DNA of 40,936 bases, taken from the NCBI GenBank assembly GCA_938009735.1, contig CALLIG010000198.1, positions 1 to 40,936 of the forward strand, read 5' to 3'. Both the position numbers and the translations under genes were made by a program. The notes beneath the pieces are model-generated. The model was not told the DNA's origin, made no database searches, and worked only from the letters and a program-made list of their open reading frames with translations. Each line of letters begins with the position of its first letter. Position 1 is the stretch's first letter. Shown here piece by piece: positions 1 through 40,936 of this stretch. Source of the stretch: an uncultured Flavobacteriaceae bacterium (GTDB taxonomy: Bacteria; Bacteroidota; Bacteroidia; Flavobacteriales; Flavobacteriaceae).

Positions 1-1092
1 CTTCCTTTTAAGCATAATTTTTTGCTTTAGTGTTGCAAAATTATAGTTGTACTTAAAGAAGATATAACCAAGAAAAATCACCACGGAAACTAGCATGATT
101 ACCATACCCATGTTTTTTGCTCTACTGCCCAAAACAATAAAAAGCATTACAAATAGTAGATTAAAACAACCAATTATAAAACTTGCTTGACGATGAGTTA
201 AGCCCCAGTAATCAATAAGAACATGATGGGTATGATTACGATCTGGTGAAAATGGCCCCTTTTTATTAGCAATACGTATTGCAAACACTCTGGCCGTATC
301 AAATAAGGGGACAATTAATATGCTTATGGCGATCAGAGGGGCGTTTTCTAATAAAAATGGTAGCTCAGTATAGTCAGCTGGGTTTAACGCCAAAAATTTA
401 AGTGTAAGTATGCTAATAATGAACCCCACAATTAATGAGCCAGTATCGCCCATGAATATTTTTTTATTTGATGACAAGTTAAATCCGAGAAATGCCATCA
501 AAATTGCATTCGTGGTGATTGCTAGTAACGCAAAAAAGTATTCTTCACTTAGATAAAATATGGTGGTATAAATAATCATTATTACCATACCAACTACAGA
601 TGCTAAGCCATCAATACCATCAATCAAATTATATGAATTGATAATAGTTAACATCATAAAACCCGCAATAACCAGGTACAGGTAATACGGTATTTCATTT
701 ATATTGAGGAAACCATTCAATGAATCAATTACAAAACCTGGATTTACTAATATAAAAGCAATCGCAAAAACTTGTGAAATAAGTTTGGCCCCTGGAGAAA
801 TTACAACCAAATCATCTTTTAAACCCACAATAAAGAGAATTGTTAAGCCAGGAATAATATACATGGCCTCATCAAAAGTATCACGGCCTCTGAGAAAGAA
901 TAAGGCAAATATTAAGGTATAATAAAAAGAAACTCCGCCTAATGTAGGTGTCCTCTTGGCGTGTGAACTTCGACCATTTGGGTCATCAGTTAGCCTGCGA
1001 AACTCAACAACATTAATGATTTTAGGTATTGTTAAGTAGGTAAGCATAAAAGCTCCCAAAGAAAGTAATATAGCTGTTTCTAGAAAAAACAC
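1..1092 (-). CDS. WecA/TagO-like undecaprenyl-phosphate sugar-1-phosphate transferase (3' end cut by window edge)
   Basis: Integral membrane enzyme that transfers a sugar-1-phosphate (typically GlcNAc-1-P) from UDP-sugar to undecaprenyl phosphate, starting polysaccharide repeat synthesis. I translated it from the minus strand: 364 codons are visible and the frame is open to base 1. Family motifs are present in order: TDDPNGRSSH with PTLGG near residues 35-55, the Asp pair in FKDDL (about residue 92), NLIDGIDGLAS (about 155-165), GDTGS (about 215) and the cytoplasmic HTHH loop (about 290), separated by hydrophobic helices. The start is a GTG at 1092 with an in-frame TAG three codons upstream; the first ATG is about 15 codons further in. 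Family length is about 370-380 aa, so little is missing. It follows a co-directional glycosyltransferase and probably begins synthesis of the polymer made by this locus. Sugar specificity cannot be read from sequence. Confidence 0.9.
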   Translation of the reverse strand, partial: MFFLETAILLSLGAFMLTYLTIPKIINVVEFRRLTDDPNGRSSHAKRTPTLGGVSFYYTLIFALFFLRGRDTFDEAMYIIPGLTILFIVGLKDDLVVISPGAKLISQVFAIAFILVNPGFVIDSLNGFLNINEIPYYLYLVIAGFMMLTIINSYNLIDGIDGLASVVGMVIMIIYTTIFYLSEEYFFALLAITTNAILMAFLGFNLSSNKKIFMGDTGSLIVGFIISILTLKFLALNPADYTELPFLLENAPLIAISILIVPLFDTARVFAIRIANKKGPFSPDRNHTHHVLIDYWGLTHRQASFIIGCFNLLFVMLFIVLGSRAKNMGMVIMLVSVVIFLGYIFFKYNYNFATLKQKIMLKRK

Positions 1093-1237
1093 GTTGTTCT
1101 ATTAAGCCTTAAAAGTAACAAAACTTACACCATTCTAATTATATAGTGCTAAAATAATCAAGGCGATCATAATCTTAAAGGTCAACAATCTATAAATGAA
1201 TTTATTACCTATCTCAATTTACAATATGAGCGTATTG

Positions 1238-2353
1238 CTAAGAATCAAATAATATCGCATAATTTTCACTAATCGTTTTCCATAAATACTCTTCAAGAGC
1301 TACCTTTTTCATGTCGGAAGCAAAACTTTGTAAGCGATCCTGTTCTGTTATTTCATTGTTCAACAAATTAGATAGGTCTTGAGATGTTTCAAAATATAGT
1401 GCTTTATCATGGGTGGTATATTTGTTATAGTTAACATCAAAAGCAACTATGGGAAGGCCTAAATACATAGCCTCTACCAATGAAGGGTTTGTGCCACCAG
1501 CACTATGACCATGAACGTACAAAATGCAATTGCTTCGAAATTCATTTAGTTTCTTTTGATTATAAATTGGATCTAAAATATGGATATTACTATAACCGCT
1601 ATACTGTTGCTTCAAGCTTGAGCCATATTCACTATTATCCCAATTTCCAACAATCACTAGGTTTATTTTTGAAGTGCTGAAAGCTTCCAAAATAATATGA
1701 ATATTATTCTCTGGTTCTATTCTAGCTACCTTGAATGCAAAGAGATCAGGGATATTGAATTCCGATTTAGTGCTTTCCGTTAATTTTTCCTGCGTAACAT
1801 GGTCCGCGCCATATGCAATCAAAACGCTAGGCTTATTGTATTCGCTCTTTACATAATCTTGAATGCCTTTATTGTCAACAACAGTTGCAGAGCTATAACG
1901 AACAGCAATCTTTTCTTGGCTTTTGAGATATCGTTTTGCAAAACCTCCCCATTTATCGCGTTTCCACTCTAAGCCGTCTATATTAGTGATTATTTTTTTT
2001 CGAGTAAATAATCTAACTATTGGAATCATAAAGCCAGCGCTTACTCCCAAAATCAGAAGAACATCTGCATAAAATAAGGCGTGCATGATGCAGAGAAAAT
2101 CATATAAAATACTCGATTTTCCATTCGCATTAAAAGGAACATATTTGAGCTTAGCCCCTAAATAATCACTCTTGCGTTCATTTTCATAATGCGGACCACT
2201 ACAATAAACCGTGAACGCATATTTGTCATTTAATTCTTCCAATAAATATTCTGCTAAGGTTTCGAAACCCCCATATTTGGCCGGTACACCAACAGTACCA
2301 ATTATTGCAATTTTCGATTTTCTTAATTTTTTCAGACGAGTGGTTGTATCCAA
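1238..2353 (-). CDS. Glycosyltransferase, DUF1972/group 1 (GT4) type, possible rhamnosyltransferase
   Basis: A 371-aa cytosolic GT-B glycosyltransferase expected to add a sugar to the lipid-linked repeat unit. The N-terminus carries the DUF1972 signature GVPAKYGGFETLAEYL (about residues 21-36), seen in rhamnosyl- and related transferases. The C-terminal half has the nucleotide-sugar binding signature HSAGGTNPSLVEAMYLG followed by LPIVAF. The start codon is TTG at 2353: the frame upstream is open only to about 2390 and has no ATG, and the next internal Met is far inside the domain. It is transcribed towards the WecA-like gene and diverges from the ligase gene, with a very short intergenic gap. 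A rhamnosyl donor would fit the dTDP-rhamnose genes in the locus, but that is inference. Confidence 0.85.
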   Translation of the reverse strand: MDTTTRLKKLRKSKIAIIGTVGVPAKYGGFETLAEYLLEELNDKYAFTVYCSGPHYENERKSDYLGAKLKYVPFNANGKSSILYDFLCIMHALFYADVLLILGVSAGFMIPIVRLFTRKKIITNIDGLEWKRDKWGGFAKRYLKSQEKIAVRYSSATVVDNKGIQDYVKSEYNKPSVLIAYGADHVTQEKLTESTKSEFNIPDLFAFKVARIEPENNIHIILEAFSTSKINLVIVGNWDNSEYGSSLKQQYSGYSNIHILDPIYNQKKLNEFRSNCILYVHGHSAGGTNPSLVEAMYLGLPIVAFDVNYNKYTTHDKALYFETSQDLSNLLNNEITEQDRLQSFASDMKKVALEEYLWKTISENYAILFDS

Positions 2354-2413
2354 CAGATATAAATTTAAAGTATGGTGTGTATTAATTATTTAATTTCGCT
2401 ATCAAATCAAAGA

Positions 2414-3595
2414 ATGTTACTGGATAAAGTTAAAAATATTTCTGTTTTTTTTCTGGTCGTTACTATTCCTATTGCACGACTATTCAATATAAATTCATAT
2501 GCAATCGTCCTGTTTTCTTTAGTTTTTCTTTTTACCCCAAAAAAGAAATATTTTATCCGTCCCAATGTCTATTCTTTTTTTTTCTATTCCTATTTTGCTT
2601 TACTCTGTTTAAATCTGCTAATTGTAGACCAACCAGATGCTTCTAAGACAATAGTAAAGTATTTACCATTACTACTTATTCCATTCGTGCTGCTATTTGT
2701 GAAATTCAAAAAGGTCGTGTTAGAATTTTTTGTTTATTCCATCGTATTATCATGTATAATCTGCATCATACATGCTTTTGTACAAAGCAAAGGATATATC
2801 TTCTATTATCACAATCCATCGGAAATTCTTGATATCCAATTAAACTATCTGGCTATTTTCGTGTGCTTTGCTCTCGCAATAATTTACCATGAAATAATAC
2901 AAACAAATGTAATTAAATTGAAACATTACTTATTTGTACCCATCCTATTTTTTTCACTAGCGGTTTTCTATAATAGGGCGGGACTAATAACATGTTTTTT
3001 AATAACCCTTCTTTTTATCATTCTATATTTTAAAAAGTTCAAAAACTTCAAATTAGCTGGCATATTGGCTATTCTATTTATTGTATCGACAGGTTGGATA
3101 TTAAGTAGGCCAATAGTACAAAGCAAATTTCAAGAAATCATTTCTATCGACCTCAGCACTATTGATAATTATGACAATGGAATCAATAGTAGAATACTTT
3201 CTTGGGAATGTAGTATCGAAAATATTAAAAAAGGAGGGCTTTTGGGCTATGGCCCAAATAACTCTGAAGAGGTATTGACATCATGTTACCAAGAAAAGGC
3301 TGGTGAAGATTCTATTCCGTTTCAAGAAGGATTTAATGCCCATAATCAATTTCTACAGACGACATTAGACCTTGGCTTAATAGGTTTAGCATTGCTTCTT
3401 ATGATATATGGATCTGTTTTATACCTTGGGATTAAAAAGAAAGACCCTCTACTTATTTTTTATTTTATAATACTAGTTATGTTTGGAATGACAGAGTCAT
3501 TTTTAATTCGTCAATGGGGTTTTGTGTTTTTTGCTTTTTTTACACCATATCTTTTGAGCCGATGGGCAGCAAACATGGAGAGGCAACAAGAATAA
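2414..3595 (+). CDS. O-antigen ligase / Wzy_C-type polymerase, polytopic membrane protein
   Basis: A polytopic inner-membrane protein of about 393 aa (407 aa if the ATG at 2372 is used). Its shape is that of the O-antigen ligase/polymerase (Wzy_C, WaaL-like) family: many hydrophobic helices and a long periplasmic loop holding SRILSWE, then LLGYGPNN, and then HNQFLQTTLDLGLIGLALLL. The HNxFL(Q) plus glycine-rich helix is the family hallmark. I prefer the ATG at 2414, which leaves about 60 bp to the divergent TTG start at 2353; the 2372 start would leave only 18 bp. It would either ligate finished polymer to an acceptor or polymerise repeats. A second, different polymerase-type protein is encoded at 9301-10488, so a ligase role here is plausible but unproven. 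Confidence 0.82.
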   Translation: MLLDKVKNISVFFLVVTIPIARLFNINSYAIVLFSLVFLFTPKKKYFIRPNVYSFFFYSYFALLCLNLLIVDQPDASKTIVKYLPLLLIPFVLLFVKFKKVVLEFFVYSIVLSCIICIIHAFVQSKGYIFYYHNPSEILDIQLNYLAIFVCFALAIIYHEIIQTNVIKLKHYLFVPILFFSLAVFYNRAGLITCFLITLLFIILYFKKFKNFKLAGILAILFIVSTGWILSRPIVQSKFQEIISIDLSTIDNYDNGINSRILSWECSIENIKKGGLLGYGPNNSEEVLTSCYQEKAGEDSIPFQEGFNAHNQFLQTTLDLGLIGLALLLMIYGSVLYLGIKKKDPLLIFYFIILVMFGMTESFLIRQWGFVFFAFFTPYLLSRWAANMERQQE

Positions 3596-3607
3596 TTTTG
3601 AGATTTT

Positions 3608-3892
3608 CTATTCTTTGTTAAGCAAAGTTTCGTTCAATTTATGATTCACGTTAATTACGTCGTCTATCATTATAAATTTAAACCCCAAATTAGCAATACG
3701 AATAATTTCCTCAATATTATCTTTATAAACTACCGGAATAATTTTAGTAGCATGACTGCCAAAGCTTTCTAAAAAATCTTCAGTAATAACAGCAGATGTG
3801 TTTACAACAAACATCTCCATTTTATTAAATTTAGGCTTTATATCATTAATCCAACCTTTTTTTCCAATTGTCAGTATTTTCTCTTTTAACAT
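3608..3892 (-). pseudogene. Displaced 3' part of the GDPD-like gene (out of frame)
   Basis: This 94-codon frame overlaps the end of the GDPD-like gene in another frame and looks like its real C-terminus, not a separate gene. If one A is dropped from the A7 run (minus strand; T7 at 3857-3863 on plus), the upstream frame continues DNWKK-GWINDIKPKF into this frame. The joined protein is about 388 aa. The joined tail contains FVVNTSAVITEDFLE and LGFKFIMIDDV, the pattern of late strands of a TIM barrel in glycerophosphodiester phosphodiesterases. The apparent ATG here lies upstream of the slip point and is probably not used. Possible explanations are a true frameshift mutation, a phase-variable homopolymer, transcriptional slippage, or a sequencing error. 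Confidence 0.7.
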
Positions 3893-4775
3893 TAAAGGAA
3901 ACTAAAATATTAGGATCCAAGTTTTTAATATACGAGAACATAGATAGTTTATCAACTTGAATGTAAGAATGTGTTTTTATTGCTTCCGGAAAGTTTGTAT
4001 ACAAATGTTGTATAATTCGCTGCTGTTCTTCAACTGAATTATGTATCAAATCTAAAATCAAAAATTGATGCTCAGCTATCAATGTTGAAAAAAAAGTTAT
4101 TTGCTGACCATCTTGATATCTTACCTTAGATATAGCTAACGAATCATTAGTCTTTTCTATTCCCAAATTTGAATTAAGATGCTTCCAATCGTGCCCTATA
4201 AACGGAATATTATCCCCAGAAATTAAAATATCTACTTCCATAAAAGATATTCCTGCTTGTTTTGAATATTTTAAGATGTCATTTGTGTTTTCTTGAAAAT
4301 GATCCATAAGGCCTCCTCTGTGTCCTACAAAGTATATCCCTTGATTATTTATTTTTCTTTCATACCACAGCATTAATGATCTTTTAAGGTCAATGCTAAT
4401 TTCTTTTATTACTTTTCTTTTTGATGTGAGCGAAGTGTTTTTATTGAATTTTAGTCTTACACTACAATTGTTAGTGGTATCTAAGGTGATCTTTTTCAAA
4501 TGCTGATGAAATTTTGTTTTCCATGAAATTGATCCTTTCGTATTTCTAAAAACACCGTATCTATTAGTAAATGCGTTGATAATGTTATTCTTGCTCGCAT
4601 AGTTTGGATAAATAAGCGAAAGTTTTGCTAAACTATGATCAGACCTTAATGAGCTATCAATTTTAATTACTTCATCAAAAGGTTGATTTGTAAGTAAGCC
4701 AGAAAATTGTCCAATTACAGGAAGCGCTTGAAGGCAAAAAAATAGTGCAATTATCCCCTTATTCATTGGTTTCAT
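3846..4775 (-). CDS. GDPD-like periplasmic phosphodiesterase (5' part, frame broken in an A7 run)
   Basis: A 309-aa reading frame with an N-terminal signal peptide (hydrophobic stretch about residues 6-22). The glycerophosphodiester phosphodiesterase active-site pattern follows: GHRGG (H152, R153), EN-T (E162, T164), MEVD (E180, D182) and GHDW (H195, D196). These are the general acid/base and metal ligands of the family, which cleaves glycerol-phosphodiesters. Residues 30-140 before the domain are unrecognised. The barrel is cut short: the frame ends at WKKRLD, while the expected continuation lies in the next frame down to 3608. Secreted location and the TagD/TagF-like genes in this locus suggest trimming of glycerol-phosphate substituents on a surface polymer; that is inference. 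The gene shares a 281-bp divergent intergenic region with the AlgI-like gene. Confidence 0.75.
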   Translation of the reverse strand: MKPMNKGIIALFFCLQALPVIGQFSGLLTNQPFDEVIKIDSSLRSDHSLAKLSLIYPNYASKNNIINAFTNRYGVFRNTKGSISWKTKFHQHLKKITLDTTNNCSVRLKFNKNTSLTSKRKVIKEISIDLKRSLMLWYERKINNQGIYFVGHRGGLMDHFQENTNDILKYSKQAGISFMEVDILISGDNIPFIGHDWKHLNSNLGIEKTNDSLAISKVRYQDGQQITFFSTLIAEHQFLILDLIHNSVEEQQRIIQHLYTNFPEAIKTHSYIQVDKLSMFSYIKNLDPNILVSFNVKRENTDNWKKRLD

Positions 4776-5056
4776 AATTTTATTAAAAAATAAGAGTAAA
4801 TATACTCATCAGACATAAGAACCTGAATAGTCGAATTCAATAATTTACATAATTTTTGTTAGAAGATTTTAAAATTCAGAGATCTTGAACCACAGTATAG
4901 ACGCTAGAATTTTATCAAGAAATGAAGAAAAGTTACAAATCTAATTTGATATAGTTTGGCTACTTTAGCACTCGTTAAAATCTAAATTACTTCAGTTCAA
5001 AATAATTTAGAAGTGCAATCATCTATAAGAACAAAGCAAAATAGTAAATATACCAT

Positions 5057-6472
5057 ATGGTATTTAGTTCAACAATCTTTATTTTCTTATTCCTTCCTAT
5101 AGTTCTAGGCATTTATTTTTTGCTTAAAAAGAAGTCAAGAAACTTATTTCTACTAATTGCAAGTCTTTTCTTTTATGCCTGGGGAGAGGGGCTATTGGTG
5201 TTACTTATGATGAGCTCCATATGCGCAAATTATGTCATGGGCATGCTTATTTCTATCAGCCATAAAAAGAAAAATAGTTCGGCCACCAAACTGTTTTTAG
5301 TGATTGGGGTACTGCTGAATCTTTTGGTCTTAGCCTATTACAAGTACATTCATTTTATCATCGAAAATTTAACGTATCTCGGCATTAATGTTGAAATAGA
5401 TGTCTCAAACGTAACTCTTCCCATAGGAATATCATTTTTCACTTTTCAAAGTATTTCCTACTTAGTTGATGTTTACAGAAAGACAGTTAAAGGGCAACAA
5501 AGCATTGTGAATTTAGGGATGTATATATCGCTTTTTCCGCAACTAATCGCGGGGCCTATTGTGCGATATGTAGATATTTCGAAAGAAATAGAAGAACGAG
5601 CCATAACGCCAGAACTTTTTAAAATAGGTATTTCTCGATTTATTATTGGTTTCGCAAAAAAGGTAATTATTGCCAATAATGTTGGTTTTATTGCTGACAA
5701 AGTATTTGGTGCACCCGTCGGAGATTTATCAACATCTTTGTCTTGGATTGGAACACTATGCTATACCCTTCAGATATATTATGATTTCTCAGGATACTCT
5801 GATATGGCAATTGGACTAGGTAAAATGTTCGGTTTCAATTTTAAGGAGAATTTTGAGCACCCATATATTTCAAAGTCTGTTCAAGAGTTTTGGCGTAGAT
5901 GGCATATATCATTATCCTCTTGGTTTCGAGATTATCTGTACATTCCATTAGGCGGTAATCGCAAAGGTATTTACAGAACTTATGTCAACCTTCTGATTGT
6001 ATTTCTTCTTACCGGGCTATGGCACGGAGCGAGTTGGAACTTTATCATCTGGGGTTTGTTTCATGGATTTTTTCTGATAGTTGAAAAGATTAATTGGATC
6101 AAGCTTTCTCCAAAACTTGATGTATTAAAGCGAATTTACCTGCTGCTAGTAGTTATGATTGGATGGGTGATTTTTCGTGCAGAAAACCTAGAATATGCTT
6201 TGAGCTATATCAGTAGAATGTTTGTTTTTACTGATGGATCGTACACCTATCCATATTTGTTTCTCAATACTTATACGCTATCAATAATTCTATTAGGTAT
6301 TGTATTTGCTACGCCTTTAAGAAGAATATTAGTAGCAAAGACCACCCAGCTTTCAATCAACAACATTTGGGTTTTAATCGCAGAACGCTGTTTCTATCTA
6401 TGCTTATTTATTCTGTCTTTATTAGAATTGGCTCAGACCACTTATAATCCGTTTATATATTTTAGATTTTAA
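5057..6472 (+). CDS. AlgI-like MBOAT membrane O-acyltransferase
   Basis: A 471-aa polytopic membrane protein of the MBOAT family that carries acyl groups (usually acetyl) across the inner membrane for polysaccharide O-acylation. Visible motifs include PIGISFFTFQSISYLVDVYR (about 120-140), QLIAGPIVRY, FWRRWHISLSSWFRDY with the LGGNRKG loop (about 275-300), and GLWHGASWNF, whose H323 matches the essential His of AlgI. Length is normal for AlgI (about 470-520). One base separates its stop from the ATG of the AlgJ-like gene, so the two are certainly co-transcribed. The pair points to O-acetylation of the exported polymer. It forms its own plus-strand unit within a mostly minus-strand locus. Confidence 0.92.
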   Translation: MVFSSTIFIFLFLPIVLGIYFLLKKKSRNLFLLIASLFFYAWGEGLLVLLMMSSICANYVMGMLISISHKKKNSSATKLFLVIGVLLNLLVLAYYKYIHFIIENLTYLGINVEIDVSNVTLPIGISFFTFQSISYLVDVYRKTVKGQQSIVNLGMYISLFPQLIAGPIVRYVDISKEIEERAITPELFKIGISRFIIGFAKKVIIANNVGFIADKVFGAPVGDLSTSLSWIGTLCYTLQIYYDFSGYSDMAIGLGKMFGFNFKENFEHPYISKSVQEFWRRWHISLSSWFRDYLYIPLGGNRKGIYRTYVNLLIVFLLTGLWHGASWNFIIWGLFHGFFLIVEKINWIKLSPKLDVLKRIYLLLVVMIGWVIFRAENLEYALSYISRMFVFTDGSYTYPYLFLNTYTLSIILLGIVFATPLRRILVAKTTQLSINNIWVLIAERCFYLCLFILSLLELAQTTYNPFIYFRF

Positions 6473-6473
6473 T

Positions 6474-8186
6474 ATGGGAAAACATTTAGCCCCTTTATTA
6501 GCCGCCATTCTTGTTTTTATCACAACCGTATTCTTGCTTGGAAGGCAAAAGGAAAAACCAACAGAAATCATTTTTGAATTAAAGGCAAAAGTGCTAGAAA
6601 ACGATGCTTTTCAACTGTTTTACTTGCTAGAAGACCAGACAGGGTTTTCTGAAAAACAGAACATAAGTGTAAAAATTATAGGCGACACAATCATTCAAAA
6701 TATTGAATTTGTTTTGCCCATAGACAAACCAATTAGTAAACTTAGACTCGATATAGGCAAAAACCCGCGTCAAAAACCAATGATTATTGAATATGCAACT
6801 TTAGGGGCGCTTGAGAGCTCTTTTGAATATCAAATTTCTAAATCATTTAGTCCAAACTATTTCATTACTTATAAAAATGGAGCAATTGTAACTTCACTCG
6901 ATTCTGAAAAGTATGATCCTTTTTTCGTTTCAAATTTTGATGTTTCCTCAGTAATCAAAGAACTCTCACAAGAAAAGAGCCTCATCAAGACTTCCATAAT
7001 ATATCTTATCGCCTTTGTTTTCTCTTTGGCAATATTGATTTCTCTGTACCTAAAGAAAGTTAATTTAAAAGTTGAAAAGGTTCATGCATATATTCTTGCG
7101 TTTGTTTTGATTATTGCAATTCCATCCCTAGTTAAACTTTTAAATGTTGAGAGTCACATAGAAATAGAAGAGAAAAGAGAATTAGCTACTGAGCCAGAAC
7201 TGTCTTTCTCAGAGACATTTTCGAGTGAATACGAGAACTACTACAATGATAACTTCGGTTTACGACCAACTATTATAAATTGGTCAACTAAAATAAAGAC
7301 TGGGTTATTTAAAGATTCATCAAAGCCAGAACTCGTTCAATTTGGCAAAGATGGATTTCTATTTTTCAATCAATATAGTGAAGAAGATGGAGGTGTTTAT
7401 GCTAGCTATTCAAATTCTAATTTGATTTCAGAAGCACAACTTGAAAGTGCATATCAAAGACATGTAAAGCTAAAAATCGATTTGAATGAGAAAGGAATGG
7501 AATACGTTTTAGGGTTTTGGCCAAATAAACATTCCATTTACCCTGAATTACTTCCGTTCAGTATGAGAATGCAAATCAACAATAAAACTTCTCTGGCAGA
7601 TCAAGTTGTAACTTACTTTAATAGCAAAAAGTTACCCTTTTTCGATGTGCGCTCTGATATGATAAAAAGAAAGGAAGACAGGCAGCTTTACTGTAAGTTT
7701 GACTCTCATTGGAATAGTTCAGGTGCTTATGAAGCCTATGTGTCTTTTTGTAATCAAACTTTCGATCAACTAGCATTAAAACCATTTTCTTTAAACGACT
7801 TTGAAATAAAGTTTCGTAAAACCCAAAATGGTGACCTTACCAACCTACTCGGAATTGATAGTATAACCGGCTATCACGACAAAATACCACTATATACAAT
7901 CAAGGATAAAAGCAAAAAATTTAGATACGTTGAACCGAAGGGTTTTTCCAAGAATACTATAATTACTGAAAATGATAACTGTGCAAATGATAAAACAGTT
8001 GTAGTCTTTCGAGATTCATATTCAATTGCTCTAGTTCAATTTTTATCATTACACTTTTCAAAAGTCGTTTACATTTGGAAAACGCCTGTAAGTATGGCAA
8101 CTGTAGAGAGAATTGATCCTGATATTGTTATTTTAGGTTGTGTTGAAAGGCGATTACCCTATCTATTAGGTACTCTAAAAAAATAA
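6474..8186 (+). CDS. AlgJ/AlgX-like SGNH-hydrolase-type O-acetyltransferase
   Basis: A 570-aa protein that probably completes the acyl transfer begun by the adjacent MBOAT protein. It has one TM segment at the N-terminus (about 5-22) and a second pair of hydrophobic segments at about 180-230, flanking a small periplasmic-looking domain. The C-terminal part is the AlgJ/AlgX-type SGNH domain. It contains the typical YYNDNFGLRP entry, the DSHW motif (D410, H412) and FRDSYS with the candidate nucleophile S515, matching the Ser-His-Asp triad of AlgJ/AlgX. It is longer than AlgJ (about 390 aa) because of the N-terminal extension of unknown function. Its stop lies 8 bp from the convergent stop of the next gene with no terminator visible. 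Confidence 0.88.
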   Translation: MGKHLAPLLAAILVFITTVFLLGRQKEKPTEIIFELKAKVLENDAFQLFYLLEDQTGFSEKQNISVKIIGDTIIQNIEFVLPIDKPISKLRLDIGKNPRQKPMIIEYATLGALESSFEYQISKSFSPNYFITYKNGAIVTSLDSEKYDPFFVSNFDVSSVIKELSQEKSLIKTSIIYLIAFVFSLAILISLYLKKVNLKVEKVHAYILAFVLIIAIPSLVKLLNVESHIEIEEKRELATEPELSFSETFSSEYENYYNDNFGLRPTIINWSTKIKTGLFKDSSKPELVQFGKDGFLFFNQYSEEDGGVYASYSNSNLISEAQLESAYQRHVKLKIDLNEKGMEYVLGFWPNKHSIYPELLPFSMRMQINNKTSLADQVVTYFNSKKLPFFDVRSDMIKRKEDRQLYCKFDSHWNSSGAYEAYVSFCNQTFDQLALKPFSLNDFEIKFRKTQNGDLTNLLGIDSITGYHDKIPLYTIKDKSKKFRYVEPKGFSKNTIITENDNCANDKTVVVFRDSYSIALVQFLSLHFSKVVYIWKTPVSMATVERIDPDIVILGCVERRLPYLLGTLKK

Positions 8187-8194
8187 GTGATATG

Positions 8195-9298
8195 TTAAAT
8201 CATCTTATAACCTTCTAAAGTTTTTTTAGCGGTCTCTTCCCAAATATATTCGGAGTAAATCTTTTCTTTCAGCTTGTTATCAAAAGGTGCATTATAAGCC
8301 TCATCTATTGCTTTTCTTATGGAAGCCACATCGTCTGGTTCACAATAAAAAGCATAATCTTCAAAATAATCACGTGTATCACCTTTCTCAGTAATTACAA
8401 TATTAGTGCCCATAGCACCTGCTTCTAATGATGAAAGTCCTGGAGTTTCCATCCAACTAATTAGAGCGTGTACCCTAGCTAGCTTGTAAAAAACCGGAAG
8501 TTTATCATGCGGAATCGCACCCATAAAATGAACATTTGGGCCAGCTGCATCATATACTGCTTTAATAAAACCTGGATCGTTTTTTGTTTGGTTTCCAATA
8601 AGAACTAATGGATACTTGTCGCCGACAGCTTTAACGAGGTTTAAAGTCGCTTTACGCCCTTCAATTCTTGCTACCGAGAGTATACAGTCTTTATACTGTA
8701 AAACATCCTCATCGAGCTCGTCAATATTAATTTTATCAGGATTGAAAAGTCTCGTATCAACAGCGTTAGGTATTACTACATGCTTATAGTCTTTTAGTTT
8801 ATACTCCTTCGCTACACGTTTCATCTCAGAAAATGAGTTCGGTAAAAACACATCTACATTTTCGGTTACTTTTTTAGCCAATCGATAATAGCCCCGAAAA
8901 AGCATGTAGTAAACTCCTTTGTTCATTCTGCCATCTTTTAAATGACGTAAAAATGTTTTAATATAGTTAATAGTATACGGTGAAAGAACATTGGCTACCT
9001 TTTGTGCAAATCCTCCCCTAGCTTTTCTTTCAAACTCTGTATACAGTCCATAGATGGTAGATAAAGCCACCTTTTTATTATACTTTTTTGCATGCTTAAT
9101 TTGCATGTATAATTCTTGAGGGTCCATCAAATTGAACAGATGTACCAAATCATAACCAGTAAGATCAGGTTCTAATTCAATACTTATATCAACTTCCACA
9201 CCCAGCTTTTCTAAATATTCTTTAGTTTTTTCTATTTGCGTGGTATCGCCACCAGGTGCTGAATACAGATTACTTCTTGATTGGAATAAGACTTTCAT
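8195..9298 (-). CDS. Glycosyltransferase family 4 (group 1)
   Basis: A 367-aa cytosolic GT-B glycosyltransferase. I place the start at the ATG at 9298 (MKVLFQSRSNLYSAPGGDTT), where the glycine-rich N-terminal acceptor-binding motif begins; a longer frame to 9340 would overlap the upstream gene without adding domain sequence. The C-terminal donor site reads PGLSSLEAGAMGTNIVIT, a GT4-type E-x7-E-like region, preceded by ILSVARIEGRKATLNL, the usual start of the second Rossmann domain. The start is 2 bp after the stop of the Wzy-like gene, so it is the last gene of the long minus-strand unit. The sugar it transfers cannot be inferred. With the DUF1972-type enzyme it is one of only two classical sugar transferases in the window. 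Confidence 0.88.
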   Translation of the reverse strand: MKVLFQSRSNLYSAPGGDTTQIEKTKEYLEKLGVEVDISIELEPDLTGYDLVHLFNLMDPQELYMQIKHAKKYNKKVALSTIYGLYTEFERKARGGFAQKVANVLSPYTINYIKTFLRHLKDGRMNKGVYYMLFRGYYRLAKKVTENVDVFLPNSFSEMKRVAKEYKLKDYKHVVIPNAVDTRLFNPDKINIDELDEDVLQYKDCILSVARIEGRKATLNLVKAVGDKYPLVLIGNQTKNDPGFIKAVYDAAGPNVHFMGAIPHDKLPVFYKLARVHALISWMETPGLSSLEAGAMGTNIVITEKGDTRDYFEDYAFYCEPDDVASIRKAIDEAYNAPFDNKLKEKIYSEYIWEETAKKTLEGYKMI

Positions 9299-9300
9299 GT

Positions 9301-10488
9301 TTATATTTTCAATTTTGCTACAAAGATAAAAGCAGCACACAGTATTAATTGCGGTAGAAGGAAGAAAAGTCCAGGTGCTACGATTCCACCTACAGCCAAA
9401 CGAGAAAAATTCAAACTAAATAGTACAAGTATAACAAACCAGCTAAGCTTGCCACTTCTTAAAACTACTTCATAAAAGAATCCGGCAAAAGTACCTAAAA
9501 AAATAGCGTGCCCCAATATTCCAAACCATCCAAAGTTCATGTAAGCTTCACCTGGCGAGGTAATAGTCATTCCTTCTCCTTCAAACTCTAACTTGTATTT
9601 TTCTTTTAGAATAACTCCAGTAAATCCATTTTTATGCAGCCCAATGGTAACACCCAAATCGCTGAGTACGGTTTGTCCATAATAGAATTCATCATTTTCA
9701 TCTGTATTACGAACAATGGTTTCCAAATTACTTACGTTAACCGCTGTCGTCCAGGCAGTAGAACCTATGGCCCTCAATGAAAATTCCCCTGTGTGGCGAT
9801 AATATCCTAATAGAGACAGAAAAACGATAAATACTACTCCGGTTAAAATGTATCGAAAAGAAATTCCTTGTTTTTTTAGATATTTTTTTGTGAATATGAG
9901 ATAGGCTAAAAAACAACTTACAACTAAGTAAGCTGCCGGACCACGAAACCCAATTCCCATAACAAAAAACACCCCAATAAAAAGATAGATTATTGATATT
10001 GGTTTTATTTTGTTTAGCACGAATTTTTCAATAGCAAAACGATAAACTAAACTAACGCTTATCAAAGCGTTTCCTATTAGGATATATTTACCTAGGCCAG
10101 CTTTTGCACCTACCCGAGCACTCTCTAAATCATCTAAGAAAATAGGAATAGTTTTCATTCTAAAAAAATACACATACAAGTACATCGCAGATCCTGATAA
10201 AAAGAAAATATAGAATGCTCGCTTCCAATACCTAATATCCATTCGTACCTCTGGAACTGTGTCTTTTAGTTTCGGAAATGTACGTACCAATAAAAAAGTT
10301 GGAGCGAAATGTGCAGCAATAATGAATGTAGTTAGATAGACAATAAGTAAAGAGTTTGTTTTTACTGTAGTTTCAAAAAAGGAAAAATATCGTTCAAGAA
10401 AAAAAGGATAAAGCATCAGAAAAAAAACAAACGCGACTAAAAAGAAAATCGCCGGATGGAGCACATTAAATAATCTGATTTTCCTCAA
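9301..10488 (-). CDS. Wzy-like oligosaccharide repeat-unit polymerase
   Basis: A 395-aa membrane protein with about ten hydrophobic helices and one long, mostly hydrophilic loop at about residues 240-310. The loop contains TDENDEFYYGQ and GEGMTITSPGEAYMNFGWFG. This arrangement, with PGEAYMNFGW at the loop end, is typical of the O-antigen polymerase family that joins lipid-linked repeats in the periplasm. The start is TTG at 10488, preceded by a Shine-Dalgarno-like AGGA 4 bp upstream and 5 bp after the previous gene's stop; an in-frame stop lies just upstream and the next Met is inside the first helix. It pairs functionally with the Wzx flippase (13016-14290) and the Wzz-like protein (21132-22127). 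Confidence 0.82.
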   Translation of the reverse strand: MRKIRLFNVLHPAIFFLVAFVFFLMLYPFFLERYFSFFETTVKTNSLLIVYLTTFIIAAHFAPTFLLVRTFPKLKDTVPEVRMDIRYWKRAFYIFFLSGSAMYLYVYFFRMKTIPIFLDDLESARVGAKAGLGKYILIGNALISVSLVYRFAIEKFVLNKIKPISIIYLFIGVFFVMGIGFRGPAAYLVVSCFLAYLIFTKKYLKKQGISFRYILTGVVFIVFLSLLGYYRHTGEFSLRAIGSTAWTTAVNVSNLETIVRNTDENDEFYYGQTVLSDLGVTIGLHKNGFTGVILKEKYKLEFEGEGMTITSPGEAYMNFGWFGILGHAIFLGTFAGFFYEVVLRSGKLSWFVILVLFSLNFSRLAVGGIVAPGLFFLLPQLILCAAFIFVAKLKI

Positions 10489-10493
10489 GGTTC

Positions 10494-11687
10494 CTAGTTG
10501 TTATTTGGTATTGTTGCATCTGAAATGGATTTGCTTTCGGCATTTTTAATACCGCTTAACAAAGTCTTACTTGTAATATTATATGCCCATCGGTAATGGT
10601 TTATTATAGTTACCTTCTCAAGATCAGGGTCTATATTTTCAGAAGGGGCAATAAATGTTAAGTCGGTAATAAAATATGGCCAAGGCAATCCTTTTACACC
10701 ATTATATCTAACCTTGATATAAAGCGAGGTAAGACCGAAATCTCCCCACAAAATTTCATTGTTAAGATGAAAACCTGAATAATAAAGGTTGTAGGTGTTT
10801 GTATCACGTAATAGTTTAATAAAATCATACGAGCTAATCTCCATATCTCGATAAAACATTTTATTATTTTTTACCACACCATGCGGAATTCGACTCCTCT
10901 TCAATTCTTTTTCAAAACGCTCTAAATCGCTGTCTTTTCTATCTCCCTTAAAAATTAGAACAAAATTATTACCCTTACGAACCTCTTTTTTACTCTTTGC
11001 CAATAAATTTGTTGTGGTTTTCATCTTGAAAGGAAAATTCGGAAGTGCTTTGTTAGCTCCTACTATACCTACTCCATTCTTTTTCAACAGCTCTATAGAA
11101 GCCTGTTTCATTTCTTTCGTGAAAGAGGTTACCCCATTTTCTAATAGAAAAAGACGTACATCATCATTATTACGTGATTGAAACGAATATATACCATTTG
11201 GTTTATCTAATACACAGTAGAAGGTATCTGTACCAGTATAAAATAGATTTTTGATATTTTTTTCTATCAGATACTTATCCATTAACTCATAATCATAAAA
11301 AAAAACACCGTCATCAACGATGTCTAAATTCTTGTTTTGAGGTTTTATAGAAGGAGCATAAATAATTTTCATTCCTAAATCACTAAACTCTTTAACAAGG
11401 GGATTTATATACCTTACTGTTAAAGAATCGAAAGCTTTGTCTTCCCATAGGTCTATAATGACTAAGGCACTTTTTTCAGGATCTATTTCCAATTTGTGAA
11501 TAGTGTCTCTATACATTCCACTTTCCTCCACAAATTCGGAAAGCTTATATTCAATAGAGATTCCGTTCTCAAAGAATTCTTTTTCATAGGCTGCATGTTC
11601 TCCTTTAATATCTCCACATCCAACAATAAATAGGAGTAACATAATTACAGATATCGAACTATAAAAAGATTTTTTCAAGAATTTCAA
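10494..11687 (-). CDS. Lipoprotein with duplicated isochorismatase-like (cysteine hydrolase) fold
   Basis: A 397-aa predicted lipoprotein with a signal sequence ending in the lipobox IVGC (C24), so it is periplasmic or outer-membrane attached. Residues 72-210 resemble the isochorismatase/nicotinamidase fold: SALVIIDLW gives the expected Asp (D79), and YTGTDTFYCV gives the nucleophile Cys (C158). The catalytic Lys that normally lies about 40 residues before the Cys is not obvious. Residues 240-375 look like a second, decayed copy: N297-S321 aligns without gaps to N144-S168 (both NxxNLxY[ST]G...G[IL]xS), with E311 in place of C158. The start is TTG at 11687, with an in-frame stop 5 codons upstream. 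It sits between the TagF-like and Wzy-like genes. Substrate unknown; amide hydrolysis or a non-catalytic binding role are both possible. Confidence 0.7.
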   Translation of the reverse strand: MKFLKKSFYSSISVIMLLLFIVGCGDIKGEHAAYEKEFFENGISIEYKLSEFVEESGMYRDTIHKLEIDPEKSALVIIDLWEDKAFDSLTVRYINPLVKEFSDLGMKIIYAPSIKPQNKNLDIVDDGVFFYDYELMDKYLIEKNIKNLFYTGTDTFYCVLDKPNGIYSFQSRNNDDVRLFLLENGVTSFTKEMKQASIELLKKNGVGIVGANKALPNFPFKMKTTTNLLAKSKKEVRKGNNFVLIFKGDRKDSDLERFEKELKRSRIPHGVVKNNKMFYRDMEISSYDFIKLLRDTNTYNLYYSGFHLNNEILWGDFGLTSLYIKVRYNGVKGLPWPYFITDLTFIAPSENIDPDLEKVTIINHYRWAYNITSKTLLSGIKNAESKSISDATIPNNN

Positions 11688-11838
11688 TGTTTGATATTTT
11701 TATAGATTTTTTTGATGTTTCTTCTCGGTTAACGATGATTTGTATCTGCTAATAGGTCAACATTTCGCGATACCTTCGTTAGTCTCAAAAATACTATAAA
11801 ATAATCCCAAGGAGGCCTTCAAGTGGATTCTTTTATCG

Positions 11839-12981
11839 TTACAAATCAGAAATAAAAGACTCAATTCTTTTGCAACTTTCTGAAAGATTAAATTTTGAAG
11901 CATCATATTCACCTCTCAATTCTTTGGCTTGTCCTATATAATTTATCAGTTCTTCTTCAGAATTTGCCACCTTGGAACCTAATTCTTCAAAAGAAAAATA
12001 AAGCCCTCCATTATCCAAAACATATTCTTCTTTATCAAAAATATAAGCAATAATTGGCCTTCCGGTAATCATATAATCAAAGAATATTGAAGAATAATCT
12101 GTAATCAAAACATCGCTAATACACAAAAGGTCTTGTGTGTCTTTTGAAGGAACATTAACTATATATTTAAGTGATGAAAAAAATGAATCATCGAAAGTAC
12201 TTTTATCCAAAGGATGTGGCTTAAACAATATGATTGTATCTCCTTTATTTTCTAACGCCTTGTTTATTGCAATCAGACTTTCTTTTATTCGCAAGGTAGT
12301 AGTATCATTATTTCTAAATGTAGGTGTGTATAAAATCGTGGTACATTCATCTATAGGCAGAGGTAATTGCAATTCTGAACCCTTTGCTTTCTTAAATTCT
12401 ATGTCTTTCATATACGAACTAATATACTCCGTCCTTGGTTGTCCAAGATGTTTGATTTTTGAAGTTTGCAACTGCATCGCCCCTTCAAAAATAAAACTGG
12501 TATTTGATGATGCAACTACAAAATAATTCCAACGACTATAAGGTAATTCTCTTCCAGACTGAATCATATTCTTTATCCACACTTGTTCTTTTAAAGAATC
12601 AAAACCTATTTTTTTTATAGGAGTACCGTGCCAAAGGTTAATCACAATACCTCTTCTCGGAACGACTGGGTAGATGTCTTTTACATTATGAGAAATAAAG
12701 TAAATACGCGCACGTACTACCAACCATAACGTGCTAAGACTCCATCTATAACTACAACGGTAACCTTTTTCTCTCAAAAGTTTAACTTCGTTGCGATCTG
12801 GAGAAATCCAAACAGGTTGATAGTGTTCGTTATTTTGAAAATGAAGAAATAAAAATTTTGGATTATCAGAAAAATTTCGAAAACCTGTGCCAAATAGTAA
12901 AAGCTCCTTTTTTATTGGAACAAAGGTGCTAAGTAATCCAAAAACTACCTTTTCCATTAAAAACATGATGATACTTTTCAT
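11839..12981 (-). CDS. TagF-like CDP-glycerol glycerophosphotransferase family protein
   Basis: A 380-aa GT-B fold enzyme of the CDP-glycerol:poly(glycerophosphate) glycerophosphotransferase family, predicted to attach glycerol-phosphate or another CDP-alditol phosphate to a polymer at the cytoplasmic face. Motifs are LWHGTPIKKIGFDS (about 116-130), LGQPRTEYI, ILYTPTFRNND, LFKPHPLDKS and DVLITDYSSIFFDYM with RPIIAY, which are the family's donor-site signatures. An amphipathic hydrophobic N-terminus (residues 1-20) fits peripheral membrane attachment. It is about the length of the catalytic domain alone, so a single or few additions are more likely than a long teichoic-acid-like chain. The TagD-like cytidylyltransferase three genes upstream in the same unit would provide the donor. 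Confidence 0.85.
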   Translation of the reverse strand: MKSIIMFLMEKVVFGLLSTFVPIKKELLLFGTGFRNFSDNPKFLFLHFQNNEHYQPVWISPDRNEVKLLREKGYRCSYRWSLSTLWLVVRARIYFISHNVKDIYPVVPRRGIVINLWHGTPIKKIGFDSLKEQVWIKNMIQSGRELPYSRWNYFVVASSNTSFIFEGAMQLQTSKIKHLGQPRTEYISSYMKDIEFKKAKGSELQLPLPIDECTTILYTPTFRNNDTTTLRIKESLIAINKALENKGDTIILFKPHPLDKSTFDDSFFSSLKYIVNVPSKDTQDLLCISDVLITDYSSIFFDYMITGRPIIAYIFDKEEYVLDNGGLYFSFEELGSKVANSEEELINYIGQAKELRGEYDASKFNLSESCKRIESFISDL

Positions 12982-13015
12982 TTCAGTTGTCCATCTATCT
13001 TATTAATTACTTCTC

Positions 13016-14290
13016 TCAATTAAGCTCTTTATTCTCTTGTTTCAACTCGGCGCTTAATTTTTTCACTCCTACTAATCGAATTGTTAGTACGATAGACTGT
13101 GTGAAAAACAGCAGATATACGATTCTATTTACAGTTAGGTATTTATAGCATAGTATTAATATTGCCACGTGAAGTAATGACGCAAACACCACGCTATAAT
13201 TCGCATATTTTTCTTTTCCCAAAGCACCTAGCAATGGATAGCCAACCATTACTGCGGGCACAAAAAGTAGAGCTAAAAAACAAAATAGACGCAATAAATC
13301 TGCACTATCAGCAAAATCAGGGCCAAATACTAAAACAACAATCATATCACTAAAAAAATAGACAAGCGTAGCAATTACGGTGTTTGCCAAAATTGCCCCT
13401 ATAAATATCTTTTTATATAATTTGAGGTCTCTATTTTTGGCCATATATGGGTATAGTGCATCTCCAAGCGGTGCGTAAATTACAGTCATAGCCATAAAAA
13501 TTTTCTCAGCTGCACCAAAAATACCTGCGAAATAATTGCCAAGCGCCAACCCTGCAATGAAAGTATTACTAGATGTATATAAAGCAGCTGAAGATCGAGA
13601 CAAAAAATATTGCGTGCTATTACGAAGAAGCCTTTTAATTTCCACGCTATCAGGCTTACCAAATTTTACATTAAAATATTTAAACGCAAAATAGAGTGAA
13701 AATATACCGCCGATAACAAAGCCGATAGAATATAAAAGTGGAACTTTATAGTAATCACTCTCCGTCTTAATAACTATAAAAATTAAGATTGTGAACAGGC
13801 CTTTAGCAATGACATTTACTCGAGTCATATACTTCATGTTTTCCATGCCTTGAAAAAACCATATCGGATTTAAAACTTGACCAATCACAATACCAAAACC
13901 CAGTAAATAAGCAACCTTATGCTCAGAAAGTTCTTCAAATGAAAAAACACAAATCACTAAAACTATAAAAGCTAAGAGTACTAAAACCAGTTTGATGTAA
14001 TAGATGTTACTAAAGATGGAATTGATTTTTTGCTTGTCTTCGCGATAAATAGAAACATCTTTTGTGGCGGAAAGATTGAAGCCGTAATCGCAAAGTACAA
14101 AGAGGTACTGCATTACCGCATAGACCATTAAAACAACACCATATCTGTCTGCTCCAAGCACTCGTCCTAGATACGGCAGGGTCAAAAATGGCAATATCAA
14201 ATTGATACCTTGTAGCGAAAACAGCGATACAAAATTATTGAACAGTTGGTTCTTTTTAAACCTTTGATATTCTTTTTTTATGTTGAACAA
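13016..14290 (-). CDS. Wzx-like polysaccharide flippase
   Basis: A 424-aa polytopic membrane protein with about twelve hydrophobic helices, of the polysaccharide transporter (MOP/PST) superfamily. It begins with the usual pattern FNNFVSLFSLQGINLILPFL then PYLGRVLG, which marks Wzx proteins moving undecaprenyl-linked repeats to the periplasm. The start codon is TTG at 14290; no ATG lies nearby. It is 34 bp from the TagF-like gene and 16 bp from wecB, consistent with one transcript. Substrate range is unknown. Confidence 0.9.
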   Translation of the reverse strand: MFNIKKEYQRFKKNQLFNNFVSLFSLQGINLILPFLTLPYLGRVLGADRYGVVLMVYAVMQYLFVLCDYGFNLSATKDVSIYREDKQKINSIFSNIYYIKLVLVLLAFIVLVICVFSFEELSEHKVAYLLGFGIVIGQVLNPIWFFQGMENMKYMTRVNVIAKGLFTILIFIVIKTESDYYKVPLLYSIGFVIGGIFSLYFAFKYFNVKFGKPDSVEIKRLLRNSTQYFLSRSSAALYTSSNTFIAGLALGNYFAGIFGAAEKIFMAMTVIYAPLGDALYPYMAKNRDLKLYKKIFIGAILANTVIATLVYFFSDMIVVLVFGPDFADSADLLRLFCFLALLFVPAVMVGYPLLGALGKEKYANYSVVFASLLHVAILILCYKYLTVNRIVYLLFFTQSIVLTIRLVGVKKLSAELKQENKELN

Positions 14291-14306
14291 TACCGAAATT
14301 CAAGAT

Positions 14307-15437
14307 TTATAGTTTGTTTTTCATAAACTTTACGATACGTTCACAGGCCCTTCCATCACCGTAAGGATTGTGCCGTAAGCTCATTTTGTCGTAAGCGTCT
14401 TTGCTATTTAAAAGGCGGTCTGCTTCCATAACTATTTTTTTGGTGTCAGTACCCGTCAAGATTACTGTACCAGCTTCTACAGCCTCAGGTCGCTCTGTTG
14501 TGTCTCTCATCACTAGAACTGGTTTTCCTAAACTAGGAGCCTCTTCCTGTACGCCACCGCTATCAGTAATAATTAAGTGACTACGATTCATTAGCCATAC
14601 AAAACCAGGGTATGAAAGTGGTGATATTAATTTAATATTCTCGATATTTTCTAAAATTTCATATACGGGCTTCTGAACATTAGGGTTCAAATGTACTGGG
14701 TATATGATTTGAACATCATCATGCTTTTTCGCAATCTCAGCCAAAGCATTACAAATATCAATAAATCCTTGACCATGGTTTTCTCTGCGGTGACCAGTTA
14801 CCAGGATTAATCGTTTCTCTGGATTCCAAGTGTCTTTTAACATCTTAACTTCTGTATTCTCAAAATCAGAATGAGACAACTTTTCGATACTAAGCTGTAA
14901 AGCATCAATTACCGTGTTTCCAGTTATTTCAATTTGATCTTTTGGAATATTTTCTTTTATCAGGTTCTCTTTTGCTGTAGTTGTAGGGGCAAAATGATAA
15001 TCAGTTACCCTTCCTGTAATGGAACGATTCATCTCTTCTGGAAACGGAGATCTTTTGTCAAAAGTTCGCAATCCAGCTTCAATATGACACACTTGTGCAC
15101 CCGAATAAAAAGCAGCAATACTAGATGCCATTGTTGTGGTTGTATCACCATGTACATATACATAGTCGGGTTTAAATTTTTCAAGGAAAGGCTTAAGGCC
15201 CGTAATTATATCTGCGGTTAAAGAATATAAATTTTGATTTGGCTTCATAAGATCCATATCATAATCTGGTACTATGTCAAAAAAGTCTACAACTTGATCT
15301 AGCATTTCACGGTGTTGTGCTGTGATACAGACTTTAGTTTCAAAAACATCAGTATGCTTTTCAAATTCCTTAATTAATGGTGCCATTTTAATAGCTTCAG
15401 GTCTAGTGCCAAAAACAATAAGGTTCTTTATTCTCAT
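14307..15437 (-). CDS. wecB: UDP-N-acetylglucosamine 2-epimerase (non-hydrolysing)
   Basis: A 376-aa cytosolic enzyme interconverting UDP-GlcNAc and UDP-ManNAc. It shows the N-terminal FGTRPEAIKMAPLI signature, CHIEAGLRTFDKRSPFPEE (about 115-133), VTGHRRENHGQG (about 210-222) and SGGVQEEAPSLGKPVLV followed by RDTTERPEAVEAGT, which together define the WecB/MnaA family. Length is normal. No UDP-ManNAc dehydrogenase (WecC) gene is seen nearby, so ManNAc itself may be the sugar used, or wecC lies elsewhere. It follows the TagD-like gene by 30 bp. Confidence 0.95.
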   Translation of the reverse strand: MRIKNLIVFGTRPEAIKMAPLIKEFEKHTDVFETKVCITAQHREMLDQVVDFFDIVPDYDMDLMKPNQNLYSLTADIITGLKPFLEKFKPDYVYVHGDTTTTMASSIAAFYSGAQVCHIEAGLRTFDKRSPFPEEMNRSITGRVTDYHFAPTTTAKENLIKENIPKDQIEITGNTVIDALQLSIEKLSHSDFENTEVKMLKDTWNPEKRLILVTGHRRENHGQGFIDICNALAEIAKKHDDVQIIYPVHLNPNVQKPVYEILENIENIKLISPLSYPGFVWLMNRSHLIITDSGGVQEEAPSLGKPVLVMRDTTERPEAVEAGTVILTGTDTKKIVMEADRLLNSKDAYDKMSLRHNPYGDGRACERIVKFMKNKL

Positions 15438-15467
15438 TTAACTCTTTTTAATAAATGCATATTTTCC

Positions 15468-15905
15468 TTACTTTCTTAAATCTTTTAACGTCTGGTTAAT
15501 CAGGGTTGACGATGTTCCTTTTGTATATGGGAAATAGATAATTTTAACTCCGACTTCTTTAAATTTTTCATCTAAATCTTGCCACTTTTCTGACTCAAAC
15601 CAATCATCGCCAACAAACATTACATCAAACTTCAATCGTTGCCACATCTTGAATTTATCCATATCATTCTGTGGAACTACCGCATCAACAAATTGAATAT
15701 TTCTAACGATTTCCATTCGTTCTTGATGAGGAATAACAGACTTTTTGTTCTTATAGGCTACCAATTCATCACTTGTCACACCTACAATCAATTTATCGCA
15801 TAATCCTTTAGCGTTTTTAATCAAATTTAAGTGCCCAATATGAAACAAATCATAGACACCTGAAGTATACCCAATAACGTTTTTTTCATCTCCTCTTTTG
15901 AACAT
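15468..15905 (-). CDS. TagD-like glycerol-3-phosphate cytidylyltransferase
   Basis: A 145-aa nucleotidyltransferase of the cytidylyltransferase family. The active-site HxGH motif is H22-I-G-H25 in GVYDLFHIGHLNLIK. VGDDWFESEKW (about 98-108) matches the GDDW...W segment of TagD, and the C-terminal nucleotide-binding signature, RTEGISTT in TagD, appears as YTKGTSST (about 127-134). The expected reaction is CTP plus glycerol-3-phosphate giving CDP-glycerol. The first arginine of the last motif is replaced by Tyr, so the substrate could be a related alditol phosphate. The TagF-like transferase in the same unit supports CDP-glycerol or a similar CDP-alditol as the product. Confidence 0.85.
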   Translation of the reverse strand: MFKRGDEKNVIGYTSGVYDLFHIGHLNLIKNAKGLCDKLIVGVTSDELVAYKNKKSVIPHQERMEIVRNIQFVDAVVPQNDMDKFKMWQRLKFDVMFVGDDWFESEKWQDLDEKFKEVGVKIIYFPYTKGTSSTLINQTLKDLRK

Positions 15906-15921
15906 ATCACTTATATTTTGA

Positions 15922-17739
15922 TTACCATCTCCATTCTTTTTGGAAATACTGTTTTTTGAATAATTCTATATTTAAAAACATCCAAAGCACTTGCCCTGCT
16001 CTAGATTCTGTACTGCTTTTTGAAATAAGCTCTTCTAAAGCATTTGCCTTAAGCCAAGAACAATTTGTCAATAATTCACGTGCCATTTCCTCCAAATTTT
16101 CAAACCACTCTGTTAACGGAACAGGAAAACCCACCTTTTTACGAGTAATCGTTTCTTCAGGGAGATAATTATAAGATATTTTTCGGAGTAAATACTTCGG
16201 AATATCTAATTCTTCGCTATAAGTATCTGCGCTTTGTAGTTTGGCGTCATCCTTTGCTTTTTCACTAATCCATTTTAGCTTAAGATCATACGGTATTTCA
16301 TTGTACGCAAATTCAATGAGTTTATGATCTAAAAAAGGAACTCTCGCCTCAACCGAAGTCTGCATTGTGGTCATGTCTACCCTTTGAAGTAGTCCTTTAA
16401 CATGATATTTATGAAAAAACCGGAATACATTTTCTTCATTATTAGTATTCGCAAATTCTGTCTGAATTTGCTTATCAAACGCTTCTCTATAGGTTGTTGG
16501 AGTTGTTATCAGTTGATCTCGCATCTTACGCGGAACATATTCATACTTATTTATCAAGTAAGAATAAAAAGACTGATTACCCTTTTCATTCTCAAAATCA
16601 AATGGGGCTCTGAAAATGCGTCCATAACCACCCATCAATTCATCGGCACCTTCACCGGATAAGACAACGGTAATCTTCTCTTTTAACTTTGACGACATGA
16701 CGGCTAACGGAATTTCATTGGGCACTCCTAAGGGCGCATCTTTATACCCAATTAAGCGTTCCCATTGATTCATGTAATCAGATTTCTGCATCAATAACTC
16801 ATGATGTACCGTTTGGTATTTATCTGCTATTTGTTGAGCGTATGAAAATTCATTGAGCTCTTCAAACCCTATTGTATAAGAGTTAACTGGGTCTTTCTTT
16901 GCCAAAGTTGTTATGGCTGTAATCAAACTAGAGTCGACGCCTCCACTCAAATATGTTCCTAATGGAACATCGGAAATAAGTCTATATTTAATAGCTTTCA
17001 CCAATTCTTCTTCAAACCTTTCTGCAATACTCTCTTCATTAAAATCAGTAGCCGTATTAAACGCTTTTGGCAGTTTCCAATAGGTAGTTTCAGAAACGGA
17101 TAAATCACTTTTAACGGTTAAATAGCTTCCCGGTGGAACTTGATAAATATTTGTAAAAAAAGTATAAGGTGATCTGATATATCTATTTGCCAAATACTCA
17201 TCTACCGCTAATTCATTGAACTCAGCAGCAACCAATCCGCTAGATAAAATTCCCTTTATTTCCGAAGAAAAAATAAGATGCTGTCCATCATTGTAGTAGT
17301 AAAGCGGTTTAATTCCTAATCGATCTCTAACGATAAAAAGATCATTAGTCTCAGAATTAAAAAGTGCTATTGAAAACATTCCATTAGCCACTTCTAAAAA
17401 CCATTCTAAGCTTTTTTCTTGAACTGCCGCAAGTATTACCTCTGTATCTGAATCTGTTACAAATGGATAACTTAGTTGCGCTGCAATTTCTTGAAAATTA
17501 TAGATTTCACCATTGAAAACAATATGCCACTTAGTATTATTGGAGTGCATTGGTTGATTGGCAAGTTCCCTTAAATCAATTATAGATAATCTTCGATGTC
17601 CTAAAGCAACATTTTCATTGTAAATAGAATATGCGCCTGAATCTGGACCTCGATGTGCTATCGATTTATTCATCTTGTCGATACGCTCGTCAAGGTTTGT
17701 GATAATTTGAGTTGAGTAAATTCCGGTTATTCCACACAT
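15922..17739 (-). CDS. asnB: Glutamine-hydrolysing asparagine synthase-type amidotransferase
   Basis: A 605-aa two-domain enzyme. The N-terminal Ntn glutaminase starts with the nucleophile Cys2 (MCGITGIYS), followed by HRGPDSG, GHRRLSIID and FNGEIYNF. The C-terminal ATP-pyrophosphatase domain has the SGGVDSS P-loop (about 265-271) and SGEGADELMGGY (about 360). All residues for ammonia release and AMP activation appear intact. In polysaccharide loci such enzymes often amidate uronic acids or other sugar carboxylates (WbpS-like), so a tailoring role is likelier than bulk asparagine synthesis, though sequence alone cannot decide. Its ATG shares one base with the rfbD stop (TAATG), indicating tight coupling. 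Confidence 0.9.
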   Translation of the reverse strand: MCGITGIYSTQIITNLDERIDKMNKSIAHRGPDSGAYSIYNENVALGHRRLSIIDLRELANQPMHSNNTKWHIVFNGEIYNFQEIAAQLSYPFVTDSDTEVILAAVQEKSLEWFLEVANGMFSIALFNSETNDLFIVRDRLGIKPLYYYNDGQHLIFSSEIKGILSSGLVAAEFNELAVDEYLANRYIRSPYTFFTNIYQVPPGSYLTVKSDLSVSETTYWKLPKAFNTATDFNEESIAERFEEELVKAIKYRLISDVPLGTYLSGGVDSSLITAITTLAKKDPVNSYTIGFEELNEFSYAQQIADKYQTVHHELLMQKSDYMNQWERLIGYKDAPLGVPNEIPLAVMSSKLKEKITVVLSGEGADELMGGYGRIFRAPFDFENEKGNQSFYSYLINKYEYVPRKMRDQLITTPTTYREAFDKQIQTEFANTNNEENVFRFFHKYHVKGLLQRVDMTTMQTSVEARVPFLDHKLIEFAYNEIPYDLKLKWISEKAKDDAKLQSADTYSEELDIPKYLLRKISYNYLPEETITRKKVGFPVPLTEWFENLEEMARELLTNCSWLKANALEELISKSSTESRAGQVLWMFLNIELFKKQYFQKEWRW

Positions 17740-18611
17740 TAAGCCTCTTCGGTATTAGGTTCTAATTTTCTTAAACAAATCACTAAACTGTCCCTCCAAT
17801 AAGGTATTCTGACTTCTAGAACTCTTTTTATCTTAGACTTATCCATAACGCTAAAAGCAGGTCGTTTTGCTGGTGTAGGGTATGCTTCCGAACGAATAGG
17901 AAGCAATTTCATTTTTGAGTCACTTATATCAAAAATAGCTTTGGCAAAATCATACCAACTTGCTACACCTTCGTTACTGTAGTGATATACTCCATAAGCA
18001 ATACTATCTTCGGTAATCATTTTTAAAATGACCTCAGCCAAATTTCCCCCATAAGTGGGAGTCCCTACTTGATCGCTAACAATACTTAACGAATCTCTTT
18101 CTTTTGCAAAACGCAACATAGTTTTGCAAAAATTTTGTCCGTGTTCAGAGTACAACCAAGACGTTCTAATTATGAAATGTTCTTTTACTCCATCTATTGT
18201 AGCTTGCTCTCCATTTAATTTGGTTAAACCATATGAACCTAACGGATTTGTTTCATCTTCTTCTAGATATGGTAAAGAGGATTTTCCGTCGAAAACAAAA
18301 TCTGTAGAAATTTGAATGAACTTTACTTCATGATCATTGCATGCTTCCGCTAGATTTTTAGCCCCATCAACATTTACTTTTTCAGCTATATCTTGTTCGC
18401 TTTCTGATTTATCAACATTGGTATAGGCAGCACAATTAACGCAAAAATCGAAATCATTGGTCTCAAAAAAAGCATTTACCTGACTTGCTTTTGTAATATC
18501 AAGAACATCAACATCAACATATATAAAATGATGCTCTTTCAAGTTTGCTGCACTATCTTTAATACAAGATGCCAGTTGCCCTTTGCCTCCTGTTACTAAG
18601 ACATTCTTCAT
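17739..18611 (-). CDS. rfbD: dTDP-4-dehydrorhamnose reductase
   Basis: A 290-aa short-chain dehydrogenase-type enzyme making the last step of dTDP-L-rhamnose synthesis, NADPH-dependent reduction of the 4-keto group. It has the VTGGKGQLASCI nucleotide-binding loop near the N-terminus, NCAAYTNVDKSE (about 58-69), STDFVFDG (about 102-109) and YGLTKLNGE with the catalytic Tyr/Lys pair. It overlaps rfbC by 4 bp (ATGA) and asnB by 1 bp. Part of a compact rfbBACD block. Confidence 0.95.
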   Translation of the reverse strand: MKNVLVTGGKGQLASCIKDSAANLKEHHFIYVDVDVLDITKASQVNAFFETNDFDFCVNCAAYTNVDKSESEQDIAEKVNVDGAKNLAEACNDHEVKFIQISTDFVFDGKSSLPYLEEDETNPLGSYGLTKLNGEQATIDGVKEHFIIRTSWLYSEHGQNFCKTMLRFAKERDSLSIVSDQVGTPTYGGNLAEVILKMITEDSIAYGVYHYSNEGVASWYDFAKAIFDISDSKMKLLPIRSEAYPTPAKRPAFSVMDKSKIKRVLEVRIPYWRDSLVICLRKLEPNTEEA

Positions 18612-19153
18612 AATCTAGCTTTGTCTAAAGTTGGTAAGATAACGTCCTTCTCGGACACTAGCACGTCATTTGCTGCGGTTTTCCAATCGATATTGATAGT
18701 AGGGTCATTATATATTATTCCGCCTTCAGATGCTTTGTTATAATAGTTGTCGCATTTATAGAAAAACTCAGCGATCTTACTTAATGCTACAAAACCGTGA
18801 GCAAATCCTCTTGGTATAAATAATTGTTTTTTATTCTCCGCGCTTAATTCAATTGCTACATGCTCACCAAAAGTTGGAGAATCCTTTCTTATGTCAACCG
18901 CAACATCTAAAACAGTTCCGCTTAAAACACGAACAAGTTTTGACTGCGCATGCTCTCCGGTTTGATAATGTAACGCTCGAATAACTCCTTTTGAAGAAAA
19001 AGACTGATTGTCTTGCACAAAATTAATATCCGCGTCGATGCTGGAATTGAAACGTTCTTTATTGAAGGACTCCATAAAATAACCCCGTTCATCTTCAAAG
19101 ACAGTTGGTTCAATTATAAAACACCCTTTTAACTTAGTTTCGATAGCAATCAT
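18608..19153 (-). CDS. rfbC: dTDP-4-dehydrorhamnose 3,5-epimerase
   Basis: A 181-aa cupin enzyme epimerising C3 and C5 of dTDP-4-dehydro-6-deoxyglucose. Diagnostic stretches are [33 protein letters not shown] (with the catalytic His) and [14 protein letters not shown]. Length is typical (about 180-185 aa). It overlaps rfbA and rfbD by 4 bp each, giving translational coupling in the block. Confidence 0.96.
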
Positions 19154-20019
19154 TTTTGTTGTTTTAGAATACCCAACAAGTTTTTACCATATCCGCTTTT
19201 CATTAAGGGTTCAGCTAAACTTCTAAATTGCTCTTCATTAATGTAGCCCATTTCATAAGCTGCACCTTCAATAGCGCCAATTTTTAGTCCTTGCCGTTCT
19301 TCAATAACCTCAACAAATTGAGAAGCTTGCATGAGTGATTGAAAAGTACCTGTATCTAACCAAGCAGTTCCTCTATCTAAAATGCTCACACTTAATTTTC
19401 CTCGCTCTAAATACACTCTATTGACGTCAGTTATTTCTAATTCACCTCTATGACTTGGTGGAATATTTTTAGCAATTTCAACTACATCATTATCATAAAA
19501 ATAGATGCCTGGCACCGCATAATTAGATTTAGGTTCTAAAGGTTTTTCTTCTATGCTTATTGCTTTTCCTTCAGAATCAAACTCAACTACACCATAACGT
19601 TCTGGGTCATGAACACGATAAGCATATATAACACCACCTTTAGGATCATTGTTGGTTTGTAACAATTTCGCTAAACCAGAGCCATAAAAAATATTATCTC
19701 CCAGAATAAGAGCAACTTTATCGCTGCCTATAAAATCAGCCCCAATTATAAATGCTTCAGCTAAGCCATTTGGTGCTTCTTGTACTGCATATGAAAAACT
19801 ACAACCGTATTTTTCACCATCACCAAGCAAATCTTTAAAAAGAGGAAGATCTTTAGGAGTTGAAATAATCAGTATTTCTCGAATTCCAGAATACATTAAA
19901 GTAGATAATGGATAATAGATCATTGGTTTATCATAAATAGGCATCAATTGCTTACTTACAGATAATGTTAATGGGTGCAGTCGTGTGCCTGAACCTCCAG
20001 CAAGAATTATTCCCTTCAT
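19150..20019 (-). CDS. rfbA: Glucose-1-phosphate thymidylyltransferase
   Basis: A 289-aa nucleotidyltransferase producing dTDP-glucose from dTTP and glucose-1-phosphate. It starts with [16 protein letters not shown], the nucleotide-binding signature, and contains [25 protein letters not shown] (metal-binding Asp) and [20 protein letters not shown]. The length is typical of RmlA. It lies 51 bp downstream of rfbB and supplies the first intermediate of the rhamnose pathway. Confidence 0.96.
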
Positions 20020-20070
20020 TTATTTTCCATTTAGCTATGAACTCCTTTTACAACAAACAAATTACGCTTA

Positions 20071-21114
20071 TTAATTGTACATTTTTTTATAGTATTCTTG
20101 ATACAAACCAGAGGTTACACTATTTAACCAATCTTCATTTTCAAGATACCAATCAATTGTTCTTTCTAAACCTTGCTCAAATGTTACCGAGGGTTTCCAA
20201 CCTAATTCTTTATGAATTTTTGACGCATCAATTGCATAACGTAAATCGTGACCAGGGCGATCTTTTACGTAGGTAATGAGTTTTTCTGAAGTGCCTGCTG
20301 GCTTATCTAACTTTTTATCCATTTGCCTGCACAAAAGCTGAACTAAATCAATATTTTGCCATTCATTGAAGCCCCCAATATTATAAGTTTCATGATTTCT
20401 CCCTTTATGAAAAACCAAATCTATAGCTCTTGCGTGATCTTCTACAAAAAGCCAATCGCGAGTATATTTTCCATCACCATATACTGGTAATGGCTTGCCT
20501 TCAATGATGTTGTTTATGAACAAGGGAATCAATTTTTCAGGAAAATGATTTGGGCCATAATTATTTGAGCAATTTGTTATCACATAGGGTAAACCATAGG
20601 TTTCACCATAAGCTCTTACAAAATGGTCTGAGCTCGCTTTAGACGCTGAGTAAGGTGAATTGGGATCGTAAGCCGTTGTTTCTAAAAAAAGACCTTCGCT
20701 ACCTAAAGAGCCATAGACTTCATCGGTACTAACATGATAAAATCTTTTATTTGAAAAATCATCTTTCCATAAATTTCTTGCCGCATTTAATAAATTCACC
20801 GTACCGAATATGTTCGTCTTTACAAATGCTAATGGGTCTGAAATTGATCGATCTACATGAGATTCAGCTGCCAAGTGTATAACACCATTAAAATTATATT
20901 TCTTAAAAATCTCATTTATATAGCTCTCGTCAACAATATCTCCTTTTAAAAAGGTATAATTTGAAGCATCTTCAATATCTCGAAGGTTTTCTAAGTTACC
21001 GGCATAAGTAAGAGCATCTAAGTTGTAAATATTGTAATCAGGGTAATTCTTAATAAGCCTTCTGATCACGTGAGATCCTATAAAACCAGCTCCCCCTGTT
21101 ATTAATATATTCAT
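20071..21114 (-). CDS. rfbB: dTDP-glucose 4,6-dehydratase
   Basis: A 347-aa extended SDR enzyme, NAD-dependent, forming dTDP-4-dehydro-6-deoxyglucose. The Rossmann motif is GGAGFIGSHV at residues 7-16. Other signatures are HLAAESHVDRSI (about 81-92), VSTDEVYGSLG (with the Thr-Asp-Glu catalytic trio) and YSASKASSDHFV (the Tyr-x3-Lys pair). It is the first of the rfbBACD block, 17 bp downstream of the Wzz-like gene. Confidence 0.96.
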   Translation of the reverse strand: MNILITGGAGFIGSHVIRRLIKNYPDYNIYNLDALTYAGNLENLRDIEDASNYTFLKGDIVDESYINEIFKKYNFNGVIHLAAESHVDRSISDPLAFVKTNIFGTVNLLNAARNLWKDDFSNKRFYHVSTDEVYGSLGSEGLFLETTAYDPNSPYSASKASSDHFVRAYGETYGLPYVITNCSNNYGPNHFPEKLIPLFINNIIEGKPLPVYGDGKYTRDWLFVEDHARAIDLVFHKGRNHETYNIGGFNEWQNIDLVQLLCRQMDKKLDKPAGTSEKLITYVKDRPGHDLRYAIDASKIHKELGWKPSVTFEQGLERTIDWYLENEDWLNSVTSGLYQEYYKKMYN

Positions 21115-21131
21115 CCTTGTTTTATTAAACC

Positions 21132-22127
21132 CTATTGTATTTCTTTTGATTTTCTATTTAAATATGCAATGAAGGAAATAAGAAAAAACACTCCAATTAA
21201 TAATAAAGGAATGAGTACAAAGTTCTTATACACCAATTTCTTCTTTACATGATGTGTTTTGCCCAAGTTTACAATACTAATTGGTAGCTTTTGCTCAATT
21301 AGCTCTATTTTTTTTATTTCATTTTCCTTGACCAATCGATTTTTAAAAGCAAGCAAGCTAGGTACGTTCAATCCGCTTTCTCCTTCTAATAAAACCATCC
21401 CCTGACTTGCAGTTTTCTGATTATTATTTAAAGTACTTGTGAAGTTCAAAACCAGATCATCAATCTGTTTTATCAATCCTTGATTTTGTTCAATTCGAAC
21501 AGTCGCATTCTGATTACTTACCTGTTGTAGTTCAATAAAATATGGATTAGAATTGATGTACTTCAAAATTTTATTTACATATTTCTCTCCTTCTTTAGGG
21601 CTAGTATGTGTAAATACAATTCGATGAGTACTTCCGGTTTTCTTTAATATTTCAGATTTTACAATGTCAATTACAAAATCATTGTCTTTATAATTTTGTA
21701 AAATTTCTAAATACTTAATGTCGTCACTAGACTTCTCATTCTCTTTGTCATCTAAAATAGGGGCTATTTCAATTTTAAACTGCCCTAATTTATTCATTTC
21801 AACATCAATACTTTGAAAGAATGTCGTGTCTTTTTGAATAATTTTTGCTCCTAATTCTTCAACTACATCATACAAATAATCTTTACTTTCAAAATTAGGC
21901 TTTACTATCACTTCAGTTTGAAGTTTATCATCAACCAACATGTTTATCAAATACCCAAATCCAATACCAACCACAGTTAAGGCAACAAGTTTAATGAGGT
22001 TTCTTTTTAGGAATAAGAAAATACGAAGAATGCCTTTGAAAGTCTTCCTAAGAATTTTTCGCAGAAGTTGTAGTAATCGACCTAGATCTATTTCGTCTGA
22101 AGATGATGATGAATTGTTTGGTTGCAT
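21132..22127 (-). CDS. Wzz-like polysaccharide chain-length determinant
   Basis: A 331-aa inner-membrane protein with the Wzz topology: a basic N-terminus, a first TM helix at about residues 47-67 (LIKLVALTVVGIGFGYLINM), a long periplasmic region with coiled-coil character (about 180-290), and a second TM helix near the C-terminus (about 300-323). No Walker motifs or tyrosine-rich tail follow, so it is a Wzz-type co-polymerase, not a BY-kinase. Sequence conservation outside the topology is weak, as is usual. Position at the head of the polysaccharide genes, before rfbB, fits control of polymer length. Confidence 0.75.
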   Translation of the reverse strand: MQPNNSSSSSDEIDLGRLLQLLRKILRKTFKGILRIFLFLKRNLIKLVALTVVGIGFGYLINMLVDDKLQTEVIVKPNFESKDYLYDVVEELGAKIIQKDTTFFQSIDVEMNKLGQFKIEIAPILDDKENEKSSDDIKYLEILQNYKDNDFVIDIVKSEILKKTGSTHRIVFTHTSPKEGEKYVNKILKYINSNPYFIELQQVSNQNATVRIEQNQGLIKQIDDLVLNFTSTLNNNQKTASQGMVLLEGESGLNVPSLLAFKNRLVKENEIKKIELIEQKLPISIVNLGKTHHVKKKLVYKNFVLIPLLLIGVFFLISFIAYLNRKSKEIQ

Positions 22128-22134
22128 TTAGTTT

Positions 22135-23826
22135 TTAAGTTGTTGAATTAAAAATTTGAGTCAAAATTTTATCTGTTATCAAGTATGTCGGTTTAACACC
22201 AGTTGTTCCTAAACCTCCTGAAGCCAAAGTGCTTCCAGTTTCTAAGGGGTTATCTGAAGCATAGTAGGCGTATCTAACCTTAACATCTTCACGAATACTT
22301 TTTCTAATTTTCGAAGCTGATTGTATCGCTTTTTGGTAATGCACGCCTTCCATTTCTAAACCTATAACATTCCAAGTTGATTGATGGAAAAACTTCAAAA
22401 TATCTTTATTTTGGAGAGATGTTCCTAAAACTGTCACCATGGTTCCTTCAAAAACTTCTAAACCATGTCCTTTAAAATCTGCTGCACATAGTTCATTTTC
22501 AAAAGGATAATTATCTGCTGTCCCTTCAAAGATATGCGCTGAAGGAATCATTAAATCACCTTTTCCTCCTTCTAATATGCCCGCTTTACCCATAATGGAA
22601 ATCGAAGCTATATTCAAATATGTAACTCCATTATCTTGACCTCCAAAAGGTTTCAAAAGCTCATCAATAGTCTCATAGGCCTGTTCGCCAAAAGCATAGT
22701 CCATTACAAATATAACAGGTTTTTCATTATCCGGAATACCATTTTCTAGCTGATAACAACATGCGTTTTCCCCTATTTTGGCCATGTCAAATATTTGCAC
22801 GTCGATATTCGTTCCGGACAAATCATCAATGGAAATCATTCCGTTTTTCTTTGCTATCAATTCGACTTTTTTACGCAATTCTTTGTTTCCAGAAGAGCTC
22901 AACGCTTCATAAATTTCTAAAGATTCGTTATTAGGAAATTCTTTAGACAAAGCCTTTCTTGCAAACAGCGAGTTCATGACACTATGCATATTTGCACTAA
23001 TTATATGTATCGGCCTTTTAAGAAGGTTGTTTTTCTTTAACTCTGCTTTAATAACATCTGCCCAGCGTTCACCATGAATATGATGACCAAGGCGTTCTCG
23101 CAGTTGAGCACTAAATGTAATTACTCTTTTATCACCCGTCAACTCTTCCTCAATAGCTAATTTTCCAAGCCACCATATAATTTTTAGAAATCGCTCTGGG
23201 TTATCTTTTGTTGCGAATTTTTCGTATATCCAAAGTACTTCATCAAAACTACGCCCTAAAATATTCGCAGTATGAATCAAGGCTACTTCTCTCTCGGCTT
23301 GTGTAAGTTCTTCTTTCTTAACCGCAGTCTCAAGCTTCGTCCAATCGCGTATGGTTTTATCGGTATCTTCAATAAGTACGCGCTTACAGATTTTTTCAGA
23401 TTCAATAAAAAGAAAGGTAAGGTGGGTTAGAATGTCATAAATGTCTGAACGCCCTCTTGTGATCTCAATATTCATTTGCTCATCATCGATTCGATAGCAA
23501 TTACGTCTTCTTTTTGGAGGAACTATAGGCTTAAAGTGAGATTTACCGTAGCCTTCATCTGTAGTAAGATTAATGAATTTGCATTCCTCAATTCCTTCTG
23601 GCAAGCGTTCTAAAACATAGATAAGACCATTAAATTCTGCTTTCTCTTCTGCTACCGTACCATAAATTTCAGGGCGCAGTTGAAGTAGTGCGTTTTTAAG
23701 AGATTCTCCTGAAACTCCAGTAGGTTTGTAAAAACCTCTATTAAATAAGTGACGCATTGTTATATACAAACGCTCAATCGCGTTGGTAGATTCTTGCGCT
23801 CGTGTAGTAGTGGTTGTTTTGCCCAT
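22135..23826 (-). CDS. Conserved protein with C-terminal nucleoside-phosphorylase-like region (function unknown)
   Basis: A 563-aa soluble protein I know only as a conserved flavobacterial family of unknown function (it may be DUF6909). The N-terminal 260 residues are mostly helical and unrecognised. Residues about 365-530 recall the PNP/MTA nucleosidase fold: a strand PVIFVMDYAFG (370-380), GTMVTVLGTS (461-470), GLEMEGVHYQKAI (489-501), like the family's MEG motif that contacts ribose, and then VRYAYYASDNPL (517-528), where the catalytic Asp of that family normally sits. Those matches are by eye. It lies between the GH3 gene (52 bp upstream) and the Wzz-like gene (7 bp downstream), with a promoter-like TAATTTTG just ahead. 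Not obviously a polysaccharide enzyme; GH3 partnership is a possibility. Confidence 0.7.
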   Translation of the reverse strand: MGKTTTTTRAQESTNAIERLYITMRHLFNRGFYKPTGVSGESLKNALLQLRPEIYGTVAEEKAEFNGLIYVLERLPEGIEECKFINLTTDEGYGKSHFKPIVPPKRRRNCYRIDDEQMNIEITRGRSDIYDILTHLTFLFIESEKICKRVLIEDTDKTIRDWTKLETAVKKEELTQAEREVALIHTANILGRSFDEVLWIYEKFATKDNPERFLKIIWWLGKLAIEEELTGDKRVITFSAQLRERLGHHIHGERWADVIKAELKKNNLLKRPIHIISANMHSVMNSLFARKALSKEFPNNESLEIYEALSSSGNKELRKKVELIAKKNGMISIDDLSGTNIDVQIFDMAKIGENACCYQLENGIPDNEKPVIFVMDYAFGEQAYETIDELLKPFGGQDNGVTYLNIASISIMGKAGILEGGKGDLMIPSAHIFEGTADNYPFENELCAADFKGHGLEVFEGTMVTVLGTSLQNKDILKFFHQSTWNVIGLEMEGVHYQKAIQSASKIRKSIREDVKVRYAYYASDNPLETGSTLASGGLGTTGVKPTYLITDKILTQIFNSTT

Positions 23827-23840
23827 GAAAGAATTTCAGT

Positions 23841-23848
23841 CAAAATTA
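23841..23848 (-). promoter_or_regulatory. Candidate -7 box upstream of the phosphorylase-like gene
   Basis: Minus-strand TAATTTTG matches the Bacteroidota TANNTTTG -7 consensus. It ends 14 bp before the ATG at 23826, giving a leader of roughly 10 nt. No clear -33 TTG at the standard spacing. If real, the downstream polysaccharide genes can be transcribed separately from the GH3/M23 genes. Confidence 0.35.
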
Positions 23849-23878
23849 CAAATAAAAATCAGGTTTTGTAAGGGCTAA

Positions 23879-25381
23879 CTATCCTTCAGTTTTTTGTGCT
23901 GAAAGTACATCAGCAACCTTTCGGTCATTTGCTAAGCGCTGTACTTTATTCTGCCCTCCTAATTTTCCTATAGATTTCATGTATGCTTGAAACCCTCCCT
24001 TATTTATTGATGTAATTTTTAATGTTTGTAGTATTCTACCGTCGATTAAATCGAAATAATAACTATTCTGTTTTTGGAGAGAAGAATCTAAAAGTTCAAT
24101 AAATTTTGATTTATCAGAGGGTTCTTTTTCAAATTCTATGAGCCACTCATGATATGGCAACTGATCGCCTTCAGGTGTAATTTGTGGAGCAACCGTAAAT
24201 TCGTTTACTTGAGCGTCAGATTGACTAATTGCCTGTTGCATAGCCTCTTCAACTTCTTTTGCAATAACATGTTCGCCGAATGCAGAAATAAAATGCTTTA
24301 TGCGCCCAGAGACTATAATTTTAAATGGCTTTAATGAAATAAACTGAACGGTATCTCCTAGGTTATACGCCCATAATCCAGCGTTTGTTGAGATGATCAT
24401 TACATAATTTACATGTAGTTCGACATCTTTTAAAGTTAGACGCTTTGCATCTTCCTCAAAAAATTCATCTGATTTTACAAATTCATAAAAAATGCCTGAA
24501 TTCAAAAGCAAAAGCATTCCCTTTTCTTTCTGAGAATTTTGATATGCAAAAAACCCTTCACTAGCAGGAAAAAGTTCTATACTATCTACTTTTCTGCCGA
24601 TCAGATTTTCGAATTTTGCGCGATATGGTTCATAATTAACTCCTCCATAAATAAACAAATTGAAATTTTTGAATAGTTCACCGATTGGTTTGCCGGTTTT
24701 ATCTCGTAGTTTTTCAAAATACATTTGCACCCATGACGGTATCCCTGCAATGATCGTCATATCCTCATTCATAGTCTCTTTGACTATAGTATTAACCTTG
24801 GTTTCCCAGTCTTCAATGCAATTGGTTTCCCAGCTGGGCAATCGGTTTTTTTGAAGATAGTTAGGCACATAATGCGCTGAGATTCCTGAAAGTCTTCCTA
24901 GTTTGATACCGTTCTTCTCCTGCATTTCAGGACTTCCCTGTAAAAAAATCATTTTACCATCTACGAATGCGGTATTTCCTGTTTCGTGAATGTAGTTTAG
25001 AATAGCATTACGAGACGCCTCAATTTGATACTTAATTGATTCTTCAGTTATAGGAATATACTTTGCGCCTGAAGTTGTACCTGATGTCTTGGCAAAATAT
25101 TTTGGTTTACCAGGCCATAAGATATCTTCCTTGCCTTCTACAACTTGTTCAACATAATGTTTAAGTTGTTCATAATCACGAATAGGAACTTTTTTGACAA
25201 AATCTGAATATGATTCTATAGCCGTAAACTCATGGTCCTTTCCGAATTGTGTTTGTGAAGCTTTAGATATTATTTCATTGAATACTCTTTGTTGAGTTTC
25301 AAATGGATTATTAGCCCACTTAGCCGTTTTTGATGCTATATTCTTTGCGAAAATTTTAGCACCTAGTGATTTTAATGACAT
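23879..25381 (-). CDS. GH3-family acyl-adenylate / acyl-amido synthetase-like protein
   Basis: A 500-aa cytosolic protein of the GH3 family, known from plants where it adenylates acyl acids and conjugates them to amino acids; the bacterial role is unknown. The ATP/AMP-binding motif is YFAKTSGTTSGAKYIPIT (about 96-113). It is followed by SIELFPASEGFFAYQ (about 267-281), an acid-rich acyl-AMP motif, then STNAGLWAYNLGDTVQF (about 330-346) and ISAFGEHVIAKEVEEAM (about 365-381) at the mobile C-terminal lobe. It has full family length. The start is 5 bp from the stop of the upstream M23 gene, so the two are co-transcribed. Substrate is not inferable. Confidence 0.88.
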   Translation of the reverse strand: MSLKSLGAKIFAKNIASKTAKWANNPFETQQRVFNEIISKASQTQFGKDHEFTAIESYSDFVKKVPIRDYEQLKHYVEQVVEGKEDILWPGKPKYFAKTSGTTSGAKYIPITEESIKYQIEASRNAILNYIHETGNTAFVDGKMIFLQGSPEMQEKNGIKLGRLSGISAHYVPNYLQKNRLPSWETNCIEDWETKVNTIVKETMNEDMTIIAGIPSWVQMYFEKLRDKTGKPIGELFKNFNLFIYGGVNYEPYRAKFENLIGRKVDSIELFPASEGFFAYQNSQKEKGMLLLLNSGIFYEFVKSDEFFEEDAKRLTLKDVELHVNYVMIISTNAGLWAYNLGDTVQFISLKPFKIIVSGRIKHFISAFGEHVIAKEVEEAMQQAISQSDAQVNEFTVAPQITPEGDQLPYHEWLIEFEKEPSDKSKFIELLDSSLQKQNSYYFDLIDGRILQTLKITSINKGGFQAYMKSIGKLGGQNKVQRLANDRKVADVLSAQKTEG

Positions 25382-25386
25382 GCTTT

Positions 25387-26256
25387 CTATTTAAAATCAA
25401 TGAAATCTAATGGATTTATTGGTGTGCCCTTATCCCAAAGTTCAAAATGAAGATGTGGACCTGTGGTAAATTCTCCTGTATTTCCTACAGATGCAATAAC
25501 CTCTCCGGCTCTTACTATATCGCCTTGTGTTTTATTCAAAGACCCATTATGCTTGTAGACGCTTAAAAAACCATCTCGATGCTCTATTATGATCACGTGG
25601 CCCGTATCTGCTGTCCATTCGGCAAAAATTACAATGCCGTTGGCTGCTGCTTTTACGGGTGTTTCTCTCGGCGCAACCACATCAACTGCATAATGCTTTC
25701 TTTGAGCGTCATACTTTTGCGAAACCGTTCCGCTAATAGGAGGGAAGAGCGCAATATCTGATGTTGTGGTATTTCTTTCAAACAAATTATATTTATCTTC
25801 TAAGGCAACCTCAGCTCTAAGTAATGAATCTTGCTTAATAGGGGTTAAATCAACAGTAGATGGGTCTAGTTTGAACTGTTCTCTAAGTGAATCTCTATTG
25901 ACCTGGTTATTCTCAATATCACCAGATAATACCATACGTATATTATATAAATACCGATTGGTATTATAAAGAACGCGAACCAAAGAATCAGTTTCGTAAG
26001 TAAGATCAGTAGCCTGTTTCTTTAATTTAGTTGAAGAATAGCCTGGAATATACTCGCGAAGGGGAGTAAAGGCGATAAGTAAAGTAGTAAGGCCAATTAA
26101 ACCAATAATACACAGAGAACCGCTGACAAAAACGTTTAATCTACTTAGTTTAAAAGAGATCTTTTCTTCAAAAGTACTTTCATTCAAAATCACCAAACGA
26201 TACTTATGAAGTAACTTTTTTTTGATTTCTTTTCTCTTTTTTACCTTTTTGGCCAT
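25387..26256 (-). CDS. M23 family metallopeptidase, membrane anchored
   Basis: A 289-aa predicted peptidoglycan endopeptidase. A very basic cytoplasmic N-terminus is followed by one TM helix (about residues 41-63) and a short coiled-coil linker. The C-terminal LytM/M23 domain (about 170-285) has metal ligands HYAVD (H188, D192) and GPHLHFELW (H268, H270), so it is probably active. The first motif is HxxxD as usual, with Ala in place of the common Gly. A -7 box lies only 6 bp before its ATG. It is first in the minus-strand run and is divergent from tatA, 199 bp away. Confidence 0.92.
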   Translation of the reverse strand: MAKKVKKRKEIKKKLLHKYRLVILNESTFEEKISFKLSRLNVFVSGSLCIIGLIGLTTLLIAFTPLREYIPGYSSTKLKKQATDLTYETDSLVRVLYNTNRYLYNIRMVLSGDIENNQVNRDSLREQFKLDPSTVDLTPIKQDSLLRAEVALEDKYNLFERNTTTSDIALFPPISGTVSQKYDAQRKHYAVDVVAPRETPVKAAANGIVIFAEWTADTGHVIIIEHRDGFLSVYKHNGSLNKTQGDIVRAGEVIASVGNTGEFTTGPHLHFELWDKGTPINPLDFIDFK

Positions 26257-26262
26257 AGATTA

Positions 26263-26270
26263 CAAAGATA
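26263..26270 (-). promoter_or_regulatory. Candidate -7 box for the M23 peptidase gene (near-leaderless)
   Basis: Minus-strand TATCTTTG is a perfect TANNTTTG match. Only six bases separate it from the ATG at 26256, so the transcript would have a leader of about 0-3 nt. No TTG is seen at the normal -33 spacing. Confidence 0.45.
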
Positions 26271-26426
26271 GTATTAGAATTTAATTCTTCTTAAGATCAT
26301 TCAAAATTATTAGTTTAAGTAAAATTAATGATTGCCTTCTTTAAAAACCAATAGCATAGTATTGATGAATTAAGTAATTAAAAAACCTCACTTGCATTAG
26401 TATATACTACAATCAATATCTTTTTG

Positions 26427-26434
26427 TACATTTG
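26427..26434 (+). promoter_or_regulatory. Candidate -7 box for tatA
   Basis: TACATTTG matches the TANNTTTG consensus and ends 21 bp before the tatA ATG, giving a leader of about 17 nt. A TTG at 26392-26394 is too far upstream to be a standard -33 element. Confidence 0.4.
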
Positions 26435-26455
26435 TTATCCATTAAATTTTAAACT

Positions 26456-26629
26456 ATGATAGCTTTACATACATTTTTAGCAATAGGGGCTCCGCAAATT
26501 ATATTAGTGGTAGTGGTAGTACTACTTCTTTTTGGAGGTAAAAAAATTCCCGAATTGATGAGAGGCCTTGGTAGTGGCATCAAGGAGTTTAAAGACGCCT
26601 CTAAAGAAGACGACAAATTAGAAGAATAA
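26456..26629 (+). CDS. tatA: Twin-arginine translocase subunit TatA/TatE
   Basis: A 57-aa protein read directly from the sequence. It has one N-terminal TM helix (about residues 8-26; [20 protein letters not shown]), the FGGKKIPEL hinge that defines TatA/E, an amphipathic helix ([14 protein letters not shown]) and a short acidic tail. It forms the pore-building component of the Tat pathway, which exports folded proteins. Family members are 50-90 aa, so it is complete. It is a single-gene unit with its own -7 box and a strong terminator; tatC is not in the window. It is divergent from the M23 gene. Confidence 0.95.
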
Positions 26630-26651
26630 AAAAGATTTATATTTCTGTTTC

Positions 26652-26680
26652 AAACCTTGACAATGTCAAGGTTTTTTTTT
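26652..26680 (+). terminator. Rho-independent terminator after tatA
   Basis: Arms AAACCTTGAC and GTCAAGGTTT with an AAT loop are followed by a T tract to 26680. It starts 22 bp after the tatA stop. Confidence 0.9.
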
Positions 26681-27051
26681 GCATTTTTCTCAAACTACTT
26701 TTAAATATGGGACCAATGACAAATTTCAGGTTCAATCAATACCTGTATTTAAAGCTTTAAAAACTTCCTTCTTCATAGGACATTTAAGCTAAGTAATATA
26801 TCCTATCAATTCTACCTCCTGATTTTATATACGAAACGCCAGATTTAGGCGTTAACTACAAATGGGATGATTGTATTCACTCTTAACTGAACAATACTAT
26901 TTCCCAGTTTTAAAAATAGGCCTAGCCTGTAGTTTTAGTTTATCAATTTAATAATTACAATAATTCAGAAACCCAAGAAACCTTCTTTCGGTTCAATAGA
27001 TATCGAGAGAAACTAGCGAAAATCCATTTGGATTTTTCTAATAACCAAATC
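26681..27051. other. 371-bp gene-free stretch before the OmpA-family gene
   Basis: AT-rich, with no reading frame longer than about 17 codons from an ATG at 26707. A 6-bp stem (AACGCC / GGCGTT, loop of seven) lies at 26835-26853 with no T tract. A second hairpin (27018-27038) sits in the likely leader of the OmpA-family gene. No convincing promoter or RNA gene. Confidence 0.6.
27018..27038 (+). promoter_or_regulatory. Hairpin in the 5' leader of the OmpA-family gene
   Basis: GAAAATCC and GGATTTTTC pair (eight pairs, one bulged T) around an ATTT loop and end 13 bp before the ATG at 27052. A control or stabilising role for the leader is possible; stems of this size also arise by chance in AT-rich DNA. 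Confidence 0.3.
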
Positions 27052-29574
27052 ATGAAAAGACTTATTACCACCTACCTAATACTAGCATCAATGAGCGTTT
27101 TCGCTCAGTCTAATGATGATATCGTATTTGATCAATCATCTAGCCTTGTTACTATTGAATCTGCTGAACCAGCAAATAGCATCACTATCAACGATAGTTT
27201 TGAAGAAGCCGCTAAAAAGAACAACATACCTTATAGAACCTTTGACAACCTTAAAGATGTTGAAGAAGGTTTTTATATTATTACTGGAGTCTTCAGTAAA
27301 GGTAAAAACCTAAAAAAGGTAATTAAGCGACTGAAGAAAAAAGGGTTTGATGCAAATTCCATTCATAATACAGATAACAACTTAAACTACGTATATATTG
27401 AAAAGTATCCATTTGGTTTAGAAGCAGTTGATGCTTGTGTTAATGATTTTGATGGAGCATACCAAGATGATGTTTGGATCCTAAAAATAGAAAACACAAC
27501 ACTTATTGAATCTCAAGAACCTGTTTTAGTAGATGAAACAACCGATGAAATTGAAGAATTTGTAATCGAAGATACTCCTGTAGCAGTTAATGATGTAACC
27601 TATGACATGATTGATGAGACTAATGAACAAGTAGAGAAATCTAAAAAAAATTCGAAAGGGTCCGGATACAAAACCAAATTAATTGAAAGAGCTGACATCT
27701 ATTTTGATAAGATGTGGTATTCAGAAGCTGCTGCACTTTATGAAGAAGCTTTGGCCAAGGGAGAAAAAAATTACTCCTATGAGATAATTCAAAAAGCTGC
27801 TGATTCCTATTATTTTAATACAGAAATGGAAAAAGCATATGAATGGTATAATGTACTATATGAAGAATATGGTAAGGAAATGTCTGCAGACAACGTTTTT
27901 AAATATGCCCATTCTTTAAAAGGTACAGGTAAATACGCACGCTCTAAAAAGCTAATGCGTCTTTACCAGAAAAAGATGGAGGATGGTGAAGGTTCTAGTT
28001 TAGAAGACACAAGACCATTACCAAACGAAGTTTTACTTGATGACATATTGAACTCTGGTGGAAACTATGATATCAAAAACTTAGCTATCAATACTGAGTA
28101 TTCTGATTTCTCTCCAATGTTTTTAGATTCAAATCAAGTAGTGTTTGCGTCTGCAAAAGACTCTTCTTTTTTAAATACCAGACGGTATAAATGGAATGAT
28201 CAGCCGTACCTAGACTTGTATGTAGCAAAAATTAATGAAGAATCGAAAGACTTAAAAGATGCTATTAAGTTTTCTAAAAAAATAAACACTAAATATCATG
28301 AAGCTTCGGTAACATTCTCTCCGGATAATGAGACAATGTATTTTACCCGTAATAATTATGGCAAAAAACTAAAGCGTGATAAGAATGGCGTTAATAATTT
28401 GAAAATTTATATGTCTAAGAAAGTAGATAATGAATGGATGGAAGCAGTTGAGGTTCCATTTAATAGTGATGACTATTCTACGGGTCACCCAGCATTGAGT
28501 CCTGACGGCAAACAACTATATTTTGTGTCAGACATGCCTGGTAGTATAGGACAAACGGATATATTCGTTGTTGATGTTCTTGAAAACAATAGCTTCTCAG
28601 AACCAAGAAACTTGGGCCCTGAAATTAATACAGAACGTAAGGAAATGTTTCCTTTTATCAATGATCAAAAATTATATTTTTCTTCGGATGGACATACTGG
28701 TCTTGGTGGACTTGATGTATATGAAGTTCCTTATACAGAAGAAGAAGGCTTTCAAGAAGTTAAAAACTTAGGGCAACCAATAAACAGTAATAGAGATGAT
28801 TTCTCCTATATTGTTAATGAGGAAAACCAAAAAGGATATTTTGCTTCAAATCGATCTGAAGGTAAAGGAGATGATGATATATATTCATTTGAGCGATTAG
28901 ATCTTGAAAAAATACCTGAGAGTAATAGCGCTATTGCTGGTGTAGTTACAGAATTAATTACTGGTGATATCATGCCTCAACAACTTGTTGAGCTATTAGA
29001 TGAAAATGGCATAAAACTAAAAGAAATGGTAAGTGATGATGACGGAAGGTTTATTTTCGAAGATCTTGAAGCCGATACCAAATACACCATTAAAGCTAAT
29101 AAAGACGAATACTTTGAAAATATTCAAGAAGTTACTACGGTTGAAAGTGATACTGTTGATGTAGTTGTAGCCATGAAGAAATTGAAAGAAATGATAGCTG
29201 TTGAAGAAGGAATCAAAAAATTGAAGACTGAAATGATTCACTTTGATTTTGATAAATCATACATACGTCAAGATGCCTCAGAAGAACTTGATAAACTTAT
29301 AGAGGTAATGACTGAATATCCAAATATGGTTATTAAAATTGAATCTCATACTGATTCAAGAGGTAAACGAGCATATAACAGATACCTGTCTGATAATAGA
29401 GCAAAATCTACTAGAGACTATATAATTTCTATGGGTATTGCGCCTGAACGTATTGAAAGCGCCATTGGTTATGGTGAAGAAAAACTTCTAAATAACTGTG
29501 ACGGAAGAGTTGCTTGTACGGAACAAGAACATTACTTAAACAGACGTTCTGAATTTATAATTGTTAATATGTAA
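27052..29574 (+). CDS. PorE-like OmpA-family outer-membrane lattice protein (SPOR-like, TPR, PD40 propeller, CRD, OmpA)
   Basis: An 840-aa secreted protein. The ATG at 27052 gives a clean signal peptide (MKRLITTYLILASMSVFAQ); an upstream TTG frame adds only eight residues. Domains in order: a SPOR-like module (about 70-123, GFYIITGVFSKGKNLKKV), an acidic linker, TPR repeats (about 213-311), a PD40/WD40-like beta-propeller (about 345-610, repeated SPDG and YFVSD/FSSDG motifs), a carboxypeptidase-regulatory-like beta domain (about 620-710) and an OmpA peptidoglycan-binding domain (about 727-840; HFDFDKSYI and SHTDSRG). This matches PorE of the type IX secretion system, which links secretion machinery to peptidoglycan, plus the added SPOR-like module. 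No PorP/SprF gene lies next to it, so assignment to the secretion system is tentative. It has its own terminator. Confidence 0.88.
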   Translation: MKRLITTYLILASMSVFAQSNDDIVFDQSSSLVTIESAEPANSITINDSFEEAAKKNNIPYRTFDNLKDVEEGFYIITGVFSKGKNLKKVIKRLKKKGFDANSIHNTDNNLNYVYIEKYPFGLEAVDACVNDFDGAYQDDVWILKIENTTLIESQEPVLVDETTDEIEEFVIEDTPVAVNDVTYDMIDETNEQVEKSKKNSKGSGYKTKLIERADIYFDKMWYSEAAALYEEALAKGEKNYSYEIIQKAADSYYFNTEMEKAYEWYNVLYEEYGKEMSADNVFKYAHSLKGTGKYARSKKLMRLYQKKMEDGEGSSLEDTRPLPNEVLLDDILNSGGNYDIKNLAINTEYSDFSPMFLDSNQVVFASAKDSSFLNTRRYKWNDQPYLDLYVAKINEESKDLKDAIKFSKKINTKYHEASVTFSPDNETMYFTRNNYGKKLKRDKNGVNNLKIYMSKKVDNEWMEAVEVPFNSDDYSTGHPALSPDGKQLYFVSDMPGSIGQTDIFVVDVLENNSFSEPRNLGPEINTERKEMFPFINDQKLYFSSDGHTGLGGLDVYEVPYTEEEGFQEVKNLGQPINSNRDDFSYIVNEENQKGYFASNRSEGKGDDDIYSFERLDLEKIPESNSAIAGVVTELITGDIMPQQLVELLDENGIKLKEMVSDDDGRFIFEDLEADTKYTIKANKDEYFENIQEVTTVESDTVDVVVAMKKLKEMIAVEEGIKKLKTEMIHFDFDKSYIRQDASEELDKLIEVMTEYPNMVIKIESHTDSRGKRAYNRYLSDNRAKSTRDYIISMGIAPERIESAIGYGEEKLLNNCDGRVACTEQEHYLNRRSEFIIVNM

Positions 29575-29596
29575 TAGTTCAAACTAAGACTATATT

Positions 29597-29639
29597 AAAA
29601 GACCGTTGCACAAGTTGTGCAACGGTCTTTTTGTTTTTA
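29597..29639 (+). terminator. Rho-independent terminator after the OmpA-family gene
   Basis: A long GC-containing stem, AAAAGACCGTTGCAC with GTGCAACGGTCTTTTT, around a CAAGTTG-type centre, is followed by a T-rich tail. It lies 23 bp after the stop codon. Confidence 0.92.
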
Positions 29640-29832
29640 TATACGTAGAGCAAGCTTATATAATTAAGCTCCACCAGCAATGTATTATACCCTTATAATT
29701 CTACTGCAATCACCATTTCACAACATCCAATCATACATTCACAACAAATGCATTCGATAAAATACCTAAGTCATCGATTTTCAGTTATATATAAACCTAA
29801 AAGAATAGCATTAATCCCAAATACCAAATCTT

Positions 29833-30003
29833 ATGAAACACGTTCTACTCATCAAAGAAATTTACCTAGAAGCTTTTAAAAACCTCGGCACTAGACTAGT
29901 GAAGTCATATTTCAAAGCATTTTCTTGGTTCTGCTTTGCCAGTTTCTTAATAGTGCTTTATGCATTTATTTTTAGAGTCGTAACTGGCTTCGCATTTGAC
30001 TAA
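29833..30003 (+). CDS. Small membrane protein, copy 1 of a tandem pair (DUF6747-like)
   Basis: A 56-aa protein read from the sequence. A conserved amphipathic N-terminus (LLIKEIYLEAF) is followed by YFKAFSWFCF, one TM helix (about residues 30-48), and a short conserved tail, FRVVTGFAF. It aligns without gaps to the protein at 30323-30490 with about 32 identical positions of 55, so both frames are real genes under selection. I believe this is the flavobacterial family DUF6747, but have not verified it. It forms a single-gene unit with its own terminator at 30035. Function unknown; a regulatory or assembly partner of a membrane complex would suit its size. Confidence 0.85.
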   Translation: MKHVLLIKEIYLEAFKNLGTRLVKSYFKAFSWFCFASFLIVLYAFIFRVVTGFAFD

Positions 30004-30034
30004 ATACACCGACTTAACCAACCTAATCGTAAAG

Positions 30035-30056
30035 CTCCCTTTTTAGGGAGTTTTTT
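30035..30056 (+). terminator. Rho-independent terminator after small membrane protein copy 1
   Basis: Stem CTCCCT / AGGGAG with a TTTT loop and a following T6 tract, 31 bp after the stop codon. Confidence 0.85.
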
Positions 30057-30322
30057 GGTTTTTACTCTTTTCTTTCTGCAAAACCCGGCATTAAGCTGGT
30101 CCTATATTCCTACATGTTATTTTTATTTACTACAAATGCATTCAGGACTGTACGGCATTTCTTTAAACAATTTTATAACTCAACTAATAAATTTACCGTT
30201 CAACGTGTATTTGTACTTTGGTATGTAGTTCGTCAAATTTAATTGGGTTTTAACTAGTAAATCTCGTTGCGCCTGCTAAAACGCAGACCTTTGAGGTGTT
30301 AGTAATTTAAAACCCCACTCAT

Positions 30323-30490
30323 ATGAAGAAATTTTTACTCTTAAAAGAAATCTACTTAGAAGCATTCCGAGATTGGACACAAAAACTGCTAGAAAGGTAT
30401 TTTAAAGCCTTTTCAGTCTTCTGTCTGTTCTTATTGGTAGTTACAGTATACGCGTTTGTATTTCGCGTTTCTACAGGCTTTGCTTTCTAA
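30323..30490 (+). CDS. Small membrane protein, copy 2 of a tandem pair (DUF6747-like)
   Basis: A 55-aa paralogue of the protein at 29833-30003: LLLKEIYLEAF, YFKAFSVFC, one TM helix (about 30-48) and FRVSTGFAF. The middle linker (residues 16-25) is the least conserved part. It is followed by a strong terminator and preceded by about 265 bp of gene-free DNA. That stretch holds a weak promoter-like TACTTTGG at 30214-30221 and a CTGC/GCAG stem around 30269-30284, so it probably has its own promoter and a leader of about 100 nt. The 12-mer ACAAATGCATTC occurs upstream of both copies (29744 and 30132), possibly a relic of the duplication. Function unknown. Confidence 0.85.
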   Translation: MKKFLLLKEIYLEAFRDWTQKLLERYFKAFSVFCLFLLVVTVYAFVFRVSTGFAF

Positions 30491-30514
30491 AAACAATATA
30501 TAATTTAACTTAAC

Positions 30515-30546
30515 AAAAAACGCCCTCTGAATGAAGGGCGTTTTTT
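30515..30546. terminator. Bidirectional terminator between small membrane protein copy 2 and the DUF4837 gene
   Basis: Stem AAAAAACGCCCT / AGGGCGTTTTTT around an 8-base loop. The A tract on one side and the T tract on the other let it serve both converging transcripts. Confidence 0.92.
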
Positions 30547-30567
30547 ATTTATAAGATCGTGACCGTT

Positions 30568-31554
30568 TTATTTATTAAATGCAATTGTTTTTAAGATTGC
30601 CTCTAATCTAAACATATCGTCTCTTTTGTTTGTTGCGGGTGCATAAACAAAACCCTCAACAACTAATTTTCTATTGTTTTCTGGATCATCAATTATATAA
30701 GTAAGAAAAGGCCCAGCCATTGGGTAGTTCTTAATATCCCAAATACCTCTCACTTCAATTGCCTTCTTTCCTGCTACTTCAGAAGGAAAAATTGATGGTG
30801 AAAATGCTGGCTCAGTACGCATATAAGTTACTTTACTTGGAACATCTGGACCAGGAACATATAAAGCCCCAATCGAATCACGCATTCTAACTATGTCTTG
30901 AACTAAAGTAGAGTCATTAGTAAAACTATTTACGGGCATCTCATAGGCGATAATATTCATATTTCCTTTTTGAATCTCGCGATCCAATCTAACAACATTA
31001 TCCGTTTGATAAACTACATTATAAATTGATGGAACACTCATGGTAATATTAAATTTCTCTTCAAGAACTCCTTCTTTATTTAACGATATCAAAAGTCTTT
31101 TTTGTGTTTCTTCTAAGCTTACATCTTTAAACTTCTTAATTGCTCTATTAGCGGTTTTGTCGATACCAGCAATAAGTTCTTCGTTCGTGCCTCCTTTAAC
31201 AATGACTACATTTTGAGGAGTCGCATAAACATCGGTGTTTACACCTGATTCAGTTACTGTATCTTTTTGAACATATACAATGGCTCGAGAATTGAGTAAA
31301 GCACCACTAAAAACTTTTGGTGGCACATGATTAAGAGTAAATATAGATTCCTCCCATGTAAGTCCAATAGCCATCGCTGCATAATGCTCTCTAACCTTAT
31401 CACCAACGTCACCTTTCCAAAGTTCGGTGTCCATAACAATAGTAACTTGATTCATTGCTCCAATAGAACTAGGTAAGTACTTTTGATTTTTACTGTCGTT
31501 GCAAGATATTAGTGTTATTAATGCAGCAAATAGAAGAATTTTAAACGGTTTCAT
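30568..31554 (-). CDS. DUF4837 family lipoprotein
   Basis: A 328-aa predicted lipoprotein: signal sequence MKPFKILLFAALITLISC with lipobox Cys18, then an alpha/beta body without recognised catalytic motifs. The sequence pattern (IGAMNQVTIVMDTELWKGDVGD near the N-terminus, NPENNRK-like VDDPENNRKLVVEGFVYAP near the C-terminus) is that of the Bacteroidota DUF4837 family, whose function is unknown. It lies 19 bp downstream of the MltD-like gene, a recurring pairing in this phylum, so a cell-wall role is likely but unproven. Confidence 0.87.
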   Translation of the reverse strand: MKPFKILLFAALITLISCNDSKNQKYLPSSIGAMNQVTIVMDTELWKGDVGDKVREHYAAMAIGLTWEESIFTLNHVPPKVFSGALLNSRAIVYVQKDTVTESGVNTDVYATPQNVVIVKGGTNEELIAGIDKTANRAIKKFKDVSLEETQKRLLISLNKEGVLEEKFNITMSVPSIYNVVYQTDNVVRLDREIQKGNMNIIAYEMPVNSFTNDSTLVQDIVRMRDSIGALYVPGPDVPSKVTYMRTEPAFSPSIFPSEVAGKKAIEVRGIWDIKNYPMAGPFLTYIIDDPENNRKLVVEGFVYAPATNKRDDMFRLEAILKTIAFNK

Positions 31555-31573
31555 AGTCTTTTAATTATGATGG

Positions 31574-33226
31574 TTAGCAATCACACAATTTCAATTTTGT
31601 GCCTAATTTCAAATTGTTACCACTAATACCGTTCCATTTTCGCAATTTTTCGATAGTAACTCCGTCGTATTTTTGAGAAATCGTCCAAAGCGAGTCACCG
31701 CTTCGCACTACATGTACTTTTCCTGAAGTAGAAACAACAGCCTTACTTACTGGCTTTGAAGTGCTTTTTTGGGAATTTTTAGGCACGTTTTTAGTCCCTC
31801 TAGGGTAAATAGTTAAACGCTGACCAATTCGCAAATTATTACTTCTTAAACCGTTCCAATTCTTGATTTGACTTACTCTGACTCCATATCTTTCAGCAAT
31901 CTTGCCCAAAAAATCTCCACTACGAACACGATAGCGAATTCTATTTTTTTCCGCAGCTTTAACTAAAGCCGGTAATGGACTTTCTTTACTCTTCAATTCT
32001 TTTTCAACATGCGCGTAAATGGCAGCCTCATTAGAAACAAACTTACCCATCGCATTTCTTGGCAATCGAAGCGAATAATCTTTCCCCTTTACATATGGGA
32101 TAACTTTTAATTTATAAGAAGGGTTCAATACTTCTAATTCTTCTTTGCTAATTCCCACAAGTTCTGATATTTGATCAAAAGTGATCAAACTTTTTACATG
32201 AATTGTATCTGTTTCAAAATAGGGCCGCTCTACCTTTTGACCTTTCAAACCATGCTCTTCAGCATATTCGAATAAATACATTGTTGCTAAAAATGCAGGA
32301 ACATAACCTGCGGTTTCTCTGGGTAAATTGCGTCTAATGTTCCAATAATTGGTCTGTCCACCAGACCTTCTAATGGCTTTATTTACGTTTCCTGGGCCTG
32401 AGTTATAGGCAGCAAGTGCTAAATCCCAATCATTAAAAATTTTATAAACTCTATTTAAATATTCACAAGCTGCTCTAGTCGATTTAATTGGGTCGCTACG
32501 CTCATCTACATAACTATTTACATCTAGCCCATGCTCTTTTCCGGTACCGTACATAAATTGCCAAAGTCCGGTAGCTCCAACTCTCGATCTAGCTTTTGGG
32601 TTTAAAGCAGACTCAACAATCGCTAAATATTTCATTTCTAATGGAATATTATGATTGTCAAATTCTTGTTCAAACAATGGAAAGTAAAACTGGCTAACCG
32701 TTAACATACGTTCCATCAAGCCTCGCTTTCTCGTTAAAAAAGATTTGATGACATTTTCTAAGGATGGATTATAAACAACATTAAAAGGTGTCTTTTCATT
32801 TAATCTTGCCAACCTCATTTTCAGCGTGTCCGTATTAAGTTCTATTTTATATGGCTGATCAGGGTTTAAAGTTGAAACCTCTTCATACATTTCATCAGAT
32901 AAGGATGCATTATCATATAGTTGCTTCATCCAAATACTATCATAACGAGCTGCTTTAGCATTGTCAAGCAGATTGTAAGCACCAGCATCTCCTTCTTTAA
33001 TAAGAACTAAAGGGTTATCATTGATGTTTTTGGAAGCCTCCTTGCTTTCAATAACATCTATACTCTTACCAACAAGTGTTGTGGTATCAAGAGGAATATC
33101 TTTTGCTTCAATTATCTTGATGTTCTCTTTAACCTTTGAAATACTGTCATTCTCTTGGGCTATCGCAGGATATGCAAAAACAAGAGCAGCAAAAAATAAG
33201 AGAATTCGGCGTTTTTCGAAGATCAT
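31574..33226 (-). CDS. MltD-like lytic murein transglycosylase with two LysM domains
   Basis: A 550-aa exported enzyme: signal peptide (about 1-23), an N-terminal region of unknown role (about 30-180), and an SLT/goose-lysozyme domain (about 190-310). In that domain IVESALNPKARS carries the catalytic Glu205, and GATGLWQFM and AYNSGPGNV are the flanking family motifs. Two LysM modules follow (about 430-475 and 505-549), each of the YRVRSGD...I...W-N-L type, which bind peptidoglycan glycan. It cleaves the glycan strand between MurNAc and GlcNAc. Upstream is pgk (120 bp away), downstream DUF4837. Confidence 0.93.
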   Translation of the reverse strand: MIFEKRRILLFFAALVFAYPAIAQENDSISKVKENIKIIEAKDIPLDTTTLVGKSIDVIESKEASKNINDNPLVLIKEGDAGAYNLLDNAKAARYDSIWMKQLYDNASLSDEMYEEVSTLNPDQPYKIELNTDTLKMRLARLNEKTPFNVVYNPSLENVIKSFLTRKRGLMERMLTVSQFYFPLFEQEFDNHNIPLEMKYLAIVESALNPKARSRVGATGLWQFMYGTGKEHGLDVNSYVDERSDPIKSTRAACEYLNRVYKIFNDWDLALAAYNSGPGNVNKAIRRSGGQTNYWNIRRNLPRETAGYVPAFLATMYLFEYAEEHGLKGQKVERPYFETDTIHVKSLITFDQISELVGISKEELEVLNPSYKLKVIPYVKGKDYSLRLPRNAMGKFVSNEAAIYAHVEKELKSKESPLPALVKAAEKNRIRYRVRSGDFLGKIAERYGVRVSQIKNWNGLRSNNLRIGQRLTIYPRGTKNVPKNSQKSTSKPVSKAVVSTSGKVHVVRSGDSLWTISQKYDGVTIEKLRKWNGISGNNLKLGTKLKLCDC

Positions 33227-33346
33227 AAACAGGTGTATAATTAATGGAGTGCCAACGAAAATCCGATTTTTTTCCCGAAGAATAAAATTTCGAACGTTAA
33301 AGCCCTACAAAATGCGATTAGTGCTGTTTATCGATAAGGCCTTTAG

Positions 33347-34537
33347 TTAGGAGATAATAGCTGCTATTCCGGGCAAGGTTTTTCCTTCTAAACTCTCTAG
33401 CATTGCTCCACCACCAGTAGATACATAACTCACCTTATCTTGAAAGCCAAATTGCTTTACAGCTGCTACCGAATCACCCCCACCAACAAGAGAAAATGCT
33501 CCTGCTTGGGTTGCCTCATCAATAAAGTTTCCTACCTCTATGGTACCGTTTGCAAAACTTTCCATCTCGAAAACTCCGATAGGGCCGTTCCATAAAATAG
33601 TTTTACTTTTTAAAATAACTTCCTTAAAATTAGCCAATGTATCTGGTCCGGCATCAAGGCCTTGCCATCCGTCAGGAATTTTATCTGAATCAACTACTTG
33701 CGTATTTGCATCATTACTAAAATCATCTGCAGCAATAACATCTACGGGAATATGAATTTGTACTCCTTTTTCCTCAGCTTGTTTAAGAATATCCAAAGCC
33801 AAAGCCATTTTATCATCCTCACAAATCGAATCTCCTACTTTTCCTCCTTTTGCCTTTACAAAGGTGTATGTCATTCCACCACCAATAATCAGATGATCCA
33901 CCTTATCTAAGATGTTCTCAATGATTGTAATTTTAGAAGATACTTTTGCGCCACCCAAAATAGCTAATACTGGCTTTTCGCCAGTACGCATCACTTTTTC
34001 AATAGCATCAATTTCTTTCGCCAATAAATATCCGAAGCATTTACTTTCTTCAAAATACTGGGCAACAACAGTAGTGGAAGCATGAGCTCTATGAGCTGTT
34101 CCAAAAGCATCATTTACATAAATGTCGCCTAATTTTGAAAGTTGTTCGGCAAAATTTGCATCTCCGCTTGTTTCTTCTGAATGAAATCTTAAGTTTTCTA
34201 GAAGTAAAACTTCGCCTGGCTGTAAATTGGCAACTGCATTTTCTGCTACCTCACCAACACAATCAGAAACAAATTTGACTTGAACACCTATTACTTCTGA
34301 TGCCGTTTGACAAATATGCTTTAATGAAAAATCGGTATTTTGTTCTCCTTTCGGGCGACCTAAATGACTCATTAAAATTGCACTTCCACCGTCTTCTAAA
34401 ACTTTAATAATTGTTGGTTTTGCTGCCTCAATTCTATTGGTATCAGCTACCTTAAAACCTGCGTCTAAAGGCACATTAAAATCCACTCGAATTAGCGCTT
34501 TCTTATTTTCAAAATTAAAGTCTTCAATGGTCTTCAT
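33347..34537 (-). CDS. pgk: Phosphoglycerate kinase
   Basis: A 396-aa glycolytic enzyme that makes ATP from 1,3-bisphosphoglycerate. The substrate loop RVDFNVPLD (about 17-25), [11 protein letters not shown] (about 56-66), [11 protein letters not shown] (about 110-120), GGAKVSSKI (about 200) and the C-terminal GGGDSVAAV all match. Normal length. A -7 box lies 24 bp before the start, indicating its own promoter. Clear housekeeping gene. Confidence 0.98.
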
Positions 34538-34561
34538 GCTAGTCTATTTTTAAGAGAGTCG

Positions 34562-34569
34562 CAAATGTA
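34562..34569 (-). promoter_or_regulatory. Candidate -7 box for pgk
   Basis: Minus-strand TACATTTG, a full TANNTTTG match, ends 24 bp before the pgk ATG, giving a leader of about 20 nt. No TTG is evident at the -33 spacing. Confidence 0.4.
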
Positions 34570-34845
34570 AAGATTTATGTTGTTAGGTTGAAGGCTGTTT
34601 TGTTATATATTAAAATTATTCAGACAGCTAAAACAGACCCAACAGTTGGTTTAAGGGTATACGTGCTTTTATTGACAACCTCTATAAATCGATCTTCGGT
34701 GTTTTATTCAATTTAAAAAACTCAATAACAGCAGGTATTTACATAAGAAAATAGCCAAAAACAAACTACGGAGTCTGTTTTGTTTAGTAGATATATTGCC
34801 TGAAATCTGAAATAACATTCATGAATAATTTTAGTTTGAATACGC

Positions 34846-34853
34846 TATATTTG
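34846..34853 (+). promoter_or_regulatory. Candidate -7 box for holB (leaderless)
   Basis: TATATTTG matches TANNTTTG and ends four bases before the ATG at 34858, so initiation would fall on or next to the start codon. No clear -33 element. Confidence 0.4.
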
Positions 34854-34857
34854 AGGC

Positions 34858-36024
34858 ATGTTGTTTAATGATATTTTAGGGCTATCTCATATCAAAAACC
34901 ACTTGACTTCAAGTGCAGATGCTGGTAGAATTCCTCATGCGCAATTATTTGTTGGGCCAGAAGGATGTGGCACTTTATCTATGGCATTGGCATACATGCA
35001 ATACATTGTTTGTGGCAATCAAAATGGAGAGAATTCAGAAGGTAATCAAGCTTGTAATTTAAAGTTCAATTCATTGTCTCATCCAGACATGCATTTTGCT
35101 TTTCCGGTAGCCAATTCTGATAAGATAAAAAAGCGCGCCGTCAGTAATCATTATGTGGAAGAATGGCGTGAGTTTGTCAAAGAACAACCTTATGGAAATT
35201 TGTTTGATTGGTATCGCTTGATTGGTATAGAAAAAAAGCAGGGACAGATAGGAGTTGATGAAGCGCAAGAGGTGGTTAAAAAGCTTGCTTTAAAATCTTA
35301 TGAAGGTGGATATAAGGTTATGCTGATATGGATGGCCGAAAAAATGAACACCTCAGCAGCGAATAAATTGCTCAAACTAATTGAAGAACCGCCAGATAAA
35401 ACAGTTTTTATACTAATTACTGAGGATGAAGAGCAAATTATACAAACTATTCGCTCACGTTGTCAAATTCTTCATTTTCCGCCATTAGCGGCAGATTCAA
35501 TCACTAATGGTCTTATTGCCAAAGGATTACCCAAAGAAGAGGCGTTACAAATTGCTCATGAATCTAACGGAAACTATAACAAGGCTTTAGATCTAATGAA
35601 CAAAGATTCTGAAGATCTAGTTTTTGAAAAATGGTTTGTACAATGGGTGCGATCTGCTTTTAAGGCAAAAGGAAACAAATCAGCAATTCACGAACTCATT
35701 TTATGGAGTGAAGAGGTTGCCAAAACAGGAAGGGAGACTCAAAAGAAATTTTTACATTATTGTATTACGGTTATGCGTCAAGCAATGCTTGTGAATTTTA
35801 ATGTAAAAGACTTAGCATTTATGCAAATTCATGTAGATGGCTTTAATCTTGAAAAATTTGCTCCTTTTATACATGAAAACAACATAATTACAATTGTAAA
35901 AGAGCTCGAAGATGCTATATATCATGTGGAACGCAATGGTAATTCGAAAATAATTTTTACAGATTTATCAATAAAGCTCACTAGACTACTTCATAAAAAA
36001 GCTAGCGCTTTAACCGAAAAATAG
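34858..36024 (+). CDS. holB: DNA polymerase III delta' subunit
   Basis: A 388-aa clamp-loader subunit. It begins with the family pattern ILGLSHIKNHL and RIPHAQLFVGPEGCG. The P-loop lacks the usual Lys (GPEGCGTLS, residues 33-41), as is common in delta', which does not hydrolyse ATP. IEKKQGQIGVDEAQEVVKKL, NKLLKLIEEPP and TIRSRCQIL (the SRC motif) follow. The C-terminal domain is longer than in E. coli. It starts right after a -7 box, is followed at 22 bp by the DoxX-like gene, and is divergent from pgk. Confidence 0.93.
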   Translation: MLFNDILGLSHIKNHLTSSADAGRIPHAQLFVGPEGCGTLSMALAYMQYIVCGNQNGENSEGNQACNLKFNSLSHPDMHFAFPVANSDKIKKRAVSNHYVEEWREFVKEQPYGNLFDWYRLIGIEKKQGQIGVDEAQEVVKKLALKSYEGGYKVMLIWMAEKMNTSAANKLLKLIEEPPDKTVFILITEDEEQIIQTIRSRCQILHFPPLAADSITNGLIAKGLPKEEALQIAHESNGNYNKALDLMNKDSEDLVFEKWFVQWVRSAFKAKGNKSAIHELILWSEEVAKTGRETQKKFLHYCITVMRQAMLVNFNVKDLAFMQIHVDGFNLEKFAPFIHENNIITIVKELEDAIYHVERNGNSKIIFTDLSIKLTRLLHKKASALTEK

Positions 36025-36046
36025 CAACTTTCCAAAAACCAAAATT

Positions 36047-36442
36047 ATGGATAAAATCCTTGAACATTCAGCAGAAATTTTAATCTTAATTTTTCTTGTA
36101 ATTACCTTTTTACAAAGTGGTATCGATAAAATAACAGACTGGAATGGAAACTTGTCTTGGCTAAAAGGTCACTTTAAAGAAACTCCTCTAAACGGCATGG
36201 TTCCTTTTATGCTGAGTGTTGTGCTTTTAGCTGAAGTAATTGCTGGCATATTATGTGTAATCGGCATTTATCAAATAATCGCAGATCAAAAAACAGAAAT
36301 GGCACTATGGGGTGCTATTGTTTCTTGCATTACATTATTGATGTTGTTATTTGGACAACGAATGGCTAAGGACTATGAAGGCGCAAGAACTATTGTTGTA
36401 TATTTTATTCCAGCTGCTTTTTTAGTATTCTTGCTACAATAA
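36047..36442 (+). CDS. DoxX-like four-helix membrane protein
   Basis: A 131-aa protein with four hydrophobic helices (about 10-28, 50-72, 82-102, 112-130) and the QSGIDKITDWNGN loop after helix 1, the usual signature of DoxX-like proteins. Function is unsettled for this family; some members act in redox or sulfur metabolism. It is 22 bp after holB and ends at a strong terminator, so it is probably co-transcribed with holB. Confidence 0.78.
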   Translation: MDKILEHSAEILILIFLVITFLQSGIDKITDWNGNLSWLKGHFKETPLNGMVPFMLSVVLLAEVIAGILCVIGIYQIIADQKTEMALWGAIVSCITLLMLLFGQRMAKDYEGARTIVVYFIPAAFLVFLLQ

Positions 36443-36450
36443 AAAACAAA

Positions 36451-36479
36451 AAAATCCTCAACATGATGTTGAGGATTTT
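36451..36479. terminator. Bidirectional terminator between the DoxX-like and OmpH-like genes
   Basis: Near-perfect palindrome AAAATCCTCAACAT / ATGTTGAGGATTTT with a one-base centre (effectively a small loop), A tract before and T tract after. It sits between two converging genes. Confidence 0.9.
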
Positions 36480-36503
36480 AATCTATTACAAACAAATTGT
36501 AAT

Positions 36504-37016
36504 CTATTCCTTTGTATACTTGTCGTTTAACGTCTTAACTATTTCTGCTGTTAGATCATTAGCATCTGTACCGTATAAAACGCTTCCGCCGTCTCCACCA
36601 CCTAAGATGTAGTTATATTTATTGGCAACACCGTAAGCCTTGATTTCTTTTTTAACCATGCTTACCATACTATCTAATTCAACTTGCGCTGTTGACATTA
36701 AACCTTGTTCTTCTTGTTGTAACAACTGTCCCATTTGCTGAGCTCTTTGCTGAATTCCAGCATATTCTTCTTGCGCTTTAGACTCTCTCATTTTTTGAGC
36801 CTTAACTTGAAATGCTTGCATCTCTATTTGAAATACCTGACTAATACTATCTTTCTTTTTAGAGAAAGCTGCATTAATTACTTCGTACTTGCCATCAAAA
36901 TCTTTTTTCTCTTGATAGTCTTCCATCATTTTTACGTTATCAACGTATCCTATCTTTTGTTGTTCTTGACAAGATACTATCAATAATACCATTGCTGCCA
37001 ATACTATTTTTTTCAT
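36504..37016 (-). CDS. OmpH/Skp-family lipoprotein chaperone
   Basis: A 170-aa periplasmic protein of the OmpH/Skp family, which holds unfolded outer-membrane proteins. The signal ends in LIVSC (Cys16), so it is a lipoprotein, unlike soluble E. coli Skp. IGYVDNVKMMEDY is the family's N-terminal beta strand. The long helical coiled-coil arms (about 45-125, rich in Q, K, E) and the returning strand YNYILGGGDGGSVLYG complete the fold. It is a single gene with a -7 box upstream and a shared terminator. Confidence 0.9.
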   Translation of the reverse strand: MKKIVLAAMVLLIVSCQEQQKIGYVDNVKMMEDYQEKKDFDGKYEVINAAFSKKKDSISQVFQIEMQAFQVKAQKMRESKAQEEYAGIQQRAQQMGQLLQQEEQGLMSTAQVELDSMVSMVKKEIKAYGVANKYNYILGGGDGGSVLYGTDANDLTAEIVKTLNDKYTKE

Positions 37017-37337
37017 AATTATTTACTTAGGTTTCTTTTCCTTTCTACGGAAAATTAATTTTTTTATTCGGGCAAAAATAGGAAAACGTTTTTTTAATCC
37101 TTCTAAAAATTAAAGTCATTATTAAAAATCAAAAAGATGCGTCTAAAGAAATTCTCTTTTTAAGATAAATCACCGCAAATCATGCCATAAATAAAATTTA
37201 TTGCTTTGATAATAATAAATTAGAAATATCTATTGAAAACTAAACGCTAAGACCTCTTGATTTTGAACAAATGTAGAAATTCAGGGGATACTTATGATTG
37301 CGTCACAAAAACCCCGCAAAACGCTTTAAAATGATTT
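37017..37337. other. 321-bp gene-free stretch upstream of the OmpH-like gene
   Basis: AT-rich, with no supported gene on either strand. It contains a TATTTTTG box for the OmpH-like gene (37073-37080) and a second minus-strand TACATTTG at 37268-37275, about 250 bp upstream of that gene. No hairpin with a T tract was seen. Confidence 0.55.
37073..37080 (-). promoter_or_regulatory. Candidate -7 box for the OmpH-like gene
   Basis: Minus-strand TATTTTTG matches TANNTTTG and lies 56 bp before the ATG at 37016, giving a leader of about 50 nt. Confidence 0.4.
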
Positions 37338-38165
37338 TTAGGCCTTTTTCAGGATGTATATTAGCGAAGAGTGCTCTTTTGTTTTTAAAGCTTTAATATT
37401 TGACCATAGACCTAATAAAAATGCTTTTATAAAATTTTGCTTTCCTGATTTATATTTTTCTGAAAGTAATGCTACATAAAACGCATCGAAAATCATTGGT
37501 TTCGTTTTGACCAATTTTAATCCGTGTTTCGAAAAAAGCTTTTCGATTGATGTTTTTGAAAAATGCCAAAGATGTCTTGGCACATCATAAGCTGCCCAAT
37601 GCTCTTTATAATATTTAGCATCGTACGATTTAAAATTTGGAACTGCTATCACCAAAGTTCCCTCCTCTTCTAAATGCCAAGCCAGTTTAATAATTTGATT
37701 TTCTAAATCTGGCAAATGTTCTAGCACATGCCATAAAGTAATTACGTTATATTTCTTTCCTGGTAATGACTCCATTCGGTCCATAAGACCTATTCCTTTT
37801 TCAACTGCTCTCATTCGAGCATCGTAGTTCGGTTCTACACCGTCAACCTTCCAATTTTGATTTTTAGCAGCCAACATAAAATCTCCAGTTCCGGCTCCAA
37901 CATCGAGCAAGGTTTTATGTTTATTCGCAAAACTATTTACTAGTCTGGTTTTTTTCTGAATACTATATTTTTTCACAACCTGGTAGATCTTATCGACAAC
38001 AGATTTAGTAGCATCTGTATGAGAGATATAATCTTCACTTTCGTAGTACTTAGCAATATCTTCAGGTTGAGGATTTGTAATTAGCATGTCTAACGTTTCG
38101 TCATGCACTAATTCAAACACCTCTTTAGAAATGGAAAAATCTTTAGTTTTTAAATACGGTTTCAT
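37338..38165 (-). CDS. Class I SAM-dependent methyltransferase
   Basis: A 275-aa Rossmann-fold methyltransferase. SAM-binding motif I is TLLDVGAGTGDFM (85-97), then VDGVEPN (107-113; the acidic residue for the ribose) and VITLWHVLEHLPDL (141-154). The late strand TLVIAVPNFKSYDAKYY and the AYDVPRHLWHFS motif follow, characteristic of methyltransferases with O-methyl acceptors. I use the ATG at 38165; the longer TTG frame to 38183 adds no domain sequence. The start lies inside the 3' end of the upstream lipoprotein gene (23-bp overlap), so the two are coupled. Substrate unknown. Confidence 0.88.
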   Translation of the reverse strand: MKPYLKTKDFSISKEVFELVHDETLDMLITNPQPEDIAKYYESEDYISHTDATKSVVDKIYQVVKKYSIQKKTRLVNSFANKHKTLLDVGAGTGDFMLAAKNQNWKVDGVEPNYDARMRAVEKGIGLMDRMESLPGKKYNVITLWHVLEHLPDLENQIIKLAWHLEEEGTLVIAVPNFKSYDAKYYKEHWAAYDVPRHLWHFSKTSIEKLFSKHGLKLVKTKPMIFDAFYVALLSEKYKSGKQNFIKAFLLGLWSNIKALKTKEHSSLIYILKKA

Positions 38166-38685
38166 TATAGTTGTGAGTGGCAAGGTATTCTTTCTTCAAA
38201 GTGCGAAGATACTTTAAAACGATTTCTCTCGAAAGAGAAGTTTCTTCCAAACAATCTGGTTCAGCATCGTTATAAACTTCTAAGGCCACATACCAATTTC
38301 CTTTTCTACTACTGTATGAATTTTCGAGTACAGGATTTATATCAGAAGCCAATAAAGCAACATCAATTACAATCGGCAAAAGATTCAAAGTCTTATCAGG
38401 AATTTCGATTTCATACCATGCAAAAAAATATTGCTCGCCATCAATTTCAAAAGGGATATCGTCATAAACATCTGTATGATCCAATTGAAATTTTATATTC
38501 ACAAAATTGTAAAATTCCTCTGCATCTTTAGAGTCCTCGAATATGAACATTTGACGTTTAGAAAGCTCGCGCTTAAACTTCTTTCCTTTCGTAATTTTAT
38601 AGTCTGCAATATCTGGTGCTATTCTTAATGGAATGCAACATTGAAGTATAAAGAGCATTAAAACAAAAGGTAGAATTCGTTTCAT
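38143..38685 (-). CDS. Small hypothetical lipoprotein
   Basis: A 180-aa protein I do not recognise. The N-terminus MKRILPFVLMLFILQCC has a hydrophobic stretch and a lipobox-like LQC, so it is likely a lipoprotein. The rest is mixed alpha/beta with aromatic-rich acidic stretches (FAWYEIEIPD, GNWYVALEVYND) and no known motif. It overlaps the methyltransferase start by 23 bp. The parS-like palindrome lies 78 bp upstream of its start. Confidence 0.7.
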   Translation of the reverse strand: MKRILPFVLMLFILQCCIPLRIAPDIADYKITKGKKFKRELSKRQMFIFEDSKDAEEFYNFVNIKFQLDHTDVYDDIPFEIDGEQYFFAWYEIEIPDKTLNLLPIVIDVALLASDINPVLENSYSSRKGNWYVALEVYNDAEPDCLEETSLSREIVLKYLRTLKKEYLATHNYNETVFKN

Positions 38686-38762
38686 GTTTGTTAGATTTTA
38701 CGTTGGTTTTCAGTATCAACAACAATCGAACCAAAACTATATTTCTTGAAAGTATTTTGAGG

Positions 38763-38780
38763 ATGTTCCACGTGGAACAT
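38763..38780. promoter_or_regulatory. Candidate parS centromere site (ParB-binding palindrome)
   Basis: ATGTTCCACGTGGAACAT is a perfect 18-bp palindrome. Its 16-bp core TGTTCCACGTGGAACA fits the conserved bacterial parS consensus TGTTNCACGTGNAACA at every defined position. It is intergenic, 3 bp beyond the stop of the gene at 38784-39257. ParB binds such sites and spreads to form the chromosome-partition complex, normally near the replication origin. mnmG next door supports an origin-proximal location; parA/parB are not in the window. Confidence 0.85.
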
Positions 38781-38783
38781 GCC

Positions 38784-39257
38784 TTAACTTTTTAATCTAA
38801 CTTCAGTATTTAATAATTCGCTCACCTCCTTAGCTCTAGTATTTGCTAAGTCTAAGTTCTTCGTTTTCCAGATCGTGAAATGTCTATTCCCTTTAAAAAA
38901 ACGAATAACATAGGTGCCTCCCTTTGATTGAGAACCTAAAGCCGCGACCGGACCCCACTCAGAATCTTTTTTAAATAGGGCAGAAAAAACTATGATATAA
39001 TCAGGGAATACAATCTCTAGCTTTTGCCTAAATAAAGAAACTCCGTACAATTTGAAATGTGTTTTATGATCCAAATTTTCTTTGATCTCATAAGACACAG
39101 AGTAACCCAAAAGCACAAATCCTATAAGACACATGATGGAGATTTGACTCCACGCTACTCTATCTTCTATTGTCAAAAAAACAAGTAGAAGTAGAATTAC
39201 TATTCCTAAAATAGTAACTGTTAATGGCTTGGATTGTTTAAAATAAAGTGACTTCAT
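38784..39257 (-). CDS. Hypothetical two-helix membrane protein
   Basis: A 157-aa protein with two TM helices (about 13-30 and 36-54) and a C-terminal soluble part of about 95 residues made mostly of beta strands and one final helix (NLDLANTRAKEVSELL). That arrangement recalls PH-like domain membrane proteins, but no family is recognised. Its ATG shares a base with the mnmG stop (TAATG), so it is translated with mnmG. Function unknown. Confidence 0.75.
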   Translation of the reverse strand: MKSLYFKQSKPLTVTILGIVILLLLVFLTIEDRVAWSQISIMCLIGFVLLGYSVSYEIKENLDHKTHFKLYGVSLFRQKLEIVFPDYIIVFSALFKKDSEWGPVAALGSQSKGGTYVIRFFKGNRHFTIWKTKNLDLANTRAKEVSELLNTEVRLKS

Positions 39258-40936
39258 TACCTACCCATAAATACAAGAAGAACGCTAATATCTGAAGGAG
39301 AAACTCCGCTAATTCTTGAAGCCTGTGCAATAGTAACAGGACGAATAGCAGTAAACTTTTCACGTGCTTCATAAGATAAGGACTTCAGCTTTGTATAGTC
39401 AAAATCTTTTGGGATTTTGACATCTTCTAATCGATGAAGTTTATCTGCATTGTTCTTCTCCTTTGCTATATATCCAGAGTATTTAACTTGAACTTCTGTC
39501 TGTTCTAAGACCTCACTATCCAAATTATTCTCTTCTACGAAAGCGGAAACTGCATCTAATTGTAGCATATGCTGCATAGTTACTTTGGGCCTTGAAAAAG
39601 ACCTTACCATCTTATCAGATTGCTTAACTAAAGCAGAATCTAAGCTCTCTAGAATTGGATTTATATCCTTTGGAAGAACACTTGTATCATTAAAAAACTT
39701 AATAAAAGCATTAGACTTTCGCTCCTTTTCCTCCATTCGTTCAAGGCGCTCTTTACTTGCTAAACCTATCTTATATCCTTTTGGAGTTAATCTTAAATCC
39801 GCGTTATCTTGACGTAACAACGTACGGTATTCAGCACGAGATGTAAACATACGATAAGGCTCTTCTGTTCCTTTTGTAATAAGATCATCTATTAAAACAC
39901 CTATGTAGGCTTCATCTCTTTTTAGAATAAACTCATCTTGCTCCTTCACTTTTAGATGGGCATTTATACCTGCCATTAAACCTTGAGAGGCAGCTTCTTC
40001 ATAACCTGTAGTTCCATTAATTTGACCTGCGAAATAAAGGTTTCCAACAAGCTTTGTTTCTAGTGTATGTTTCAATTGTGTTGGCGGGAAATAGTCATAC
40101 TCTATGGCATATCCCGGTCTAAAGAACTTCACGTTCTCGAATCCCACAACAGAACGTAATGCTTTAAATTGAACATCTTCCGGCAAAGACGTTGAGAAGC
40201 CATTCACATAAACCTCTACCGTATTCCAACCTTCAGGTTCGACAAATAACTGATGACTATCCTTGTCTGCAAACCTATTAATTTTATCTTCTATCGACGG
40301 ACAATATCTTGGCCCTATACTTTTAATTCTTCCATTAAACATAGGTGATCTATCAAACCCTTCTTTCAATAAATCATGCACCAATGAACTTGTATGCGAC
40401 ATATGGCAATCACGTTGATGTTCTAATGCTTTAGTATTTGTATAAGAGAATTTTTCAGGTACAGCATCACCTGGTTGAATTATCATTTTGGAATAATTCA
40501 AAGAACGTCCATCCACCCTAGGCGGAGTGCCCGTCTTCATTCTTCCGCTTTCAAATCCGAAACCAGTTAGTTGCTCTGTTATTCCAGTTGCTGCTTTTTC
40601 ACCAGCTCTACCTCCACCGAACTGTTTTTCGCCGATGTGTATTAATCCATTTAGAAAAGTTCCATTTGTCAATACCACAGATTTCGCTCTTACCTCTAAG
40701 CCTAGTGAAGTTTTTACTCCTGTTACTTTTCCGTTCTCGACAATTAAACCGCTTACCATTTCTTGATAGAAATCACAATTAGGTGTATTCTCAAGAGCCA
40801 ATCTCCACTCCTCGGCAAAACGCATTCGATCACTTTGAGCTCTAGGACTCCACATTGCTGGACCCTTAGACTTATTAAGCATTTTAAATTGAATCGCCGA
40901 CTTATCAGTTATGATTCCGCTGTATCCTCCAAGGGC
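39257..40936 (-). CDS. mnmG: tRNA uridine 5-carboxymethylaminomethyl modification enzyme MnmG (5' end cut by window edge)
   Basis: FAD enzyme that with MnmE modifies U34 of several tRNAs. 559 codons plus the stop are visible, in frame to base 40936. About 60 N-terminal residues, including the first FAD-binding glycine loop, lie outside. Visible motifs: KGPAMWSPRAQSDRMRFAEE, LTNGTFLNGLIHIG, GRMKTGTPPRVDGRSL, SIGPRYCPSIEDKI, LYFAGQINGTTGYEEAA and the C-terminal helical GISPSDIS-like RISGVSPSDISVLLV. A Met 18 codons in from the edge is internal and not the start. mnmG (gidA) often lies next to the replication origin. Translationally coupled to the membrane protein gene downstream. Confidence 0.97.
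   Translation of the reverse strand, partial: ALGGYSGIITDKSAIQFKMLNKSKGPAMWSPRAQSDRMRFAEEWRLALENTPNCDFYQEMVSGLIVENGKVTGVKTSLGLEVRAKSVVLTNGTFLNGLIHIGEKQFGGGRAGEKAATGITEQLTGFGFESGRMKTGTPPRVDGRSLNYSKMIIQPGDAVPEKFSYTNTKALEHQRDCHMSHTSSLVHDLLKEGFDRSPMFNGRIKSIGPRYCPSIEDKINRFADKDSHQLFVEPEGWNTVEVYVNGFSTSLPEDVQFKALRSVVGFENVKFFRPGYAIEYDYFPPTQLKHTLETKLVGNLYFAGQINGTTGYEEAASQGLMAGINAHLKVKEQDEFILKRDEAYIGVLIDDLITKGTEEPYRMFTSRAEYRTLLRQDNADLRLTPKGYKIGLASKERLERMEEKERKSNAFIKFFNDTSVLPKDINPILESLDSALVKQSDKMVRSFSRPKVTMQHMLQLDAVSAFVEENNLDSEVLEQTEVQVKYSGYIAKEKNNADKLHRLEDVKIPKDFDYTKLKSLSYEAREKFTAIRPVTIAQASRISGVSPSDISVLLVFMGR

Follow-up and report, generated by a model that had tools for sequence, protein, structure and literature searches.

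Does an 18-bp palindrome lying close to mnmG in an uncultured Flavobacteriaceae bacterium serve as a centromere of the chromosome, and does it lie where replication begins? The palindrome is situated near the right end of the stretch of DNA that was analyzed (40,936 nucleotides, hereafter the window), corresponding to contig C198 in a draft genome of 390 contigs (3.99 Mb, 85% complete). From sequence comparisons, we consider it highly probable that the palindrome is a chromosomal parS belonging to a ParABS system, that it has a partner on the other side of mnmG, and that the pair forms the centromere, close to the origin, of a chromosome of the Flavobacteriaceae type. The parS element itself is of a known kind; its pairing around mnmG is conserved and is the less familiar part.

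The palindrome and its partner across mnmG

The 18-mer ATGTTCCACGTGGAACAT occupies positions 38763-38780 of the window, without strand, and its 16-bp core (38764-38779) matched the ParB-binding consensus TGTTNCACGTGNAACA with no mismatch, the only such site returned by a motif scan of the window. Given this exact motif and a placement conserved in relatives, it is very probable that ParB docks on the palindrome, i.e., that this is a parS, and the perfect match announced by the first-pass annotation was confirmed. That annotation also counted three other CACGTG hexamers lacking the flanking match. Six were found (at 8371, 13166, 16077, 21067, 25594 and 39361), and the flanking match was indeed absent from all of them. 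The bare hexamer was mildly enriched in the window, with seven occurrences vs. 2.3 expected.

Two minus-strand ORFs, separated by a gap of 98 bp, enclose the site, one of 180 aa on the far side of parS (38143-38685) and one of 157 aa between parS and mnmG (38784-39257). Neither ORF matched a family in a Pfam profile search at E ≤ 0.001, which agrees with their earlier description as genes of unknown function. mnmG (gidA; 39257-40936, minus strand; Pfam GIDA, GIDA_C_1st and SAM_GIDA_C) follows, its 5´ end cut by the contig end, and its stop codon is 477 bp from the parS site, close to the 0.5 kb first estimated. Beyond the 180-aa ORF, a SAM-dependent methyltransferase gene (37338-38183, minus strand; Pfam Methyltransf_23) was also recovered by tblastn from the loci of several relatives, where it likewise lies 3´ of mnmG and parS.

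A search of the draft genome at one mismatch or fewer, as had been proposed, returned a single other match, exact and located at 377-392 of contig C84, at the opposite end of mnmG. The first 141 bases of C84 are identical to the last 141 of the window (40796-40936, an overlap of contig ends without strand), and C84 carries the first codons of mnmG (locus L001, 1-330). In the window frame, the second parS would correspond to position 41172, outside the window and 2408 bp from the first. It falls in the 3´-terminal codons of ybeY (Pfam YbeY), whose product ends in KLFHVEQ, just before the mnmG start. Taken together, the contig overlap and the second site by the mnmG start place mnmG between two exact parS motifs.

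Conservation of the sites in Flavobacteriales and wider Bacteroidota

Placement was then compared across 59 genomes of the order Flavobacteriales, our own included, of which 57 contained the mnmG C-terminal domain; sites with at most one mismatch were counted relative to mnmG in these 57. A site was present beside mnmG in 53/57 genomes, at the 5´ end in 46, at the 3´ end likewise in 46 and at both ends in 39. The 3´ site was centred 24-50 bp beyond the end of the mnmG domain in 38 of 46 cases and 80-503 bp beyond it in the remaining eight, with the 503-bp distance occurring in our genome, G007 and G010. The 157-aa ORF was also matched between mnmG and parS in the latter two (loci L020 and L027). 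Elsewhere, tblastn of the relatives' loci indicated that the neighbouring ORFs vary between relatives while the site stays.

Among the matches listed, 69 sites were exact, 67 of them at mnmG and two counted elsewhere (our C84 and G028:C334). Both of these contigs carry YbeY and the MnmG N-terminus and therefore represent the same mnmG locus, with the contigs split. Thus, no exact copy away from the mnmG locus was found among the matches listed in the order. Occurrence at random positions, which had been named as an argument against a parS, was not seen; within the 85%-complete draft and the order, the copies listed were few, clustered, conserved and absent elsewhere. One-mismatch matches elsewhere numbered 27 among those listed in the 57 genomes, compared to 23 for a reversed-pattern control over all 59; one match in G001 (a draft without mnmG) and two in G002 fall outside the count of 27.

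Four genomes with mnmG had no site beside it at one mismatch or fewer (G029, G040, G046 and G050). The first three carry a two-mismatch site just 3´ of mnmG, their genome totals at two mismatches being 4, 13 and 6, respectively, against 1, 4 and 1 for the reversed control. G050 keeps mnmG, and neither a site, even at two mismatches, nor a ParB match was found in it. Most genomes in its family are tiny. Of the 31 family members searched, 30 had no ParB match and no site at one mismatch or fewer, and the sole member with ParB, G352 (1.3 Mb), had two one-mismatch matches, one of which is AGTTCCACGTGGAACA. Since small genomes would rarely show chance matches, the family result is read as a joint absence and not as more.

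At the level of the phylum, exact TGTTYCACGTGRAACA occurred in 224/296 genomes and was absent from 72/296, vs. 1/296 for the reversed control. mnmG and/or ybeY were contained in 24 of 30 phylum loci examined; the six loci with neither belong to families f19 and f23. In these two Bacteroidota families, the exact parS examined (L179-L182, L187 and L188) are not at mnmG. The f23 loci (L187 and L188) contain dciA, and L188 also has an ORF that was judged recF-like by eye, with sub-threshold Pfam support.

Named genomes were additionally scanned for sites with a stop-like codon after them, which yielded at least 118 loci, at least 32 of them assignable to Bacteroidota by title. For 30 of the 32, among the matches listed, an exact site lay within 500 bp of an mnmG match, including those of Flavobacterium soli, Dokdonia pacifica, Flagellimonas amoyensis, Christiangramia sediminis and Winogradskyella haliclonae; locus L217 seems to be contig G013:C8 again. 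Separately, a Bacteroidetes MAG (JACPUW010000006.1; L250, 5202-5814) carries seven exact parS in an array with a period of about 99 bp, directly after a YbeY match. Among the titles and abstract openings listed in literature searches, none was about parS bracketing mnmG in Bacteroidota; as the survey by Livny et al. (2007) may include such sites, we make no claim to a first report.

The 5´ sites were further examined at 40 loci with a YbeY match (from L001-L032 and L173-L202), again with at most one mismatch. A script placed the site inside ybeY codons in 22/40; as L014 has an earlier in-frame stop, the strict count is 21/40. At L014, the DNA site persists although it has ceased to code, which is consistent with selection acting on the DNA. 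The coding form occurred mainly in the genus of the window (g1) and in g43, other groups contributing isolated cases. Sites in the 3´ codons of ybeY were recorded at L001 (373-792, G000:C84), L007, L018, L022, L024-L026, L029, L031, L191-L197 and L199-L202. The resulting YbeY C-terminus reads FHVEQ or one of the variants FHVEL, FHVEP, FHVEH and FHVKH, as though a DNA site were shaping a protein tail. The eleven g43 loci (L191-L197 and L199-L202) have three to six sites, exact or with one mismatch, in the ybeY end and within 300 bp of it.

Position relative to the replication origin

Cumulative skew, raw and at third codon positions, was followed in 20-kb stretches sampled from six closed relatives assembled as single contigs. 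mnmG fell inside the sampled skew-minimum interval by both measures in the three genomes with strong skew (G027, G034 and G037). Where skew was weak, the minimum was 100-185 kb (G048), 259-352 kb (G046) and 259-392 kb (G052, with the two measures on opposite sides of mnmG) away from the gene. On a contiguous 217-kb map of G027, parS is at 932 kb, 14 kb from the third-codon minimum (918 kb) and 42 kb from the raw one (890 kb).

Across the six genomes, dnaA was found 540-1919 kb and parB 168-1293 kb from mnmG (0.9-1.9 Mb for the two genes in the strong-skew three), and the parAB of our genome is on another contig than the window. In view of these distances, neither parAB nor dnaA marks the origin here. 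Mapping the motif against parAB, dnaA and the skew minimum, a check suggested at the outset, accordingly gave a mixed outcome, with the minimum coinciding in three of six closed relatives and the two gene landmarks proving not to be neighbours.

A genuine parS at an mnmG locus that, in this organism, is remote from the origin, and hence a centromere away from oriC, would account for the distant parAB and dnaA and for the remote minima of G046 and G052. We regard this as unlikely, as all three strong-skew genomes have their minimum in the mnmG interval and oriC has been predicted at mnmG by others, through Ori-Finder and GC skew, in two Flavobacteriaceae, Mariniflexile litorale (PMC11278836) and Algorimicrobium (PMC12843772). 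For the former, dnaA is reported not to fit the skew; a figure legend of that paper, contradicting its text, assigns ter to mnmG and oriC to leuB and dnaA. Strains in both papers bear KMM numbers, so that the two predictions are perhaps not independent. The skew of the window itself also argues against a centromere away from oriC: it was negative in nine of ten 4-kb bins and +0.004 in the tenth, the sign being that predicted for an origin located at the right end or past it.

A scan of the window for DnaA boxes (TTATCCACA, at most one mismatch) returned 12 matches vs. 13 expected and no cluster; Bacteroidota boxes may differ from this pattern. Similarly, no dense cluster was detected among the best 40 matches in the stretches from the six closed relatives (at most three in 400 bp), of which only those from G027 and G048 include mnmG itself. 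The box scans thus did not pinpoint the exact oriC.

These results bear on the earlier proposal that the right end of the window lies in the partition and origin zone. Its parS component was strongly supported, and its origin component found support in relatives only, from three of six skew minima and the two published predictions. The mnmG/parS locus seems to mark where chromosome copying starts. A published list of 'origin genes' (PMC2099444) includes parA/parB, gidA/gidB and dnaA/dnaN, among others; compared with such a cluster, mnmG (gidA) has here retained its parS and, in genomes of clear skew, its place at the skew minimum, whereas dnaA and parB are 0.54-1.9 Mb and 0.17-1.3 Mb away, respectively, in the six closed relatives. 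That oriC is commonly far from dnaA in Bacteroidetes is also stated in a Prevotella paper (PMC4755523). Judged by sequence, then, the site in this order stays with mnmG, and with the apparent origin where skew is clear; the ParA, ParB and DnaA genes are elsewhere on the chromosome.

The polysaccharide-type genes of the window (glycosyltransferase, Polysacc_synt and GDP-mannose dehydratase-like, at about 8-21 kb) are within 40 kb of the site, and their origin-proximal position, also put forward in the first-pass annotation, follows only by linkage if the origin is at mnmG. At the edge of these genes, a DUF6909 gene adjoins a GH3-family gene (22135-23826 and 23879-25381).

ParB, competing readings and proposed function

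One ParB gene was found in our genome; contig C388 carries it within the series parA, parB, DUF5683, dapB. Its product has ParB_N, HTH_ParB and ParB_C domains, the CTPase motif GERRFR and residues R173, N178, Y179, K184, G201 and R204 (in Caulobacter numbering, which was fixed by the GKxR motif rather than by structural alignment). Among solved structures, ParB and Spo0J chains matched its sequence best. The parA gene, a 257-aa ORF directly upstream, matched AAA_31 and CbiA (CobQ/CobB/MinD/ParA family). According to PMC7383237, R173 and G201 are invariant among ParB proteins, whereas Noc has other residues there; by this rule, the protein is predicted to be a ParB of the parS class. The Noc/NBS nucleoid occlusion system resembles the present one in combining a ParB-like protein with a related palindromic site. 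However, Noc has Q173/K179/K184/R201 (same paper), as opposed to R173/Y179/K184/G201 here, and the site has the parS form; a Noc site was rejected on both grounds.

In its 16-bp palindrome TGTTNCACGTGNAACA, the R173/G201 and GERRxR signatures of ParB, a parA directly upstream of parB and a location close to the skew minimum in those closed relatives whose skew is strong, the locus resembles a chromosomal ParABS parS. It differs in that parAB is beside neither parS nor the origin, that two sites, one per mnmG end, are common (39/57), and that one site codes the YbeY C-terminus FHVEQ in some genera. The parS identity is favoured because the site is beside mnmG in 53/57 genomes, no exact copy is listed elsewhere, a parS-class ParB and a ParA are encoded, and ParB and site are jointly absent in one family. 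Counting against the main reading are the distant parAB, the minima of the three weak-skew genomes, the missing DnaA-box cluster, the 72/296 phylum genomes lacking the exact motif, the six of 30 loci with the motif away from mnmG and the contradictory figure legend.

Being palindromic and, here, intergenic, the site might alternatively be the operator of a dedicated transcription factor for mnmG or its neighbours, with no link to ParB. This is very improbable and was rejected, since the ParB consensus is matched exactly, copies lie after the mnmG stop and, in 21/40 loci, inside ybeY codons and not at promoters, the neighbouring ORFs change among relatives while the site stays, and G050 keeps mnmG yet has neither ParB nor sites. 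A chance match without function, for which the presence of just one site in the window might speak, can be dismissed, as Markov models of the window (orders 0-3) predict only 1.4e-4 (order 0) to 6e-5 (order 3) exact TGTTNCACGTGNAACA matches per window, or about 0.006-0.013 per 4 Mb vs. two in the draft genome, and the position is conserved across the order.

If the palindrome is a parS, known ParABS biochemistry suggests that ParB dimers would load on each of the two sites and close into CTP-dependent clamps sliding onto the flanking DNA, including mnmG. ParB would then attract ParA, whose ATPase would move the origin region apart, and would probably also load SMC, the origin region most likely being ordered as well as moved in this way.

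More tentatively, and with somewhat less than even confidence, we suggest that in Flavobacteriales and much of Bacteroidota the centromere may consist of two ParB-loading sites in fixed positions on either side of mnmG, that selection on the DNA site may be strong enough to dictate the FHVEQ end of YbeY in several genera, that the mnmG-parS unit, rather than dnaA or parAB, may be the durable marker of the origin, and that mnmG may be the core of a ParB/SMC loading platform. If so, parS-mnmG-parS would provide a simple landmark of the centromere, and probably of the origin, for Bacteroidota genomes, fragmented MAGs included, and starting the map at dnaA would be misleading in this phylum, which matters for replication-rate estimates based on read depth. 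It would also be an example of a DNA site shaping a protein C-terminus, and of a ParABS system whose DNA site stays put while its protein genes sit elsewhere. In some relatives, a second, long ParB-domain protein (open frame of 568-616 aa), possibly of a mobile-element type, is encoded, namely at G008:C43:4715, G030:C2:628740, G025:C18:76088 and G034:C1:781633.
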